A DNA stretch of 64,000 nt, taken from assembly GCF_037996645.1 (NCBI RefSeq), contig NZ_JBBMXV010000001.1:314168-378167 (forward strand), given 5' to 3'. The DNA comes from Halalkalicoccus tibetensis (lineage in GTDB: Archaea; Halobacteriota; Halobacteria; Halobacteriales; Halalkalicoccaceae). Below the pieces are notes generated by a model that had not been told where the DNA came from, did not search any database, and worked only from the letters and a program-made list of their open reading frames with translations. Shown here piece after piece: positions 1-64,000 of this stretch (position 1 is the stretch's first letter; each line of letters opens with the position of its first letter). A program made the translations under genes and the position numbers.

Positions 1-2
1 TC

Positions 3-263
3 GAAGACGAACTCTCGCTGGCCCAGCGGTGGGTCCAGGGCCGCATCGCCGACGCCCACGAGCGCATCAGCGAGGCGATCGGCGACGGGGAGAACAGCCG
101 GCTGTACGCGGCGGTGCTCTCGGCGCTCGACAACGGGGCCACTGACACGGGTACGATCGCGGAGCAGGCCGACCTGCCCGAACCGGTCGCCGAGGACGCG
201 CTGTCGGTGCTCTCGGATCACGGGGTCATCCGGCGGACCGACGACGGCTGGGCGCTCGATTAG
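3..263 (+). CDS. C-terminal part of a winged-helix protein (5' end outside window)
   Basis: An open frame runs in from the left edge and stops at 261-263, giving 86 residues. The first half looks like a charged helical segment. The last 45 or so residues read like a winged-helix domain: helix, a turn with alternating Asp and Gly, a recognition helix with LPEPVAEDALSVL, and a wing ending VIRRTDDGWALD. This suggests a DNA-binding tail of a larger ATPase or regulator, but the family cannot be named from this fragment. Its stop overlaps by four bases the end of the convergent membrane-protein gene. Confidence 0.6.
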   Translation, partial: EDELSLAQRWVQGRIADAHERISEAIGDGENSRLYAAVLSALDNGATDTGTIAEQADLPEPVAEDALSVLSDHGVIRRTDDGWALD

Positions 264-706
264 ATCTCGCGGGTCAGCCCGTCGCGTAGATCGGAGCCGA
301 AGTACGCGCCGAGCGCACAGACCACCAGCCCGAAGACCGCCCCGAGCGCCGCGATCGTTAGTCCGCTGCCGACGACGACCCAGACGAGGTAGTCGAACGC
401 CGTCGAGAGCCCCAGCACCGCCGCGCCCGCGACGCCGGCCTCCGCCATGGGACGGGTCTCGCTCGCGGCACCCAACAGGAAGGCGCCGACGAACGCGCCC
501 AGAACGCCGCCCATCACCGGGATCGTCGCCCCGCCGACGAGGGTGCCCGCGAGGACGAGCACGAGCGCGAGGAGGAACCGCTTGGGCGAGAACAGCGTTC
601 CGGCGCGCTCGCGAACCCGGCCTCGGGAGCGCTCCGAGGACTCGCCGAGGTCGACCTCGTGGTCCTCGCTTCGGGTCTCGGTCAGCTGATCGGTTCGCTC
701 CGCCAT
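260..706 (-). CDS. DUF456-like small membrane protein
   Basis: Encodes 148 residues. The first 35 are polar and acidic, then come about four hydrophobic helices (residues 40-140) rich in Gly and Ala with repeated GxxxG patterns, and the end is SDLRDGLTREI. This layout and ending are typical of haloarchaeal membrane proteins annotated as DUF456-like; function is unknown. The start at 706 is preceded by a purine-rich GGAGGGGTGGT stretch that could act as a ribosome-binding site. Longer in-frame extensions to 835 are basic and not plausible. It converges on the winged-helix fragment with a four-base overlap. Confidence 0.75.
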   Translation of the reverse strand: MAERTDQLTETRSEDHEVDLGESSERSRGRVRERAGTLFSPKRFLLALVLVLAGTLVGGATIPVMGGVLGAFVGAFLLGAASETRPMAEAGVAGAAVLGLSTAFDYLVWVVVGSGLTIAALGAVFGLVVCALGAYFGSDLRDGLTREI

Positions 707-794
707 ACCACCCCTCCTTCCCCTACGACAAAGGACCTTTCGGCGGGTCGGCGAAACGGATGCATTGAAGTCCGACCGGCGGGAATTCCCCCGC

Positions 795-2045
795 ATGAAC
801 GCAGGCGACCGCGTCCGTGCGAGGCGGGCCGACACGACCTACGAGGGCGTCCTCCTGCCCTCCTCGAACGAGGACCACCTCGTCCTCAAGCTCGACGGCG
901 GGTACAACGTCGGGATCGATCGCGAGGGAGCCGACGTCGAGACCCTCGAGACCGACGTCTACGAGATCGGCGAGGGAAGCACCGACGAGGAGTCGGAAGT
1001 CAAGTTCGACGAGGAGCTTCCTACCGTCTCGCTGATCAGTACCGGAGGCACGATCGCCTCGACGGTCGACTACCGCACCGGCGCGGTCACGGCGCAGTTC
1101 GACGCCGAGGACGTGCTCCGCGCGGTACCGGATCTGGCCGGCCTCGCGAACTACCGGGGGCGGGTGGTCACGAACATCCTCTCGGAGAACATGACCCCCG
1201 CGGTCTGGCGCGAGCTCGCGGAGGCCGTCCACGAGGAGATCGAGAACGGTGCCGACGGCGTCGTCGTCATGCACGGCACCGACACGATGCAGTTCTCCGC
1301 GTCGGCGCTCTCGTTCATGCTCGACACCCCCGTGCCGGTGGTCTTCACCGGCAGCCAGCGCTCGGCGGATCGACCCTCCTCGGACAACGTGATGAACGCG
1401 GTCTGTGCCGTCGAGGCCGCCAAAAGCGACCTCGCGGAGGTGCTCGTCTGCATGCACGCCACCGGGTCCGACGACCGCTGTGCGCTGCATCGCGGCACCC
1501 GGGTCAGGAAGAACCACACGTCTCGGCGGGACGCCTTCGAGACGATAGGGAGGGAGCCGCTCGCGGAGATCGACTACGCGAACCGTGAGGTCTCGGTCCG
1601 CCGGGAGCACGCGACGCGGGGCGATCGCGAGCTCTCGCTCTCGCCCGCCCTCGAAGCCGACGTCGGACTGCTGAAGTACACCCCCGGGATGGGTCCCGAG
1701 GCGCTCGCGCCCTACGAGGACGCGGCGGGGCTCGTGATCGAGGGCACCGGGCTGGGCCACGTCCACACCGACTGGATCCCCCGGATCGCCGAACTGGTCG
1801 AGTCGGGGACGCCGGTCGTGATGACCAGCCAGTGTCTCGAAGGACGGGTCTGTGACCGGGTCTACGACACCGGCCGAGACCTCCTCGAGGCGGGCGTGAT
1901 CGAGGCCGGCGACACCCTGCCGGGTACCGCGAAGGTCAAACTCATGTGGGCGCTCGCGAACGCGGGGTCCGCTACGGAGGCCGAGGAGCTGCTGCGGGAG
2001 TCGATCGCGGGCGAGCTCACGGAACGATCCGTCCCATGGAACTGA
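795..2045 (+). CDS. gatD: Glu-tRNA(Gln) amidotransferase subunit D
   Basis: GatD is the glutaminase/asparaginase-like subunit of the archaeal GatDE complex, which converts Glu-tRNA(Gln) to Gln-tRNA(Gln). The 416-residue product has an N-terminal barrel-like region (GDRVRARR, GYNVGID) followed by an L-asparaginase fold with both hallmark motifs: STGGTIAS near residue 84 and VVMHGTDTM near residue 160. The AUG at 795 is chosen because the family starts MNxGDRV; an in-frame UUG at 765 would add ten residues. GatE is not in this window. The end overlaps the next gene by ten bases, so co-translation is likely. Confidence 0.95.
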   Translation: MNAGDRVRARRADTTYEGVLLPSSNEDHLVLKLDGGYNVGIDREGADVETLETDVYEIGEGSTDEESEVKFDEELPTVSLISTGGTIASTVDYRTGAVTAQFDAEDVLRAVPDLAGLANYRGRVVTNILSENMTPAVWRELAEAVHEEIENGADGVVVMHGTDTMQFSASALSFMLDTPVPVVFTGSQRSADRPSSDNVMNAVCAVEAAKSDLAEVLVCMHATGSDDRCALHRGTRVRKNHTSRRDAFETIGREPLAEIDYANREVSVRREHATRGDRELSLSPALEADVGLLKYTPGMGPEALAPYEDAAGLVIEGTGLGHVHTDWIPRIAELVESGTPVVMTSQCLEGRVCDRVYDTGRDLLEAGVIEAGDTLPGTAKVKLMWALANAGSATEAEELLRESIAGELTERSVPWN

Positions 2046-2935
2046 GGGAGGCCCGGCTGGAGGACCACGAGGCCGTCGCCGCGTTCACCAGGAACACCTG
2101 GCCCGACCGGGAGGCCGGCGACTACCTGCCCGATATCTACCCCGAGTGGATCGAGGGCGAGAACCACACCCTCGTGGCCGAGGCGGGCGGGGAGATCGCC
2201 GGTGTCGCCCAGTGTACGATGCTCTCGGACACCGAGGCGTGGTGTCAGGGGATGCGCGTCCACCCCGAGTACCGCGGCGAGGGCGTCGCCCGCCGGATCA
2301 CCCACGCGCTGTTCGACTGGGCGCGCGAGCAGGGCGCGCTCGTCGCCCGGAGCATGGTGTTCTCGTGGAACGTCCCCAGCCTGGGACTCTCGCGGAGCAT
2401 CGGCTTCGACCCCGCGACGGAGCTTCGCTGGGCGACGCCCGCGCCGGATCCCGATGTCGAGCCCGAGCTCAGGGTCACGGCCGAGCCGGACGACGCGTGG
2501 CACGCTTGGGCCGACAGCGACGCCCGCCGTCACCTGACGGGGCTCGCGCTCGACCTGGAGGAGTCGTGGGCGCTCTCGGAGCTCACCCGCGAGGACCTCC
2601 GCCGGGCGGCCGAGGAGACCGCGGTCTTCGCGGTGCGCGACGACGGACTCAGGGCGATGAGCTATCGGGTTCGCGACTACGAGCGCGAGGGCGAGGACGG
2701 GACCGAGCGCTGGGCCGAGTACGGGGTCGGCGCCTGGGACGACCTCGAGGCCGCCCGGGCGCTGTTCGCCGCGATCGCCCGGGACGCCGCGGCTCTCGGC
2801 GCCGATCGCACGCGGGTGTGGATCCCCGAGACGACCGAGCACGTCTCGGACGCCGCCTACCTGCGGGCCGGCGCCTCCGAGGAGCCCGACTTCGTGTTCG
2901 CGGCCGACCTCACTGCCGACCGGACCCGCCGCTGA
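2036..2935 (+). CDS. GNAT-family N-acetyltransferase, double-domain
   Basis: A 299-residue protein. Residues 1-130 form a recognisable GNAT domain: the start MELREARLEDHEAV, then a motif-A-like segment GMRVHPEYRGEGVARRI that binds the acetyl-CoA pyrophosphate. The second half (about 145-295) looks like a diverged partner domain, as in other tandem GNAT proteins of haloarchaea. The substrate cannot be told. The start lies inside the end of gatD (ten-base overlap), so both are likely on one transcript. The 3' end overlaps the convergent SAMP1 gene by 26 bases. Confidence 0.85.
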   Translation: MELREARLEDHEAVAAFTRNTWPDREAGDYLPDIYPEWIEGENHTLVAEAGGEIAGVAQCTMLSDTEAWCQGMRVHPEYRGEGVARRITHALFDWAREQGALVARSMVFSWNVPSLGLSRSIGFDPATELRWATPAPDPDVEPELRVTAEPDDAWHAWADSDARRHLTGLALDLEESWALSELTREDLRRAAEETAVFAVRDDGLRAMSYRVRDYEREGEDGTERWAEYGVGAWDDLEAARALFAAIARDAAALGADRTRVWIPETTEHVSDAAYLRAGASEEPDFVFAADLTADRTRR

Positions 2936-3200
2936 CCGGGGGGAACAGCGCGAGCTCGTCGCCCGACTCGAGCTCGGTATCGAGCCCCGACTCCTGGGTG
3001 AAGACGTTCGACCCGTTGCGAAGCAGGTTGATGTGCTCCTCGAGCTCGCCCTCGTCGTCCAGCACCCGTTCCTCGAGGGCCGGATGGGAGTCCAGCAGCG
3101 CCTCCAGGGCCTCCCCGACGGTGTCGCCGGGCCCAGCGTCGACCGCAACGCGCTTCCCGCCGGCCAGCTCCGCCAGATCGGCGAACAGTTTCCACTCCAT
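2910..3200 (-). CDS. samp1: Ubiquitin-like small archaeal modifier protein SAMP1 with C-terminal extension
   Basis: A beta-grasp protein of 96 residues resembling haloarchaeal SAMP1/MoaD. Family traits include the start MEWKLFADLAELAGG, the segment HINLLRNG and the end DELALFPPVSGG. SAMP1 is activated at its diglycine by the E1-like UbaA, then attached to lysines or used as a sulfur carrier for molybdopterin. Unusually, the diglycine is not terminal: four more residues (SGRQ) follow before the stop. The extension is encoded in the stretch that overlaps the convergent GNAT gene. A TATA-like box at 3276-3283 on the minus strand suggests a leader of roughly 50 bases. Confidence 0.9.
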   Translation of the reverse strand: MEWKLFADLAELAGGKRVAVDAGPGDTVGEALEALLDSHPALEERVLDDEGELEEHINLLRNGSNVFTQESGLDTELESGDELALFPPVSGGSGRQ

Positions 3201-3275
3201 ACCCCGTCTCCCCGCTCGGGGAGGATGAGCGTTCCGCTCGCGACCTCGTCACACGCCATCACGCCACATTATGAC

Positions 3276-3283
3276 ATTATATA
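3276..3283 (-). promoter_or_regulatory. TATA-like box for SAMP1 gene
   Basis: The minus-strand sequence TTATATAAT sits in an AT-rich patch (3268-3330) that stands out in this GC-rich region, about 75 bases before the SAMP1 start. It is back to back with the TATA box of the small HTH gene. Assigned by position and composition only. Confidence 0.5.
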
Positions 3284-3316
3284 ACACACCTATGGATTAT
3301 CCGATATAGGGGGTAA

Positions 3317-3325
3317 GTTTATATT
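3317..3325 (+). promoter_or_regulatory. TATA box for leaderless HTH gene
   Basis: GTTTATATT is centred about 27 bases before the AUG at 3348. That spacing is expected when transcription starts at or next to the start codon, so the mRNA is probably leaderless. This also decides the start at 3348 over the upstream AUG at 3324. Confidence 0.65.
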
Positions 3326-3347
3326 GAATGACGAATATCACTCGAGT

Positions 3348-3581
3348 ATGAGCACGGCAGCACTCACCCACGATCACGACCGAACCGAGATCCCGGCCGA
3401 GATCCAGTCGGCCAGTTCGAAGCTCGTCTACCTCTACCTGCACACCGCCGGCGAGGCGACCGTCGAGGAGCTTCAGTCCTCGCTGGGCATGAAGCAGCTC
3501 GCGCTGTTCCCGGTGCTCGAGACCCTCTCGGGTGAGGGCCTCGTCGACCGCGAGGGCGAGCGCTACACGGTCGCGGCCTGA
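3348..3581 (+). CDS. Small winged-helix (MarR/TrmB-like) regulator
   Basis: A 77-residue protein made almost entirely of one winged-helix domain: a helical start AEIQSASSKLVYLYL, a helix-turn-helix ATVEELQSSLGMKQLALFPVL and a short wing EGLVDREGERYTVAA. It resembles small haloarchaeal HTH proteins of unknown target. The start at 3348 is set by a TATA box 27 bases upstream. Nothing adjacent reveals its regulon; the neighbouring ion-transport block lies downstream in the opposite orientation. Confidence 0.8.
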   Translation: MSTAALTHDHDRTEIPAEIQSASSKLVYLYLHTAGEATVEELQSSLGMKQLALFPVLETLSGEGLVDREGERYTVAA

Positions 3582-3737
3582 TCGAGCGTACGAACGACCC
3601 CGACCTTCGAGCCGGGAGCCGATTCGAACCACTCCGAAACACGAACGCGGCCCTTCTACTCCCGAACTCACGTTTCCACGAGTGGTGCGTCCATCCGACG
3701 GAGGACCGACGAGGGCGCCCTTCGGCGAACGCGGCCG

Positions 3738-4217
3738 CTACTTGAGCAGCGCCTCGAGCTCGCTCTGGTTCTCGCGGGTCCCGACCGCGACGACGATGTC
3801 GTCGGTCTGAAGGATGAAATCGGCCTCCGGACTGGCGACGCACTCCTCGCCGCGCTCGACGGCGATGATCGTCGCGCCGGTTCGCTCGCGGATGTCCGCC
3901 TCCGCGAGGGTCTGCCCGATGATCGGGTCGTCCTCGGCGAGGGTGTACCACTCGAGAATGACGCCCTCGCCGAGCATCGTTTCGGGCGATTTCGTGCGAA
4001 CGGGTTGGAAGTAGGCCCCTTCGAGGATCGAGCCGACGATCCGCGATTCCTGGTCGGTCAGGTCGAGCATCTCCTCCCCGTCGGCGTCCGGCGACTCCCG
4101 GTAGAAGAGCTCGCGCCGGCCGCTGTTGTGGATGATCACGACGGCGACGCCCCCCTCCTCGAGCGTGACCTCGAAGCGCTTGCCGACCCCTGGGAGATCG
4201 GTTTCCGAAACGTCCAT
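3738..4217 (-). CDS. TrkA-C domain gating subunit of a cation:proton antiporter (KhtT-like)
   Basis: A soluble 159-residue protein. The N-terminal half (MDVSETDLPGVGKRFEVTL, then VVIIHNSGRRELFYR) is typical of KhtT/YhaT-type regulators. The C-terminal half from about residue 85 is a TrkA-C (RCK-C) domain with GATIIAVERG and VAVGTREN. In the Bacillus KhtTU system the equivalent subunit binds nucleotide and gates a K+/H+ antiporter. The gene is divergent from the antiporter at 4348, only 130 bases away, consistent with a functional pair. A minus-strand CTTTATA at 4241-4247 lies 27 bases before the start, suggesting a leaderless transcript. Confidence 0.85.
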   Translation of the reverse strand: MDVSETDLPGVGKRFEVTLEEGGVAVVIIHNSGRRELFYRESPDADGEEMLDLTDQESRIVGSILEGAYFQPVRTKSPETMLGEGVILEWYTLAEDDPIIGQTLAEADIRERTGATIIAVERGEECVASPEADFILQTDDIVVAVGTRENQSELEALLK

Positions 4218-4240
4218 ACACGGACTTTCGGCTTCGCTCG

Positions 4241-4247
4241 TATAAAG
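4241..4247 (-). promoter_or_regulatory. TATA box for the KhtT-like gene
   Basis: The minus-strand heptamer CTTTATA is about 27 bases upstream of the start at 4217, the spacing expected for a leaderless archaeal transcript. Confidence 0.6.
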
Positions 4248-4347
4248 GTGAAACCCTCGGGCGGATGGAAAGGCTATTCCCCGGCCTCTCGCATCGAATA
4301 GACATGCATCGTAGGCCGAGCACACGTCGCCGCCCGATCCGCTGAGT

Positions 4348-5565
4348 ATGGCCGTCGAGAACCACCTCCTCGACGTGGGGATCATGTTCGCCGCGGTCGC
4401 CGCGATGGGCGTCGTCGCGAAGCGCCTCGACCAGTCCGTTATCCCCTTCTACATCCTGATCGGCATGCTGCTCGGCCCGCACGTCCTCGGGGAGCTCGGC
4501 CTCCCGTTCGTCGAGGAGACGACGTTCGTCGAGATCGGCGCCGAGCTCGGGATCGTCTTTCTCCTCTTCTTCCTCGGCCTGGAGTTCAATCTCGACCGGC
4601 TGCTCGAGAGCAAGGAACGGATCGGTAGAGCAGGCACCATCGACCTCGTCATCAACTTCGGGATCGGGCTCGTGTTGGGCTACGTCGTCTTCGACGCGCT
4701 CCTCCCGGCCGTCCTCGTCGCCGGGATCGTCTACATCTCCTCGTCGGCGATCATCACGAAGTCGCTGATCGACCTCGGCTGGATCGCCAACAGCGAGAGC
4801 GATCCCATGCTGGGGACGCTCGTCTACGAGGACCTCTTCATCGCGATCTACCTCGCTGTGGTCTCGGCGCTCGTGTTGGGCGGCGGCGACGTCGGCGAGG
4901 CCGTCGAGTCCGTCGGGATCGCCTTCGCGTTCATCCTCGTGCTCCTCCTGCTCGTCTACTTCGGCACCGCCTGGTTCGAGCGCGCGCTTCGCACCCAGTC
5001 CAACGAGTTCTTCGTCCTTCGGGCGATCGGAATCACCGTCCTCGTCGCGGGCGCGGCGCTCGCCGCCGGGGTCAGCGAGGCAGTCGCGGCCTTCTTCATC
5101 GGGATGGCCTTCAGCTCGACCGACTACGTCGACGAGCTCGAACACAATCTCGAGGCGATCCGCGACACCTTCGCCGCGGTCTTCTTCTTCTGGATCGGTC
5201 TCGTCACCGACCCCGCGCTCTTTCCGGCGGTCGCCGGCCTCGTCGCGCTCGCCGTCCTGCTCACGACGCCGACGAAGCTCGTCAGCGGCTACCTCGGTGG
5301 GCGGGTCTACGGCCTCGACGAACGGCGCTCGACCCGCGTCGGGCTGGGGATGGTCACCCGCGGGGAGTTCTCGCTGATCATCGCGACCGTCGCCGTCGGC
5401 GGCGCGGGCGTGACGCTCCCCGCGGAAATGGCGGCCACGATCCAGGCGTTCGCCGTCGGCTACGTCCTCGTGATGAGTATCCTCGGGACGACGCTGATGC
5501 GTTACTCCGGTGTCTTCGAGGAGCTGGTCGTTGCCCGTTCCTCGGACGAAGTCCCGGCCGACTAA
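4348..5565 (+). CDS. CPA2-type K+(Na+)/H+ antiporter (KhtU/KefB-like)
   Basis: A 405-residue integral membrane protein with about 12 hydrophobic segments and the CPA2 signatures FYILIGMLLGPHVLGE near the N-terminus, FLLFFLGLEFNLDRL and MVTRGEFSLIIATVA near residue 335. It should exchange K+ or Na+ for protons across the membrane. It has no C-terminal TrkA-N/C domain. The regulatory domain is instead a separate protein encoded divergently (3738-4217). This is the first of three CPA2 membrane units in a row. Confidence 0.9.
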   Translation: MAVENHLLDVGIMFAAVAAMGVVAKRLDQSVIPFYILIGMLLGPHVLGELGLPFVEETTFVEIGAELGIVFLLFFLGLEFNLDRLLESKERIGRAGTIDLVINFGIGLVLGYVVFDALLPAVLVAGIVYISSSAIITKSLIDLGWIANSESDPMLGTLVYEDLFIAIYLAVVSALVLGGGDVGEAVESVGIAFAFILVLLLLVYFGTAWFERALRTQSNEFFVLRAIGITVLVAGAALAAGVSEAVAAFFIGMAFSSTDYVDELEHNLEAIRDTFAAVFFFWIGLVTDPALFPAVAGLVALAVLLTTPTKLVSGYLGGRVYGLDERRSTRVGLGMVTRGEFSLIIATVAVGGAGVTLPAEMAATIQAFAVGYVLVMSILGTTLMRYSGVFEELVVARSSDEVPAD

Positions 5566-5680
5566 GCTCCCCACGTCTCCGAGGACGGATCCCGGACCGT
5601 ACTGCTCTCGCGCCTTGAAATGCCGGCCGAACATCCAAACGGTAGCCACGCCGACGGGATACCGACCACATCTCGGTGCC

Positions 5681-6127
5681 ATGTACGACACGATACTCCT
5701 CCCGACGGACGGCAGCGATAACGCGGAACTGGCCTCGGACCGTGCGATCGCCGTCGCCGATACGTTCGGGGCGACGCTGCACGTCCTCTACGTTGTTGAA
5801 CGGACTCGGGACGATCCGGAAACGAAGGGGATCGAGGAGAAGGTCTCGGAGGAGCTGAATCGGGGACGCGAAGTCGTCGAAGGGGTTGAGAAACGAGCCG
5901 CAAACGGGGAGGTCGAGACGACGACGACCGTCGAACCGGGCGTTCCCCGGTCGACGATCGCCGACTACGCCGAGGAGCACGGGATCGATCTGATCGTCAT
6001 CGGCTCGACCGGGGCCGACGACCCGACGGACAAGCTGCTGGGAACGGTCTCGAAGTTCGTCGTCAACGAGGCGCCGGCGGACGTGCTGACCGTCCGCCCC
6101 GACGAGTCCCTCTCCGGGCCGGACTAA
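5681..6127 (+). CDS. Universal stress protein (UspA family)
   Basis: A single 148-residue Usp domain. It starts MYDTILLPTDGSDNA and carries the nucleotide-binding pattern IGSTGADDPTDKLLGTVSKF, close to the G-x2-G-x9-G-S/T motif of ATP-binding Usp proteins. Residue 1 is placed at the AUG at 5681 because the family begins M-Y-x-x-I-L. It sits between two antiporter units in the same direction, so a role in sensing energy or osmotic state for them is reasonable but inferred. Confidence 0.9.
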   Translation: MYDTILLPTDGSDNAELASDRAIAVADTFGATLHVLYVVERTRDDPETKGIEEKVSEELNRGREVVEGVEKRAANGEVETTTTVEPGVPRSTIADYAEEHGIDLIVIGSTGADDPTDKLLGTVSKFVVNEAPADVLTVRPDESLSGPD

Positions 6128-6183
6128 CCGGAACGACAACTGATTTATTCCCCGTGCTCCGTCGATAAGACGACTCCCTATTG

Positions 6184-7935
6184 ATGGTCACGCAGATCGC
6201 GCTCGCGGCCGACTTCGCGATCATCGTCGTCACGGCGACGGTCATCGGCTTCCTGGCCAAGCAGACCGGCCAGCCGACCATCATCGCGTATATCCTGACG
6301 GGGCTGCTGCTGGGGCCCGTCTTCCTCGACGTCGTCACCGAGGAGGGGCTCGTCGAGCTCATGGCCGAGCTCGGCCTGGGCTTCCTCCTGTTCCTGCTGG
6401 GGATCAAGATGCGCCTCGACGACGTCAAGGAGATCCTGCGTCCGATCGTCAACATCGCGGTCTGGCAGACGATCCTCCAGACCGCGCTGGCCTTCGCGGT
6501 CGCCTACGTCCTCGGGTTCACCCTGGTCGAGACGGGCATCATCGCGCTCGCGACCGTCTTCGGCGCGACCCCGATCATCGTCAAGATCCTCACCGACAAG
6601 GACGAGATCACCGCGCTGCCGGGCAAGATCGACGTCGGGGTCCTGATCGTCCAGGACATCTACCTGGTGTTCGTCCTCGCGATGCTCGGCGCGGGCCAGC
6701 TCGACAGCGCCAGCGAGGCCGGCATCACCCTCGCGACGATCACCGCACTGATCGGCCTGATCGGCGTCTTCTCGGTCGCCTCCTCGCGCTACCTCCTGCC
6801 GAAGCTCTTCCGCGAGATCGCCGACAACAAGGACGTCTTCTTCGTCGTCGCGCTCGCGTGGGCCTTTCTCTTCATCAGCGTCTCCGAGGCGCTCGACCTC
6901 TCGGTCGAGGTCGGCGCCTTCCTCGCGGGGATCAGCCTCGCCCAGCTGCCCTACAGCAAGGAGCTGGAGGAGCGCATCGGCCCCATCACGGACTTCTTCA
7001 TCCTCGTCTTCTTCGCCTCGATCGGGCTGCGCCTCGCCGCCGACGACCTGCTGGCCTACTGGGTCGAGGCCGTCGTCGCCTCGGTCGTGCTGATGGTCGG
7101 GAACTTCTGGATCATGTTCTACCTCATCGACCGCGAGGACTTCAGCGTCGAGACCTCCTTCCTCGGGAGCATCAACATGATCCAGGTCAGCGAGTTCTCG
7201 CTGGTCGTCGGCGCGCTCGCGATCGCCCAGGGCTACATCGGCACCGAGATCCTCGGCTATCTGAGCCTGATGGCGCTGCTGACGATGAGCGTCTCGGTCT
7301 ACATCATCAACTACAATCACGCGATCTACGCCCGGGTCCAGCCCTGGTTCGCGCGCTTCGAGGGCGAGGGGAAGGGCGACGTCGAGCTGCCGGAGTACCG
7401 CGACCACGCCGTCGCGATCGGCTACGACGAGATCACCAGGAGCGCGCTGCCGTTCCTCGAGGAGGAGTTCGGCCACGTCGTCGTCATCGACAGGAAGACC
7501 GCCCACGTCGAGGCGCTCGAACGCGAGGGCTACGACGCGATCTACGGCGACTTCCGCCACGGCGAGATCCGCAAGGCCGCGGGATTGAAGCGTGCCGATT
7601 TCGTGTTGAGCTCGACCGTCCAGCCCGAGGTGAACAAGGCGCTGCTCGCGGAACTTCCCGAGGAGACGACGGTGTTCGTCGAGGCCAACTGGATCGACGA
7701 CGCGCGCGAGCTCTACGATCTCGGCGCACACTACGTGATCATGAGCACGCATCTGACCGCCGAACGGATCAGCGAGTACATCGAGCTGTACGTCGAGGAC
7801 AGCGCGTCGTTCCGCGAGTACGTCGCCGACGACGTCGAACGGATCCGGCGCCACGACGAGGAGGAGATAGACACCTACATGACCGAGCGACTGCGCCGGT
7901 CGGAACGCGAATCGGAGGGTGTCGCCGATGAGTGA
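6184..7935 (+). CDS. CPA2 antiporter with C-terminal TrkA-N-like domain, degenerate nucleotide site
   Basis: A 583-residue protein. Residues 1-385 form a CPA2 antiporter membrane domain (GLLLGPVF, LLGIKMRLDDVK, NMIQVSEFSLVVGAL). Residues 400-540 form a Rossmann-like TrkA-N domain. The glycine loop that normally reads GxGxxG is here AIGYDEITRSA, lacking the second and third glycines, so NAD(H) binding may be lost or altered. The start codon is the AUG at 6184; a UUG sits directly before it. The last eight bases overlap the next antiporter gene, implying a coupled pair. Confidence 0.88.
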   Translation: MVTQIALAADFAIIVVTATVIGFLAKQTGQPTIIAYILTGLLLGPVFLDVVTEEGLVELMAELGLGFLLFLLGIKMRLDDVKEILRPIVNIAVWQTILQTALAFAVAYVLGFTLVETGIIALATVFGATPIIVKILTDKDEITALPGKIDVGVLIVQDIYLVFVLAMLGAGQLDSASEAGITLATITALIGLIGVFSVASSRYLLPKLFREIADNKDVFFVVALAWAFLFISVSEALDLSVEVGAFLAGISLAQLPYSKELEERIGPITDFFILVFFASIGLRLAADDLLAYWVEAVVASVVLMVGNFWIMFYLIDREDFSVETSFLGSINMIQVSEFSLVVGALAIAQGYIGTEILGYLSLMALLTMSVSVYIINYNHAIYARVQPWFARFEGEGKGDVELPEYRDHAVAIGYDEITRSALPFLEEEFGHVVVIDRKTAHVEALEREGYDAIYGDFRHGEIRKAAGLKRADFVLSSTVQPEVNKALLAELPEETTVFVEANWIDDARELYDLGAHYVIMSTHLTAERISEYIELYVEDSASFREYVADDVERIRRHDEEEIDTYMTERLRRSERESEGVADE

Positions 7936-9622
7936 GCTGCTGACCGCCCTCTCGGTGATCTTCGTCGTCGCCGGCGGACTGCTGCTCGTCGCGAACCACT
8001 ACTCGCTCGCGACGGTCCCGTTCCTGATCCTCGCGGGGGTGATCGCCGGCTTCTTCATCGATCCTCCCGTCTTGCTCGAGCTCGCCCAGTGGGGGATCGC
8101 CTTCCTCGTGTTCGTCTTCGGCGTCGAGCTCGATCTGGGCTCGATGCGGACCCTCGCTCGCGATGCCGAGATCACGACGACGGTCCAGGTCGGCGTGGTC
8201 GGCGCGCTCGGGTTCGCCGCCGGGCTGGGGCTCGGCTTCGACGCGACCAACGCGCTGTACTTCAGCGTCGCCGCCGCGCTCTCCTCGACCATCGTCGGCG
8301 CCGGCCTGCTTCAGGCGGAGTTCCGGCAGAACCTCGTCTACGGCCGGCTGGCCCACTCGGTCCACTTCGTTCAGGACCTGCTCGCGATCCTTCTGATCCT
8401 CGTGCTGAGCGCCGAGACCGCGTCGGCGGACGCGGTCGCCTCGAGCCTCGGCTACGGCGTCGTCCTGCTGGCGGCCGCCTACGTCATCAACGTCTACCTG
8501 TTCGATCACCTCTCGGCACTCGCGGAGGGCTCCCAGGAGCTGCTGATGATCACCGCGATCTCGATCCTGATCGGCTTCCTCGCGCTCACCGAGCTGGTCG
8601 GGATCTCGATCGTCGTCGGCGCCTTCGCCGCCGGGCTCGCGATCAAGCGCGACTTCACGCGGAACCTGGGGATGCTCAACGGGATCGAATCGATCAAGGA
8701 CTTCTTCGTCGCGGTGTTCTTCGTCTCGTTGGGCGCGCTCGTCTTCCTCGGGACGCCGGATCTGACCGTCCTCGCGGCCGCGCTCGTCCTCGTCTTCCTC
8801 ACCGCGGTCGTCAAACCCGCCGTGACGTTCGTCGCGTTCCTCCGGGAGGGCTACGACGCCCGGACCGCGACCCTGACGAGCCTCAGCCTCGATCAGACCA
8901 GCGAGTTCGCGCTCATCATGGCGATCGAGGCGTTCATCGCGGGGTTGATCGTCCCCGAGCTGTTCGACGCGATCATCCTCGCGGCCGCGGTGACGATGAT
9001 CACCGCCTCCTACACCCGACGCAACGACGAGCGCCTCTACGGGCTCCTGAGTCGGGCCGGGCTGCCGCGTGCGAGCCACCGCAAGACCGATCAGCGAAGC
9101 GCCGTCGAACCGGGGCTGTCGGATCACGTGATCGTCGTCGGCTACGGCCGGCAGGGTCGGCGGCTGGTCGAGACCTGCGAGCGTCGGGGGATCGACTACC
9201 TCGTCGTCGAGAACGACCCGACGATGTTCGAGTCCCTCGAGGGCGAGTGTCGCAACTACGTCTTCGGCGACGTGATGGACCGCTACACCTGGGAGAAGGC
9301 CGAGGCCGACGGGGCCTCGCTGATCGTCTCCACCGTCGACCAGCGCCGCGTCTCCGATCGGATCCTCTCGCTGGAGACTGATGCCGACGTGATCCTGCGC
9401 TCGCGGACCGCCGACGAGGCGGGCGACCTGCTCGACCGGGGCGCGCTCTACGTCAACGTTCCCGATCTACTCGCCGCCGACCGGCTGCTCGAGCACGTCG
9501 CCGGCGTCACCGAGGAGCCCGGCTACCGCGAGCGCCTTCGCGGGAAACATCTCGAGGAGCTCGACGCCTTCGAGGAGGCGGGGTTCTCCTCGATGAGCGA
9601 GGACACCGACCCGAGGTCGTGA
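7928..9622 (+). CDS. CPA2 antiporter with C-terminal TrkA-N domain
   Basis: A 564-residue protein: a CPA2 membrane domain (about residues 1-375, with FVFGVELDLGSM and LDQTSEFALIMAIEA) then a TrkA-N/RCK domain from about residue 395 with an intact nucleotide loop VVGYGRQGRRLVE and an acidic strand end YLVVENDP. It overlaps the preceding antiporter gene by eight bases. The pair probably acts together, the second subunit keeping the intact NAD-binding loop that the first lacks. Substrate ion (K+ or Na+) is not determinable. Confidence 0.88.
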   Translation: MSELLTALSVIFVVAGGLLLVANHYSLATVPFLILAGVIAGFFIDPPVLLELAQWGIAFLVFVFGVELDLGSMRTLARDAEITTTVQVGVVGALGFAAGLGLGFDATNALYFSVAAALSSTIVGAGLLQAEFRQNLVYGRLAHSVHFVQDLLAILLILVLSAETASADAVASSLGYGVVLLAAAYVINVYLFDHLSALAEGSQELLMITAISILIGFLALTELVGISIVVGAFAAGLAIKRDFTRNLGMLNGIESIKDFFVAVFFVSLGALVFLGTPDLTVLAAALVLVFLTAVVKPAVTFVAFLREGYDARTATLTSLSLDQTSEFALIMAIEAFIAGLIVPELFDAIILAAAVTMITASYTRRNDERLYGLLSRAGLPRASHRKTDQRSAVEPGLSDHVIVVGYGRQGRRLVETCERRGIDYLVVENDPTMFESLEGECRNYVFGDVMDRYTWEKAEADGASLIVSTVDQRRVSDRILSLETDADVILRSRTADEAGDLLDRGALYVNVPDLLAADRLLEHVAGVTEEPGYRERLRGKHLEELDAFEEAGFSSMSEDTDPRS

Positions 9623-9671
9623 TCCCGTCCGCGAACGTGAGAGCTATGGGTCCGCCGTGCGCGTCCCCCGT

Positions 9672-10829
9672 ATGGAGTGGGGCGAACGCTGGGGGCTGAT
9701 CGGCACCCATCTGACGGTCGCGCTGACGGGGATCGTCGCCGTGCTCTCGATCGTCACCGGGATCGCGAACATCAGTGCCCCCGCGGTCGGACTGCTCTAC
9801 GAGCTGATCGACCTCCCGCTCGTCGTCCACCGGACGGCCGGGTTCACCGGCGCGATGACCGGCTTTCTCATGCTGCTTTCGGCCTATGGGCTCCGCGGCC
9901 GCCTCCGTGTCGCCTGGTGGTCGACGGCCGTCCTGTTGCCGATGACGGCGATCCAGGGGCTGCTCCAGTCGAGCGTGCTCTCGATCCCGCTGATCGTGAT
10001 CTCCGCGCTCGCGATGCCGAACCTGCTCGCGAACCGGGGCCATTTCGACCGCGAGCTCCAGCTCTCGAACACGCAGATCGCCGCCGGCCTCGCGCTGGTG
10101 GGCGCGCAGGCCTACGGGACGCTCGGGACCTACGCGCTGCGCGAGGAGTTCGGCGAGGTCGAGACGATCCTCGACGCCTTCTACTTCACGCTGGTCACCG
10201 CGAGCACCGTCGGCTACGGCGACGCGACCCCGCTCACCCAGGAGGCACGGCTGTTCGGTCTCTCCGTCCTCCTCGTCGGCACAGCGAGCTTCGCGGTCGC
10301 GCTCGGTGCCCTTCTGAGCCCCGTCATCGAAGCCCGCCTCGCCTCCGCACTCGGAAAGATGAACGACGCAGAACTCGCCTCACTGGACGATCACGTACTG
10401 GTTCTCGGCTACGGCGAACTCACCGAGCCGATCCTGCAGGAACTCGAGACGCGCGCGCCCTTCGTCGTCATCACCGACGACGAGGCCCGCGCCGACCGGC
10501 TGGCCGACCGCGACCTCCTCGTGGTTCGGGGCGACCCGAGCGACGAGGAGACGATCGAGCGCGCCGGCCTCGAGGCGGCGCGGGCGGTCGTCGTCGCGAC
10601 CAACACCGACGCCGAGGACGCGCTGACGGTGCTGACCGTCCGCCAACTGCGCCCCGATATCCGGATCGTCTCGGCGGCGACGGATCGCGAGAACGTGATC
10701 AAGCTCAAGCGCGCGGGCGCCGACACCGTGATCAGCCCGGCGACCATCGGCGGGCGACTGATGGTCCAGTCGGCGCTGGGACGCGAGGACACCGAGGACA
10801 TCGCCGACAGGCTGCTGGGCGACGAGTAG
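9672..10829 (+). CDS. K+ channel with cytoplasmic RCK (TrkA-N/C) domains
   Basis: A 385-residue protein. Several hydrophobic helices (residues 10-120) precede a pore loop whose selectivity filter TVGYGD (about 179-184) is diagnostic for potassium. An RCK domain follows: VLVLGYGELTEPI near 243-255, then a second part ending with the TrkA-C-like ISPATIGGRLMVQSAL. The AUG at 9672 is preferred to a GUG at 9657. It closes the antiporter cluster in the same direction, 49 bases after the last antiporter, and gives this block both K+ influx/efflux and exchange capacity. Confidence 0.92.
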   Translation: MEWGERWGLIGTHLTVALTGIVAVLSIVTGIANISAPAVGLLYELIDLPLVVHRTAGFTGAMTGFLMLLSAYGLRGRLRVAWWSTAVLLPMTAIQGLLQSSVLSIPLIVISALAMPNLLANRGHFDRELQLSNTQIAAGLALVGAQAYGTLGTYALREEFGEVETILDAFYFTLVTASTVGYGDATPLTQEARLFGLSVLLVGTASFAVALGALLSPVIEARLASALGKMNDAELASLDDHVLVLGYGELTEPILQELETRAPFVVITDDEARADRLADRDLLVVRGDPSDEETIERAGLEAARAVVVATNTDAEDALTVLTVRQLRPDIRIVSAATDRENVIKLKRAGADTVISPATIGGRLMVQSALGREDTEDIADRLLGDE

Positions 10830-10835
10830 TCCCGG

Positions 10836-11834
10836 TCAGAGCCGGTCGTAGTGCTCGTCGAAGACCTCGAGGACGGCCTTCAGCGCGCCGACGATCACGG
10901 GACCGATGAACAGCCCCATGAACCCGACCAAATACAGCCCGCCGACCACGCCCACGAGGATGACGCTGGGGTTCATGCTCGCGTACCGGTCGACGATGAC
11001 TGGCCGGAGGAACTCGTCGGTGACGCTGACGACGACCGCGCCGTAGACGAACAGCGCGACGCCGAAGAGGGGCTCGCCGGTCGCCACCAGATAGATCGCG
11101 GCGGGCCCCCAGATGATGAACGCGCCGATCACCGGGAGGAGGGCGAGGATGATCATCATGAACGTCCAGAAGGCGGCGTTCGGGATCCCGGTGACGAACA
11201 GCCCGATCCCCGCCACCGCGCCCTGGACGAACGCCACGAGGACGTGGCCCAGAAGCACCGCCCACGTGATGTCCCCAAGGCGGTCCATGAGCTCCGAGCG
11301 GACGTCCTCGGGGAGCGGGATGATGGTGTTGAGCCACGCGACCAGCGAATCGCCGTCCTTGAGCAGGAAGAACAGGATGAAGACGGCGATCGCGAGGCCG
11401 ATGACCACGTCGGTGGCCGCTCCCAGAACCCCCGCCGCGCTCCCCAGTGCGACCTCCGCGGCGTCCTGGGCGTACGAGCTCGCCTGCTCGACGATGTCGA
11501 TCTGCTGGCCGGTGTACTGTGCGATCAGCCCCTCGATCCCGCCGAACTCGACGTCGGCCCCGCCCGCCTGCTGGGCGAGCTCGGCCGCGTCGTCGGCGAC
11601 GAGCGCGGCGATGACGACGAAGGGGACGACGAGCGTGACGAACGACCCGAGGATCAACAGGAAGGCCGCGATCCCCGCCCCGACGCGCGACTCGAGGCGT
11701 TTCTGGAGGGGCGAGAGCACGAACGCGAGCAGCCCCGCCATGAGGAAGTACTGCATGAACGGCTCGATCAACCAGTACGACAGTAACGACAGGATCCCGA
11801 TGAGGAGTAGTAGAAACCCCTTTCGAATGTTCAT
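10836..11834 (-). CDS. AI-2E family (PerM-like) transporter
   Basis: A 332-residue membrane protein of the AI-2E/PerM family (TqsA-like): paired N-terminal helices, a soluble region around residues 75-130, then several helices ending in the conserved GGLYLVGFMGLFIGPVIVGAL. Family members have been linked to autoinducer-2 or Na+(Li+)/H+ transport; the substrate here is unknown. It is the downstream member of a tandem pair with 11878-12876; the two products are the same length and align along their whole length, so they are a local duplication. It converges on the K+ channel gene with six bases between. Confidence 0.85.
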   Translation of the reverse strand: MNIRKGFLLLLIGILSLLSYWLIEPFMQYFLMAGLLAFVLSPLQKRLESRVGAGIAAFLLILGSFVTLVVPFVVIAALVADDAAELAQQAGGADVEFGGIEGLIAQYTGQQIDIVEQASSYAQDAAEVALGSAAGVLGAATDVVIGLAIAVFILFFLLKDGDSLVAWLNTIIPLPEDVRSELMDRLGDITWAVLLGHVLVAFVQGAVAGIGLFVTGIPNAAFWTFMMIILALLPVIGAFIIWGPAAIYLVATGEPLFGVALFVYGAVVVSVTDEFLRPVIVDRYASMNPSVILVGVVGGLYLVGFMGLFIGPVIVGALKAVLEVFDEHYDRL

Positions 11835-11877
11835 ACTGTCGTTTGGGGCCGCCGGCCGGATAAAACGCGACCCTGCG

Positions 11878-12876
11878 TTATCGGTCGACGTAGTGCTCGT
11901 CGAACGTCTCGACGGCGACCTTGAACGCGCCGACGATCACGGGCCCGAAGAACAGCCCCATCACGCCGAGCAGGTAGAGCCCGCCGACCACCCCGAGCAT
12001 GATCGTCGCGGGGCTGAGCCGGGCCCGGCGGTCGACGAGGATCGGTCGGAGGTAGTTGTCGGAGAGGCTCACGACCACCGCGCCGTAGACGAACAGCGCG
12101 CCGCCCGCGACCGGGCTCCCCGCGAGGACGAGCCAGGCCGCCGCGGGCCCCCAGACGAGGAAGGCGCCGACGATCGGCAACAGCGCGAGCAGCACCATCG
12201 CGAGCGTCCAGAACGCGGCGTTCGGGATCCCCGTGGCGAACAGCCCGATCCCGGCGAGGAACCCCTGGATCGTCGAGACCAGCACGTGGCCCACCAGCAC
12301 CGCCCACATGAGATCGTCGATGCGGGTCGCGAGGTCCGAAAGCACCCGGTCGGGCAGCGGCGTCACCTCGAACAGCCAGTCGACGAGCCGCCGGCCGTCC
12401 CGGAGGAAGAAGAACAGCATGAACGCCGCGAGCGCGATCCCGAGCAGCGTATGGGTGAAGGCGCCGACGAGGTCGGGCGCGCTGCCCAGGAAGACGCCCG
12501 CGAAGTTCTCGGCGGCCGCCCCGAGCGCGGCGGGCAGGTCGACCTCCTGACCCGTCGCCCGTTCGATCGCCGCCTCCAGCCCCCCGAGGTCGACCTGGCT
12601 GTCGCTCAGACGCTGGGCCAGGTCGACCGCGTCGTTCCCGACGAAGGCGACCATCGCGGCAAATGGAAGGATCAGCGCCCCGGTCGCCGCGACCATCAGC
12701 GCGAGGGCGGCCCCGGTTCCGCCGATGCGGGGCTCGAGGCGCTCGTAGACCGGCGCGAGCAGGTAGGCGATCAGCACCGCCAGCAGCACGTACTGGAGGA
12801 AGGGCCAGGCGATCGCGAGCGACAGCGCGCCGAGCGCGCCGATCACGACCAGCATGAACCCCCTGCTCACGTCCAT
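11878..12876 (-). CDS. AI-2E family (PerM-like) transporter, tandem paralogue
   Basis: A 332-residue protein paralogous to its downstream neighbour. Shared blocks include the start (VSRGFMLVVIGALGALS against IRKGFLLLLIGILSLLS), GIGLFATGIPNAAFW and the end VVGGLYLLGVMGLFFGPVIV. Both are separately promoted or co-transcribed across a 43-base gap. The function is exporter-like by family; the substrate is unknown. The duplication may have provided two substrate specificities. Confidence 0.85.
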   Translation of the reverse strand: MDVSRGFMLVVIGALGALSLAIAWPFLQYVLLAVLIAYLLAPVYERLEPRIGGTGAALALMVAATGALILPFAAMVAFVGNDAVDLAQRLSDSQVDLGGLEAAIERATGQEVDLPAALGAAAENFAGVFLGSAPDLVGAFTHTLLGIALAAFMLFFFLRDGRRLVDWLFEVTPLPDRVLSDLATRIDDLMWAVLVGHVLVSTIQGFLAGIGLFATGIPNAAFWTLAMVLLALLPIVGAFLVWGPAAAWLVLAGSPVAGGALFVYGAVVVSLSDNYLRPILVDRRARLSPATIMLGVVGGLYLLGVMGLFFGPVIVGAFKVAVETFDEHYVDR

Positions 12877-12918
12877 ACTGAACTGACGCCGGGAACGGGG
12901 ATAAAACGATCCGGCGAG

Positions 12919-13647
12919 CTACGAGAGCGCGACCACGGCGTCGAGCGAGATGCCGATCGCGCGCTCGACGTTGTCCTTGGCCTTCTCGGGCAGCTCCTCG
13001 TCGTCGGTCTCGCCCTTCTGGGTGCCCTCAACGAGATTGCCGTCGACGGTGCAGATCGCGCCCGCGGCCATCCCCTTGCGCCGCGCGAGGCTGAAGACGG
13101 CGGCGGCCTCCATCTCGACCGAGAGGATCCCCGCCTCCTCCCAGTTCTCGACGTACTCGTCGGTCTCGGCGTAGAAGGCGTCGTCGGACGCGATCGGGCC
13201 GACGTGGACCTCCTCGTCCCTGCTCTCGGCGCCGTCGACCAGCGCCGAGAGCACGTCGTAATCCGGCACGGCGGGGTAGGTGACCGACTCGTAGCGCTTC
13301 GAGGTACCCTCGTCCTTCGCGGCGCCCGTCGCGACGATCATGTCGCCGATCTCGATGCCGCTCTGGAGCGCACCCGTCGTGCCCACGCGGATCACCGTCT
13401 CGACGCCCACGCGTTCGAGCTCCTCGATCGCGATCGCCGCGGAGGGACAGCCGATCCCCGTCGAGCAGATCGTCAGGTCGACCCCCTCGTAGGTGGCGTT
13501 GACGAGCTTGTACTCGCGGTTCTCGGCGACGACCTCGGAGGAGTCACAGAGGCCGGCGATCCGGTCGACGCGGCCGGGGTCGCCCGGGATCAGCGCGATG
13601 TCGTTGAGGTCGCCCGGCTCCACCAGGAGGTGTGGTTGTTTCGCCAT
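12919..13647 (-). CDS. udp: Nucleoside phosphorylase (uridine phosphorylase type)
   Basis: A 242-residue member of the PNP/UDP family that cleaves nucleosides with phosphate to give a base and (deoxy)ribose-1-phosphate. Motifs seen are LIPGDPGRVDRIA for phosphate binding, VIRVGTTGALQ, and the substrate-binding ILSVEMEAAAVFSLAR near residue 175. The base preference (uridine or purine) cannot be fixed from sequence alone. deoC, which would take deoxyribose-phosphate further, lies 2.5 kb away, which suggests nucleoside salvage in this neighbourhood. Confidence 0.88.
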   Translation of the reverse strand: MAKQPHLLVEPGDLNDIALIPGDPGRVDRIAGLCDSSEVVAENREYKLVNATYEGVDLTICSTGIGCPSAAIAIEELERVGVETVIRVGTTGALQSGIEIGDMIVATGAAKDEGTSKRYESVTYPAVPDYDVLSALVDGAESRDEEVHVGPIASDDAFYAETDEYVENWEEAGILSVEMEAAAVFSLARRKGMAAGAICTVDGNLVEGTQKGETDDEELPEKAKDNVERAIGISLDAVVALS

Positions 13648-13689
13648 ACGCGCGAGTCTCGGGGTGCGGGCAAAAGCCGTGCGGTCTCG

Positions 13690-14481
13690 TCAGCCCCCGA
13701 CCGCGAACAGCAGCAGGTTGTGGGTGCCGGGGCCGAGCCCGACCGCGGCGATCGCGCCCAGGAGAAGAAACCCCTCGCCCGGGGTGTCCTCGACGTAGTC
13801 GGCCATCAGCCAGACGATCCCGCAGGCCAGCGCGACCTTCACGAGGACGAACAGCCAGCCGACGCCGATCGCCTCCGCGGTGGGAAGCCCCTCCGCGAAG
13901 CCCATGATCGCCCGCGGGAGCGGCGAGCGCTCGTGGACCTCCAGCACGTCGATCCCGACGGCCGTCGAGACCCCGTCGAGGACGTGCCCGAAGACGACGA
14001 GCGCGCCGGCCGCGCCGGTCGTCGTCGCCGCACCCGGTAGCGCGCGCCCGAACAGCCACCACGTCATCGCGGCGAGGCCGGTCGAGAGGACGAGCGCGAC
14101 GGTCGGCCAGACCAGCACGACGGTCCCGCGGTCGTAGCCCACCGCGAAGGCCGCCCCGACCGCGAGCAGCGCGGCCACCGTCCCCGCGAACGCGAGGACC
14201 CGGTCGTCGCCGAGCGCCCAGACGAGCCCCGCGAGGACGAAGGTACTGATGTAGACGCTCGGGGTGCCGAGCAGCGGGGAGAGGGCGTCGGGCGCGGCGT
14301 CGATGACCCCGAGGACGTGGCCGGCCGCGCCGGCGATCATCCACGGGGCGAACGCCAGCACGGTCGCCTCCCCGACGGGTGGCCGTCGACGTAGGAGCAA
14401 CGCCACCACGCCCACTGTCGCCACCAGTAGGGGGAGGAGATACGCGAGCGGCGGGAGAGCGAACCCGTCGGGCAGGACCAT
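13690..14481 (-). CDS. DUF63 family membrane protein
   Basis: A 263-residue protein with about eight hydrophobic helices. Typical DUF63 traits are the N-terminal LPPLAYLLPLL, the segment VVFGHVLDGVSTAVGIDVLEVHERSPLPRA, read here in two parts around residue 175, and the C-terminal GLGPGTHNLLLF. The function of this archaeal family is unknown. The AUG at 14481 fits the hydrophobic profile; upstream in-frame sequence is low-quality shadow of another gene. Confidence 0.8.
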   Translation of the reverse strand: MVLPDGFALPPLAYLLPLLVATVGVVALLLRRRPPVGEATVLAFAPWMIAGAAGHVLGVIDAAPDALSPLLGTPSVYISTFVLAGLVWALGDDRVLAFAGTVAALLAVGAAFAVGYDRGTVVLVWPTVALVLSTGLAAMTWWLFGRALPGAATTTGAAGALVVFGHVLDGVSTAVGIDVLEVHERSPLPRAIMGFAEGLPTAEAIGVGWLFVLVKVALACGIVWLMADYVEDTPGEGFLLLGAIAAVGLGPGTHNLLLFAVGG

Positions 14482-14781
14482 ACCGAGGAACCCCGCCGGG
14501 AAATAGAAAGCGTTGCGATCCGGGTGCCCGCCGCCCGCCGGGCACCGTCGCCGACCCGCCTGTCCGGCCCGACGACCCCACCGGAGCCATCGTTTCGGCG
14601 ATCGGCTCGATTGAGAAATACGTATTATTAGCAGTATTAATACCACACGGAATGAAAACGATCCGGTAGATCCGTCCGGTGCCGTAGCGCGGTCTCCCCG
14701 GTGGATTCGTCGCTTCCCACGAGACAGGTGTCTATACCGAACGATCTGAACACCTATCCCTGCCTGTATCCTTGATATCCC
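14482..14781. other. Intergenic region between divergent genes
   Basis: Three hundred bases between the DUF63 gene and the Bat-like regulator. An AT-rich island at about 14610-14655 contains TATTATTAG and TATTAATACC and could carry promoters or an operator for either gene. No convincing gene or RNA was seen here. Confidence 0.5.
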
Positions 14782-15462
14782 ATGGCATCGATCATCGAGT
14801 TCCGGTTGCCGATCGAGCAGTTCGCGCTGGCACACACCTTCGATGCTGTTTCGGATCTCCGTCTCGAGATCGAGCGGTTCGCCGCCCAGGACGACGGCTC
14901 GGCGATACCGTTCGCCTGGGTCTCCGCCGAGGGGGTCGGGGGGTTCGAGGACGCGGTCGCGGACGACCCCTCGGTCGAGTCCGTTTCGCTGCTCGCCGAC
15001 GGTGACGGCGAACGGCTCTACCGGATGAACTGGACCGAGAACGTCGAGTCCGTCGTCCGCCTCCTGCTCGCGAAGGACGGCGCGATCATGTCCGCGAGCG
15101 CGGAGGGCGACGCCTGGGAGTTCCAGATGATGTGTCCGGAACACTACTCGCTGTCGGAGATCTACGATCTCTGCGAGGAGAACGGGCTCTCGCTCACCGT
15201 CGACGCGATCTACGAGCTCGGCGGCAGCGAGGAGGCGGCCCACGGGCTGACCGATCCCCAGCACACGTCGCTGCTGGCGGCCAAGGAGATGGGCTACTAC
15301 GACGTCCCCCGGTCGGTCTCGCTCTCCGATCTCGCCGACGAGCTCGGGGTCTCACACCAGGCCCTCTCCGAGCGGCTTCGACGCGGCCATGGGCGGCTCA
15401 TCGACCGGACCCTGGGCTCGAACGGCACGGTTCGAACCGAGCGGCCACCGGAACCCGAGTAG
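14782..15462 (+). CDS. Bacterio-opsin-activator-type HTH regulator
   Basis: A 226-residue protein typical of haloarchaeal HTH_10 (Bat-like) regulators. The N-terminal 150 residues form the family's sensor region (start MASIIEFRLPIEQFALAHTF). The C-terminal 60 residues carry the HTH_10 domain: LTDPQHTSLLAAKEMGYYDVP followed by the helix-turn-helix LSDLADELGVSHQALSERLRR. It likely controls a local or metabolic regulon, but no target is visible. A short basic/acidic tail (RTERPPEPE) ends the protein. Confidence 0.88.
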   Translation: MASIIEFRLPIEQFALAHTFDAVSDLRLEIERFAAQDDGSAIPFAWVSAEGVGGFEDAVADDPSVESVSLLADGDGERLYRMNWTENVESVVRLLLAKDGAIMSASAEGDAWEFQMMCPEHYSLSEIYDLCEENGLSLTVDAIYELGGSEEAAHGLTDPQHTSLLAAKEMGYYDVPRSVSLSDLADELGVSHQALSERLRRGHGRLIDRTLGSNGTVRTERPPEPE

Positions 15463-15643
15463 CCGTCCCGCCGAGGACGCTTTCCCGGGCCTTCATGACT
15501 GTCTGAGCCCTTTCGGCGGGACGTCGGGTGACCCCACGGGATCGCGAGGTGCGGTACCTCGGTCGGCGTTTGCCGGAAGGCGATTCCGGGTGGGTCTGCT
15601 ATACCAAGTCGACCCTTCATCCGGCTGGAACACGTACTCAGAA

Positions 15644-15823
15644 GTGGTGCATTACTTCGAGAACCACTGTACCGACTGCGGTTGGAGCGCGAGCACCGAG
15701 GACCATCGGTCACGCGCCGCAGTCGGTCGGAAAGCGATCGAGCACTACGCCGAGTCCGGCCACTCGATCGAATCCTGTTCGATCACGTATCCCGTAGTTG
15801 TGACGTACCCCGGTCGACCGTAA
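15644..15823 (+). CDS. Small putative zinc-binding protein
   Basis: A 59-residue product starting at GUG 15644 (or the adjacent GUG at 15647). It contains a C-x2-C pair (ENHCTDCGWSAS) and then HYAESGHSIE, spaced like a C2H2-type zinc site, and resembles the numerous short zinc-finger proteins of haloarchaea. There is no AUG start, and the upstream promoter is not clear, so the exact start is uncertain. Confidence 0.5.
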   Translation: MVHYFENHCTDCGWSASTEDHRSRAAVGRKAIEHYAESGHSIESCSITYPVVVTYPGRP

Positions 15824-15929
15824 CGCCGGCTCCCGCCGACACGTCTGGGTTCGGCGGGGCTTCCATCGATGAAACCGGCCGTCAGATCGTCGTTCTCTTG
15901 GACCGGTCGTCGACGAGCCACCGGCATAG

Positions 15930-16145
15930 GTGGTCCACCGAGTCGACTGCCTATCGCCGTCGGCGCGTATTCAATCTATCGAGCCATCAGACGAGATCAA
16001 CAGCGAGGCGGAACTGCAGCGGGAGCTGTGTCGTCTCTTCCGATCGACCCGTCGCAACGAGGTCCCGCTGGGACCGACGTGGATGTGTGAAGACGGGGAG
16101 CATCCCGATCTGGAGCTGATCTGTTTCGAGCTCGCCGACCAGTAG
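15930..16145 (+). CDS. Small hypothetical protein
   Basis: An open frame of 71 codons from a GUG start. The last 45 residues (from about [14 protein letters not shown] to [19 protein letters not shown]) have acidic haloarchaeal character and resemble the ends of short haloarchaeal hypothetical proteins. The first 25 residues look untranslated, so the real start may be further in, perhaps at a non-AUG codon. No function can be offered. Confidence 0.4.
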
Positions 16146-16146
16146 C

Positions 16147-16155
16147 CTCTTTAGG
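16147..16155 (+). promoter_or_regulatory. TATA-like box for deoC
   Basis: CTCTTTAGG lies about 27 bases before the deoC start, the spacing of a leaderless haloarchaeal promoter. A nearly identical CTTTTAGG precedes icd at the same distance. Confidence 0.5.
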
Positions 16156-16177
16156 TTCCCATGCCGTTGGCCCGGCC

Positions 16178-16828
16178 ATGGACAAAGCGGCGTTCGCGGC
16201 ATCGATCGACCACACCGTTCTCGGGCCGGAGACGACACGGGGCGACGTCGAGCGCGTCCTCGATGAGGCCGACGAGTACGGGATGAACGCCTGCATCCCG
16301 CCGTGTTACGTCGAGGAGGCCGCCGAGTACGCCCCCGAGGTGACGATCGCGACCGTGATCGGCTTCCCTCACGGCCAGAACACCCCCGAGAGCAAGCGCC
16401 GCGAGGGCGTCGAGGCCTGGAAGGCCGGGGCCGACGAGCTCGACGTGGTCTGCAACCGGGGGCGGCTGCTGGGCGACGAGCCCGAGCGGTTCCACGAGGA
16501 GCTCGCCGAGATCGTCGCCGCGGTGCCGGTCCCCGTCAAGGCCATCCTCGAGACGAGCGAGCTCCCCGCCGAGGAGATCAGGCGGGCCGCGGAGCTGGCC
16601 ACGGAGGCCGACGTCGCGATGCTCAAGACCTCGACGGGCTTCGCCGACGGCGGGGCGACCGTCGAGGACGTCGAGCTGCTCGCGGAGTTCCTCCCCGTGA
16701 AGGCCAGCGGCGGGGTCGGCGACTACCGGACGGCGAAAGCGATGTTCGACGCCGGCGCCGAGCGCATCGGCGCCTCCTCCGGGGTCGCGCTGGTCGAGGA
16801 CTTTCCCGACGCCGGTCGAACCAGTTAA
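16178..16828 (+). CDS. deoC: Deoxyribose-phosphate aldolase
   Basis: DeoC splits 2-deoxyribose-5-phosphate into acetaldehyde and glyceraldehyde-3-phosphate, the last step in deoxynucleoside use. The 216-residue TIM-barrel protein shows the family blocks: [31 protein letters not shown], the segment [10 protein letters not shown], the Schiff-base lysine region [12 protein letters not shown] near residue 150, and [13 protein letters not shown]. Length is normal. A nucleoside phosphorylase gene 2.5 kb away could supply its upstream step. A TATA-like box 27 bases upstream supports a leaderless transcript. Confidence 0.95.
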
Positions 16829-17012
16829 GACGCCCGCAGCGAAACCCGGTTCCATGAACGTGCGATCCGCCGGCCGACGCGGACTCGGCCCGGCCAGCGA
16901 TCCCGGCGCGTCGCCGCGAACCACGATCCTCGGGCGACGTCCATAGCGCCGTCCCGTGAGTCCCCCTCTCCATCGACGACAGTGGCGACCCTGGCGGCGG
17001 GGTGGCGCGTAG

Positions 17013-19061
17013 ATGCTCCTCGACGAGCTGTTCGGCTGGCTCCCGGTCGAGGAGCCGGTCGTCGTCTTCACGCTCGCGCTCGCCGTGTTCCTGGTCGGTC
17101 CCCTCGCGATCAAACGCGTCGGCCTGCCCGGCATCGTCGGGATCGTCCTGCTCGGCGCGCTGATCGGTCCCAACGGGCTCGGGATCCTCTCGTTGACCAG
17201 CGCGATCGAGCTGCTGGGCGAGGTCGGGCTGGTCTACCTCCTCTTTACCGTCGGGCTCGAGCTCGACCTCCGCGGGTTCGCGAAGGCACCCGAGAACGCC
17301 GCGCTCTTCGGGCTGACGAGCTTCTTTCTCCCCTTCATCGCGGGTACGGGGCTCGGTGTCGCGGTCCTCGGGCTCTCGGTGCCCGCCGCGGCGCTGCTGG
17401 CGGCGGTGTTCTCCTCGCACACGCTGCTTGCCTACCCGGTGGCCAACCAGCTCGACATCACCAAGAACAGGGCCGTCACCGCGGTCTTCGGTGGCATCCT
17501 CTTTACCGACACGCTCGCGCTCGTCGTACTCGCGCTCGTGATGGGGGCTGTCGACGGCGGGCTGAGTGCCCTGCTGTTCGCGCAGATCTTCGGCGCGATC
17601 GTCGTGCTGTTCGCGGGCGTCTGGTTCGTCGTCCCGCCGATCGCCCGGTGGTTCTTCCAGAACTTGAGCGAGGAGAGCTACTTCGAGTTCCTCTTCGTCG
17701 CGACGGCGCTGTTCGCCGCGGGCAGCCTCGCGGAGGTCCTCGGCCTGTCGGCGATCCTCGGGGCGTTCGTCGCCGGGATCGCGCTGAACCGCCAGATCCC
17801 CCGCGGGGGAACGCTGATGAACCGCATCGAGTTCGTCGGCAACGCCTTCTTCATCCCCTTCTTCCTGATCTACGTCGGGATGCTCGTCGACGTCGGCGTG
17901 ATCTTCGACGGGCTGGGGACCCTGCAGGTCGCCGCGACGATCCTCGCGACGATGTTCGTCATGAAGTGGGTCGCCGCCTGGGTCGTCAGCCGGATCCAGG
18001 GCTACGACGAGAACGAGCGCGGCGTGATCTACGGGCTCTCGGTGGGCCAGGCCGCGGCGGCGCTCGCGATCACCCTCATCGGGTTCGAGGAGGGGCTGTT
18101 CACGGCGGACGTGCTCAACGCCGTCGTGTTGATGATGCTCGTCGCGACGGTCGTCAGCCCGTGGTGGACCGTACGGGCGGGCCAGAAGCTCGCCCGCGAG
18201 GAGGAGGTCGAGCCCGGCGGTGACGACGAGCTCGACCCCCGGGTGCTCCTGCCGCTGTCGACCGACGCCGAGCGCCAACAGCGCCTGCTCGAGTTCGCGT
18301 TCGTCCTCAAGGAGGAGGACGCCGCCGAGCCGGTCCACCTGCTGACCGTGGTACGCCCGGAGTCCGGGCGAACGGAGGAGCAGGTCGCGCTGGTCGAGCG
18401 CGACCTCGAACGGGCCGCGGAGTTCGGCGGTGCAGCCGAGGTCCCCATCGAGAGCGAGACCCGCGTGAACCACAACATCGCCTCGGGGATCGTCCGGGGC
18501 AGCGTCGAGACCCGCGCGGACGTGATCCTCATGGGCTGGGACGCCCGCGCCTCGTTCGGCCGGCGGATCTTCGGCGACATCATCGACCAGGTGTTGCGGC
18601 GCACGCGGATCCCCGTCATGGTCTCGCGCCTCGGCCACCCGATCAACACCACCGAGCGGGTCTTCCTCGTCGTCCCCCACGGGATCGACCACCACGAGGG
18701 GTTCTACGAGGCGGTCCACGTCGTCAAACGATTGGCCTCGAAGCTCGGGACGCCGGTCACCGTGCTGGTCATGGAGGGTGACACCCACCAGTACGAGCGG
18801 CTGTTCGGCATGGTCGAGAACGAGGTCGACGCCGAGTTCGAGTCGATGGAGTGGAGTTCGCTGCTCGACTCGCTGGGCGAGCGTGCCGCGGAGGACGACC
18901 TGATCGTCACGCTCTCGCCACGGGAGGGCGAGGTCGGCTGGCACTCGGAGCTGGCGGAGCTGCCGAGCCGGCTCGTCGAGCTACCCCCACAATCGTTCGT
19001 GATGGTCTACCCGCGCCACGGCGAGCCCGAATACGGCGCGCAGTTCCTCCGGTTCAACTGA
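17013..19061 (+). CDS. CPA2 antiporter fused to Usp-like domains
   Basis: A 682-residue protein. Residues 1-385 are a Kef-type antiporter membrane domain (LGALIGPNGLGIL, LFTVGLELDLRGF, LSVGQAAAALAITLIGF). From about residue 405 the protein is soluble: one Usp-like unit (VLLPLSTDAERQQ ... LMGWDARASFGRRIFGDIIDQVL) and a second weaker one (VFLVVPHGIDHHEGF onward). The fusion places a stress/nucleotide-binding module on the antiporter, an alternative to TrkA domains. The AUG at 17013 follows a GC-rich, gene-free gap of 184 bases. Confidence 0.9.
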   Translation: MLLDELFGWLPVEEPVVVFTLALAVFLVGPLAIKRVGLPGIVGIVLLGALIGPNGLGILSLTSAIELLGEVGLVYLLFTVGLELDLRGFAKAPENAALFGLTSFFLPFIAGTGLGVAVLGLSVPAAALLAAVFSSHTLLAYPVANQLDITKNRAVTAVFGGILFTDTLALVVLALVMGAVDGGLSALLFAQIFGAIVVLFAGVWFVVPPIARWFFQNLSEESYFEFLFVATALFAAGSLAEVLGLSAILGAFVAGIALNRQIPRGGTLMNRIEFVGNAFFIPFFLIYVGMLVDVGVIFDGLGTLQVAATILATMFVMKWVAAWVVSRIQGYDENERGVIYGLSVGQAAAALAITLIGFEEGLFTADVLNAVVLMMLVATVVSPWWTVRAGQKLAREEEVEPGGDDELDPRVLLPLSTDAERQQRLLEFAFVLKEEDAAEPVHLLTVVRPESGRTEEQVALVERDLERAAEFGGAAEVPIESETRVNHNIASGIVRGSVETRADVILMGWDARASFGRRIFGDIIDQVLRRTRIPVMVSRLGHPINTTERVFLVVPHGIDHHEGFYEAVHVVKRLASKLGTPVTVLVMEGDTHQYERLFGMVENEVDAEFESMEWSSLLDSLGERAAEDDLIVTLSPREGEVGWHSELAELPSRLVELPPQSFVMVYPRHGEPEYGAQFLRFN

Positions 19062-19067
19062 GCTCCC

Positions 19068-19496
19068 CTACCCCGAGGGGAAGACGACGACGGGCCGGTC
19101 GGCGTTCTGGAGGATCGAGTAGGTCGTCGATCCCGAGAGGATCTCGACGATCCGGTTCGACTCGCGAGGGATGAACCCGATCGCCGTCGCGTCCTCCTCG
19201 CGGGCGCCATCGAAGATCGTCTCGGCGACGTCCGACCCGTAGAGCATCCGCGTCTCGCAGGGGATCCCGGCGGCCTCGCACTCCTCGGCGACGACCGCGA
19301 AGGCCTCCTCGCCGCGCTCCTCCTGCTGGGTCGGCGAGGTCGGGTCGGGCGCGCCGTCGCCCTTCTCGACGACGTGGACGGCGAGCACCGACCCGTCGGC
19401 GTCGGCGATCCGCGGGAGCGCGCTCGCGCAGGTCGTTCGGGCGTCCTCCTCGCTTGCGACCGGCAGCAGTACTCGTTCGAGAACGTTCTCGGCCAT
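19068..19496 (-). CDS. Universal stress protein (UspA family)
   Basis: A 142-residue Usp domain: MAENVLERVLLPVASEEDA at the start, the linker LAVHVVEKGDG and the C-terminal YSILQNADRPVVVFPSG. The canonical G-x2-G-x9-G-S loop is modified (IGFIPRESNRIVEILSGSTTYSI, split by position), so ATP binding is uncertain. It converges on the antiporter-Usp fusion with a six-base gap and precedes a permease-Usp fusion in the opposite direction. Confidence 0.87.
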   Translation of the reverse strand: MAENVLERVLLPVASEEDARTTCASALPRIADADGSVLAVHVVEKGDGAPDPTSPTQQEERGEEAFAVVAEECEAAGIPCETRMLYGSDVAETIFDGAREEDATAIGFIPRESNRIVEILSGSTTYSILQNADRPVVVFPSG

Positions 19497-19628
19497 ACGG
19501 GGGCGTACGTCCCCATGGTTGTTAATCGGCGGGGATCGACCGGGAAATCGCGGCCAGCCCGGTGGGTGGAGCCCTTCGCGGTATCTAGTTCACCCCCCTC
19601 CTAGCCGCCTTCGAACCTGTTAAGGAGT

Positions 19629-19643
19629 CCCCTCGAAAAGGGG
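19629..19643. repeat. Short hairpin before the permease gene
   Basis: CCCCT and AGGGG flank a five-base loop (CGAAA). The hairpin lies about 90 bases before the permease start in a 234-base gap between divergent genes. It might be part of a leader, but no regulatory role can be shown. Confidence 0.4.
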
Positions 19644-19730
19644 TTTCCATATGTCGTGTCGATACGCCGGTAGCCGCCGGACGAGACGTCGCGCGGGACG
19701 GACCGCGCAGCCGAGACGCCGGGGTCGCCG

Positions 19731-22010
19731 ATGAGCGACGAGGAGCTCGCGAAGGACCTCGGGCTGGTCTCGGCGATGACGATCGGCATCGGGACGATGA
19801 TCGGCGCGGGGATCTTCGTCCTGCCGGGCGTCGCCGCCCAGGAGGCCGGCCCGATCGTCGTCGCCTCGTTCATCATCGGCGGGCTCGTCGCGCTCGTCAA
19901 CGCCTTCTCGGTCGCCGAGCTGGGCACCGCGATGCCGAAAGCCGGCGGCGCCTACTACTGGATCAACCGCGCGTTGGGGCCGGTCTTCGGTAGCGTCGCC
20001 GGACTGGGCGACTGGATGGGTCTCGCCTTCGCCAGCGCCTTCTACTGCATCGGCTTCGGCGGCTATCTCGTCACGTTCGTCCCGCTTCCCGACCTGCTCT
20101 TCCTGACCGACGTCCAACTGGGCGCGCTGCTCGCGGGCGCGACCTTCGTCGGCGTCAACTACATCGGCGCGAAGGAGACCGGCGGCATCCAAACGGTCAT
20201 CGTCTTCATCCTGCTGGGCATCCTCACCGTCTTCTCGTTCGGGGGACTGCTCGCCTTCGACTACGCCACGCTCCTCAGCGAGGGCGGCTGGGCGCCCGGC
20301 GGCACGGGCCAGATCCTGCCCGCGACCGCGCTCGTCTTCGTCTCCTTCCTGGGCTATGCGAAGATCGCGACCATCGCCGAGGAGATGAAGAACCCCGGCC
20401 GGAACCTCCCGATCGCGGTGATCGGCAGCGTCGCGATCGTCACCGTGATCTACGGCGTGCTCGTGACGGTGATGGTCGGGGTCGTCCCGTGGCCCGACCT
20501 CAGCCTCGAGGTGCCCGTCTCGCAGGCCGCCGAGGTCGCGTTCACCGACGTCGGCGCCCCCGGTGCCGTCGTCGCCGGCGTCGCCTCGTTGATGACCTTC
20601 GGCGCGCTGCTCGCGACCGCGTCGTCGGCGAACGCCTCGATCCTCTCGTCGGCCCGCATCAACTTCGCGATGGGCCGGGACAAGATCGTCTCCGACGCGC
20701 TCAACGACATCCACCCGAAGTTCGCCACGCCCTACCGCTCGATCCTGCTCACCGGCGCGATGATCATCTTCTTCATCATCGTGCTCGGCGGGGACCTCGA
20801 GATCCTCGCCCAAGCCGCGAGCGTGCTCCACCTGATCGTCTACGCGCTGATGAACGTCGCGCTGATCGTCTTCCGGCGCTCCGATCTGCCCGACTACGAC
20901 CCCGACTTCACCGTACCGCTGTACCCGATCACGCCGATCCTCGGCGCGCTGCTCTCGCTCGCGCTGATCGGCTTTATGGCACCCCTCGAGATCGCGCTGT
21001 CGGCGTTGTTCGTCGTCGTCGCGATCGCGTGGTACTTCCTCTACGCGCGCCAGCACACCGACCACCAGGGGCTGCTCGGCCAGTACATCCTCAGCCAGTC
21101 CGAGGAGATGCCCGACGCGGCGGTCTCGGCCGCCGAGACCGTCCAGCCCGACTCGGCCGACTACCGCGTGATGGTGCCGCTGTCGAACCCCCGAACCGAG
21201 AGCAACCTGATCTCGCTCGCGAGCACGCTCGCGAAGGCCAACGACGGCGTCGTCCACGCCGTCCACATCGTTCAGGTCCCGGATCAGACGCCGCTCCAGC
21301 AGGGCTCGAGACACGTCGACCGGATCGACGAGGAGTCGAGCAAGCTGCTCGCGGCCGCAGAGGAGAGCGCCGAGACGTTCGGCGCGCCCGTCGAGACCAC
21401 GACGATCGTCTCCCACGAGTCCTTCGAGGAGGTCTTCGGCTCGGCCCGTCGGCTCGAGGCCGACACCGTCGTGATGGGCTGGAGCGAGAACCGCCCGTGG
21501 GCCGCCGGCCGCGCCGAGAGCACGCTCGACGAGCTCACCCACGATCTGCCCTGTGACTTCCTGGTCCTGAAGGACCGGGACCTCAGCGTCGACCGGGTGG
21601 TCGTCCCGACCGCGGGCGGCCCCGACTCCGACCTGAGCGCCGAGGTCGCACGCACCCTCCGCGACGAGGTCGGCTCCGAGATCGCGCTGTTGTACGTCGT
21701 CGACGGCGAGGACGAACGCGAGGAGGGCGAGGCGTTCCTGACCGACTGGGCGGCGGGCCACGACCTCTCGGACGCGGAGATCCTGATCGACGAGTCGGGC
21801 GACGTCGAGGGCGCGATCGGGCGGGCCGCCGCGGATCGCGACCTCGTGATCATCGGGGCGACCGAGCGGGGGCTGCTCTCGCGGCTCCTCAGCGCCTCGC
21901 TCGTCTTTGACGTCGTCGACGAGGTCGACTGCTCGGTGCTGCTCGCGGAACGCCCCTCGAAACGCTCGATCCGCGACCGGCTGTTCGGCTCGGGCAGCGA
22001 CGAGGAGTAA
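19731..22010 (+). CDS. APC-family amino-acid permease fused to two Usp domains
   Basis: A 759-residue protein. The first 440 residues form an APC permease (signature IGIGTMIGAGIFVLPGV at 17-34, then KAGGAYYWINRALGP and EEMKNPGRNLPIAV). From about residue 475 there are two tandem Usp modules (YRVMVPLSNPRTESNLIS ... VMGWSENRPW, then VVVPTAGGPDSDLS ... VIIGATERGLLSRLL). Such permease-Usp fusions are known in haloarchaea and are thought to tie amino-acid or cation uptake to stress signals. The substrate is not determinable. Confidence 0.9.
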   Translation: MSDEELAKDLGLVSAMTIGIGTMIGAGIFVLPGVAAQEAGPIVVASFIIGGLVALVNAFSVAELGTAMPKAGGAYYWINRALGPVFGSVAGLGDWMGLAFASAFYCIGFGGYLVTFVPLPDLLFLTDVQLGALLAGATFVGVNYIGAKETGGIQTVIVFILLGILTVFSFGGLLAFDYATLLSEGGWAPGGTGQILPATALVFVSFLGYAKIATIAEEMKNPGRNLPIAVIGSVAIVTVIYGVLVTVMVGVVPWPDLSLEVPVSQAAEVAFTDVGAPGAVVAGVASLMTFGALLATASSANASILSSARINFAMGRDKIVSDALNDIHPKFATPYRSILLTGAMIIFFIIVLGGDLEILAQAASVLHLIVYALMNVALIVFRRSDLPDYDPDFTVPLYPITPILGALLSLALIGFMAPLEIALSALFVVVAIAWYFLYARQHTDHQGLLGQYILSQSEEMPDAAVSAAETVQPDSADYRVMVPLSNPRTESNLISLASTLAKANDGVVHAVHIVQVPDQTPLQQGSRHVDRIDEESSKLLAAAEESAETFGAPVETTTIVSHESFEEVFGSARRLEADTVVMGWSENRPWAAGRAESTLDELTHDLPCDFLVLKDRDLSVDRVVVPTAGGPDSDLSAEVARTLRDEVGSEIALLYVVDGEDEREEGEAFLTDWAAGHDLSDAEILIDESGDVEGAIGRAAADRDLVIIGATERGLLSRLLSASLVFDVVDEVDCSVLLAERPSKRSIRDRLFGSGSDEE

Positions 22011-22049
22011 ATCCGTCGCGCTTTTCTCCCCGGAACCGCTCTCTCGGAT

Positions 22050-23327
22050 ATGGCCCGGTACCACATCGAGACCTACGGCTGCACCTCGAACCGCGGCGAG
22101 AGCCGCGCGATCGAGAGTGCGCTGCGCGACGCGGGTCACTACCGGGCGGACGGTCCCGCGGAGGCGGACGTCGCCATCCTCAACACCTGCACCGTCGTCG
22201 AGAAGACCGAGACGAACATGCTACGACGGGCACGGGAGCTCGAGGAGGAGACCGCCGACCTGATCGTCACGGGCTGTATGGCGCTGGCCCAGGGCGAGGA
22301 GTTCGCCGACGTCGACGCCCGCGTGATGCACTGGGACGAGGTGCCCCAGGCCGCGCTCAACGGCGAGTGTCCCACCCCTGGTCCGGGCGTCGAGCCCGTT
22401 CTCGACGGCGTCGTCGGCATCCTCCCGATCGCCCGGGGCTGCATGTCGAACTGTTCGTACTGCATCACCAAGCACGCCACCGGGCGAGTGGACTCCCCGA
22501 GCGTCGAGGAGAACGTCGAGAAGGCCCGCGCGCTGGTCCACGCCGGCGCGAAGGAGCTTCGCATCACCGGCCAGGACACAGGGGTATATGGCTGGGACGA
22601 CGGGGAACGGAAGCTCCCCGAGCTCCTCAAGCGGATCTGTGCCATCGAGGGCGACTTTCGCGTGCGGCTGGGGATGGCCAACCCGGGAGGCATCCACGGC
22701 ATCCACGAGGAGCTCGCGGAGGTCTTCGCCGAGAACGGGAAGCTGTACGACTTCATCCACGCGCCGGTCCAGTCGGGCAGCGACGACGTGCTCGAGGAGA
22801 TGCGCCGCCAACACAGGGTCGAGAAGTTTCGGGAGGTCGTCGAGACGTTCGACCGGGAGCTCGACTACTGGACGCTTTCGACCGATTTCATCGTCGGATT
22901 CCCGACCGAGACCGAGGCCGACCACGAGCTGAGCATGGAGCTCCTTCGAGAGGTCCGCCCCGAGAAGGTCAACGTCACCCGGTTCTCGAAGCGCCCGAAG
23001 ACCGACGCCGCGGAGATGAAGGGTCTCGGCGGGCAGACCAAGAAGGACCGATCGAAGGCGATGAGCGAGCTCAAGCGGGAGATCGTGGGCGAGGTCTACG
23101 CGGAGATGGTCGGCGATACCCGTGAACTCCTCTGTGTCGAGCCGGGGACCGGCGACTCGGTGAAGTGCCGGGACTCGGCCTACCGACAGGTGATCATCCA
23201 GAACGCCTCCGAACACGGGATCGAACCCGGCGACTTCTTCGAGGCCGAGATCACCGCCAACGAGACGATGTACGCGTTCGCCACACCGACCCGGGCGACG
23301 AGAACCGAGCCCGCACCCATGCGATAA
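22050..23327 (+). CDS. tRNA threonylcarbamoyladenosine methylthiotransferase (CDKAL1/MtaB type)
   Basis: A 425-residue radical-SAM enzyme that adds a methylthio group to t6A37 of tRNA. The N-terminal MTTase domain carries cysteines at about 11, 47 and 76 (YGCTSNRGE, LNTCTVV, VTGCMALAQGE), which bind one iron-sulfur cluster. The radical-SAM CxxxCxxC motif is CMSNCSYC at about 131-138. The C-terminal TRAM domain follows from about residue 355. Archaeal members belong to the e-MtaB/CDKAL1 clade. It is downstream of the permease-Usp fusion with a 40-base gap. Confidence 0.93.
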   Translation: MARYHIETYGCTSNRGESRAIESALRDAGHYRADGPAEADVAILNTCTVVEKTETNMLRRARELEEETADLIVTGCMALAQGEEFADVDARVMHWDEVPQAALNGECPTPGPGVEPVLDGVVGILPIARGCMSNCSYCITKHATGRVDSPSVEENVEKARALVHAGAKELRITGQDTGVYGWDDGERKLPELLKRICAIEGDFRVRLGMANPGGIHGIHEELAEVFAENGKLYDFIHAPVQSGSDDVLEEMRRQHRVEKFREVVETFDRELDYWTLSTDFIVGFPTETEADHELSMELLREVRPEKVNVTRFSKRPKTDAAEMKGLGGQTKKDRSKAMSELKREIVGEVYAEMVGDTRELLCVEPGTGDSVKCRDSAYRQVIIQNASEHGIEPGDFFEAEITANETMYAFATPTRATRTEPAPMR

Positions 23328-23414
23328 GGTCCCAGCGTCGGCTCCTCGTCCATCTCCTTCCGAGAACGGCATTACGCTGAGACCGGACTGTGTATAGCTC
23401 CAGTGGCCGGGACC

Positions 23415-24335
23415 TCATTCGAACTCGCGGCCGAGCAGGCGGTCCGCGTCCGGGTCGTCCTTCCACTCGCCGAGCTCCTTGGGATCCATGTGAACGAAGA
23501 CGTCGTCGATCTCGGGGAGATCGCGGATCGCCTCGACGATCTCGCTTTCGATGTCGTGGGCTTCCAGAAGGGTGCGTTCGCCCTCGACCTCGATGTGGAG
23601 CGAGACGTCGATCTCGGGGCCGACGTAGTGGGCGACGACGTCGTGGACGCCCTCGACCTCGGGGTGGGCAATCGTGCGCCGAACGATCTCGGCGTGGAGG
23701 TCCTCGGGCGGGGCGCGCCCGATCAGGTAGTCGACGTTGTCCCGCAACACCTCCCAGCCGGTGTAGAAGATGCCGACCGAGACGACGACGGCCGCGAGCG
23801 GGTCGAGGATCGGGTAGCCCGCGCGGGCACCGATGACGCCGATCAGAGCCGCGGCGACGGTCAGCACGTCGTTCCTGCTGTCGAGGCCGGTCGCGACGAG
23901 CGCGGGCGAGTTGTACTCGTTTCCGGCGCGCAGGCAGTAGCGATAGAGGCCGATCTTCACCGCGCCGGCCAGGACGAGGACGACGATCGCGGCGGGCCCG
24001 GTCGTGACCGCGACCTGCCCGAAGTACAGCGCACGGGCGGCCTGCCAGAGGATCACGCCGCCGGCGGCGAAGATGGCGATCGCGATGAACAGCGAAACCA
24101 GCGGCTCGATGCGCTCGTGGCCGTGGGGATGGTCGGTGTCGGGCGGCTGGGTCGTCAGATACAGCCCCGCGAGGATGACGACGCTGTAGATCACGTCCGT
24201 GAGGCTGTTTACGGCCTCCGAACCGACCGCGAGACTGCCGGTCTGGAACCAGACGACCCCCTTCGCGACGACGAGCCCCAGGTTCGCCACCAGGATCAGG
24301 AGGCCGACCCTGCGCATCGCGGAGGCCCGGTTCAC
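23415..24335 (-). CDS. Cation diffusion facilitator (CDF) transporter
   Basis: A 306-residue metal exporter: six helices over residues 1-210 and a cytoplasmic metal-sensing domain over 215-290 (HPEVEGVHDVVAHYVGPEI, split). Helix 2 has the CDF signature variant SLAVGSEAVNSLTDV, with Glu, Asn and Asp at the binding positions. Helix 5 has ATGLDSRNDVL, a DxxxD arrangement common in Mn/Fe-type CDF proteins rather than the HxxxD of Zn-type. Metal choice is therefore tentatively Mn or Fe. It is convergent with the tRNA-modification gene. Confidence 0.9.
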   Translation of the reverse strand: MNRASAMRRVGLLILVANLGLVVAKGVVWFQTGSLAVGSEAVNSLTDVIYSVVILAGLYLTTQPPDTDHPHGHERIEPLVSLFIAIAIFAAGGVILWQAARALYFGQVAVTTGPAAIVVLVLAGAVKIGLYRYCLRAGNEYNSPALVATGLDSRNDVLTVAAALIGVIGARAGYPILDPLAAVVVSVGIFYTGWEVLRDNVDYLIGRAPPEDLHAEIVRRTIAHPEVEGVHDVVAHYVGPEIDVSLHIEVEGERTLLEAHDIESEIVEAIRDLPEIDDVFVHMDPKELGEWKDDPDADRLLGREFE

Positions 24336-24373
24336 GGCGGGGGTTCACAGCCGGCGGATAAATGGCCTTCGGG

Positions 24374-24919
24374 CTACTCGAACCTGACCGCTCGGTCCTC
24401 GCCCTCGCCGGTTCGGGCCCCGTCGAGCTCCGCGAACGCCCCGTGGAGTCGGTCGTAGGTCTCCTCTAAGGCCTGGACGATCACCTTCGTCTCGCCGATC
24501 ACCGGCATGAAGTTCGTATCGCCCTCCCAGCGCGGGACGACGTGGGCGTGGAGGTGGTCGCCGATCGAGCCGCCTGCCCCCTCTCCGAGGTTGTAGCCCG
24601 CGTTGACCCCGTCGGGCGCGAACGCCGCGTCGAACGCCTCGAGGGTTCGCTGTTTCAGCCGGGCGTGGTCCAGAAGCTCCTCCTCGGGGAGCTCGGTGTA
24701 GTCGCCGGTGTGGCGGTTCGGGATCACCATTACGTGACCCGGGTTGTACGGGTAGTTGTTCAGGAGGACGAACGCGTGCTCGCTGCGGGCGACGACCCGG
24801 TTCTCCCGGTCGGCGTCGTCGGCCTCGAACGCACAGAACACGCAGTCGGGGTCGGCCCCGCCCTCGGGCGCGTCGCGCTCGACCCACTCGATCCGCCAGG
24901 GGGCGAAGATCTGGTCCAT
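24374..24919 (-). CDS. HIT-family nucleotide hydrolase
   Basis: A 181-residue HIT protein. It has an N-terminal CxxC pair (CVFC, residues 26-29), LNNYPYNPGHVMVIPNRH and the histidine triad HLHAHVVPRW at 122-131. Family members hydrolyse or transfer nucleotides from AMP-linked or dinucleoside substrates (Ap4A-type or Fhit-like). The exact substrate is unknown. The next gene downstream on this strand is the CDF transporter, 38 bases away, and the two may be co-transcribed. Confidence 0.92.
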   Translation of the reverse strand: MDQIFAPWRIEWVERDAPEGGADPDCVFCAFEADDADRENRVVARSEHAFVLLNNYPYNPGHVMVIPNRHTGDYTELPEEELLDHARLKQRTLEAFDAAFAPDGVNAGYNLGEGAGGSIGDHLHAHVVPRWEGDTNFMPVIGETKVIVQALEETYDRLHGAFAELDGARTGEGEDRAVRFE

Positions 24920-25035
24920 GTCTCGGGCTCGGACAGCGTCCCCTTAGTTGCCCCTCAATCGGCCCGGCGGGATCACTTATTATTACCAGATCAAAAAAGA
25001 TAGATTTTTTTATGATTAGGTCTATGAAGAAAGTA

Positions 25036-25236
25036 ATGGCTGTCAAAGAACGGTCCTCCCAAACGATGAACGAGTGGTGTCTCTGCTGCGACAGCGAGAC
25101 CGAACACGCGGTCTCGATCGAGCTACGCACCGAAGGAACGAACCCCGAAACCGCCCACTACTCGCGCGAGCCCTACCGGCTCACCCGCTGTCTCGGCTGC
25201 GGCGAGCGCCGGAGCCAGCGCATGAACAACGCATAA
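25036..25236 (+). CDS. DUF7835-type small zinc-binding protein
   Basis: A 66-residue protein with two CxxC pairs: WCLCCDSETEH near the start and TRCLGCGERRSQRMNNA at the end, a likely zinc ribbon. The pattern (SIELRTEG ... YSREPYRLTRC) matches a widespread haloarchaeal family of unknown role. Three in-frame AUGs exist (25012, 25024, 25036). The last is chosen from the usual length of the family and because a T-rich TATA-like stretch lies at 25004-25012, but the earlier ones remain possible. Confidence 0.75.
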   Translation: MAVKERSSQTMNEWCLCCDSETEHAVSIELRTEGTNPETAHYSREPYRLTRCLGCGERRSQRMNNA

Positions 25237-25294
25237 GAGCCGCCCGGGCCCACCCCCAGGTCCCCCCCGCCGCCCGCTTGCTTCGCTTTCGAGC

Positions 25295-25313
25295 GCCGCG
25301 CCGAGTGCGCGGC
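25295..25313. terminator. Possible hairpin terminator between convergent genes
   Basis: GCCGCGC and GCGCGGC pair around a five-base loop in the 87-base gap between the zinc-binding protein gene and the convergent aminopeptidase gene. There is no clear T-tract, so a termination role is only suggested by position. Confidence 0.35.
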
Positions 25314-25323
25314 AGTCCGTGGC

Positions 25324-26223
25324 TCAGTCCCGCGTCGTGACTTCGCAGCCGTCCTCGGTGACGATCACGGTGTGTTCCTTCTGGCTGACGAGCCTGTCGT
25401 CGTCCTCCTTCAGGACGGGGTAGCCGTGGACGAGTCCCTGCATCTTGAGGCGGCGAAGCGCCATCCCCGGCCGTGAGGAATCGAGCCACCGCGCGGCGAA
25501 GGGCAGGGTGCGGAACTCCTCGGTGATCTGTTCGAGGGCCTCGCGCGCGCCGCGGTCGCGCACCGAGCCCTCGTGTTCCAGCGCGAAGATCTCCTCGTCG
25601 CCCCCCTCGGTGACCTTGCCGCTGCCGTCGGTGGCGAAGGGTTCGATCGCGACCACGTCGCCGGCCTCGAGGGTCGTGCTCTGTGAGACCGCGCGGTTCG
25701 GGATGCTCGGCTCGGTGTGCTGGTCCCAGTGACCCAACCCGTGACCCGAGAGGTTGACGACGGGGTTGAAGCCGTAGCCCTCGATGGTCTCCTCGATCGC
25801 CGCGCCGAGCTCGCCGGTCTCGACGCCCGGCTCGACGAGGTCGATCGCGGCCTCGAGCGCCTCGGCGGGCGCCTCGGTGAGCTCGTCGTGGCCCGCGAGG
25901 TCGATGGTGGTCGCGGTGTCGGCGAGCCAGCCGTCGACGTGGACGCCGATGTCGATGTTGATCAGCTCCTCGCCGAACGTCGAGTCGTCGTCGGCGCTCG
26001 GGGTCGCGTGGGCAGCCTCCTCGTCGATCGAGATGTTGACCGGGAAGGCGGGCTCGCCGCCGAGCTCGCGGATCCGGTCCTCGGCGTACTCCGCGACTTC
26101 GAGGTGGCCCGTACCGACCTCGACGCGGTCGGCGGTCTCCTCGCGGACCTGCGTCAGGATCTCGCCGGCTTCCCGGACCTTCTCGTGCTCTTCGCTGCCT
26201 AATTCGATGCGGCTGCTGCTCAT
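25324..26223 (-). CDS. map: Methionine aminopeptidase
   Basis: A 299-residue type-II methionine aminopeptidase, which removes initiator methionine from nascent proteins. The M24 metal ligands are in the expected order: INIDIGVHVDGWLADTAT (two Asp), LSGHGLGHW (His), VVAIEPFATDG (Glu) and SQKEHTVIVTEDG (Glu near the C-terminus). The start MSSSRIELGSEE at 26223 fits archaeal homologues. The upstream region to 26505 contains a row of hairpins belonging to the preceding gene's 3' end. Confidence 0.95.
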   Translation of the reverse strand: MSSSRIELGSEEHEKVREAGEILTQVREETADRVEVGTGHLEVAEYAEDRIRELGGEPAFPVNISIDEEAAHATPSADDDSTFGEELINIDIGVHVDGWLADTATTIDLAGHDELTEAPAEALEAAIDLVEPGVETGELGAAIEETIEGYGFNPVVNLSGHGLGHWDQHTEPSIPNRAVSQSTTLEAGDVVAIEPFATDGSGKVTEGGDEEIFALEHEGSVRDRGAREALEQITEEFRTLPFAARWLDSSRPGMALRRLKMQGLVHGYPVLKEDDDRLVSQKEHTVIVTEDGCEVTTRD

Positions 26224-26315
26224 GGGCGCGCTTCGGACGAACGATCCAAAGCCCTTGCGTTGTCCGGTTCGGCGGTAGTTGGCGCTGCGTGAGCCGTCGG
26301 CGGTGCGGTGGCCGG

Positions 26316-26353
26316 CGCGAACGGGATCGCCGGAGGTGGCGATCCCGTTCGCG
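26316..26353. repeat. Perfect inverted repeat, 16-bp arms
   Basis: CGCGAACGGGATCGCC pairs with GGCGATCCCGTTCGCG around the loop GGAGGT. It is the first (plus-strand order) of three hairpins downstream of the asparaginase gene. Confidence 0.8.
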
Positions 26354-26424
26354 GGGCGGGGAAAGGCTGGCTGACCCGGAAGCGGCGCGTAACCGCGCGC
26401 CGCGTCCTGCTGTCCTGGAGGTCT

Positions 26425-26445
26425 CCGAAAACCGGAGGTTTTCGG
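26425..26445. repeat. Perfect inverted repeat, 9-bp arms, triplet loop
   Basis: CCGAAAACC and GGTTTTCGG flank the three-base loop GGA. The stem can be lengthened by three pairs with one bulged base. Five bases separate it from the next hairpin. Confidence 0.8.
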
Positions 26446-26450
26446 GACCC

Positions 26451-26475
26451 AGAAAGGCCGCAAAGCGGCCTTTCT
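26451..26475. terminator. Hairpin 3' of the asparaginase gene, 11-bp arms, triplet loop
   Basis: AGAAAGGCCGC and GCGGCCTTTCT flank the loop AAA. On the minus strand it is the first structure after the asparaginase stop, 31 bases downstream, so it may end or stabilise that transcript. Without a T-tract the role is inferred. Confidence 0.6.
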
Positions 26476-26505
26476 TAGGGAAATGAGAAGGGCGAGCGAC
26501 TAACG

Positions 26506-27453
26506 CTAGTTAGTCGCGAGGGCTTTCGTTTGCATGAGCTCGCTGTTATAGGCACTCCCCATCCCACCCTTCCGATCACAGACGATGATCCCCGCCGTCG
26601 AGTCGGTGATCGCGGCGAACTCGTCGATGGCGCGGTCGGCCGCCTCCTGGGCGCTCGCACCTGCTTCGAGGTGGTCGACCGCGAGCCGCGAGAGGGTCAC
26701 CCGCGCGATGTCCTCGCCCGCGCCAGTCGCGCTCGCGCCGCCCGCCGGGGTACAGTAGAAGCCGCTCCCGATCTGGGGGACGTCGCCCACGCGCCCGGCG
26801 AGCGCGAGCCACCGGCCACCAGTGGAAGTCGCCGCCGCGACGTGCTCGCCGTCGCTCGCGACCGCGCCGACCGTGTCATGGTCCTTCGGACCGTGGCCAG
26901 CGGGATCGTGTCCCGCGTCGTCGTGGTCCTTCGGATCGCTCTCCAGTTCCCGCCCTTCGGGATCGTCGGCGGTCTCGCCGAACCGGTCCTCGATCCAGGC
27001 GAGCTGCTCGCGCGGCCCGCCTGCGGGCGGCTCCAGGTTTGCCCATCGCTCGCGCGTGCGCGTTGACCACAGGTCCTCCTCGACGCCGATCCCGTGGTCG
27101 GCGGCGAAGTCGACGGCGTGGACCCCCGAGAGAAGCACGTGGGGCGTCTCCTCCATCACCGCGCGTGCGACGTCGACCGCGCGCCGAACCCCGGGCATCG
27201 AGCAGGCCGCGCCCGCCTCCCTGCGGTCGGTCATGATCCCCGCGTCGGTCCTGACGATCCCGTCGCTCTGGACCGCCCCGCCGACTCCGGCGTTGAACCG
27301 CGGGGAGTCCTCGAGGACGCGGATCGCCTCCTGGACCGCCCCGACCGCCGAGTCGGCCTCCGTTCCCGCCCGCGCGGCCCCGTCGAGGACCGCCTGTCTC
27401 TCCTCGGGCTCCTCGGGCGTGCTTCCGGCTCCACCGTGGACGATCACGTTCAT
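26506..27453 (-). CDS. Isoaspartyl peptidase / L-asparaginase (Ntn hydrolase)
   Basis: A 315-residue plant-type asparaginase that self-cleaves to expose a catalytic threonine. Visible traits: start MNVIVHGGAG, SPRFNAGVGGAV, MTDRREAGA, the cleavage site HDTVGAVASDG with Thr at about 194, and the C-terminal-subunit block GEDIARVTLSR. Just before the cleavage site the linker is expanded by a His/Asp-rich duplication (PKDHD occurs twice, about 15 residues apart). Isoaspartyl peptide repair or Asn breakdown is likely. A TATA-like ATATATATTA at about 27505-27515 on the minus strand suggests a short leader. Confidence 0.92.
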   Translation of the reverse strand: MNVIVHGGAGSTPEEPEERQAVLDGAARAGTEADSAVGAVQEAIRVLEDSPRFNAGVGGAVQSDGIVRTDAGIMTDRREAGAACSMPGVRRAVDVARAVMEETPHVLLSGVHAVDFAADHGIGVEEDLWSTRTRERWANLEPPAGGPREQLAWIEDRFGETADDPEGRELESDPKDHDDAGHDPAGHGPKDHDTVGAVASDGEHVAAATSTGGRWLALAGRVGDVPQIGSGFYCTPAGGASATGAGEDIARVTLSRLAVDHLEAGASAQEAADRAIDEFAAITDSTAGIIVCDRKGGMGSAYNSELMQTKALATN

Positions 27454-27623
27454 GTCCCGGGGTCTCTCCCGATCCGGTTAACGCTGCCCCTCCGATTACA
27501 GTCATAATATATATGTAAATGCAGAATGTAGACGTACTTAGAGTTGCGGAGGGGTCGATCACGTCGACGCAGTCTGGTGGTTACTGGCGGGTAAGCGGGG
27601 CCGGTAACCTACATGTTCGCTGA

Positions 27624-27631
27624 GTTATATA
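27624..27631 (+). promoter_or_regulatory. TATA box for the hypothetical operon
   Basis: TTATATAT lies about 45 bases before the AUG at 27673, predicting a leader of roughly 20 bases, with CGGAG close to the start as a possible ribosome-binding site. Confidence 0.45.
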
Positions 27632-27672
27632 TGTGTTCCTGGATCAGCTATGGGTGTACTCGGAGCCCCCCC

Positions 27673-28359
27673 ATGAACGCTGAAACACTCGATTCGACGC
27701 CCGCCGCACAGTTCGGAACGCCGACCGACGCCGAAGGATACGACATCGACGCCGACACCTTCGCCGAGGCCGACGAGCGCGACCTCGCCCGGTTCATGTC
27801 GGAGCAGACCTGCCTCGGCTTCATCTACCACGACCGCCGCGAGTACGAGGCCGCCGTCGCCGCGTTCTACCGGGTCGATCGCCACCAGTTCGCCCACCTC
27901 TCGGACGAGGAGGCCCTCGAGACCGCCCGTGCCCTCACCGACGCCTTCTGGGCGAAGGACGACGTCGAGCAGGGCTACATCGACGGCGCCGACGTCGATC
28001 CAGCGCTCGAGGACGCCGACTGGAGCCCCGTCGAGGACGCCCTCGCCCGCCGCGCCGAGATCGCCGGCATCGACCCCGAATACGCGCCGAAGACGACCGA
28101 AGCCTGGCGAAACCACAAGACCGGCGGCGACTACTGGACGCCGACGATGGTCGCCCAGTCCCACGAGATCACCGCGGCGATCGGCGCCGCCCAGGAGAAG
28201 CCCAAGTACGGCCGGTCGGGCTACGGCCACCTGGCGACCCGGTATCTGACCGGCCTCGAGCTCCACGACATGCACACCGAACGCCACTGGAAGGAGGCCG
28301 TCGGCGTGATGGCCGATTACTACGCAGGGATCCTCGGCACACAGGAGGGCGACCGATGA
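27673..28359 (+). CDS. Uncharacterised 228-residue protein (first gene of a two-gene operon)
   Basis: No family recognised. The protein is soluble and acidic with no signal peptide or membrane segment. Distinct blocks are LARFMSEQTCLGFIYHDRREY near residue 37 (split), FYRVDRHQFAHLSDEEA and the aromatic-rich C-terminal half (KTGGDYWTPTMVAQSHEITA, KYGRSGYGHLATRYLTGLEL). The C-terminus, with LHDMHTERHWKEAVGVMADYYAGILG, looks helical and His-rich. The AUG at 27673 is placed by composition and by the promoter. Its stop overlaps the start of the next gene (ATGA), so the two are translationally coupled. Confidence 0.75.
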   Translation: MNAETLDSTPAAQFGTPTDAEGYDIDADTFAEADERDLARFMSEQTCLGFIYHDRREYEAAVAAFYRVDRHQFAHLSDEEALETARALTDAFWAKDDVEQGYIDGADVDPALEDADWSPVEDALARRAEIAGIDPEYAPKTTEAWRNHKTGGDYWTPTMVAQSHEITAAIGAAQEKPKYGRSGYGHLATRYLTGLELHDMHTERHWKEAVGVMADYYAGILGTQEGDR

Positions 28360-28769
28360 GCGCGAACGACCGCACCTTCGACGACGTCATCGTCGAGGCC
28401 AAGGCTCTACTCGAGGACCACGACGACCGGGAGTACGAGGCGCTCGCGGCGAGCGATAAGGCGAACTACCAGGAGGCCCTCGAGTTCCTCTCGCGGCTCG
28501 AATCGTCGCTCGACACCGGCGAAAGCGAGCGAAGCGAGGCGGACCGGAGCGCGGGGTCCTCCCCGGAACCCCAGGCGGACGGCGGCGAAACGCACGGAGA
28601 TCGCTCGGAGGACGGGATCGAAACCGACCTCGAAGCGACGATGGGCGACGACGGGGACGTCGTAGGCCCGTTCGGCGGTGACGACGTGGTCGTCTACGAT
28701 CCCGACGACGAGGAGGGATGGCTCTCGATGCGCCACGACGCGACGATCCCGCTCGAGAACATGCAATAA
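28356..28769 (+). CDS. Uncharacterised acidic 137-residue protein (second gene of operon)
   Basis: Begins at the ATGA overlap with the preceding gene. The first 50 residues are helical (TFDDVIVEAKALLEDHDDREY), followed by a low-complexity Ser/Glu/Gly/Asp-rich linker to about residue 100. The C-terminal end FGGDDVVVYDPDDEEGWLSMRHDATI looks folded. It has no recognised domain. Coupling to the upstream gene suggests that the two proteins act together or form a complex. isocitrate dehydrogenase starts 71 bases later from its own TATA-like box. Confidence 0.75.
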   Translation: MSANDRTFDDVIVEAKALLEDHDDREYEALAASDKANYQEALEFLSRLESSLDTGESERSEADRSAGSSPEPQADGGETHGDRSEDGIETDLEATMGDDGDVVGPFGGDDVVVYDPDDEEGWLSMRHDATIPLENMQ

Positions 28770-28807
28770 CTTCCGGGAAACGGGTCTCCGACGGGCGAAT
28801 AGCAGGT

Positions 28808-28815
28808 CTTTTAGG
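28808..28815 (+). promoter_or_regulatory. TATA-like box for icd
   Basis: CTTTTAGG lies about 29 bases before the icd start, matching a leaderless promoter and similar to the element before deoC. Confidence 0.5.
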
Positions 28816-28840
28816 TGTCTTCCGCGACCGTTTAGGTGAT

Positions 28841-30103
<1,263 letters not shown>

Positions 30104-30143
30104 AGCGAGTTCTTCTGGCTCTCGCGGCACTGCCGCGAGAACA

Positions 30144-30234
30144 TTGAGGAACTGGCTACGCCAGTTCCTCAAGCAATCAGACGCCGAAGGCGTCTGATCA
30201 CATCGAAGAGGTGGCCTTTAGGCCACCTCTTCGA
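30144..30234. repeat. 91-base direct repeat, copy 1
   Basis: Identical over all 91 bases to 30265-30355. It contains three hairpins with loops TAC, GAA and TTTA. An inverted copy of the middle hairpin (loop TTC) lies between the two direct copies. Confidence 0.95.
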
Positions 30235-30264
30235 TGTGATCAGACGCCTTCGGCGTCTGATTGC

Positions 30265-30355
30265 TTGAGGAACTGGCTACGCCAGTTCCTCAAGCAATCA
30301 GACGCCGAAGGCGTCTGATCACATCGAAGAGGTGGCCTTTAGGCCACCTCTTCGA
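30265..30355. repeat. 91-base direct repeat, copy 2
   Basis: Perfect repeat of 30144-30234, offset by 121 bases. The absence of any substitution means the duplication is recent or kept identical by gene conversion. Confidence 0.95.
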
Positions 30356-30381
30356 GCAGTCGGATTCCTGTGGAATCCGAC

Positions 30382-30488
30382 GACATCGAACGGATGCCGT
30401 AGACGACGGTTCTGCCTCTCACCGTTGTCGCTACGCGGGTAGGACCTGCGGAGAACTGTCGAAGCGATGGGCGGGTCGAGAACGCCGT
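30382..30488. other. Gap between hairpin array and gvpN-like gene
   Basis: About 107 bases of ordinary GC-rich sequence after the hairpin array. No gene, clear promoter or further inverted repeat was seen. Confidence 0.5.
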
Positions 30489-31412
30489 TCAGACCACGTC
30501 CTCGATCTCCTCGCGGACCTCCTCGATCTCCTCGCGGGACTCGGCCTTCGATCCCAGCACGTCGACACAGACTTCGACCAGTGCATCGTCGCCGAAGACG
30601 GTGAGCCCCTCCGCGACCATGACCGCCGCGCGCGTGCCGACGTGGAGGTCGAGGCGGTCGCGGAGCTCGCGGACGATCTCGACGACCTGCTCGATGGTCT
30701 CGTCGTCGTGTTCGTCGACCCGCGAGGAGACGATCGCGATCTCGGTCTCGCGGTTGTAGTAGTCGAGGTGGATGCCGACGAGCCGGTCGAGCAGCGCGTC
30801 CTGCGGGCGGTGGACCCCGGCGTACTCCGTCGAGTTGGAGGTGAAGATCGCCCGGAACTCGGGGTGGACCTCGACGATGCGGTCCTGGCCGCGCTGGCCG
30901 GGCCGATCGAGGACGCCCTCCTCGAACACCGAGAGGAGGGCGTTGTTCGCGGCGGGTTTGGTCCTCGAGAACTCGTTGTAGACCAGCGTCGCTCCGTTCT
31001 GGACGGCCACTGATAGGGGATTGTCGACCCAGCGGTCCCGGACGATCGACTTCTTCTTCATCACGCCCCTGACGAAGTTGTCGCGTTCCTTGTACTGGGC
31101 CTTCCCCGAGCGCTCGCCGACCAGCGAGCCGGTGTCGATCAGCTCGTCGCCGTTGATCCAGACGACCGGCTGGTCGCGGGCGGCCGCGACCGACAGCGCG
31201 AGCGCCGTCTTCCCGGATCCGGTCGGGCCGACGATGTGGACCGGGCGGGGGACGTCGAGCCAGCCGCGCATCCGCTCCTGGAGCGACTCGATCTCGTCGG
31301 TCTCGACGAACGAGCCGCCGATCGCCTCCTCGACGCTCGTCGGCGCGAACGTCGCGCCGTCCTCCCCATGCTCCCGTACGAACCGATCGAGTTGGCGTTC
31401 TTCCTTGTCCAT
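30489..31412 (-). CDS. gvpN: GvpN-like MoxR-type AAA ATPase
   Basis: A 307-residue AAA+ protein of the MoxR/CbbQ/GvpN group. It has the Walker A GPTGSGKTA at 62-70, the GvpN-like run SIVRDRWVDNPLSVAVQNGA, then LVYNEFSRTKPAANNALLSV with Walker B character, and the sensor region FTSNSTEYAGVHRPQDALLDR. These blocks closely resemble halobacterial gas-vesicle protein GvpN, which assists gas-vesicle enlargement. No other gvp gene is in the window, so this may be an orphan paralogue with another chaperone-like role. It converges on the icd hairpin array. Confidence 0.75.
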   Translation of the reverse strand: MDKEERQLDRFVREHGEDGATFAPTSVEEAIGGSFVETDEIESLQERMRGWLDVPRPVHIVGPTGSGKTALALSVAAARDQPVVWINGDELIDTGSLVGERSGKAQYKERDNFVRGVMKKKSIVRDRWVDNPLSVAVQNGATLVYNEFSRTKPAANNALLSVFEEGVLDRPGQRGQDRIVEVHPEFRAIFTSNSTEYAGVHRPQDALLDRLVGIHLDYYNRETEIAIVSSRVDEHDDETIEQVVEIVRELRDRLDLHVGTRAAVMVAEGLTVFGDDALVEVCVDVLGSKAESREEIEEVREEIEDVV

Positions 31413-31493
31413 GGCTGTTGTGTCGGCCGCCCGCGCTGATGAACGTGTGGTTCGAGCATGGGCCGGTCGGAGGAAAAAGGGCTGTGCTTGCGG

Positions 31494-31826
31494 CTACTCC
31501 GCCCAGTCGGGGTTCGTCCGCGGCGGGCTGAATATATCCACACCTCGGACGACCGTCTCGCCACGGTTCTCCGCGCCGTGGAGCTCCTCGCCCGCGATGA
31601 CGTACGACTCGCCCGCGTTCACGACCTCCTCGCCGTCCTCCAACAGGAAGGTCAGTTCGCCCTCGTAGACGAAGCCCGTCTGCTCGTGGTGGTGGTCGTG
31701 TTTCGGCACCGTCGCACCGGGCTCGAACTCGAAATGTTGAACGCTCATCTCCTCGCCCGCGGCCAGCTGTGCGAGGTGGACGTTCTCGACGGCTTCGGTC
31801 GTCTCGGTCAGCGAAACCCGTTCCAT
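31494..31826 (-). CDS. Cupin-domain protein
   Basis: A 110-residue single cupin barrel. Motif 1 is PKHDHHHEQTGFVYEGELTF, whose His and Glu would hold a metal ion. Motif 2 is AGESYVIAGEELHGAENRG with the second His. Such stand-alone cupins bind metals and small ligands or act as sugar isomerases; no specific function can be given. It is divergent from the DUF5817 gene by 53 bases and follows the gvpN-like gene at 81 bases in the same direction from upstream. Confidence 0.88.
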   Translation of the reverse strand: MERVSLTETTEAVENVHLAQLAAGEEMSVQHFEFEPGATVPKHDHHHEQTGFVYEGELTFLLEDGEEVVNAGESYVIAGEELHGAENRGETVVRGVDIFSPPRTNPDWAE

Positions 31827-31879
31827 GCTGCCCCATCGCGCGGGCGGGCCTTATACGTCGCCCTCCCCAACTCCGGGGC

Positions 31880-32401
31880 ATGTACGCCGTCGTGGGCTGC
31901 ACCGACTGTAGCAGCCTCTGGATCCTCGAGGGCCGCCAGGAGAGCGCCCGCTGTCCGGGCTGCGGGAAGACCCACCAGTACGGGAAGCTGAAGAAGTTCG
32001 TCGAGACTGAGGACGCCGATCACGCCCGCGAGGTACGTGCCTCGATGCTCGCGAGCCGCGGCGGCCACGCCGACGCCTTCGCCGCGGTCGACTCCTTCTC
32101 GGAGCTCGATTCCCAGGTCGAGCGGCCCGTCATCGACGACGACGAGCTGCTCGAGAGCGCCGGGATCGATTCGGGGGAGGCGGCCGCGGCGGGCGAATCG
32201 ACGGGAACCGGGGGCGGCTCCCGGAGCCGCAAGGAGGTCGTCCTCGCGGCGGTCGAGGAGCGCGAGGGGGCGACCAAAGACGAGGTCCTCGCCTACGCCA
32301 CGGCCCGCGGCGTTCCCGAGAGCTACGTCGAACGGGCGCTCGAAAAACTGGTGCGGGCCGGCGAGCTCAGCGAATCGGGCGGTCGGTACCGCCGGCTCTA
32401 G
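31880..32401 (+). CDS. DUF5817-type zinc-ribbon and winged-helix protein
   Basis: A 173-residue protein. The N-terminus is a zinc ribbon with two CxxC pairs (VGCTDCSSLWI and ARCPGCGKTHQYG), followed by an acidic linker, and the C-terminal 60 residues form a winged helix (SRKEVVLAAVEEREGATKDE, then ESYVERALEKLVRAGELSES). It resembles haloarchaeal DUF5817 proteins of unknown function; the layout suggests a nucleic-acid-binding role. The AUG at 31880 gives the usual MYAVVGC start. The stop overlaps the convergent small membrane protein gene by three bases. Confidence 0.85.
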   Translation: MYAVVGCTDCSSLWILEGRQESARCPGCGKTHQYGKLKKFVETEDADHAREVRASMLASRGGHADAFAAVDSFSELDSQVERPVIDDDELLESAGIDSGEAAAAGESTGTGGGSRSRKEVVLAAVEEREGATKDEVLAYATARGVPESYVERALEKLVRAGELSESGGRYRRL

Positions 32402-32520
32402 AGCGCCTGCCAGATCGTTAACAGCGTCGCGACGATCGACAGGGCGATCTTGATGATGCGAAGCTGTACCACGGTCAGCTCCGGACAGCGCGTGCGCTGT
32501 TCGTGGTCGCGGTCGGTCAT
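32398..32520 (-). CDS. Small single-helix membrane protein
   Basis: A 40-residue open frame: a polar start MTDRDHEQRTRCPEL, then a hydrophobic helix IIKIALSIVATLLTIWQAL. It begins at an AUG, fills the gap between neighbouring genes exactly and overlaps the DUF5817 stop by three bases. These are features of genuine haloarchaeal small proteins, but no homologue can be confirmed here. Confidence 0.5.
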   Translation of the reverse strand: MTDRDHEQRTRCPELTVVQLRIIKIALSIVATLLTIWQAL

Positions 32521-32662
32521 GGGTGGAGTACCCGCGGGTGCTCGCCCGACGGGTACGCTCGTTGGATTCACGGGTCGAAGGGATAATTCCGAGCCATCCG
32601 CACGGCGGAAGTGAAACTGGCGCGGCCGGCCGATTTATTACGCTCCTACGAACAGTTCACCT

Positions 32663-33532
32663 ATGTCCTCGCGGGCGATCGAGTGGCACGTCGACGCCGC
32701 CAGCTCGCGGTCATTGCGGGTGATGGTTTACCTCGCCGTCGGGCTGTTCGGCGGCGGCGCGCTGCTCCTCCTCGGCGGAATGGGGTTTCTGGGGGTATCG
32801 CTGGCCCTCGACGGCGAGTACACCTATCTCGCCTGGGTCGCCCTGCTCGCCTTCATCGGCGGCCCTCTCTCGTTGGTCTATCTCTGGCCGATGCTCGTCG
32901 AACGCGAGCAGCGCCCGCCGCTCGCGTCCTTCGCCGGCGACCGGGAGATGGCCGAGCGCTACGCCGCCGTCTTCACCCGTGATCGGCTGCTGGCGGCCGT
33001 CCTCTGCGGCGCCGTCGGGCTGTTCGCGCTCGCTCTCGTCGACCCGCGACTCGCCTTCGGGGCCGTCGTCGGGTCGTTCCTCCTGCTCCCGGTCGCTTCG
33101 GGTGTGATCTCGCGCGGGCGGGTCGATCCTAACGAGGCGACGCTGACCTACATGGATCGGCCCGTCGACCTCGCCCGGATCGAACGGATCAGGCGGGTCG
33201 ATCTCGGCGGAACGGCGTTCTGTTGGCTCTCATATCACCCTGGCTACGGGAGCTTCGGCACGCCCCACCTGATCGTTGCGGTTCCCGAGGCCGCCGACGC
33301 GATCGAGCGAACAGTCGCCAGCGTGGAACCCGAGATCGACGAGGAATACGACCCGAACCGGGTGGTGCAGGCCGCACTCGGGGCTCTCGCACTCTCGTCG
33401 TTCTCGACCGCCGTGTTCGTGTTCTTCGCGGAACCCGGTAGCGCGGGTGATCCCGTTCTTCGGTGGTATATCGCCGTCGTCTTCTGTTTTTTCGGACTCC
33501 TGTTCGCCCTCGTCGCGTTCTTCTCGGGTTAG
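32663..33532 (+). CDS. Haloarchaeal membrane protein of unknown function
   Basis: A 289-residue protein with two N-terminal helices (VYLAVGLFGGGALLLLGGMG and the segment near 55-75), two central helices (110-150) and two C-terminal helices (AALGALALSSFSTAVFVFF and the final VVFCFFGLLFALVAFF). A soluble PH-like segment around 155-225 contains VDPNEATLTYMDRPVDLARI. A TATA-like TTTATTA at 32634-32640, 27 bases before the AUG, indicates a leaderless transcript. No function is known. It overlaps the convergent HMG-CoA reductase stop by four bases. Confidence 0.8.
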   Translation: MSSRAIEWHVDAASSRSLRVMVYLAVGLFGGGALLLLGGMGFLGVSLALDGEYTYLAWVALLAFIGGPLSLVYLWPMLVEREQRPPLASFAGDREMAERYAAVFTRDRLLAAVLCGAVGLFALALVDPRLAFGAVVGSFLLLPVASGVISRGRVDPNEATLTYMDRPVDLARIERIRRVDLGGTAFCWLSYHPGYGSFGTPHLIVAVPEAADAIERTVASVEPEIDEEYDPNRVVQAALGALALSSFSTAVFVFFAEPGSAGDPVLRWYIAVVFCFFGLLFALVAFFSG

Positions 33533-34752
33533 CGCCCGAGCTCCTCGTGGGCGCTCGAGAGGTGTCGGGAGGCGAGCGCCGCGAGCAGGGAGAGCTCGCC
33601 CGCGAGCGCGCCGGTCGCGATGACCTCCGCGAGCGCGTCGGCGTTCGAGCCGGCCGGGTCGCCGCCGCCGCGCAGCCCGAGAACGTCGAGGGCCTCGTTC
33701 TGCGTCGGCAGTTTCGTGCCGCCGCCCACCGTCCCGACTTCGAGGCTGGCGATCGAGAGGCTCGCGTACAGGTCGCCGTCCTTGACCTCGGCGGTCGTGA
33801 TCGCGTTCGCGCCCTCGACCACTTGGGCGGCGTCCTGGCCCGTCGCGAGAAAGGCCGCCGCGATCGTGTTCGCCGCGTGGGCGTTGAATCCCAGACTGCC
33901 GGCCTTCGCGCTCCCGATCAGGTTCTTCCGGGTGTTCGCCTCCGCGATCGCCTCGGGGGTGGTGTGGAGCCGCTCCTCGACGACCTCGCGGGGGATCGTC
34001 ACGTCGGCGGTGACGCTACGCCCCCGGCCTTCGACCGCGTTGATCGCGGCGGGCTTCTTGTCGGTACAGAGGTTGCCCGAGAGCGCGACCAGCGATGCGG
34101 TGGTGGCGTCCTCGATCAGGTCGCAGGCCGCCTGCGTCGCGATCGTCACCATGTTCATCCCCATCGCGTCCTTCGAGTCGAAGCGAAAGCGGAGGAAGAC
34201 GTTGTCGCCGACGACGTAGGGCGTGATATCGAGCAGCTCGCCGTGGCCCGTCGTTTCCTCCGCCTTCTCGCGCAGTCTCTCGACGTTTTCCTCGACCCAC
34301 TCGACGACTTCGGCGGCCTCGGCGATCCCCGAGACCCGGAAGACGGGCGCGCGGGTCATCCCCGACTTGGTGACGCGGGCGTCGCTCCCCCCGGCCGCCC
34401 GGATCACCGAACAGCCCCGGTTCACGGAGGCGATCAGCGCGCCCTCGGTGGTCGCGAGCGGGAGGTAGAAGTCGCCCTCGGCCGCGCCGCCCTCCCCGTC
34501 CTCGTTGAGCGGGATCGGCCCGGCGACGCCCATCGGGAGCTGTGCGCCCCCGATCATGTTCTCGACGTTGGGCTCGGCGTCCTCGGCCGCAAAGGAGAAG
34601 TCGCCGATCGTTCCCAGGTCGGCGTCGGTCTCGGCCTCGAGCAGCTCCCGGCGGGCGGCGGCGGCCGTCTCCGGGTCAGCATGCTCCTCGAGCTCGTGCA
34701 GACGCAGGTCGCCCTCGCGGACGCGTGCCGCGAGGTCCGCTGGATCGCTCAT
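33529..34752 (-). CDS. hmgA: HMG-CoA reductase (NADPH)
   Basis: Reduces HMG-CoA to mevalonate for the isoprenoid ether lipids. The 407-residue soluble class-I enzyme shows ENMIGGAQLPMGVAGPI (substrate loop), LATTEGALIASVNRG, the lysine region NLCTDKKPAAINA, DAMGMNMV (NADPH motif), the catalytic His region and GTVGGGTKLPTQ. This is the classic target of statins in haloarchaea. HMG-CoA synthase, the preceding step, is also in the window at 61624-63021, though not in the same operon. Confidence 0.97.
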   Translation of the reverse strand: MSDPADLAARVREGDLRLHELEEHADPETAAAARRELLEAETDADLGTIGDFSFAAEDAEPNVENMIGGAQLPMGVAGPIPLNEDGEGGAAEGDFYLPLATTEGALIASVNRGCSVIRAAGGSDARVTKSGMTRAPVFRVSGIAEAAEVVEWVEENVERLREKAEETTGHGELLDITPYVVGDNVFLRFRFDSKDAMGMNMVTIATQAACDLIEDATTASLVALSGNLCTDKKPAAINAVEGRGRSVTADVTIPREVVEERLHTTPEAIAEANTRKNLIGSAKAGSLGFNAHAANTIAAAFLATGQDAAQVVEGANAITTAEVKDGDLYASLSIASLEVGTVGGGTKLPTQNEALDVLGLRGGGDPAGSNADALAEVIATGALAGELSLLAALASRHLSSAHEELGR

Positions 34753-34838
34753 ACCGGGACCTCGTAACCGCGGGGCCTAAGGATGCCGATCCCGGGCGGA
34801 TCCCAACGGCTTTGATCGACGCCGCCCCTCTCGCGGGT

Positions 34839-36362
34839 ATGACGGAGGCCGCGGATCTGATGCTACGAAACGCCGAGGTCCACACCCTCGCCGAGCCCGA
34901 CGAGACGTACGAAGCGCTCGCGGTCCGCAACGGCCGGATCGTTCGGGTAGGGAAGAGCTACGAGGTCGACTTCCTCGCAGGCGTCGAAACCGACACTATC
35001 GACTGCGGGGGGCGGATCGTCCTCCCGGGATTCGTCGACGCCCACACCCACATGGAGACGCTGGGCCGGTATCTCGTCCACGCCGACCTCTCGGGGGCGA
35101 GCGGGCCCGAGGAGTGTATCGAACGGCTCTGGGGATCGGTCGACGGGGAGGGGTGGGTTCTCGGGTTCGGCTACGACGAGAGCGGGTGGGAGAACACGGA
35201 GTACCTCACCAGCGAGGACCTCGATCGAGTGAGCGAAACCCGGCCGGTGGCGGCCTTCCGCGAGGACATGCACGTCGCCTCGCTCAACACCGTCGCCCGC
35301 GAGCGCTACGAGGGCGAGATGCCCGCGGCGGACGTGCAGGGTGATGGCGTGATCGTCGAGGAGGCCGTCGACACGATCTACGAGGCGATCGCACCCGGTC
35401 CCGGGGAGACCCGCGAACTCCTCCTCGCCGCCCAGGAGTTCGCGAACGCCCGCGGGGTGACGGGCGTCCACGATATGGTTCGTAACTCCCATGCCCCGCG
35501 GATCTATCGCGAGCTCGACTCCGAAGGAGCGCTCTCGCTTCGCGTGCGCATCAACTACTGGAGCGACCACCTCGACGCCGTCTCGGAGGCCGGCCTCCGA
35601 ACGAACCACGGCAGCGCGCTCGTCGAGACCGGCGCGATCAAGAGCTACACCGACGGGAGCTTCGGCGGGCGGACCGCGAAGCTCTCCGAGCCCTACGCCG
35701 ATGCCGGGGGGACCGACGGGACCGGTCAGTGGGTCGTCGGACCCGAGGAGCTTCGCGGGCTGGTCGAACGGGCCGACGGGGAGGGATACCAGCTCTCGGC
35801 GCACGCCATCGGCGACCGGGCGATCGAGGAGGTACTGGACGCCTTCACGGGAACCGACGATCCGGGCGCGGCCCGCCACCGGGTCGAACACGCGGAGCTC
35901 CTCTCCGACGGGGCGATCGAACGGTTCGCCGAGTCGGGGATCGTCGCGAGCGTCCAGCCGAACTTCCTCAAGTGGGCCGGCGAGAACGGTCTGTACGCCG
36001 ACCGTCTGGGGGACGAACGCCGAACGCGGACGAACCGCTATCGGGACCTGCTCGACGCGGGCGCGAACCTCGCCTTCGGCAGCGACTGCATGCCGCTCGA
36101 CCCGCTTCTCGGCGTCCATCACGCGGTCAACGCACCCGAACCGGGCCAGCGTCTCTCGGTCACCGAGGCCCTGCGGGCGTACACCTCGGGGGCGGCCTAC
36201 GCGGGCTTCGACGAGGGCCGGCTCGGAACCGTCGAAGTCGGGAAACTGGCGGATCTGGTCGTTCTGGAGGACTCGCCGTGGGACCGACCCGAGTCGATCG
36301 ACGGGATCGACGTGGCGATGACGTTCGTCGGCGGCCGGGTCGTCCACGATGCTACAGGCTGA
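34839..36362 (+). CDS. YtcJ-like metal-dependent amidohydrolase
   Basis: A 507-residue member of the amidohydrolase superfamily. It has LPGFVDAHTHMETLG (metal-binding HxH) near residue 65, KSYTDGSFGGRTAKL, LSAHAIGDRAIEEVL, ARHRVEHAEL and the C-terminal FGSDCMPLDPLLGVHHAV. The closest named group is YtcJ/N-acyl hydrolase-type enzymes that act on amide or imine substrates. The actual substrate is not known. The AUG at 34839 is set 87 bases from the divergent HMG-CoA reductase start. Confidence 0.88.
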   Translation: MTEAADLMLRNAEVHTLAEPDETYEALAVRNGRIVRVGKSYEVDFLAGVETDTIDCGGRIVLPGFVDAHTHMETLGRYLVHADLSGASGPEECIERLWGSVDGEGWVLGFGYDESGWENTEYLTSEDLDRVSETRPVAAFREDMHVASLNTVARERYEGEMPAADVQGDGVIVEEAVDTIYEAIAPGPGETRELLLAAQEFANARGVTGVHDMVRNSHAPRIYRELDSEGALSLRVRINYWSDHLDAVSEAGLRTNHGSALVETGAIKSYTDGSFGGRTAKLSEPYADAGGTDGTGQWVVGPEELRGLVERADGEGYQLSAHAIGDRAIEEVLDAFTGTDDPGAARHRVEHAELLSDGAIERFAESGIVASVQPNFLKWAGENGLYADRLGDERRTRTNRYRDLLDAGANLAFGSDCMPLDPLLGVHHAVNAPEPGQRLSVTEALRAYTSGAAYAGFDEGRLGTVEVGKLADLVVLEDSPWDRPESIDGIDVAMTFVGGRVVHDATG

Positions 36363-36389
36363 TTCGCGATCGCGTCGGGCGGCGCGGCG

Positions 36390-37916
36390 TCAGCGTGTCA
36401 GCAGCGACTCGCCGGTCATCGCCCCGGGTTTCTCGATCCCGATCAGCTCCAGCAGGGTGGGCGCCAGATCACAGAGCGAGCCACCCTCCCGGACGCCGTA
36501 GCCGCCGCTGGAGTCGTCCGGCGCGAGGTAGACCAGCGGGACGGGGTTGTAGGTATGGGCGGTGTGGGGCTGCCGTTCGGTGCCCATGTCGTCGGCGTTG
36601 CCGTGGTCCGCCGTGACGAGGACGTGCGCACCCTGCTCCGAGAGCGTTCCGAGGAGCCGGTCGAGATGGCCGTCGACCGCCTCGACGGCGTCGACCGCGG
36701 CCCCGAAGTCGCCGGTATGGCCCACCATATCGGGGTTGGCGTAGTTGAGCACGAGGACGTCGGGCTCCTCGGTCTCGACGATCGAGATCGCCTGGTCGGT
36801 GACCTCCGCTGCGCTCATCTGGGGCTGGAGGTCGTAGGTCGGGACGTCCGGGCTGGAGACGATCTCGCGGGTCTCGCCGTCGAACTCGACCTCCCGGCCG
36901 CCGTTCAGGAAGTAGGTGACGTGGGCGTACTTCTCGGACTCGGCGATCCGCAGCTGGGTCCGTCCGTGGGCCGCGAGCACTTCCCCGAGGGTGTCCTTCG
37001 GCTGGTTCGGCGGGAAGGCGACGGGGACGTCGAAGGTCTTGTCGTACTGGGTCATCGCCACCAGATGGATGTCGGGCGCGGGGGTGTCGAGGTCCCACTC
37101 GGGGCGGATGTCCTGCAGCATTCGCGTGAGCTGGCGCCCGCGGTCGCCCCGGAAGTTGAAGAAGACCGCCGAATCGCCGTCCTCGATCGCCGGGCCGCCG
37201 TCGACGAGCGTCGGCTCGACGAACTCGTCGGTCTCGCCGCGCTCGTAGGCGGCCTCGACGGCCGCGGTCCCCGAGGAGGCGGTGTGCTCGGCCTCGCGGT
37301 TGACCATCGCGTCGTAGGCCCTTCTGGTACGGTCCCAGTTGGTGTCCCGGTCCATCGCGTAGTAGCGCCCCGAGACGCTCGCGACCTCGCCGGTGCCCGC
37401 CCCCTCGATCACCGCCTCCAGCTCGTGCATGTAGCGCTCGCCGCTCTTCGGGTCCGTGTCCCGGCCGTCGGTGAAGGCGTGGGTGACGGCCTCGACGCCC
37501 CGGTCTGCGGCCCACTCGATCAGCGCGTGGAGGTGTTTCTGGTCGGAGTGGACCCCGCCGGCGCTGACCAGCCCGAGGAAGTGGACCCGTCCGCCGGTCT
37601 CCTCCGCATGATCGAACGCGCCCGAAAGCGCCTCGTTCTCGCGAAAGGAGCCGTCCGAGACCGCGTCGTTGATCCGGGTGTAGGCTTGCCTGACGACCCG
37701 GCCCGCTCCGATGTTGAGGTGGCCGACCTCGCTGTTGCCCATCTGGCCCTCCGGCAGGCCGACCCGCCGGCCCGTGGGGTCCAGCCGGCCGAACGCGCCC
37801 GCTTCGCGGATCCGGTCGAACGTGGGGGTCTCGGCGCTCGCGACGGCGTCCCGGCCGCCCTCGTCACCCTCCTTGCGCAGTCCCCAACCGTCCAGTACGA
37901 TCAGTGCGGCGTCCAT
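36390..37916 (-). CDS. gpmI: 2,3-bisphosphoglycerate-independent phosphoglycerate mutase
   Basis: Interconverts 3- and 2-phosphoglycerate in glycolysis and gluconeogenesis. The 508-residue product has LIVLDGWGLRKEGDEGGRD near the N-terminus, the nucleophilic Ser62 within GQMGNSEVGHLNIG, TDGRDTDPKSGERY, NFRGDRGRQLTRML and the metal site LVTADHGNADDM. Length and motif order are standard for the bacterial-type iPGM. It is convergent with the amidohydrolase gene and divergent from nurA by 77 bases. Confidence 0.97.
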   Translation of the reverse strand: MDAALIVLDGWGLRKEGDEGGRDAVASAETPTFDRIREAGAFGRLDPTGRRVGLPEGQMGNSEVGHLNIGAGRVVRQAYTRINDAVSDGSFRENEALSGAFDHAEETGGRVHFLGLVSAGGVHSDQKHLHALIEWAADRGVEAVTHAFTDGRDTDPKSGERYMHELEAVIEGAGTGEVASVSGRYYAMDRDTNWDRTRRAYDAMVNREAEHTASSGTAAVEAAYERGETDEFVEPTLVDGGPAIEDGDSAVFFNFRGDRGRQLTRMLQDIRPEWDLDTPAPDIHLVAMTQYDKTFDVPVAFPPNQPKDTLGEVLAAHGRTQLRIAESEKYAHVTYFLNGGREVEFDGETREIVSSPDVPTYDLQPQMSAAEVTDQAISIVETEEPDVLVLNYANPDMVGHTGDFGAAVDAVEAVDGHLDRLLGTLSEQGAHVLVTADHGNADDMGTERQPHTAHTYNPVPLVYLAPDDSSGGYGVREGGSLCDLAPTLLELIGIEKPGAMTGESLLTR

Positions 37917-37993
37917 GTCCGGGAGGTGAACCGCCGCCGGTAACTACCCTTCGCTATCCGCAGCTTTTTTTCGCGGTAGGGCGAGGCTCCCCC

Positions 37994-39244
37994 ATGACCC
38001 TGGACCCGGTCCACTTCGAGGGGATCGCCGCCCTCGCCCGCCAGGTCGGCCGAGAGGTCGACGACGCCTCCCACCAGGAGTTCGCCGAGACCGTCTGGGC
38101 GGAGTTCCTCGACCCGCTCGAGGCCGGCGGCCGCCGCGTGCTCGAACCCGTCGACGGGCAGTTCCGCGGGCGCGTCGCCATCGAGGACGCCGCCCTCTGT
38201 GAACGCCCGTTTCCCGGGAGTCACGGCCTCGATTCGGGGACGATCAACCCCACGACCTACAAGAACGGGGTCGTGATGGACGTCGCCCACGCCGCGATGG
38301 GTTGTGTGCCGACCGATCTGGACTGTCACCGCGCCCGAACCGTGATCATCGGGATCCACATCGACGACGACGCGCTCCGGTTCTCCTCGGACTGGGTGAT
38401 GTACGACGGGGGCTACAGCCGCCGGCGGATCCTCCACCTCGGGGACATCGACCGCAAGCGCTACACTGAAGGCGTCGTCCACGCCCTCTCGCTCTATCTG
38501 GCCGAGAGCGAACACGCGCTCGCGAACGCCGAGGGGATCGACGACCTGCTGGTCCTCGACGGGCCGCTCTACCCGAAGGGGCTGTTGAGCTGGCGGGATC
38601 AGGCGCCCGAGCTCGCCGCCCAGCTCGACGAGGAGACGCCCCGACAGGTCGTCGAGAACTACGCCCGGTTGGTCGAGGGCTTTCTCGACCGGGACGTCCC
38701 TATCGCGGGCTTCGTCAAGAACCCGGGCTCGAAGCGGATCACGAACGCCGTCGCGGGGGAGACGTCCGCCCCGTGGACCGACGACGCCGCCATGTTCGTC
38801 CGCTTGCTCGAACGGCGCGAGGGCGGCGAGCGCGTTCGCGACGAACTGACCTACACCAACTGGTTTCACTCCCGGGGCGGCGCCGACCGGACGTTCGCCG
38901 CCGACGGCGACGCGCTGGGACTCGAGCGCCACCGACCCGCCGAGGACTACGAGGTCACCTTCTTCGCGATCTACGATCCCCGCGACGACGTGCTCTACAC
39001 CGTCGAGGCGCCCTACGGGGTCACGAAGGACGAGGAAACGCGCGAGGCGCTGCGGACCCAGATGCTCGCGGAGGTCGCGAGCCAGCGCGGCCCGCCCGAG
39101 GCGGTGGCGAAGGCCGACGAGCTCGCGCGGATCAGCGCCCGCGAGAAGGAGGGGCTGCGGCGGATGATCGAGGGCGAGCTCGACACCGAGCTCTCGCGGA
39201 CGTACGACGACAAGCGATGGGGTGGCGAGGAGGCGTTCTTCTGA
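37994..39244 (+). CDS. nurA: DNA repair nuclease NurA
   Basis: A 416-residue NurA-domain protein. NurA is a 5'-3' exonuclease that works with the HerA helicase on DNA ends, together with Mre11 and Rad50, in archaeal double-strand-break repair. Signature areas are FRGRVAIEDAALCER, the segment VVMDVAHAAMGCVP, the active-site DGPLYPKGLLSW and IAGFVKNPGSKRI, and the C-terminal APYGVTKDEE. The HerA-type ATPase gene begins 455 bases downstream on the same strand, with one convergent small gene between. Confidence 0.92.
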   Translation: MTLDPVHFEGIAALARQVGREVDDASHQEFAETVWAEFLDPLEAGGRRVLEPVDGQFRGRVAIEDAALCERPFPGSHGLDSGTINPTTYKNGVVMDVAHAAMGCVPTDLDCHRARTVIIGIHIDDDALRFSSDWVMYDGGYSRRRILHLGDIDRKRYTEGVVHALSLYLAESEHALANAEGIDDLLVLDGPLYPKGLLSWRDQAPELAAQLDEETPRQVVENYARLVEGFLDRDVPIAGFVKNPGSKRITNAVAGETSAPWTDDAAMFVRLLERREGGERVRDELTYTNWFHSRGGADRTFAADGDALGLERHRPAEDYEVTFFAIYDPRDDVLYTVEAPYGVTKDEETREALRTQMLAEVASQRGPPEAVAKADELARISAREKEGLRRMIEGELDTELSRTYDDKRWGGEEAFF

Positions 39245-39275
39245 GCGGCTGCGTTCGATGTCCCGGCGATTCCGA

Positions 39276-39620
39276 CTAGATCTCCGCGCCGGGTTCGGCC
39301 TTCTCAACCTCGACCTCGACGTCGGTGGGCGCGATCCCGATTCGGGCGAACTGCGTGCGGACGTGCTCTTCGGCGGCGTCGATCGCCTGCTGGCGGGTGT
39401 CGAACCCGCGGGGCATGGGCGATTCGAAGGCGACGTTCATCGGCTGGCCGCCGACCTCCATCTCCGAGCCGCCGCTCTCGACCTCGTAGAACTCGTCGCA
39501 GACCCAGACGTAGGGGGCGTCCTCGTCGGGGGCACCCTTGAACGTGGGCGCGCGCTCGCCACGCTCGAAGAGCGTCCCGGTCAGCGTCGTGCCGCCCGCG
39601 CTACCCTGGATGAGAAGCAT
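39276..39620 (-). CDS. DUF7113-like small protein
   Basis: A 114-residue soluble protein: MLLIQGSAGGTTLTGTLFERG at the start (split), PTFKGAPDEDAPYVWVCDEFY and the end HVRTQFARIGIAPTD. It matches a conserved haloarchaeal family of unknown function. It lies in reverse orientation between nurA and herA. The AUG at 39620 is chosen because the family starts MLLI. Confidence 0.82.
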   Translation of the reverse strand: MLLIQGSAGGTTLTGTLFERGERAPTFKGAPDEDAPYVWVCDEFYEVESGGSEMEVGGQPMNVAFESPMPRGFDTRQQAIDAAEEHVRTQFARIGIAPTDVEVEVEKAEPGAEI

Positions 39621-39699
39621 ACCGAACCTACCCGGTGAGGGGGCAAAAGCCCGTTGGCACCGAGAAGGGTTTTTACTCGTGCCGCCCGATGGCCGAATC

Positions 39700-41490
39700 A
39701 TGTCCGATCTCGGCGATTTCACGTCCTCCCTCTCCACGGACGACGCCCCCTCCGACACCGATACCGGCGCCGACCGCGAGTCCGAGGCCGACCGCTTCGA
39801 GGAGAGCGACATCTCCCCGACGGGCACCGACTCCGGCATCGGTACCGTTCCCGCCTCCCAGGGGTTGAAGATCGCCGAGGACGGCGACGACACCGAGATC
39901 CAGGCGTACATCACCGCCGGCAACCGCTCGGGGATCCGCCTCGGGAAGTACCTGCTCGTGCCCTACCCCGACGGCGAGAAGCTGTTCTGCCGGATCACCG
40001 GCCTCGAGTACGCCCAGGAGTTCCGCGCCGACGACGCCACCGAGATCCACGCCCGCCGCGCGATGCGAAACGGCGGCGTCGAGGAGCGCGATTACAAGTT
40101 CCTCGCGACGGTCGAGCCGGTCGCGGTGCTCTACTCCGACGGGGACGACCTGAAACGCCGGATGGCCGACCGCGTTCCCAAGCCCGAGACCACCGTGCGG
40201 GAGGCGACCGACGTCGAGGAGATTAAGACCGGCCTGAAGATGCCCGACGACGGCGTCTTCATGGGTCATCTGGCGGTCGGCGGCGAGAAGGTGCGGACCG
40301 CGGCCGAGCCGCCGACGATCGACTACCGGCTGAAGGACGACTACGAGGCGGGCGACCCGCTGGTCTTCCGTCACACGCTGGTCGCGGGCGGCACCGGCTC
40401 GGGGAAGACCCACGCCGCGAAGAACGTCCTCAGACAGTACCTCGGCGACGATCGATCTTACGGGATGGACGACGGGCGGACGGTCTCGCCGGCGGTCGTT
40501 CAGTTCGACCCGCAGGACGAGTACGCCCAGATGCACGACGACAACCCCGCGATCGAACGCGACGACGAGCGCGCCTTCGAGCGCGAGGGGATCGCCCACG
40601 GCGGTCACGACGACACGATGGCGTTCGTCCCGAAAGTCGGCTCCTCGACGTACGGGGCCGACGACCACCACGCCGAACAGGTCGCGTTCACCATCCCCTT
40701 CTCGATGGTCCGGGAGAACAAGTGGCTCGTCGCGGGCGGCGACCTCAACGACAACCAGTACAACGCCTTGACCTACCTGCTCGATCGCTTCTTCAAGCAG
40801 CACGGCGGTTCGGGGAGCTACAGCCAGTTCAAGAGCTTCCTCGACGACCCCGCGCTGCGCGAGGAGCTCGACGAGAGCGGGCGCGTCCACGAGGCGACGT
40901 TCGACGCCGTCAAGCGCCGGGCATACGGCTTCGACAGCGTCTTCGACCGGGACGCCCCGCCGATCACCGACCTCGTCCACCGGTTCGTCCGTCCCGGCGG
41001 GCTCTCGGTGGTGCCGACCTACCACATCAACGACTCGCGGGCCACGGAAGTGATCGTCCTCGCGCTCGCGAGCCTGCTGGTCGACCAGAAGCTCTCGAAC
41101 GACCCCGAGTTCGACCGGATCAAGGAGACGCCGCTCGTCCTCGGGATGGACGAGGCCCACAACTTCCTCAGCGGCGCCGAGAGCGCCCAGGCGGGGAAGG
41201 TCATCGGGAAGTTCGCCGAGGCGGCGAAACAGGGACGGAAGGAACGGCTGGGCCTGTTCCTCATCACCCAGGACCCACAGGACATCGCCGAGCCGGTGTT
41301 CAAGCAGGTCAACACCAAGCTGGTGCTCAACCTCGGCGACGAGGACGCCATCTCGGCGGTGAACATCCCCGCATCGCTTCAGGGGAAGGTTCCCTACATG
41401 GAGAAAGGACAGATGGTGGCTTACTCGCCGGACAACTCCGAGCCCGTCGAGCTGATCGGGCTCCCGAAGTGTCTCACCAAACACGAGTAG
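39700..41490 (+). CDS. herA: HerA-type DNA-translocating ATPase
   Basis: A 596-residue protein. After an acidic, disordered N-terminus (1-45), a HAS-barrel-like region (50-140) precedes the ATPase with Walker A GGTGSGKTH at about 230-238 and Walker B LVLGMDEAHNFL near 483, and a conserved ITQDPQDIAEPVFKQ. HerA translocates on DNA ends to drive NurA resection. The long acidic N-terminus is unlike the crenarchaeal enzyme but common in haloarchaea. A T-rich element (TTTTTACT) at about 39670-39677 fits a leaderless promoter. Confidence 0.9.
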   Translation: MSDLGDFTSSLSTDDAPSDTDTGADRESEADRFEESDISPTGTDSGIGTVPASQGLKIAEDGDDTEIQAYITAGNRSGIRLGKYLLVPYPDGEKLFCRITGLEYAQEFRADDATEIHARRAMRNGGVEERDYKFLATVEPVAVLYSDGDDLKRRMADRVPKPETTVREATDVEEIKTGLKMPDDGVFMGHLAVGGEKVRTAAEPPTIDYRLKDDYEAGDPLVFRHTLVAGGTGSGKTHAAKNVLRQYLGDDRSYGMDDGRTVSPAVVQFDPQDEYAQMHDDNPAIERDDERAFEREGIAHGGHDDTMAFVPKVGSSTYGADDHHAEQVAFTIPFSMVRENKWLVAGGDLNDNQYNALTYLLDRFFKQHGGSGSYSQFKSFLDDPALREELDESGRVHEATFDAVKRRAYGFDSVFDRDAPPITDLVHRFVRPGGLSVVPTYHINDSRATEVIVLALASLLVDQKLSNDPEFDRIKETPLVLGMDEAHNFLSGAESAQAGKVIGKFAEAAKQGRKERLGLFLITQDPQDIAEPVFKQVNTKLVLNLGDEDAISAVNIPASLQGKVPYMEKGQMVAYSPDNSEPVELIGLPKCLTKHE

Positions 41491-41528
41491 GCACAGAGTA
41501 TAATTGAGTCGCCCGTGATGGTCCGGGC

Positions 41529-41960
41529 ATGGCACAGAACATCCTCGTCCCGATCGACGGCTCGCCGCAGGCCCAGGAGGCGTTCGAGTACGCGCTGGAG
41601 GAGTTCCCCGACGCGACGATCACCGTGATCACGGTGCTCAACCCCGCCGAGATGAGCGCCGGCGGCACCGAGATGGGGATGGCCTCCTACGCCGACCAGT
41701 GGATGGACGCGGAGGAGGAGCGCGCCGAGCAACGGTTCGAGGAGGCACGCGAGGTCGCCGAGGGCTACGGCGCCGACCTCCGTAGCGAGACGGTGCTCGG
41801 GCGCCCCGCCCGCGCGATCGTCGACTACGCCGAGGAGAACGCGATCGACCAGGTAGTGATGGGGAGCCACGGACGCGACGGCGTCTCACGGATCCTGCTC
41901 GGCAGCGTGGCCGAGACGGTCGTCCGGCGCTCGCCCTGTCCCGTGACCGTCGTTCGATAG
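41529..41960 (+). CDS. Universal stress protein (UspA family)
   Basis: A 143-residue Usp domain beginning MAQNILVPIDGSPQAQEAF, with MGSHGRDGVSRILLGSVAETV, an intact G-x2-G-x9-G-S ATP-binding motif, and the standard C-terminus SPCPVTVVR. It lies 38 bases after herA on the same strand but probably has its own promoter. It is a general stress-type nucleotide-binding protein. Confidence 0.93.
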   Translation: MAQNILVPIDGSPQAQEAFEYALEEFPDATITVITVLNPAEMSAGGTEMGMASYADQWMDAEEERAEQRFEEAREVAEGYGADLRSETVLGRPARAIVDYAEENAIDQVVMGSHGRDGVSRILLGSVAETVVRRSPCPVTVVR

Positions 41961-42015
41961 CTCCCGTCCGTCCACGACACGACGGTTTTTGGTCGCCGGG
42001 ACCCACGTCTTCGGC

Positions 42016-42261
42016 ATGGTCCGACTCGACGCCACGGCCGCCGGTCGCGGGTTCATCGTTGCCGGCCTCGTCCATCTCCTCGCCCCAGGGCTCCTGATCG
42101 ACGCGGCGCGGTACGCCTACGACCGGGTTCTGTCCGCCGAGTTCGACGGGGGCCGCGAGACGAACCGACGCCTCCGAGCGGTCGGGCTCGTGCTGCTGGC
42201 GCTCGGGACGGTCGTGGCCTCCGACGATCGGTCCGTTTCCGTCGCCCTGTCGAGGACGTGA
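42016..42261 (+). CDS. Small two-helix membrane protein
   Basis: An 81-residue protein with two hydrophobic segments: AGRGFIVAGLVHLLAPGLLI near 9-28 and AVGLVLLALGTVVAS near 54-68. The AUG at 42016 follows a T-rich TATA-like element at 41983-41990, about 29 bases upstream. No function is recognisable. Confidence 0.7.
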   Translation: MVRLDATAAGRGFIVAGLVHLLAPGLLIDAARYAYDRVLSAEFDGGRETNRRLRAVGLVLLALGTVVASDDRSVSVALSRT

Positions 42262-42382
42262 TAGCGTGACTTGATTTGTGAGTAGTATGAAACGTCTCGG
42301 CAGTTCTCCACCCGTCGTGAAACCGAATTATCACGTTCGTAGCGGCGTGAATCGACGTGAAACCACGCTAAATCTCGTGTCA

Positions 42383-42391
42383 CTTTATATA
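42383..42391 (+). promoter_or_regulatory. TATA box for the small membrane protein
   Basis: TTTATATAC lies about 45 bases before the start at 42433, in an AT-rich gap. Transcription would begin near 42410, leaving a 20-base leader that contains GAGGT, a possible ribosome-binding site. Confidence 0.55.
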
Positions 42392-42432
42392 CTGGTCGAA
42401 CATATAGAAATGCAGACACGAGGTATCACTCG

Positions 42433-42699
42433 ATGTCAATGCCCTCCATCCAAAACGAAAACGCGTCCGCCCGCTCGGACACGGAACAGTCCGCCGATCA
42501 CTCGAACCGACGCCGCGTCGCCTCGATCGCCCGCCCGATCGAGGCGATCTCCTTCTGGAGCGCCATCGCCCTCCCCTTCCTCTACCTCCCGCTTCTCGTT
42601 TCCGGTCTCGATTCGAGCCAGCAGCTCACCGCGTTCCTCGCCCTGCTCGTGATCCACGCCGTCACCATCGTCGGCGGCCATCGATACAATCGGGCGTAG
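42433..42699 (+). CDS. Small haloarchaeal membrane protein
   Basis: An 88-residue protein: a polar N-terminus of about 35 residues, then two helices, EAISFWSAIALPFLYLPLLV and LTAFLALLVIHAVTIVGG. The pattern matches a common family of short haloarchaeal membrane proteins. Function unknown. The start follows a short leader (TATA box at 42383). Confidence 0.75.
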   Translation: MSMPSIQNENASARSDTEQSADHSNRRRVASIARPIEAISFWSAIALPFLYLPLLVSGLDSSQQLTAFLALLVIHAVTIVGGHRYNRA

Positions 42700-42765
42700 G
42701 CCAGACTCATCCCATTCTCCGTACGGGATCGCGATAGGCTCGACAGCAACGGGCCGTCGGTCGTC

Positions 42766-43524
42766 CTACCTCGAGGACGGATTCGTCTCCGGCGTATCGT
42801 GTGTGACGTCCAGGAATGCGTCCTCGAGGCTCCGCTGTTCGCCGGTCTCGGCCCGCCGCTTCAGCTCGTCGGGCGCGCCCTCGGCCACGAGACGGCCCTC
42901 GTGGATCACGCCGACCCGGTCCGCGAGCTCGTCGACGACCGGGAGGATATGCGTCGAGAGGAGGATCGTCATCTCCCGGGCGGCGAGCTCGGCGATCGTA
43001 TCGCGCATCGTTCGGGCGGCCCGCGGATCGAGCCCCGTGGTCGGCTCGTCGAGGAGGACCACGCGCGGCCGGTGGAGCACCGCCTGCATGATCCCGAGCT
43101 TCTTGCGCATCCCCGTCGAGTACGAGTCGATCCGCTTGTCCGCACCGTCGACGAGGTCGAAGCGCTCGAACAGCTCGTTCATCCGAGCGCGCGCCCGCTC
43201 CTCGGGAACGTCCCGGAGCCCGGCGATGTAGGTGAGCTGCTCGCGACCCGTCAGCTCGTCGTACAGCGGGGGCTCGTCCGGCAAGTAGCCGATGTGAGGC
43301 GTGACATCGTCGCGCTCCTCGATCGACGCCCCGGCGACACGGGCCGTCCCCGAGGTCGGCCGAGTGAGGGTCGTGAGCATTCGCATCGTCGTCGTCTTCC
43401 CGGCCCCGTTCGGGCCGAGGAACCCGTAGACGGTGCCGGGCTCGATTTCGATCGAGAGGTCGTCGACGGCGACCTCGTCCCCGTAGCGTTTCGTCAGGCC
43501 CTCGGTCTCGATGGCGGGAGTCAT
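42766..43524 (-). CDS. ABC transporter ATP-binding protein
   Basis: A 252-residue nucleotide-binding domain of the drug/gas-vesicle-like export ATPases. Walker A is GPNGAGKTTTMRM near 37-49, the Q-loop is GYLPDEPPLYDELT, the signature is YSTGMRKKLGIMQAV and Walker B is PRVVLLDEPTTGLDP. It ends in a low-complexity tail. It follows the permease gene on the same strand by 35 bases and forms a two-part exporter with it (one ATPase, one permease, presumably as dimers). The substrate is unknown. Confidence 0.95.
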   Translation of the reverse strand: MTPAIETEGLTKRYGDEVAVDDLSIEIEPGTVYGFLGPNGAGKTTTMRMLTTLTRPTSGTARVAGASIEERDDVTPHIGYLPDEPPLYDELTGREQLTYIAGLRDVPEERARARMNELFERFDLVDGADKRIDSYSTGMRKKLGIMQAVLHRPRVVLLDEPTTGLDPRAARTMRDTIAELAAREMTILLSTHILPVVDELADRVGVIHEGRLVAEGAPDELKRRAETGEQRSLEDAFLDVTHDTPETNPSSR

Positions 43525-43559
43525 GCGTCGGTGTTCCGCGCAGGGTTGTATATATTTTC

Positions 43560-45212
43560 CTACTGACTTATCGTGAACCGATCGAACGTCCGGGCGGCGT
43601 GGACGTACGCGACCGGCGGGAGCGCGAGCGAACCGATCAGGACGATCACCGCTCCCGTCAGCACCGTATCGGAAGACAGCGCCATCGAGAACCGGTCGAG
43701 CACGAGCCCGGTCGCGAGAAGCGCGACCGTCGTCCTGGCGAGCTCGCTGAGCAGAAGCCCCAGGGCGGCCACCGTCAGCCCGATCAGGAGGCTGTAGGTG
43801 GCGAACGCCGACTTGCTGGGCATCACCGTCTCGTGGCTCCCCGAGAGCCGCACCGCGCCGAACCGGGCGAAGACCGTGCCGACGCCGCTCGCGAGCGACG
43901 CCGCGGCGAGAACGCCGAGGACGCTCGCCGCCGCCAGCAGCGCGATCCGATCGGGAGCCAGGCCGACCAGATAGCCGCTCCCGACGCTGACGAGCAGCCC
44001 CAGTGGCGCGAAAACGGTCGTCGCGACCAGCAGGTGGCCGCGGACGAACTGCTCGCCGCTGACGGGCGTCGTCAGCGTCGCGGCCAGCGCCCCGGCCTGA
44101 TCGCCGAGCGGGTTGAGCGTGAACGCCGCGCCGGCGGCCCAGATCACGTACAGCGTGAGGATCGCCGGGAGGTAGGGGAGCACCGTGGAGAGGTCGTTCG
44201 CGAAGATCAACAGCCCGAACAGGGGGTAGGCCGCGTAGAGCAGCCGGATCGGTGCCCGGCGCACGCGAAGCCAGACCACCCGCGCGGTCGCCCGCGTCGG
44301 CCGGGAGCCGACCCGTCCGATCCGGCCGATCGGGCTCGAACGGTTACTGCCCGTCCCGGTCCGCGTGGCGGGGCGGGAATCGCGGGCGGGATCGGCGAAC
44401 CAGTGGCGGTCGGCCAGCCGGACCGCGCCGACCAGTGCCCCGCCCCCGGCGAGCACCGAGAGGCCGACCGCGGCGCCCGCACGCGGGGCGGAGGGTGCGA
44501 CGCCGGGCGCTCCCAGCAGGACGAGGTCGGCGAGCCAGCCGACGGGCAGCCGCCCGATCCAGCCGAAGAGGTCCGCGAACAGCGACTCGGCGAACGCGAG
44601 CGCCCCGAAGTAGAGGACGAACGCGGCGGCCCCGATGGCGGTCTTGTAGCGCGCGAGCGTCTCGTTGACCGTCAGCAGATGCCGGATCCCGAGCCCGACG
44701 AGGTAGCCGATCGGGATCGCGCTCGCGACCATCAGCGCGAGCGCGAGCGCCGCCGCCAGGATCACGAGGGGCGATCCCGCCCCGAGGGCGAACGCGCCGA
44801 CGATCACGACGACCGGCGGGACGAGCCACAGGCCGACCAGGACCACCTCGGCCAGCAGCGTGCCCGCGAGGGCCGTCGGCACCGAGACGGCGGTCAGTAC
44901 GGCCTCGGGTTCGTCGACGGTCGCCGTCTTCCCGACCGCCCGGCTCGCGACGAAGAAGACGAACACGGCCCAGTAGACGGCGACGACGGCCCGAACCAGG
45001 GGGACCGGGTCGAACCCGCCGATCGTCCCTCCCGCCGCGAGGGTCTCGCCGAGCTCGCGGGCGGCGATGGAGCCGAACACGAGCAGCGGCAGGAGGAAGA
45101 ACAGCCCGAAGGCGGCCGTCGCGATCAGCTGGTAGCGGTTCGTCCGAAACGCCCGCGACGAGCGCCGGAGTTCGGTGCGGGCGATCAGACGGGGCTTCGT
45201 GAGGGATGCCAT
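43560..45212 (-). CDS. ABC transporter permease (ABC-2-like)
   Basis: A 550-residue membrane protein with about 12 hydrophobic helices, in two halves separated by an Arg-rich soluble loop around residue 275-305 (PARDSRPATRTGTGSNRS). It has no binding-protein-dependent EAA loop, which fits an exporter-type permease. It is the probable membrane partner of the ATP-binding protein just downstream. The AUG at 45212 gives MASLTKPRLIARTELRRSSR, typical of ABC-2 exporters. Confidence 0.88.
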   Translation of the reverse strand: MASLTKPRLIARTELRRSSRAFRTNRYQLIATAAFGLFFLLPLLVFGSIAARELGETLAAGGTIGGFDPVPLVRAVVAVYWAVFVFFVASRAVGKTATVDEPEAVLTAVSVPTALAGTLLAEVVLVGLWLVPPVVVIVGAFALGAGSPLVILAAALALALMVASAIPIGYLVGLGIRHLLTVNETLARYKTAIGAAAFVLYFGALAFAESLFADLFGWIGRLPVGWLADLVLLGAPGVAPSAPRAGAAVGLSVLAGGGALVGAVRLADRHWFADPARDSRPATRTGTGSNRSSPIGRIGRVGSRPTRATARVVWLRVRRAPIRLLYAAYPLFGLLIFANDLSTVLPYLPAILTLYVIWAAGAAFTLNPLGDQAGALAATLTTPVSGEQFVRGHLLVATTVFAPLGLLVSVGSGYLVGLAPDRIALLAAASVLGVLAAASLASGVGTVFARFGAVRLSGSHETVMPSKSAFATYSLLIGLTVAALGLLLSELARTTVALLATGLVLDRFSMALSSDTVLTGAVIVLIGSLALPPVAYVHAARTFDRFTISQ

Positions 45213-45263
45213 TTCGGTAGTTGATTCCTACTCACAGACGTGCAATAAAAGGGTTCTGATGGG

Positions 45264-46193
45264 TCACAACCGGTCGCCGATCGCGGTACGGATCGCGGGG
45301 AGTTCGGCCGCGAGCCGGCGGCGCTTGATCAGACAGAAGCCGACGAAGATCACCGCGAAGCCGACGACGGTCGCGGGCTCGATCGCCTCGCCGAGCAGCA
45401 GCCAGCCGGCGATCGCGGCGACGACGGGCGCGACGTACGAGACGAGGTTGATCTCGATTGGGCCGATCGTCCCGAGCAGCTCGAAGTAGAGCAGGAACCC
45501 GAGGGCGCTCGAAACGATCCCCAAGTAGGCGAGCGCGAGCATCGCCTCGGCGCTCCACTCGATCGCGGCGACCGACTCGCCGGGCATCGCGAGCGAGAGG
45601 GCGTGCATCAACAGCGCGCCCAGCGCCATCGACCACCCCTCCATGGTCTCGATGGGGAGTTCGGCGTCGCTCCGCTCGAGCAGCACGCTCCCGAGCGCGA
45701 ACGCGGCCGTTGCGACGAGTATCAGCCCCGTCGCGACCACGTCCGCCGAGAGGACGTTCCCGGGGTCGGGCCGCGAGAGGATCACGACGCCGACGAGCCC
45801 GAGCGCCATGCCGAGCAGGCCCGCGGGAGCGAGGCGTTCGCTGGGCAGCCAGACGCGCGCGAAGGCGGTCGTCAGGACGGGCGAGAGGCTGACGATCACG
45901 GCGGCCATCGCGCTGGTAATGCTCTGCTGGCCGACGAACAACAGCGCGTGGTAGGCCGCGATGAGGAAGACGCCGCCGATCGCCACGAGCCCCCACTCCC
46001 CGCGGGTTCGCGGCACCGGATAGTCGGTAGCGTAGAACGCGTACCCGAGCATGAAGACGGCCGCGATGTCGTAGCGAAGCGCGGCGAAGAGGACGGGCGG
46101 GAAGTACTCGAGGCCGGCCCGGATGGCGACGAAGGCAGTCCCCCACGCGACCGAGAGCAGGAGGAACAGGACGAGGGTTCGATGCCGGCTCAC
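45264..46193 (-). CDS. DMT superfamily (EamA) permease
   Basis: A 309-residue protein with ten helices and two EamA repeats (LLLSVAWGTAFVAIRAGLEY and the half beginning near residue 165). Members export amino acids, purines or other metabolites; the substrate is unknown. The start is the GUG at 46193 (VSRHRTLVLF). The GUG at 46241 lies upstream of the predicted transcription start, because the shared TATA box is at 46243-46250, so it is less likely. Confidence 0.85.
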   Translation of the reverse strand: MSRHRTLVLFLLLSVAWGTAFVAIRAGLEYFPPVLFAALRYDIAAVFMLGYAFYATDYPVPRTRGEWGLVAIGGVFLIAAYHALLFVGQQSITSAMAAVIVSLSPVLTTAFARVWLPSERLAPAGLLGMALGLVGVVILSRPDPGNVLSADVVATGLILVATAAFALGSVLLERSDAELPIETMEGWSMALGALLMHALSLAMPGESVAAIEWSAEAMLALAYLGIVSSALGFLLYFELLGTIGPIEINLVSYVAPVVAAIAGWLLLGEAIEPATVVGFAVIFVGFCLIKRRRLAAELPAIRTAIGDRL

Positions 46194-46242
46194 GGCGAAC
46201 CTGTCGCGCCGACCGTCTTGAAGGGCTCGAACCCGGGTCACG

Positions 46243-46250
46243 TTTATATA
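46243..46250. promoter_or_regulatory. Single TATA box shared by divergent genes
   Basis: TTTATATA can be read on both strands. It is 27 bases before the RNase H start at 46274 (leaderless) and about 55 bases before the permease start on the other strand. One AT-rich element may serve both genes, as no other AT-rich stretch is near. Confidence 0.5.
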
Positions 46251-46273
46251 GGATCGCCGTCATACACGGTAGC

Positions 46274-46903
46274 ATGGCCGCTTATGGCCGTCAGTCCCTC
46301 CGGGATCGTTTCGACAGCGCCCCGACCCCCCACGTCGCGCACCCTCCCCGAACCCACCATCGGGACTTCTACGTCGCGACCGACGGGTCGTATCACCTCC
46401 ACGACCATCGGGCGGGGATGGGCGTCGTCATCGAGACGCGCGACGGCACGCGCGTCGCCCGCTTCGCCCTCCCCACGACGGCGACCGACAACAACGTCGC
46501 CGAGTATCAGGCGCTCCACTTCGGGCTCGACGTGCTCGCCGCGCGCACCCCGCCGTCCGTCCGGGTCGGCGTCCTCACCGACCACGACAGCCTAGCGACG
46601 AACGTCAACGCCGCCGCCCTCGCGAGCGACGGCTGGCGCCCCGGCGAGATCAGGACCCCCGCCGCGAGCGGGAACCACTGGCGGGGGATCCGCGCGCGCA
46701 TCGCCGGCTTCGAGGAACTGCGCGCGGCGGTGATCGACGGCACCGAGAACCCCGCCCACCCGCTCGCGAACTCCCCCGAGGAGTACGCCCACGTCAACCG
46801 CGAACCCGATCGGTGTGTTCGCCCGGAAACGGACGCGTCCCCAACGAAACGCGGCCCGGGCGTCCCGCCGCCGTCGCGGGCCGACCGCCACGCGAGCGAC
46901 TAG
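46274..46903 (+). CDS. rnhA: RNase HI-like protein
   Basis: A 209-residue protein with an RNase H fold. Catalytic acids lie at Asp37 (DFYVATDGSYHLH), Glu77 (NNVAEYQALHFGL) and Asp103 (VLTDHDSLATN). RNase HI cleaves the RNA strand of RNA-DNA hybrids. The first 30 residues are a His/Arg-rich extension and the last 35 residues are low-complexity. The fourth catalytic acid is not obvious. It belongs to the haloarchaeal RNase HI-like group and is leaderless by promoter spacing. Confidence 0.85.
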   Translation: MAAYGRQSLRDRFDSAPTPHVAHPPRTHHRDFYVATDGSYHLHDHRAGMGVVIETRDGTRVARFALPTTATDNNVAEYQALHFGLDVLAARTPPSVRVGVLTDHDSLATNVNAAALASDGWRPGEIRTPAASGNHWRGIRARIAGFEELRAAVIDGTENPAHPLANSPEEYAHVNREPDRCVRPETDASPTKRGPGVPPPSRADRHASD

Positions 46904-46907
46904 GCGA

Positions 46908-47978
46908 CTACTCGATGTGGAGGATCGCCGGCCGTTCGACCTCCAGCCCGCCCTTCGAGACCGTCCCCGTCGGCCACTCGCCGGTGCTCGTCAGGACCTC
47001 CGGCTCGTCCTCCGTGACTAGCACGGTGTCCTCGCTTTTCGCGCCCTGTACGGTGGGGTTCCACGCGTAGGCCATCGGCAGCGTCACCTCCCCGTCGTGC
47101 CACGGCGTCGCGATCCATTCCCGGCCCCGGTAGCCGGCGGCTCCACCCTGGTGGTGGCGTTTCCACTCGCGGGGGTAGCTCACCCCGCGGTAGGCCTCCT
47201 GGATCGACCCGAAGACCTCCCTCGCGGTCCCGCCGGCCCGCCCCACCCGGCGGGTCGCGGCCAGCGCCGCCGTTTCGACCTTCGTCGCGGCCTCGTGTCG
47301 TGACTCGAGCCAGTCGGGCGCGTCGAACGCCACGGTGCGGGTACAGCTCGCGTTGAGGCCGTCCCGCCGCGCCGTGACCGAGACCAGCGCGTACTTGCCG
47401 AGCTTCCTCGTCGTCGGCGTGTAGTGGCGGTACTCGCGGGCGCGCTTCGCGCCCCCGACGAGCGCGACGGGCGAGTCGATCCCCCGATTCGCGAGCTTTC
47501 CTCGAAGGTCGGCGGCGACTTCGCGTTCCGTGTCGGTCGGTTCGAGCCCTCGGCAGACTTCCTCGAGGACCTCGGCGGTTTCACGGCCGAGATCGCGATA
47601 CCGATCGATGTCACCCTCGGTGAGGGGGTAGCGGAGCGCGCTGATGTCGACGTGTCGAAGCCCGGGCACCCGGAAGTCGGCGGCAGCGGGGCCGTCGACG
47701 TGGGAAGCGACGGCGTCGGCGAGCGAGCTGCCGTACCAGTCGTAGGTGAGCACCCGCTCGCCCGAGAGCTCCTCCTCCGCGAGCCGCGGGGCCTCGATGT
47801 TGTCGGTGATGACCGTCACCTCGTGGCCATCGTAGCCCGCGGCGGCGACGCCGAGCTCCCCCGCGCGGTCGACGACGCTGTCCCCGCCGGTGAGCCACGC
47901 GAAGTTCTCGGGTCGCGCGAGCCAGATCGAGTCGAGGTCGTGGCGCATCCGGTAGGCGTCCAGTCGAGTGCGTTTCAT
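46908..47978 (-). CDS. M24-fold (creatinase/aminopeptidase P-like) protein lacking most metal ligands
   Basis: A 356-residue protein with the creatinase N-domain (1-145) and pita-bread C-domain. The fold is recognisable from ARRDGLNASCTRTVAFDAP, KRHHQGGAAGYRGREW and SEDTVLVTEDEPEVLT. In active M24 peptidases the corresponding positions hold Asp, Asp, His, Glu and Glu. Here both aspartates appear replaced (the first by a small or polar residue, the second by Ser in NASCTRT) and the first Glu is missing (AYAWNPTV). It is probably a non-metallo or non-peptidase member. The AUG at 47978 is supported by the family start. Confidence 0.82.
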   Translation of the reverse strand: MKRTRLDAYRMRHDLDSIWLARPENFAWLTGGDSVVDRAGELGVAAAGYDGHEVTVITDNIEAPRLAEEELSGERVLTYDWYGSSLADAVASHVDGPAAADFRVPGLRHVDISALRYPLTEGDIDRYRDLGRETAEVLEEVCRGLEPTDTEREVAADLRGKLANRGIDSPVALVGGAKRAREYRHYTPTTRKLGKYALVSVTARRDGLNASCTRTVAFDAPDWLESRHEAATKVETAALAATRRVGRAGGTAREVFGSIQEAYRGVSYPREWKRHHQGGAAGYRGREWIATPWHDGEVTLPMAYAWNPTVQGAKSEDTVLVTEDEPEVLTSTGEWPTGTVSKGGLEVERPAILHIE

Positions 47979-48101
47979 GGTCGGGAATCGCCCGGAAGGA
48001 CCAAAACTGCCGGGGGCCGATGGCGGGTGGACAGACCTATGTGCGGCCGGCCCCGAGGGCCGGACGATAGCTATGACGCGAGTACCGACGCGGGGGATGC
48101 C

Positions 48102-48932
48102 ATGACCCGCTCGCGGCTGCGCACCCTCCTGCTTGCGACCGCCGGCCTCACCTACGTCCTGTTGTTGATCGGGATCTACACCGCCGCCTCCGGCGCGGGC
48201 CTGACCTGCGAGGGGCGCTGGCCGCTCTGTGACGGCGCCGTCTTCGGGCTGTTTCCCGCGAACTGGCCCAGCTTCATCGAGTGGTTCCACCGGCTGATCG
48301 CGATGATCGCCGGCTTCGTCGTGATCGGCGCGACCTACGGCGCCTGGCGCTGGCAGGACGACCGCCGGATCAGACTGGGGATGACGCTCGCGCTCGCGCT
48401 CTACCCGCTGCAGGCGCTTCTGGGCGCCGGGACGGTGCTCGACTACTCGCTGCTCTACCTCACGGCGCACTTCCTCACCGCGCTCGTGATCTTCGGCTCG
48501 ATCGTCGCCGCGACGTTGTGGTACCTGCCCGAACTCGCGACGCTCTCGCGCATCCGGTATACGCTTCTGGCCGTCGTCGGGCTGTTCCCGGTGCTCGTCG
48601 CGCTCTCGCCGGGGACGCTGGTCGCCCACACCGCGGCCGTCCAGGCCGTCTACTACGCGATCGGGCTCGCGATGTTCGCGCTATTGCTCGCCGTGGCGGT
48701 CTGGTCCGGTCTCCTCGAATCGGCGGCCGATCGCCTCTCGCGGGTGCGCCTGCTCGCCGGCGTCGGGGCGGTGGTCCTGGCGGCCCAGCTCCTGCTCGGG
48801 CGCTACGTCTACACCGACCTGATCCAGCTGCTCGACGCGACCGCGATGACCGCGGCGTTCCTGATCGCCGCCGCGGCGGCGTGGCTCACCTACCGGATCG
48901 AACCACCCGCGGCCAGCCCGCAGGCTCAGTAG
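48102..48932 (+). CDS. ctaA: Heme A synthase (CtaA/Cox15)
   Basis: Converts heme O to heme A for cytochrome oxidase. The 276-residue protein has about eight helices. After helix 1 the family cysteine pair is seen in LTCEGRWPLCDG. Histidine ligands occur in WFHRLIAMIAG (helix 2), LTAHFLTALVIFG (helix 4) and LVAHTAAVQAVY (helix 6). In the last helix, where a fourth His is expected, the sequence is LLDATAMTAAF, with no His. It slightly overlaps (seven bases) the convergent small zinc-protein gene. Confidence 0.9.
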   Translation: MTRSRLRTLLLATAGLTYVLLLIGIYTAASGAGLTCEGRWPLCDGAVFGLFPANWPSFIEWFHRLIAMIAGFVVIGATYGAWRWQDDRRIRLGMTLALALYPLQALLGAGTVLDYSLLYLTAHFLTALVIFGSIVAATLWYLPELATLSRIRYTLLAVVGLFPVLVALSPGTLVAHTAAVQAVYYAIGLAMFALLLAVAVWSGLLESAADRLSRVRLLAGVGAVVLAAQLLLGRYVYTDLIQLLDATAMTAAFLIAAAAAWLTYRIEPPAASPQAQ

Positions 48933-49075
48933 TAGTACAGCTCGATCGGGTTCTCACAGTCGAGACAGCTCTCGATACTGCCGGTCAGCCGGCCGCTCTC
49001 CGGCGGTGAGTTCGTCGCCGCCGCGATCGAGGCGCCACAGTGCGGGCAGGTAACACGGAGTTCGGTGGAGGACAT
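48926..49075 (-). CDS. Small zinc-ribbon protein
   Basis: A 49-residue open frame with two CxxC knuckles: VTCPHCGASIAAA near the N-terminus and ESCLDCENPIELYYY at the end, as in many short haloarchaeal zinc proteins. The start MSSTELRV at 49075 is an AUG. It overlaps the ctaA stop by seven bases. No function is assigned, but coding quality is good for its size. Confidence 0.68.
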   Translation of the reverse strand: MSSTELRVTCPHCGASIAAATNSPPESGRLTGSIESCLDCENPIELYYY

Positions 49076-49131
49076 GGACTCTACCGTTCGTATCGTTGAT
49101 ATATAGTTATGACGGCCCTACCGACGGAACG

Positions 49132-50598
49132 TCACATGAAGTCGCCGAGCCCGGACTGGGAGTCGTTCTCGTCCTCACCTTCGTCACCATCATCGTCGGC
49201 CTCCCGCTCGGTCTCGGCGCCGTCGGTCGTTTCTTTGCCGGGATCATCCTCAGTCACGGCCTCGTCCTCGTCGGTAGTCGACCGCCTCGCGCCCTCAAAG
49301 GCACCTCCCGATCCCTCGACGGCGGCCTCCTCGCGCAGGCGCTCGGCGTCCGCGACGATATCTTGGACCTTGTTGGTGTCCTTCCCGCTACCGGTGACGA
49401 ACGAGACGTGTTCGGCGTCGAGTTCGTAGCGGGCGGTCATCGCGACCGTCAGTTCGCGGTTCTTGCAGTGGTGGGTCATCGCCGCGAGATACGGCAGGAC
49501 CTCCCGGCGGGCGCTCGACATGCTCACCCCACCTGACTCGGCGATCTTCCGGGCGACGTAGTCCCGCCGGTCGCGCGCGCTCCGCGAGCTCCCGAGCTTG
49601 CGCCAGTAGCTCGGCGGGCCGTAGCGGGTCCACCCGCCCTTGGGCTCGCGGCGGGCGGCGGCGACCCCGGCGGTCATGTTGTCGCCCGCGTAGCGCCAGT
49701 AGGAGTAGTTCTGCGTCGCACGCACGCGCCCGAGCCACCGGTCGGCCCGCGCGAGGGCGGTGTAGGCGTCCGCGAGCTCGCCCCCTTCGAAGTCCTTGGG
49801 AACGTTGTCCTCGATCCAGTTGATGAGGTCGTCGGGGGTCTCGTCGACGTCGTAGGAGGCATACAGCGCCTCCTGTGCGCCCTTCTCCTTGATCACCTCG
49901 TCGAGGAAGTCGAAGATGCCCTTGGTACGGTCGCGCTCGCCGGTGACGACCGCCTCCGCAGTGAGGCGATCCTCCGTCTCGGCGATCGCCTGGAGGTCGT
50001 TGACCGCGGAACGCAGGTCCCCGCTCGTGTTCTCGGCGATCGCTTCCAGCGCTTCCGTCTCGAACTCGATGCCCTCCTGGCGGCAGATGTCCCGCAGCAC
50101 GGGCACGATCGAGCGCTTCGAGACGTCGCGGAACTCGATGGTCTCACAGGAGTTCCGCAGGCCCTGGGACATGTCGTAGAACTCGTTCGCGATCAGCACC
50201 ACCGGCTGGTTTGCCGACTTGATCACGTCCGTGACCGCCCGCGAGCCGCCGTAGTCGACGTTGCCGTGGAAGTTGTCGGCCTCGTCGAGGATCACGAGCC
50301 GCCGGCCCGCACTCCCTTCGGTGAGGGTGCCGCTCCGGGCGGCCTCGCCCGCGATCCGCTTGACGATGTCGGCCTTCCGTTGGTCCGAGGCGTTGAGCTC
50401 GATCGTCGGCCAGCCCAGGTCGTTCGCGAGCGCGTGGGCCGCCGAGGTCTTGCCGACGCCGGGGCTCCCGTGGAGGATGACCGCCTTCCGGTGGTCCTCC
50501 CAGCTCTCGGCCCACTCCCGCAGCGCGTCGCGGGCCTTGTCGTTGCCCCGCACCTCGGCGAGCGTGGAGGGGCGGTACCGCTCGGTCCAGTCGGCCAT
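49132..50598 (-). CDS. rfcL: Replication factor C large subunit
   Basis: The clamp-loader large subunit that, with RfcS, loads PCNA. The 488-residue AAA+ protein starts MADWTERYRPSTLAEVRGN, with Walker A HGSPGVGKTSA (43-53), Walker B LVILDEADNF (101-110), sensor 1 and the Arg-finger region, and a C-terminal collar. After an acidic low-complexity stretch (about 435-480) the protein ends QSGLGDFM, a PIP-box variant that binds PCNA. No intein is present. Confidence 0.97.
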   Translation of the reverse strand: MADWTERYRPSTLAEVRGNDKARDALREWAESWEDHRKAVILHGSPGVGKTSAAHALANDLGWPTIELNASDQRKADIVKRIAGEAARSGTLTEGSAGRRLVILDEADNFHGNVDYGGSRAVTDVIKSANQPVVLIANEFYDMSQGLRNSCETIEFRDVSKRSIVPVLRDICRQEGIEFETEALEAIAENTSGDLRSAVNDLQAIAETEDRLTAEAVVTGERDRTKGIFDFLDEVIKEKGAQEALYASYDVDETPDDLINWIEDNVPKDFEGGELADAYTALARADRWLGRVRATQNYSYWRYAGDNMTAGVAAARREPKGGWTRYGPPSYWRKLGSSRSARDRRDYVARKIAESGGVSMSSARREVLPYLAAMTHHCKNRELTVAMTARYELDAEHVSFVTGSGKDTNKVQDIVADAERLREEAAVEGSGGAFEGARRSTTDEDEAVTEDDPGKETTDGAETEREADDDGDEGEDENDSQSGLGDFM

Positions 50599-50638
50599 TG
50601 TCGAAGGGAGGCGTGTGGTGCGTTTAGTGGTTGCGAAG

Positions 50639-51010
50639 CTACGCCCCGTCGGCCCGCAGGTCGAGCCGTCGGGCGAATCCGTCGTAGGCCTCGTCGCTCG
50701 AGACGATCGTCTCTCCTCCGGACTCGACGAGGTGCAGCGCGTCGAACGGGGTGAAGCCGTGGTCGTCGACGTACGTCGCGGCCGTGACGATCGTCTCCAC
50801 GTCGCCACGCACGTCGATGAGCCCCGCGGCGTTGGCCACGACTCGCTCGGCGCTGCGGTCCTCGCGGTAGGCGACCAGAAGCAGCTCGATGAGCGTGAGC
50901 TGGGAGGTCCACAGTTCGTCCCGATGGTCGCGATAGACCGTTTCGGCCGCTTCGCCGAGCCAGTCGTCGTCCTTGATGAGCGCGAGCAGGAAGTCCGTCT
51001 CCACGTACAT
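50639..51010 (-). CDS. vapC: PIN-domain toxin VapC
   Basis: A 123-residue PIN-domain protein, likely an RNase toxin. Acidic active-site residues lie at Asp6 (VETDFLLAL), Glu42 (LTLIELLLVA), Asp90 (FTPFDALHLVES) and Asp106 (VSSDEAYDGF). Its AUG directly follows the vapB stop without spacing, so the pair is translationally coupled. It is 40 bases upstream of rfcL on the same strand. Confidence 0.9.
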   Translation of the reverse strand: MYVETDFLLALIKDDDWLGEAAETVYRDHRDELWTSQLTLIELLLVAYREDRSAERVVANAAGLIDVRGDVETIVTAATYVDDHGFTPFDALHLVESGGETIVSSDEAYDGFARRLDLRADGA

Positions 51011-51241
51011 TCAGCGTCCGGCCTCCGAGATCGCCCCGTCTCGGGCCTCGTCACGGAGCTCCTTAGCGCTCTTGTCGGTCCCGTCGAACTCCTCGCGGAG
51101 CGCCTCGAGTGGATCGTCCGCGATCGGGATCAGCTTGATCCCGTCCGGGAGTCGAACGAGATGGTAGCGCTCGCCGTAGCGCTCCCGGAGCTCCTTGGGC
51201 AGCGTCAGGCGACCCCGTTCGTCGAGCGTCGATTCGGTCAC
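51011..51241 (-). CDS. vapB: AbrB-family antitoxin VapB
   Basis: A 76-residue protein whose first 35 residues are a SpoVT-AbrB DNA-binding domain (STLDERGRLTLPKELRERYG). The C-terminal part (PLEALREEFDGTDKSAKELR) should wrap and block the PIN toxin encoded next. The chosen start is the GUG at 51241, since a TCTTTTGATC element about 27 bases upstream suggests a leaderless transcript and the family starts just before this domain. Longer starts exist at 51253 (GUG) and 51292 (AUG). Confidence 0.85.
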   Translation of the reverse strand: MTESTLDERGRLTLPKELRERYGERYHLVRLPDGIKLIPIADDPLEALREEFDGTDKSAKELRDEARDGAISEAGR

Positions 51242-51407
51242 GTCCTCGAACACGGTGGGAACGATCAAAAGAGTTCCCCCTACTGCCCACATCTACCCAT
51301 TCGAACGGGTGTTCGCCTCGGATCCGAACCGGTCGCACGGTGGGTGACGAGGTCCGGTGAACGATCCGGCAGAACGCCTATATGGCCCGTCCGGATAGCC
51401 GAAGGCG

Positions 51408-52664
51408 ATGGTAACCGTCGTTCCGATAGCGATCGCCCTGATCGTCGTACTGGTCGTAGTCGAGCTGCTCTCGAAACGCGCCCTCGAGCGCTACGGAGAA
51501 GGACTGGGCAGCATGCCGACCGTCGTGCTGGAGGAGTTCCCCGGCATCAGCCCCGGACTACTGGAGAAGTATACAAGCTTCGACCCCGAACTCGGATGGG
51601 TGCCCCAGCCGAACCAGCAGAAGCAGAAGGACACCGGCGACCACCTCCCCGGCGAGGAGGTCGAGAGCGTCGTCACCTACTCGACCGACGAGTACGGCAG
51701 TCGGGTCTGTCCCGCCGCCGACCGCGATTCGGGCCGCGGCGCGGTCTCGACCTACGGCGACTCGTACTGCTTCTGCCGGGAGGTCGACGACGACGAGACC
51801 TTCCAGAACCATCTGGCCGAGGAGATCGACTCCCACGTCGGCAACTACGGCGGCGGGAACTACGGGCTCGACCAGGCGCTCCTGCGGATGAAACGCCAGT
51901 ATCCCGAGGACCCGACCGATCACGTCTGCGTGGTCGTCACCGCCTCCTCGATCGCCCGGATCCTGAGCGTCTGGAAGCACTACCAGGAGTTCGGGAACGT
52001 GCTGGCCGTGAAACCGCGCTACGAGCTGAACGACGGCGAGCTCGAGCTGGTCGAGAGCCCCGTCGACGAGAAGGAGGACCTGCTCGATCTGGAGTCGCGC
52101 GCACCCTTCCTGCGGACCCACGACCACCACTACGAGAACTGGTTCAAGCCCCACCTCGCGAGCTTTCCCTACGCCACCGACTTCCTCACCAGCGCCGACC
52201 AGATCAAGTACGCCCTCTATGGGGTCGGGATCGACCTCGAGAGCGAGTACGACGTCTCGGTACCGGGGATCGACTTCGGGGCCCGGCAGGCGGCGACGAA
52301 CCTGCGGCTCGAACGGTCCCGCGTGAAGTACCACGAGCGGCTGTTCGACGAGAAGGAGGACCTGCTCGACGCGCTGATCGGCGAGTTCGTTTCGTACGCC
52401 GAGGAACACGACTTCACGCCGACGTTCGTGATGGTCCAACAGCTCCGGTATGCGACCTACGAGGCCGAACACGGCCCGATCTACGGCGACCTCATGGATC
52501 GGCTCGACGAGCGCTACCCCGAACTGGAGACGATCGACATGGCCGAGCATCTCTCGGGGGACCCCGAATCGCTGTACGTCCAGCGCGGCGAGGGCGGCCA
52601 CTACAGCCCCGAGACCAACGCGCGGATCGCCGAGGTGTTGGCCGAGGAGGTCGTGACCGACTGA
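51408..52664 (+). CDS. Membrane-anchored SGNH/GDSL-type hydrolase
   Basis: A 418-residue protein. One N-terminal helix (PIAIALIVVLVVVELL) anchors it. The SGNH domain has block I with the nucleophilic Ser in TYGDSYCFCREVDDDETF (about 115-132), an Asn/Gly block GNYGGGNYGLDQ, and a C-terminal GGHYSPETNARIAEVL with the catalytic His at about 398. The acid three residues before this His is Glu, not the usual Asp. The substrate is probably an ester on an extracellular sugar or lipid, but this is inferred. It converges on the M14 gene with a four-base gap. Confidence 0.82.
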   Translation: MVTVVPIAIALIVVLVVVELLSKRALERYGEGLGSMPTVVLEEFPGISPGLLEKYTSFDPELGWVPQPNQQKQKDTGDHLPGEEVESVVTYSTDEYGSRVCPAADRDSGRGAVSTYGDSYCFCREVDDDETFQNHLAEEIDSHVGNYGGGNYGLDQALLRMKRQYPEDPTDHVCVVVTASSIARILSVWKHYQEFGNVLAVKPRYELNDGELELVESPVDEKEDLLDLESRAPFLRTHDHHYENWFKPHLASFPYATDFLTSADQIKYALYGVGIDLESEYDVSVPGIDFGARQAATNLRLERSRVKYHERLFDEKEDLLDALIGEFVSYAEEHDFTPTFVMVQQLRYATYEAEHGPIYGDLMDRLDERYPELETIDMAEHLSGDPESLYVQRGEGGHYSPETNARIAEVLAEEVVTD

Positions 52665-52668
52665 CTCC

Positions 52669-55446
52669 CTATTCGCTTGCCGACAGGGCGGCCCGCTCGT
52701 CGCCGGCCGATTCCGGCGTTTCCTCGCCGTCGACCGTTCTGTGCTGATCGTAGCCGAGCGCGTTCAGCAGGACCGTCTGGCCCGCATAGGACAGACAGTA
52801 GTCGAGCAGCCCGAACGGGTGGAGGTACCGCTGGTTCGCCGGCGGCAACAGCCCGCCGATGACGTGGATCGACCCGTCGATCGAACCGGCGGCCACGCGG
52901 GGGTAGCCCTCCTCGTCCTCGCCCAGCCAGCCCGCGACGGTCCCGCCGGCGGCCTCGAACTCGTCGGCATCGATCACGGTCGTCGGGGCGGTCCCCGCGT
53001 CGGTCACCGGATAGCCGAGCGGCGCGGGCTTCCAGAGCTCCGCCTCGATCCCCCGCACGCCATCGAGCAGTGGGTGGTCCTCTTTCGACGCGAGATGTGA
53101 GACCGTTTCCGTGACCTCGCCGATCGCCTCGGCGTCGATTCCGGCGTCCATCACCCCCGCCAGTCGTACCCCGTCATCGGTCAGGACGAGGTCTCCGCCC
53201 GCCTCGGTGTACGCGTCGAGTGCCTCGGCGTATATCGGGCGGTCGGCCCCGTCGTCGTGGATGACGACGACGTTCCCGTAGGCCGGCTTCCCGTCCTCGA
53301 GCAGCACACCCTCACAGACCTCCTCGACAGTGACTGGTTCGAACCCGCCGTCCTCGATGTACGCGTCGTGGTCCTCGAAGAAGGCGAGCGGCGAGACGTC
53401 GTACTCGCGCTGCTCGTAGCCGAGCACGTCCGCCGGATCCGGGCTCGCGACCCCCTCTGCCTCCCCCGAGACGGCGAGCGTCCAGAGGCTCACCGCGCTC
53501 TCCCCGTCGAGGCCCTCGACCTCGATCGTCCACTCGCCGGGGGCCGGTTCACAGAGGAACTGCTCGGTCTCGTCGTGCTCCATGCAGGCACAGCCGACGG
53601 TGTCGCCGTGGCCCGACAGCTCGTCGGTCTCGACGACGGCCTCCCCGTCGGGATCGCGGATCGTCACGCGAACGGAACCGAACTCCGGGCGGATGTGGAC
53701 GTCGAGGCTGTTCGTCCCCGTCGGGACCTCGATCGTGACAGTCTCGCTCTCCCCGTCCTCGACGGTCACGTCGGTTTTGCTCGACTCGGTCTCGGCCTGC
53801 GTGAACGCGAGCTCCTCGGAGCTGCGCTCGACCGCGTCGCTCGTGACGTAGGCGGTCGTCGTCCCGCCGGCATCGATCGTCGCCTCGACCCCCTGGGCGA
53901 GGATCGTCGCGATCTCGACCATCGAGACCTGGTAGGCCGTGGCCTGGACGTCGACTGTCTCGGGGACGAACCGTTTCTCCATGGGCTCCTGGCTGTTCGA
54001 CCAGGCCATCTCGGGGGCGATCGTTCGCGCGCCGAGCCCGCCCGCTTCCTCGGGCTGGCCGGCCCAACAGAGCAGCGCGCCCCCGACCTGATACGAGAGC
54101 GTATCGTGGATCGACCCCCACTCGAACAACCCCTCGTCGTTCAGCTGTGGAGGTAGCCAGTCGTCCCCGAGGTCGAGGGGCTCGCGCAACTGGTCCGCGT
54201 ACTGCCGTTCCGCGGACGCGAGGATCGCGTCCTCGATGTCGTCGCGCGAGCCCAGCGCGTCGATCATCCCCCGATCGATCCGACGGTTGACCTCGTCGAG
54301 GGCGTGCTGGTCGGTCAGATCGAAGTCGCCGTTGGCGATCAGGCTGAGGACGAAGTGATCCGCCCACTGCATCCCGTGGTAGTCGGCGACGTACTCGATG
54401 TCGTCGTAGCCCCTGAGATGCGAGACGACCGACGTCGCATCCGGGACCCGCTCCTCGGTCTCGGACGGCGCGCCGTCGGGCTTGCCGGGGAAGTTGATCG
54501 GATCGATCCAGCCCAGGCTCGGGTACTGGCGGTTCGAGTCGAGGTGGAACGAGCCCTCCCAGGGCTCCTCGACGTCGGCCTCGTCGACGCCGCGCTGGAG
54601 CGCCGGCGTCCCCCGCTGGAAGTCGTCGAAGCGGCTCGCGAACTCCGGCTTGCGCGAGACCCAGCCGTCGGGGTTGGCCGTCACGAACACCAGCGCGACC
54701 TCCTCCAACAGGTCGTCGACCTCGGGACGTTCGCCCCGAAGGACCTCCTCGATCAGCCGGACGCCCGCCTCGACGCCCGCGCGCTCGTCGCCGTGGATCC
54801 CGATCGTGAACACGGCCTTGGGCTTGTCCGCGAACGACTCGCCGTGATCGTTCGTCAGCTCGGCCACCCAGACGTCCTGGGGGTCCTGCTCGCCCGACAG
54901 CAGGTTCTCGTGGCCGTGGGTTTCGCCGATCGGGGAGAACGCGAGCCGGTCGGGGTGCTCCTCGGCGAGGTGGGTCAGACCGGCGACCGTCTCCCGATAG
55001 CCGACGTACTCGACGCTCTCTTCGGGCGGGTGGAACACCCGTCCCGGGTACGAGTCGAGCTTCCAGAACGGGTTCGACCCCGGCGAGAACTCGAGGCGCT
55101 CGACGCCCTCGACTGCGAGGACCTCCTCGACCTCCGCGGTCGTGAGTCGGGCGTACGCCGCCGGCCCCGGGTCGGTCGTCGTCTCGATCGCCCACCCGGA
55201 GACGTCGTCGGTGGCACCCTCCGCCAGCCGGATCAGCGTCGCCGCCTCGTAGTCGTCGTCGGTGTGGTTGATGACGAACGCGTAGCGATCGGTCAGCCGG
55301 TCGTCCTCGAGCTCCGCCGTTGCCATCCCGGGCAGCGCAAGCGCCCCCGCCATCGCCGCCGAGAGCGCGAGGAACTCGCGTCGATCGACCGTTCCGTCGC
55401 CGAACCGCGACCCCTCTCCGTTCGGACTCCGTCGTTGTTCACTCAT
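52669..55446 (-). CDS. Tat-secreted M14 zinc carboxypeptidase with C-terminal domains
   Basis: A 925-residue secreted peptidase. The N-terminus has a twin-arginine signal (DRREFLALSAAMAGALALPG at 21-40). The M14 domain has the zinc motif HGDERAGVEAG near 218 (HxxE), a second His in the region ADYHGMQWADHF and a substrate-binding area around LDSNRQYPSLGW. After about residue 515 there is a beta-rich PPC-like domain (EDGESETVTIEVPTG) and a ThuA-like module (VVIHDDGADRPIYAEALDAY). It likely trims proteins or peptides outside the cell. A TATA-like element sits at 55475-55485. Confidence 0.9.
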   Translation of the reverse strand: MSEQRRSPNGEGSRFGDGTVDRREFLALSAAMAGALALPGMATAELEDDRLTDRYAFVINHTDDDYEAATLIRLAEGATDDVSGWAIETTTDPGPAAYARLTTAEVEEVLAVEGVERLEFSPGSNPFWKLDSYPGRVFHPPEESVEYVGYRETVAGLTHLAEEHPDRLAFSPIGETHGHENLLSGEQDPQDVWVAELTNDHGESFADKPKAVFTIGIHGDERAGVEAGVRLIEEVLRGERPEVDDLLEEVALVFVTANPDGWVSRKPEFASRFDDFQRGTPALQRGVDEADVEEPWEGSFHLDSNRQYPSLGWIDPINFPGKPDGAPSETEERVPDATSVVSHLRGYDDIEYVADYHGMQWADHFVLSLIANGDFDLTDQHALDEVNRRIDRGMIDALGSRDDIEDAILASAERQYADQLREPLDLGDDWLPPQLNDEGLFEWGSIHDTLSYQVGGALLCWAGQPEEAGGLGARTIAPEMAWSNSQEPMEKRFVPETVDVQATAYQVSMVEIATILAQGVEATIDAGGTTTAYVTSDAVERSSEELAFTQAETESSKTDVTVEDGESETVTIEVPTGTNSLDVHIRPEFGSVRVTIRDPDGEAVVETDELSGHGDTVGCACMEHDETEQFLCEPAPGEWTIEVEGLDGESAVSLWTLAVSGEAEGVASPDPADVLGYEQREYDVSPLAFFEDHDAYIEDGGFEPVTVEEVCEGVLLEDGKPAYGNVVVIHDDGADRPIYAEALDAYTEAGGDLVLTDDGVRLAGVMDAGIDAEAIGEVTETVSHLASKEDHPLLDGVRGIEAELWKPAPLGYPVTDAGTAPTTVIDADEFEAAGGTVAGWLGEDEEGYPRVAAGSIDGSIHVIGGLLPPANQRYLHPFGLLDYCLSYAGQTVLLNALGYDQHRTVDGEETPESAGDERAALSASE

Positions 55447-55536
55447 GTCGCGTCAACGGTTGTCCTATTTCGGTTCGAAGTATAATTAGCTACGGAAGTA
55501 TTAACATAGAGCGATATCCGCCACGACGGTATTCGT

Positions 55537-55564
55537 CCTCGCCGCTCGCTAGCGAGCGGCGAGG
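55537..55564. repeat. Perfect 28-base palindrome
   Basis: CCTCGCCGCTCGCT is directly followed by its reverse complement with no loop. It lies between the amidohydrolase 3' end (55603) and the M14 gene start (55446), both on the minus strand. It could be an intrinsic hairpin ending the amidohydrolase transcript or a protein-binding operator. Confidence 0.8.
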
Positions 55565-55602
55565 GAGGGATCGAACGCCGTTTCCCGACACGACACGGCG
55601 GG

Positions 55603-56769
55603 TCAGGGAAGCGAGCCGGCGACGACCTCGCCGCCCTTGAGGACCGCCGTAGGTTCGTGGAGCAGCGAGACGTCCTCTAACGGGTCGCCCTCGACCACGA
55701 GCAGGTCGGCGTAGTTCCCCGGTTCGAGGACGCCGACGTCGAGGCCGACCACCTCGGCCGCGCTCGCGGTCATCGCCTCGATCGCCTCCGCCGGGCTCAT
55801 CCCGTGTTCGACCATGAAGGAGATCTCCGTGCTGTTCGTTCCGTGGTAGTTGAAGGGGGTGCCCGCGTCCGTGCCGCCCGCGATGTTCACGCCCGCCTCG
55901 TAGGCCTGTCTGAACGACTCGATATGCCGTTCGTAGACGCTCCCGGTCTTGCGTGAGCTCTCCTCGGTCGCCTGTTCTGTGTTGCGCGCGATCCGGTAGG
56001 GCGCCGAGAGGGTCGGAACGAGCGTCACGTCGTTCGTGAGCAGCAGGTCGATCGCCTCCTCGTCGATGAAGGTGCCGTGTTCGACGGTGTCGACGCCCGC
56101 CGCGGCGGCGGCCTTGATCCCCTCGGCACCGTGGGCGTGGGTCGCCGCATGGACGCCCCGGCGGTGGGCCTCGTCGATCAGTGCTTCCAGCTCCTCGTGG
56201 GTGAACGCGAGCGTCTCGGGGTCGGTGCCCGGCGTCGTCACCCCGCCGGTCGCCATGAACTTGATGAATCCCGCACCGCGCTTGACCTGTTCGCGAACGG
56301 CCGTGCGACACTCCGTGGGTCCGTCGACCTCCCGGCCGAGGTGGTGGCCGTGGCCGCCGGTGATCGTGATCGACCGACAGTTCGTGAGCGTCCGCGGACC
56401 GGGTATGTCACCGCGATCGATCGCCCGCTTCACCACGACGTCGAGGTCGCGCGCACCCATCGCGCGCACGCTCGTCACGCCCGATTCGAGGGTCGTCCTG
56501 GCGTTTTTGACCTCGGTCAGCGTCAGTTCGGCGTCGCTCTGCCCGACGACGTCCTCGACGGTCGCCTGGCCAGACAGCGAGAAGTGGATGTGGGCATCGA
56601 CCAGTCCCGGGAGGAGGGTGTGGTCCGACAGCGATACCGTCCGCTCGTCGCCCTGTGGTTCGGCATCGCCGACCGCTTCGATCAGCCCCGACTCGGGGTC
56701 GAAGCGGATCGCTCCGTCCGTCGTTAGCTCCTCGCGCCCGTCGAACAGGCGCGCGTCCCGCAGAATCAT
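55603..56769 (-). CDS. Amidohydrolase-family protein (Xaa-Pro dipeptidase/imidazolonepropionase-like)
   Basis: A 388-residue metal-dependent amidohydrolase: GLVDAHIHFSLSG for the HxH metal pair, then MATGGVTTPGTD, the region ATHAHGAEGIKAAAAAGVD, EHGTFIDEEA and the Asp ligand in GGTDAGTPFNYHG. It resembles the prolidase/aryldialkylphosphatase-like group that acts on dipeptides or lactams. The physiological substrate is unknown. It precedes the M14 peptidase gene on the same strand, which may point to peptide use. Confidence 0.87.
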   Translation of the reverse strand: MILRDARLFDGREELTTDGAIRFDPESGLIEAVGDAEPQGDERTVSLSDHTLLPGLVDAHIHFSLSGQATVEDVVGQSDAELTLTEVKNARTTLESGVTSVRAMGARDLDVVVKRAIDRGDIPGPRTLTNCRSITITGGHGHHLGREVDGPTECRTAVREQVKRGAGFIKFMATGGVTTPGTDPETLAFTHEELEALIDEAHRRGVHAATHAHGAEGIKAAAAAGVDTVEHGTFIDEEAIDLLLTNDVTLVPTLSAPYRIARNTEQATEESSRKTGSVYERHIESFRQAYEAGVNIAGGTDAGTPFNYHGTNSTEISFMVEHGMSPAEAIEAMTASAAEVVGLDVGVLEPGNYADLLVVEGDPLEDVSLLHEPTAVLKGGEVVAGSLP

Positions 56770-56818
56770 TACCGGAGTTTATCCGCCGGGGTGCTTGAAT
56801 GGCACGAACTCGGTCGGC

Positions 56819-57205
56819 TCACCTGCGCCCGTCGCGGAGGTCGGCGCCGCTCACCTCGTCGCCACACCACTCACAGAACCCGATGTCCATCCCCTGGGTT
56901 CGATAACACCGGGAACAGCGCCGTTCGCTATCGATATCACCGACGAGGTTCTGTCGGTACGCGACCATGTACGCGTCGAGCGCGCTCAACCAGACGAGCA
57001 CGAACAGCGGGACCGCCTGGAACGACGCGCCCACGAGCACGGACGGGCTCTCGACCCCCGGAGCGAGCACCACCGCCGCGGCCGCGACGAGCAGCAGCCA
57101 GCCGGCCGCACGGCGCCACCGCCGGAGGTAGAGGTGACCGAGCCCCGTCACCGGAAACGCGAGCGCGGCCGCGAGCCACGGCCGCTTCCGGGATGAGATG
57201 TCCAT
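56819..57205 (-). CDS. Membrane protein with C-terminal zinc ribbon (DUF7575-like)
   Basis: A 128-residue protein: a basic start MDISSRKRPW, two or three helices (ALAFPVTGLGHLYL, WLLLVAAAAVVLA, FVLVWLSALDAYMVA) and a C-terminal zinc ribbon with CSRCYRTQGMDIGFCEWCGDE. The membrane part GLGHLYLRRWRRA is typical of a family of short haloarchaeal membrane proteins with a TM2-like fold. Function unknown. The AUG at 57205 leaves a basic N-terminus before the first helix. Confidence 0.8.
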   Translation of the reverse strand: MDISSRKRPWLAAALAFPVTGLGHLYLRRWRRAAGWLLLVAAAAVVLAPGVESPSVLVGASFQAVPLFVLVWLSALDAYMVAYRQNLVGDIDSERRCSRCYRTQGMDIGFCEWCGDEVSGADLRDGRR

Positions 57206-57487
57206 GTTTTGAAACGACGCGACAAGCCGTATTGAGTATTGTGGGCGAAACCACCGGTTAGGTCTGTGTTGCCAACTCACACGAACCGCGAGGGAGGGGT
57301 CGAACGCTTGCGGCGACATCGAACGCATCGAGGTCACCGATCCCTGGGTCGGCGCTCGGGATCACGGCGGGTTCCGCCGCTCCGGGAACCGCCGGCCGCT
57401 CGCTCGGCAGTTCTATCGGCGGGTCCCTGCAGGCACCGGTCGTCTTCGGGGCTGATCGCTGATTCCATATCGCCACGAATGGTTTAT
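57206..57487. other. Intergenic region
   Basis: 282 bases between two genes on the minus strand. It has some AT-rich stretches near both ends (57225-57245 and 57465-57487), consistent with promoters, but no convincing gene, tRNA or strong hairpin. Confidence 0.45.
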
Positions 57488-57964
57488 CTACAGCTCGCGC
57501 GCGATCATCTCGCCCCAGGGCTCGAAGCCGTGGCGGTCGTAGAAGGCCCGTGCCCGGGCGTTCTCGGGGTCAACGTCGAGGACGAGCCGATCGAGGGGAA
57601 GGTCCTGATCGCGCGCGAGCTCGCAGGCGGCCCCGATCAGGTCGTCGGCGAGCCCGGTGCCGCGGTGGGCGGGGGCGACGTAGAGCTCGTTTACCACCGC
57701 GGCGTCCCAGATCATCGCCATCTCCTCGGGCAGGACGAAGACGTAGCCCGCGTCGCCAGCGAGGGTTACACAGCGGGGGTCGCTTTCGACGCAGCGTTCG
57801 ACCCAATCGAGATACCGCTCGCGGTAGCCGTCCGTGAGCTTCGCCTCGTAGCGGGCCTCCTTGGCCTCGCCGCCGGTCCCGGTCCCGAGCCCGCGTTCGA
57901 AGGCCGCCTTGAGCTTCCAGAGGTCCTCCCGGTCCGTTTCGGGGTCGTACGGTCGGTGATCCAT
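57488..57964 (-). CDS. GNAT-family acetyltransferase
   Basis: A 158-residue GNAT protein with the acetyl-CoA loop VAPAHRGTGLADDLIGAA near 107-124 and the later NARARAFYDRHGFEPWGEM. The N-terminus MDHRPYDPETDREDL is the natural start at 57964. The substrate (small amine or protein N-terminus) is not determinable. It is divergent from the XRE-type regulator by 49 bases. Confidence 0.85.
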   Translation of the reverse strand: MDHRPYDPETDREDLWKLKAAFERGLGTGTGGEAKEARYEAKLTDGYRERYLDWVERCVESDPRCVTLAGDAGYVFVLPEEMAMIWDAAVVNELYVAPAHRGTGLADDLIGAACELARDQDLPLDRLVLDVDPENARARAFYDRHGFEPWGEMIAREL

Positions 57965-58013
57965 ACCCCCGCTCCGTCGGGAACGGGCTTCGGGCTGTCG
58001 TTGACCGACAGCT

Positions 58014-58796
58014 ATGAGTACGGCCCTCGACGATCGTCGAACGAATGACCGAGACGTGTACGGCTCCGAACGGGGCGAGGGACGGATGAGCGGTCGTCCG
58101 GCCCGGGCGGAGCTCGCCGAGAAGGTCGCCGGCGAGATCACCCTCAGCGACGAGCCGGGTGCCACGCTCAGGAAATGGCGCACCGACTTCGACGTCTCCC
58201 AGACCGAGCTCGCCGAGGAGCTGTCGATCTCCTCGTCGGTGATCAGCGACTATGAGAGCGGGCGGCGTGCCAGCCCGGGGATCGGTGTCATCAGGCGGGT
58301 CGTCGTCGCGCTGTTGGATATCGACGAGCGCCGCGGGGGCGACCGGATCCGCCAGTACGCGCGCGTGGTCTCCGCGGGCTTCGAGAGCGACATCGTTCAG
58401 GACCTCCGGGAGTACCCCACGACGATCCCCCTGAACCGGTTCTACGGCGCCATTGGCGCCGACGAGATCGTCTCGGGAACCTCGGACCGGATCAGCGGCC
58501 ACACCGTGATCGACAGCATCCAGGCGATCACCCGGCTCTCGAGCGAGGAGTTCTACCGCCTCTACGGCCAGAGCACGAACCGCGCGCTGGTGTTCACCGG
58601 CGTCACCCGCGGGGAGTCCCCGCTGGTCGCGATGCGGGTCGTCAACCCGACGCCCAACGCGGTCGTCCTCCACGGGCTGGGCCGCGAGGACCTCTGGGAA
58701 CACGCCCCGGACCTGGCTCGGATGGACGGCTTCTCGCTTGCGGTCTGTAACGCGGACCTCGAGGAGACGCTGGATCGGCTCCGGGAACTGCCTTAG
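58014..58796 (+). CDS. XRE-family helix-turn-helix regulator (COG1709 type)
   Basis: A 260-residue protein. An HTH_3 domain sits near residues 50-100 (LRKWRTDFDVSQTELAEELS, then SSSVISDYESGRRASPG), and a C-terminal domain of about 130 residues (YPTTIPLNRFYGAIGADEIV, LSSEEFYRLYGQSTNRALVF) is conserved in archaeal regulators of this type. It may bind a ligand. The AUG at 58014 gives an extra 24 polar residues; homologues often begin nearer the AUG at 58086 (MSGRPARAEL), so the true start is uncertain. It overlaps the convergent acetyltransferase gene by four bases. Confidence 0.85.
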   Translation: MSTALDDRRTNDRDVYGSERGEGRMSGRPARAELAEKVAGEITLSDEPGATLRKWRTDFDVSQTELAEELSISSSVISDYESGRRASPGIGVIRRVVVALLDIDERRGGDRIRQYARVVSAGFESDIVQDLREYPTTIPLNRFYGAIGADEIVSGTSDRISGHTVIDSIQAITRLSSEEFYRLYGQSTNRALVFTGVTRGESPLVAMRVVNPTPNAVVLHGLGREDLWEHAPDLARMDGFSLAVCNADLEETLDRLRELP

Positions 58797-59662
58797 GTCA
58801 CGAGGTAGTACGGGTCCTCGAGGATCAGCGGGGTCAGGGCCTCCCGGAGGTCGCGCGCACGGAACGCGAGCACTCGAAGGCCGTTCAGGTCGTACTCCTC
58901 GAGGACGCCCGCTTGCTCGAGGTCGTTCCGGATCTTCGGCCGGTTCCAGGTGACCGGCATGGTGTACTCGTGTGAAGGGTGTGTGATCTCCTCGTGCACC
59001 CCATCCTCACGGCAGATCACGCCCTCGTAGGCGGCGGTCTCGAGATAGGGAACGTCGAGCCGGCTCTCGAGGTAATGGATCTGCGAGGAGCGCAGCCAGT
59101 CGGTGCCGACGTTCAGATAGCGGGCGTTCTCTCGATCGAGCCGGGCGAAACAGCCGTCCTCGGCCCACGTGTCGGTGTGATCACAGCCCGGGAACCGATA
59201 CGGTCCCTTGACGAGGATCGAGTTGGTGGGGTCGTCGGTGCGGTATTCACAGTCCTCGAGGAACAGCCGCGAGAACGCCCCGAACTTCGGCACCGAGTAG
59301 CGCTTGTGGTAGACCCTTCCGTCGACCGAGCGGAAAGAGGGCGTGAACCCCGGGTTGAGGACCGACTCGAACCGATCGTCGAGCCGCCCCAGGAGAAACG
59401 CGTATGGGTCGCGATCGAACGCGCGCCGTAGGTCCCGCAGACCGACGTGGACGAACACGGTATCGGCGTCGGCGTAAACGTCGAGCACGTCGTCGAACGC
59501 CCGTTCGGACACCTCGCCGACCGTCGGATTGCGCCGCTTGCGGCGGACGACCATCGCCGCGCGGTTACGGAGCGTTCGGCCCCGCTGGTACCTCCCCTCG
59601 GCGATCCGTATCGCCGTTGCGATGCGCGATTTCCCCCGGTGGCTCGCGTTCGGAAGTTCCAT
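58793..59662 (-). CDS. AAC(3)-like N-acetyltransferase
   Basis: A 289-residue protein that follows the aminoglycoside-3-N-acetyltransferase-like pattern: VFVHVGLRDLRRAF near 70, NPGFTPSFRSVDG, SVPKFGAFSRLFLED, RTDDPTNSILVKGPYRFPG, ARYLNVGTDWLRSSQIHYLE with the conserved His and Glu (HYLE) near 210, and DVPYLE. The N-terminal 60 residues are basic. The family acetylates amines on antibiotics or on sugars; in archaea it is often found with surface-polysaccharide genes, but none are next to it. TATA-like AATACATTAT lies 24 bases before the AUG. Confidence 0.65.
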   Translation of the reverse strand: MELPNASHRGKSRIATAIRIAEGRYQRGRTLRNRAAMVVRRKRRNPTVGEVSERAFDDVLDVYADADTVFVHVGLRDLRRAFDRDPYAFLLGRLDDRFESVLNPGFTPSFRSVDGRVYHKRYSVPKFGAFSRLFLEDCEYRTDDPTNSILVKGPYRFPGCDHTDTWAEDGCFARLDRENARYLNVGTDWLRSSQIHYLESRLDVPYLETAAYEGVICREDGVHEEITHPSHEYTMPVTWNRPKIRNDLEQAGVLEEYDLNGLRVLAFRARDLREALTPLILEDPYYLVT

Positions 59663-60107
59663 TCCGGTTCCTCTCCACTGATAATGTATTTCAGACAACT
59701 ATTCAATCTGGCGTATGTCACCACATCGATATGGGGAGACAGGGTTGCGATCGGCGACGAGGACCCGCCGGGACGGCCTGACGCTCGACGTCGTTCGACC
59801 CCCTCATGCACGGCCCCCGCATCGGCTTCCCGCACTTCCGCTCGGGGTGACCCTAGAGTCAGCCACGAGACCCGATACATCGTATAGTACGATACAGATC
59901 CGTCGGCGTCGGGCGTAGGCAGTAGAGGAAGGCGTTGAGTTCGCGGCCCTCCCCAGTCGGGACGGGCGACGGAATCGATCGGCGATCCGGCCATCGTGGA
60001 TCGACGATCCCGACGGTACGGACGTCGACGTTACCGATTTCCTCCATTGGTATCAGTGTTGATACTTTCTGCGTAACGTTTATCGACGATGTCAGTATTT
60101 TGGTATT
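59663..60107. other. Long intergenic region between divergent genes
   Basis: A 445-base gap. It includes a TATA box at 59681-59690 for the minus-strand acetyltransferase and an AT-rich promoter region at 60055-60100 for the transducer (ACGTTTATCG at 60077-60086, about 26 bases before its start). A 62-codon minus-strand open frame at 59859-60047 starts MEEIGNVDVRTVG but resembles no known family and is not called as a gene. The rest looks non-coding or is decayed sequence. Confidence 0.5.
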
Positions 60108-61559
60108 ATGAGCGAACGATCGGAACCCAGCGGACCGAGGCGAACGGACGGCGGCACGGTGACCGACGAGAGTGGCGGCGAACCGGGACCGAAGGGGGCG
60201 AGTTCTGGGGGTCTCCGTCCGACGATTGACGCGGCCGACGAAACCGAACGGCTCCGCTACGAGCGCGACTACTGGCGCGGGCTGTTCGAACAGCTGATCG
60301 AGGAGAACCCGGAGGCGGCATGGGTCGTCGACGGCGCGGACGAGTTCGCGTACTGCAACGACGGGATCGCGGCGATGAACCGGGTGGAGAAGGCGGAGAT
60401 CGTCGGCGAGAGCGTGGACGAGTTCCTCGCCGCCCAGGGGTCGGAGGGGATGGAGACGTTCGCACAGACGGTCATGCACGAGGGCGAGGCGCGGTGTGAT
60501 CCCGAGCCCCGCCACATCCCCAAGGCGGAGGGCGACATCTGGATCCGCTCGAGCGGCGTTCCGCTCAGAAACCCCGAGGGGGAGGTCGTCGCCGGCCTCG
60601 AGACCGCATCGAACGTGACCGGGCTCGTCGAACAACGAAAGGCGATCGCGCGGGCCCAGGAGCAGGTGGCCGACGAGGTGTCGACGAGCGCCACCCGCGC
60701 GGAGGAGGCGACGGAGCGCGTCGCCGACGCGATCGGCGAGGCGGGCGAACTCGCCGCCGAGCAGTCGGAAGACATGAACGAGGTGTCCGGCGAGGTGTCG
60801 TCGGTGTCGGCGACCGTCGAGGAGATCGCGGCGTCGGTCGAGGGGATCAGCGAACAGTCGGAGGCCGCGACGCGACTCGCGATCGAGAGCACCGACGCGG
60901 GCGAGTATGCGGCCGATCGGATGGAGCGCGTCGCCGAGAGCGGCGACGAGGCGGCCGAACGAACGCGCGAGCTCGCCGAGCAGATCTCACAGGTCGACGA
61001 GATGGTGGGGATCATCAACGAGATCGCGGATCGGACCAACATCCTCGCGCTCAACGCGAACATCGAGGCCGCGCGGGCCGGCGCGGCGGGCAACGGCTTC
61101 GCCGTCGTCGCGAACGAGGTGAAGTCGCTCGCCACGCAGGTAAGCGAGGAGTCAGACCGCATCGAAGACGTGATCGAGGAGACGCGCGAGGACGCCACCG
61201 ATACCGTCGAGAGCATCGAATCGGTCACCGACGAGATCCGTACCAGCGCGGAGGCGGTCCGGGAGGTCGTCGACAACCAGGCCGAGATCGTCGACTCGGT
61301 GAGCGGGATCTCCGCCGGAATGGAGGAGATCGCCGAAGCGACCGACGATCAGGCGGGGCGGGCCGAGGAGGTCTCGAGCATGGTCGACACCGCCGCCGAC
61401 CGGTCGCGCCGGGTGGCCAGGGTGGTCGATACCGCCGTCGCGTCCAACGAGGAGCAGACCGGGCTCGTCCGTGAGATCGCAGCCGCGATCGACCGGCTCG
61501 AAGCGACCGTCGACCGGATAGAGACCGGCGGAGCAGAAGCGGGGAGCACGGTCCCCTAA
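60108..61559 (+). CDS. Soluble chemotaxis transducer (halobacterial Htr type)
   Basis: A 483-residue methyl-accepting protein without membrane helices. After a low-complexity start, a PAS domain occupies about 55-165 (LIEENPEAAWVVDGADEFAY). It is followed by a long coiled-coil signalling domain with the conserved hairpin tip EMVGIINEIADRTNILALNA, then NIEAARAGAAGNGFAVVANE (about 295-345). Methylation-type regions rich in Glu and Ala flank the tip. It should sense an intracellular signal through PAS and drive CheA/CheW; no other che genes are in the window. Confidence 0.93.
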   Translation: MSERSEPSGPRRTDGGTVTDESGGEPGPKGASSGGLRPTIDAADETERLRYERDYWRGLFEQLIEENPEAAWVVDGADEFAYCNDGIAAMNRVEKAEIVGESVDEFLAAQGSEGMETFAQTVMHEGEARCDPEPRHIPKAEGDIWIRSSGVPLRNPEGEVVAGLETASNVTGLVEQRKAIARAQEQVADEVSTSATRAEEATERVADAIGEAGELAAEQSEDMNEVSGEVSSVSATVEEIAASVEGISEQSEAATRLAIESTDAGEYAADRMERVAESGDEAAERTRELAEQISQVDEMVGIINEIADRTNILALNANIEAARAGAAGNGFAVVANEVKSLATQVSEESDRIEDVIEETREDATDTVESIESVTDEIRTSAEAVREVVDNQAEIVDSVSGISAGMEEIAEATDDQAGRAEEVSSMVDTAADRSRRVARVVDTAVASNEEQTGLVREIAAAIDRLEATVDRIETGGAEAGSTVP

Positions 61560-61623
61560 GGCGGGCAACCGGTCGCGGTACGGTCGAGAGCGCGAGCCGG
61601 CGAGTCCCGTCGTGTGAGGGTCG

Positions 61624-63021
61624 CTACTCGACGAACCGGTACTTCCGTTCGCCCATCCGACCCCAGCCGTCGAAGACGAACTCCCCGTGCGGGTCGGTGA
61701 ACTGTTCGATTTCCCCCTGATCGAGGTCGCTCTCGATGTCGTGGTTGTGCACGTCGTGGACGCGCTCGTACTCCTCGTAGGAGAGGTCGTAGCGGTCCTC
61801 GATCTGCTGGTCGATCGTCAGGTCGGCGATCTTCCTCTCCCAGGTGTCCTGGACGGTCTCGGCGTGGATCTCCGCCTGCGCGCCGCTGCCGTACGAACCG
61901 ACGAGCAGGCGCTCGCCCGCCAGGTCCCGGTCCTCCTCGAAGGCGGTCCTGAGCGCGCTCGTCCGCGCGAGGTGGACCGAACCGGTGTACCAGTTGCCGA
62001 CCTCCCGCGAGATCGTGAGCGTCGGGTCGATCACGCGGCCGTACCACTCCTGGTAGGCGTCGGTGCGTTTCAGCCCGTCCATGTACTCGTTGAGCGCCTC
62101 CTCGTAGGCCTCCTCGTCAGCGTGGGACTCCGTCCCACTGGATTCCGGGCCTTGCCCGGAGACGCCGAACGCCTCCTCGCGGGGCTGGCGGCCGATCTCA
62201 TCGGCCAGCTCCTCCTCCTGCTGGGTGTCACGGATCATCCGCCGGTAGCCGAACAGCGCGGCCTTCCGGACCATGCCCGGGAACGGCGTGTGAAAGGGGA
62301 TGTACGCGAAGTCCTCGGTGCGTGCGCGCCCCGCGACGCCCTCGAAGTCCTCGAGGGCCTCGCGCATGCGAGCGAGATACACCTGCACGCTCCGCTTGCC
62401 GTCGACCGACGGGAACTGCTGGTTGGGCTTCAAAAAGTCCGTCTCGTCGGCGCTCCCGTAGCCCTGTTCGGTCGAGAGGCTCACCAGCTCGGGGTCCTCG
62501 GAGATGAGCATCGCGACCGCGCCGGCGCCCTGGGTCGCCTCGCCGGGGTCGTTCCGCGCGTACAGCGCGGTGTCGGTCGCGATCACGAGCGCCGAGCGGC
62601 CCCTGTTTCTCCCTGCTTTGATCCAGTTGTAGGCGTCGTCGATCGATTGGGTGCCCGCGACGCAGGCGAACTTCCGCTCGCCCTTGTTGGCGTGGCTGAA
62701 CTTCCCGTCGTAGACTCCCTCCAGACAGCCCGCGATATACGTCGAGACGGGTTTCGAGTTGTCGAAGGAGCTCTCGGTCGCGACGTCGATCCGGCCGATG
62801 TCCTCGGGTTCGAGGCCCTCGTGTTCCATCAGCCGGTGGGCGGCGTTCGCGCCCATCGTCACGATGTCCTCGTAGGTGTCGGGGAAGGAGCTCGCGTTCA
62901 GCCCGAGGCCTTTCGTGTACTTCTCGGGGTCCTCGCCCTTCGCCGGCGCGAAGGTGTTGGGCAGGTCGAGCTTGAGCTTCCCGGTCCAGATCTCGATGGC
63001 GTCGATGCCGACCTCGGTCAT
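61624..63021 (-). CDS. hmgB: HMG-CoA synthase
   Basis: Condenses acetyl-CoA and acetoacetyl-CoA to HMG-CoA for the mevalonate route. The 465-residue thiolase-fold enzyme has Glu83 (DVATESSFDNSK), the nucleophilic Cys120 (KFACVAGTQSIDD) and His244 (YIPFHTPFPGM) as the catalytic triad. The archaeal family normally lacks an insertion near residues 285-305. Here a Gly/Ser-rich segment (SGQGPESSGTESH) is encoded by two adjacent perfect DNA hairpins at 62122-62138 and 62144-62160. The HMG-CoA reductase gene is 27 kb upstream. Confidence 0.96.
   Translation of the reverse strand: MTEVGIDAIEIWTGKLKLDLPNTFAPAKGEDPEKYTKGLGLNASSFPDTYEDIVTMGANAAHRLMEHEGLEPEDIGRIDVATESSFDNSKPVSTYIAGCLEGVYDGKFSHANKGERKFACVAGTQSIDDAYNWIKAGRNRGRSALVIATDTALYARNDPGEATQGAGAVAMLISEDPELVSLSTEQGYGSADETDFLKPNQQFPSVDGKRSVQVYLARMREALEDFEGVAGRARTEDFAYIPFHTPFPGMVRKAALFGYRRMIRDTQQEEELADEIGRQPREEAFGVSGQGPESSGTESHADEEAYEEALNEYMDGLKRTDAYQEWYGRVIDPTLTISREVGNWYTGSVHLARTSALRTAFEEDRDLAGERLLVGSYGSGAQAEIHAETVQDTWERKIADLTIDQQIEDRYDLSYEEYERVHDVHNHDIESDLDQGEIEQFTDPHGEFVFDGWGRMGERKYRFVE
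62122..62138. repeat. Triplet-loop hairpin inside HMG-CoA synthase gene
   Basis: GTGGGAC and GTCCCAC pair around the three-base loop TCC. It is in frame within the coding region and encodes part of a Ser/Gly/Glu-rich surface loop, five bases from a second hairpin of the same geometry. Confidence 0.8.
62144..62160. repeat. Second triplet-loop hairpin inside HMG-CoA synthase gene
   Basis: TCCGGGC and GCCCGGA pair around the loop CTT, five bases beyond the first intragenic hairpin. Its arm length, loop size and spacing match the hairpins downstream of icd and of the asparaginase gene. Confidence 0.8.
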
Positions 63022-63151
63022 ACGTCCTAACTATCGTGGCAGTTATATGGGCCTGTCGACTATCGGTTCGACGATCGACGTACGGCAGGGTCGGAGCGGG
63101 CGCTGGTCGAAGCAGTGTCTTCAGCAAGCCTCGCTTCGGACCCGAGCGCGC

Positions 63152-63748
63152 TTAGCTCTCCTCGTCGGCGTCTTCCTCCTCGATGACTTCGGGGTCGCGC
63201 ATCGCGTTCTGGAGGCTGTCGAGGCCGTTGACCCACTCCGCGACGAAGCCGTACTCGATCTCCTCGCCGATGCTCACGTCGAGGTTCTCGCCGTCGACGA
63301 TCCGGGTGCCGGCCTGCGCACAGTAGCCGAGCGCCGCGTCGAAGTCCTCCTCGGCCTCCGCGTCGGCCGCCGTGCGGACGTATTCCTCGATCGAGGCCTC
63401 CTCGCTGGCCCCGCTCAGGATGTACTCCTCGGCGGCGGCGAACACGCAGACCAAGCTCGTCTGGACGCCGTCGATCAGGAAGGCGGTCTCCTCGTCCTCG
63501 ACCTCGACGTCCGAGAGGACGATCTCGCGGACGTCCGCGAGCTCCTCGATGGCCTCCTCCTCCTCCTCCAGTTCGCCCTCCTCGTGGGCGTTGACGATCT
63601 TCGCGACGGCGATGGCGGTGTCGTCCTGCAGGTTGAGCAGCAGGCGCGCCGAGTCCTCGTCCTCGGGGTCGATCTCCTCGGCTTTCAGTCGGTCGATCCA
63701 GTTCTGCCACCGTTCCTCGGAGTAGAACGCTTCGGGCGGGGTGCTCAT
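63152..63748 (-). CDS. DUF2150 family protein
   Basis: A 198-residue very acidic soluble protein. It starts STPPEAFYSEERWQNWIDRL and includes the poly-Glu segment EEGELEEEEEAIEELADV near residue 60. The C-terminal GFVAEWVNGLDSLQNAMRDP is typical of the archaeal DUF2150 family. Members are associated by co-occurrence with universal archaeal genes but have no established activity. The last residues are a low-complexity acidic tail (EEEDADEES). Confidence 0.88.
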   Translation of the reverse strand: MSTPPEAFYSEERWQNWIDRLKAEEIDPEDEDSARLLLNLQDDTAIAVAKIVNAHEEGELEEEEEAIEELADVREIVLSDVEVEDEETAFLIDGVQTSLVCVFAAAEEYILSGASEEASIEEYVRTAADAEAEEDFDAALGYCAQAGTRIVDGENLDVSIGEEIEYGFVAEWVNGLDSLQNAMRDPEVIEEEDADEES

Positions 63749-63784
63749 ACCGAAGGGTGTCGACCCGCGTTCAAAGCCCTTTCT

Positions 63785-64000
63785 CTACTCGTCTAAAGTG
63801 TCGATCGTATCGATCCCGTAGACCCGCTCGGGCGTCTCGACGTGTGCCGTCCGGATCGCGTCGTCGTAGCCCTCCTCGCGCAGCCAGCCTACCCGTCTCG
63901 GCACCGTCTTGGGACCCATCACCGCCCCCGGCCGGTCGGGATCGTCGATGAAGTCCGTCTCCATCATGAACGGCTCGCCCGATTCGGCGGCACGGCGCAG
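63785..64000 (-). CDS. TatD-family hydrolase, C-terminal part (cut by window edge)
   Basis: The 71 visible residues read into the right edge. MMETDFIDDPDRPGAVMGPK contains the late TatD metal-site block (ETDFxDD), and the end IRTAHVETPERVYGIDT matches archaeal metal-dependent hydrolases. The N-terminal metal ligands lie outside the window. Family members are DNases or other phosphodiesterases; the substrate cannot be said. Confidence 0.8.
   Translation of the reverse strand: MRRAAESGEPFMMETDFIDDPDRPGAVMGPKTVPRRVGWLREEGYDDAIRTAHVETPERVYGIDTIDTLDE

What the first reader, a model, noticed from the sequence alone, without database searches (positions are those of the whole stretch)
30089..30381. 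Ten-hairpin palindromic array fused to the 3' end of icd
Directly visible: ten consecutive perfect inverted repeats, mostly with three-base loops, beginning within the last icd codons. A 91-base segment is repeated exactly (30144-30234 and 30265-30355), an inverted copy of one hairpin lies between the copies, and two palindromes of about 150 bases overlap. Ordinary archaeal terminators are short T-tracts. Perfect identity over 91 bases implies recent duplication or conversion. It could be a 3' RNA-protection element, a replication- or recombination-prone locus, or a mobile palindromic repeat.
Basis: seen in the sequence. Interest (0 to 1): 0.85.

Follow-up and report, generated by a model that had tools for sequence, protein, structure and literature searches.

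The report
Stacked hairpin cassettes at icd's end
The hairpin array after the isocitrate dehydrogenase gene is a stack of roughly 57-base, two-hairpin modules, each carrying its own copy of the gene's last codons; similar stacks sit at this one gene end in over a third of the salt-loving archaea examined, come and go between close relatives, and have no known family or known enzyme.

Summary
In detail: ten perfect hairpins at 30089-30381, a 91-nt exact direct repeat and two overlapping ~150-nt palindromes. The array is a stack of ~57-nt modules, each = icd end folded with a complementary arm (hairpin A) + a second hairpin (B). The 91-nt duplication is secondary: one 58-nt inverted copy made by two template switches at hairpin-A loops; sister species G002 has the uninverted order. 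Of 241 deduplicated haloarchaeal icd loci, at least 91 carry 1-4 parsed modules (52-61 nt), in at least eight family-level groups; a strict scan found 2 hits in 2.4 Mb of other sequence. Presence/absence needs at least 59 changes on the icd tree. Near-identical relatives are filled or empty, with junctions inside the 17-nt icd end. Copies differ mainly at third codon positions, so each was probably once a working gene end. No integrase, element body, viral or plasmid copy was found. Best reading: a gene-specific, non-autonomous mobile (or recombination-driven) module that regenerates the icd end. Mechanism and any host function are unproven.

The parts
28841..30103 (+). icd, isocitrate dehydrogenase (stop TGA 30101-30103); host of the array
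   Evidence: ORF; Pfam Iso_dh E 4e-91
30084..30140 (+). Module U1 (57 nt): live icd end ACATCGAAGAACTCGCC+TGA folded with its complement (hairpin A 30089-30115) + hairpin B 30120-30140 (TCTCGCGGCA/TGCCGCGAGA)
30141..30199 (+). Module U2, first copy (59 nt): displaced icd end ACATTGAGGAACTGGC (identical to the live icd end of sister species G003, L117) in hairpin A 30144-30172 + hairpin B 30176-30198
30200..30219 (+). Left arm of module U3 up to the first template-switch point (loop TT at 30218-30219)
30220..30277 (-). 58-nt inverted copy of 30160-30217 (U3-A left arm, U2-B and U2-A right arm)
30278..30340 (+). Second forward copy of 30157-30219 after the second switch (at the U2 hairpin-A loop)
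30321..30382 (+). Module U3, complete copy: icd-end copy ACATCGAAGAGGTGGCC in hairpin A 30324-30355 + hairpin B 30359-30381 (GTCGGATTCC/GGAATCCGAC)
   Evidence: same B type in G002 (L112) and G001 (L130)
30383..30440 (+). Module U4, decayed: ACATCGAACGGATGCCGTAG with degenerate right arm and B remnant (CTCTCACCG...CGCGGG)
   Evidence: read by eye against the L117/L121 B type CTCTCACGGC
30492..31412 (-). Convergent MoxR/GvpN-like AAA ATPase gene that bounds the array
   Evidence: Pfam AAA_5 E 2e-13; syntenic in the genus

Best explanation
The array is a stack of small (52-61 nt) two-hairpin modules specific to the 3' end of icd. Each module begins with its own version of the last 17 nt of icd plus a stop, followed by the reverse complement of that end (hairpin A) and a second hairpin (B) that stops right before the next icd end. 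Because both flanks of a module are icd ends, recombination within this 17-nt sequence can insert or remove a module while always leaving an intact icd reading frame. SHOWN: anatomy, restriction to icd, scattered presence, near-identical filled/empty relatives, excision-like hybrid ends, local tandem expansion, co-adaptation of the two arms of A, and, in this window, an inverted triplication explained exactly by two template switches. INFERRED: modules are acquired horizontally, usually at the gene-proximal side, displacing the former end downstream, probably by a site-specific recombinase or an IS200/IS605-like single-strand transposase acting in trans on the palindromes. They are probably neutral or selfish for the host; the module works like the end-restoring attachment site of an integrative element, but without the element.
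For: At least 91 of 241 deduplicated icd loci carry modules; lengths 52-61, modes 55 and 59/60. A copy lies at +30..75 in 87 loci, against about 4 expected. A strict unit scan finds 53/241 at icd and 2 in 2.4 Mb elsewhere. Two related module types (b and d) sought in 392 genomes are found only at icd, apart from coding TrkA matches. Presence/absence takes at least 59 changes on the icd tree (shuffles mean 74). Filled/empty relatives at 95.7-98.5% icd identity keep native flanks on both sides, with the switch inside the 17-nt end (L075/L082, L334/L336). Hairpin-A arms co-vary: own 8.4 against 4.5 swapped, max of 2000 permutations 5.1; empty loci 3.8. The second, non-coding copy differs from the live end at third codon positions in 63% of differences (176/280, unweighted detection), above the ~52% I estimate for duplication followed by neutral decay. 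The window's U2 end is the live end of sister species G003. Similar modules occur in different families: 97% Haladaptatus L027 v. L273 of family f5, last 300 bp of icd 85-93%. L314 has four identical tandem modules. Exact two-switch reconstruction.
Against: No enzyme found: no integrase seen adjacent to icd in 59 relatives, although that list was truncated, no second icd end within 16 kb in ~80 loci, no significant match in phages or plasmids, only chance matches in viral contigs. Clear cases of loss (hybrid ends in L082, L242) are easier to show than clear gains. Similarity of modules across families is often no higher than that of the flanking coding sequence, so strong constraint plus vertical descent is not excluded. 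Crossover points are not one fixed position, as a strict recombinase would predict, though a ~8-nt overlap region would allow it.
Confidence: 0.5

Rival explanations
1. Ancient array, no mobility: an ancestral haloarchaeon had a long icd-end array that has since been eroded and locally re-expanded only by recombination or slippage between the icd-end repeats, with homologous exchange between species.
For: Hybrid ends that look like excision products (L082 from an L075-like locus, L242 from an L029-like locus). Four identical tandem modules in L314. Partly repeated type order b-a-g in L273, L274 and L040. Arrays occur in many families.
Against: Non-coding copies differ mostly at third codon positions, unexpected for copies idle since an ancient duplication. 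The type order is not generally conserved. Dispensable noncoding modules would have to be as conserved as icd itself across families.
Confidence: 0.22
2. Attachment-site scars: each module is what is left after a full-size virus or plasmid that integrates at the icd 3' end (as e14 does in E. coli) has lost its body.
For: The module regenerates the gene end exactly as such elements do; E. coli e14 supplies the icd 3' codons and leaves a displaced 163-bp icd' fragment (PMC6379469). Palindromic core with ~11-bp arms.
Against: No occupied site recognised in 241 loci, no distant second end, no attP-like copy in phages, plasmids or viral contigs. Remnants have a fixed length of 52-61 nt, which random body loss would not give.
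Confidence: 0.13
3. RNA element: the hairpins form a 3' UTR structure that protects or terminates icd mRNA and is kept by selection.
For: Very stable fold, z -23. The stop codon lies in the loop of hairpin A. Arms co-vary.
Against: Absent from ~60% of icd genes, including near-identical relatives. No T-tract at the array here; in filled relatives the T-tract lies after it. Not found at other genes.
Confidence: 0.1
4. The inverted triplication (30220-30340) is an assembly or library fold-back artefact; the true locus has three to four plain modules.
For: The sister genome G002 shows the plain order. Switch points lie at hairpin loops, where in vitro fold-back also occurs.
Against: Assemblers tend to collapse rather than invent such repeats. 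No read data were available either way.
Confidence: 0.12

Closest known systems
PATEs, palindrome-associated transposable elements of Haloquadratum, especially the 52-bp terminal-only forms derived from IS605-type transposons (PMC3119063)
   Same: About 52-60 bp, two palindromes, no coding capacity, no target duplication, short fixed flanking sequence, haloarchaeal.
   Different: PATEs are dispersed over the genome and do not carry a gene end; these modules sit at one gene only and rebuild its last codons. Relation to IS605 ends not tested.
E. coli e14 integration at the 3' end of icd (PMC6379469, citing Hill et al. 1989)
   Same: Same gene, same place; the incoming DNA supplies a replacement 3' end and displaces the old one.
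   Different: e14 is a full prophage with a 163-bp displaced fragment; here no body, no integrase found, 17-nt end, stacks of several.
Integron cassette arrays / CALINs (archaeal integrons, PMC9668308)
   Same: Ordered array of small units with palindromic sites at the boundaries.
   Different: No ORFs in the units, two separate perfect hairpins instead of an attC fold, no IntI seen, anchored in a housekeeping gene.
REP/BIME palindromic repeats of bacteria (from general knowledge)
   Same: Paired hairpins downstream of genes.
   Different: REPs are found at many genes; these at one.

Membership tests
Integrative element with tyrosine recombinase using icd as attB | attL/attR copies of the gene end flank a body with an integrase | tested here: not met
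   No second icd end within 16 kb in ~80 loci; no integrase seen next to icd in 59 relatives, list truncated
Integrative element with tyrosine recombinase using icd as attB | Incoming DNA restores the 3' end of the target gene | tested here: met
   Live icd end lies in the first module, displaced ends follow
PATE | Two near-terminal palindromes, no coding capacity, no target duplication | tested here: met
   boundaries inside the icd end
PATE | Dispersed copies over the genome | tested here: not met
   Array unique in own genome, units only at icd
PATE | Termini related to IS605-type transposons | not tested
   No search against IS605 ends was made
Integron / CALIN | attC sites with conserved R''/R' core and single-strand imperfect hairpin | tested here: not met
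   Units are two separate perfect hairpins; the complement of the boundary sequence ACATCGA is absent from the typical unit (read)
Integron / CALIN | IntI integrase | tested here: inconclusive
   General PF00589 integrases occur in nearly all genomes, none seen near icd; IntI not searched specifically
REP/BIME | Present at many intergenic sites | tested here: not met
   2 unit-like hits in 2.4 Mb outside icd
Intrinsic terminator | Stem followed by T-run | tested here: not met
   None found in 29900-30600; T-tract lies beyond the array in Haloarcula
Known RNA family (Rfam 15) | Match above gathering score | tested here: not met
   Only sub-threshold hits, mostly miRNA models matching the long palindromes

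The most novel reading that the evidence does not exclude
A new class of minimal mobile element: a ~57-nt cassette without genes, mobilised in trans through two hairpins, aimed at a single housekeeping gene, which replaces the last codons and stop of that gene at every insertion and stacks like beads, so that a series of former gene ends is kept as an ordered record.
Probability: 0.35. Interest if true: 0.87.

Novelty: new variant of a known kind. Interest (0 to 1): 0.7.

Why it matters
If the modules are mobile, they are among the smallest mobile units known and show how an element can target the end of a central-metabolism gene without harm. They would also give an ordered record at one locus across a whole class, and a natural substrate for finding an unknown recombinase or transposase in haloarchaea. 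If they move only by recombination, the locus is a clear natural case of short repeats that keep a gene intact while its 3' end is swapped, including during replacement of the whole icd gene by a foreign copy, as seems to have happened in this genome.

Tried and rejected
Viral, phage and plasmid origin: eight IMG/VR pattern scans and blastn against phages and plasmids gave nothing that could be placed at an icd end; the 14 hits were inspected and are chance, and the single hit is a spacer in an unrelated CRISPR array. Integrase next to icd: none seen (the table was truncated at E 3e-12). Full-length element with a distant second icd end: the hits in 1.55 Mb look like coding chance matches. CRISPR-like reading rejected: the repeats are diverged coding ends, not constant repeats. 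The idea that the palindromes decay with distance from the gene was tested and not supported among parsed units (A 8.4 v 8.6, B 8.2 v 7.6), although terminal copies are degenerate. Transfer of modules together with a long icd tract was checked and not seen. Paper searches failed on input; one search returned no paper. Rfam miRNA hits are artefacts of long palindromes. A first, weighted count of third-position differences was biased by the scoring matrix and was repeated without weights.

Full report
OBSERVATION. The array is real and at the stated coordinates. Ten perfect hairpins run from 30089 to 30381, with the icd stop codon in the loop of the first. The 91-nt repeat is exact. The two ~150-nt palindromes have 58-nt perfect cores. 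The RNA fold is 23 sd better than shuffles. It is the only such place in its 3.6-Mb genome.

WHAT THE HAIRPINS ARE. Read against the icd reading frame, the stems at 30089, 30144, 30203 and 30324 are versions of the last icd codons: ACATCGAAGAACTCGCC-TGA, ACATTGAGGAACTGGC, ACATCGAAGAGGTGGCC; a degenerate one follows at 30383 (ACATCGAACGGATGCCGTAG). Each is followed by its own reverse complement and then by a second, unrelated hairpin that ends just before the next icd-end copy. The array is therefore a series of modules: U1 30084-30140, U2 30141-30199, U3 30321-30382, U4 from 30383. Hairpin A = icd end + complement; hairpin B = spacer hairpin.

THE 91-nt REPEAT IS SECONDARY. The assembled sequence equals U1-U2-U3-U4 plus one event: forward synthesis to the loop of the U3 hairpin (30219), a 58-nt inverted copy of 30160-30217 at 30220-30277, then forward synthesis again from the U2 hairpin loop. 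Two template switches at two hairpin loops explain it exactly. The sister genome G002 has the same order of hairpin B types without the inversion (L112). An assembly or fold-back artefact remains possible for this part only.

DISTRIBUTION. At least 91 carry modules: 73 with one, 13 with two, 3 with three, 2 with four parsed; all but three units are 52-61 nt long, with modes 55 and 59/60. A few further arrays were missed by the parser. They occur in at least eight family-level groups, among them f1 8/8 (this count includes the window and its own second icd), f4 12/42, f5 23/52, f7 2/4, f8 25/50 and f13 2/4. A strict unit scan found 53 at icd and 2 in 2.4 Mb of other sequence. A search of 392 genomes for two related module types found them only at icd; the other matches are TrkA coding sequence.

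DYNAMICS. On a tree of icd itself, presence/absence needs at least 59 changes among 240 tips (shuffled labels: mean 74, minimum 64). Close relatives are filled or empty: Haloarcula argentinensis L075 v. H. sebkhae L082 (98.5% icd identity), L334 v. L336, Haloferax L029 v. L243. Sequence on both sides is native and the switch lies inside the 17-nt icd end. In Haloferax, L029 has one module and L039 the same module plus another on the gene side. L082 and L242 have ends that look like recombinants of an upstream and the last copy, that is, excision products. L314 has four identical modules in tandem. Module U2 of the window begins with the sequence that is the live icd end in sister species G003 (L117).

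TWO QUANTITATIVE TESTS. First, the coding left arm and the non-coding right arm of hairpin A are co-adapted: mean pairing score 8.4 for own arms, 4.5 for swapped arms, at most 5.1 in 2000 permutations; empty loci score 3.8. Relatedness of the sequences is not corrected for, but many different compensated versions occur. Second, in 59 loci with an unweighted match of at least 9/17, the displaced copy differs from the live one at third codon positions in 176 of 280 differences (63%). Neutral expectation is 35%, and my estimate for one coding and one idle copy after duplication is about 52%. So the copies seem to have diverged while coding, in different lineages, and then come together. The detection is somewhat biased towards good copies, which limits this argument.

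HORIZONTAL SPREAD. Similar modules occur in different families: L027 (Haladaptataceae) and L273 (family f5) share 97% over the 38-nt non-icd part; within Haloferacaceae, L039 Haloferax and L040 Halogranum share 92%. The last 300 bp of icd show no raised identity next to the module, so long tracts were not moved together. However, these flanks are 80-93% identical anyway, so the excess is modest, and constraint with vertical descent remains a rival.

NO ENGINE FOUND. No integrase was seen adjacent to icd in 59 relatives (the printed list was cut at E 3e-12). No second icd end lies within 16 kb in about 80 loci. Phages, plasmids and IMG/VR gave no match that could be tied to an icd end. Pfam confirms icd and the convergent AAA (MoxR/GvpN-like) gene. 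No T-run terminator is in the array, and in Haloarcula the T-tract lies beyond it.

READING. The modules behave like small cassettes that can enter and leave the icd 3' end without harm because each carries that end. They work like the end-restoring attachment site of an integrative element such as e14 of E. coli, which also uses icd (PMC6379469), but they are not members of that kind: body and integrase are lacking. In size and anatomy they recall the 52-bp terminal-only PATEs of Haloquadratum (PMC3119063), but they are not dispersed. A review of archaeal tyrosine recombinases names coding targets such as HMG-CoA reductase for virus BJ1 and does not mention isocitrate dehydrogenase (PMC8371274). 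I found no paper describing this array in the open-access library searched; subscription literature was not covered. Whether a recombinase, a single-strand transposase or plain repeat recombination drives it is open; I put about 0.5 on a mobile module, 0.22 on erosion of an ancient array, 0.13 on scars of larger elements and 0.1 on an RNA function.

Noticed in passing
28841-30103: The window's icd is 89% identical to Halobium (Haloferacaceae) but only 77-81% to icd of its own genus, while the neighbouring genes are syntenic with the genus and mostly closer (about 70-93%). This looks like in-situ replacement by a foreign copy, with the 3' array kept in genus style.
   Followed up: partly
G000:C3:506756-508006 (L129, L358): A second icd in the same genome, 88% identical, with several 60-bp windows identical to the window copy (60/60), suggesting gene conversion, and one decayed module at its end.
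   Followed up: partly
26316-26517: Four perfect hairpins between the asparaginase-type gene and the next gene, one spanning the gene's stop codon (26496-26517), without repeated gene ends.
   Followed up: partly
33529-34752: HMG-CoA reductase gene, a reported coding target of halovirus BJ1 (PMC8371274); whether an element sits here was not checked.
   Followed up: no
L314 (G225:C1:3144233-3161489), just after the icd stop: Four exactly identical 56-nt modules in tandem, the clearest recent expansion.
   Followed up: no
L319 about 12625-12720 (G312:C1): Tandem copies of CGGGCGGGACTGAAAGGGGC about 56 nt apart around a long hairpin; one of the two unit-like hits outside icd; nature not examined.
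   Followed up: no
L362 10860-11080 (IMGVR_UViG_3300048014_000353): A CRISPR array (repeat CTATCCCCGTGCGTACGGGGAGCAC) inside a contig classed as viral in IMG/VR; found by a chance match of one spacer to a module pattern.
   Followed up: no
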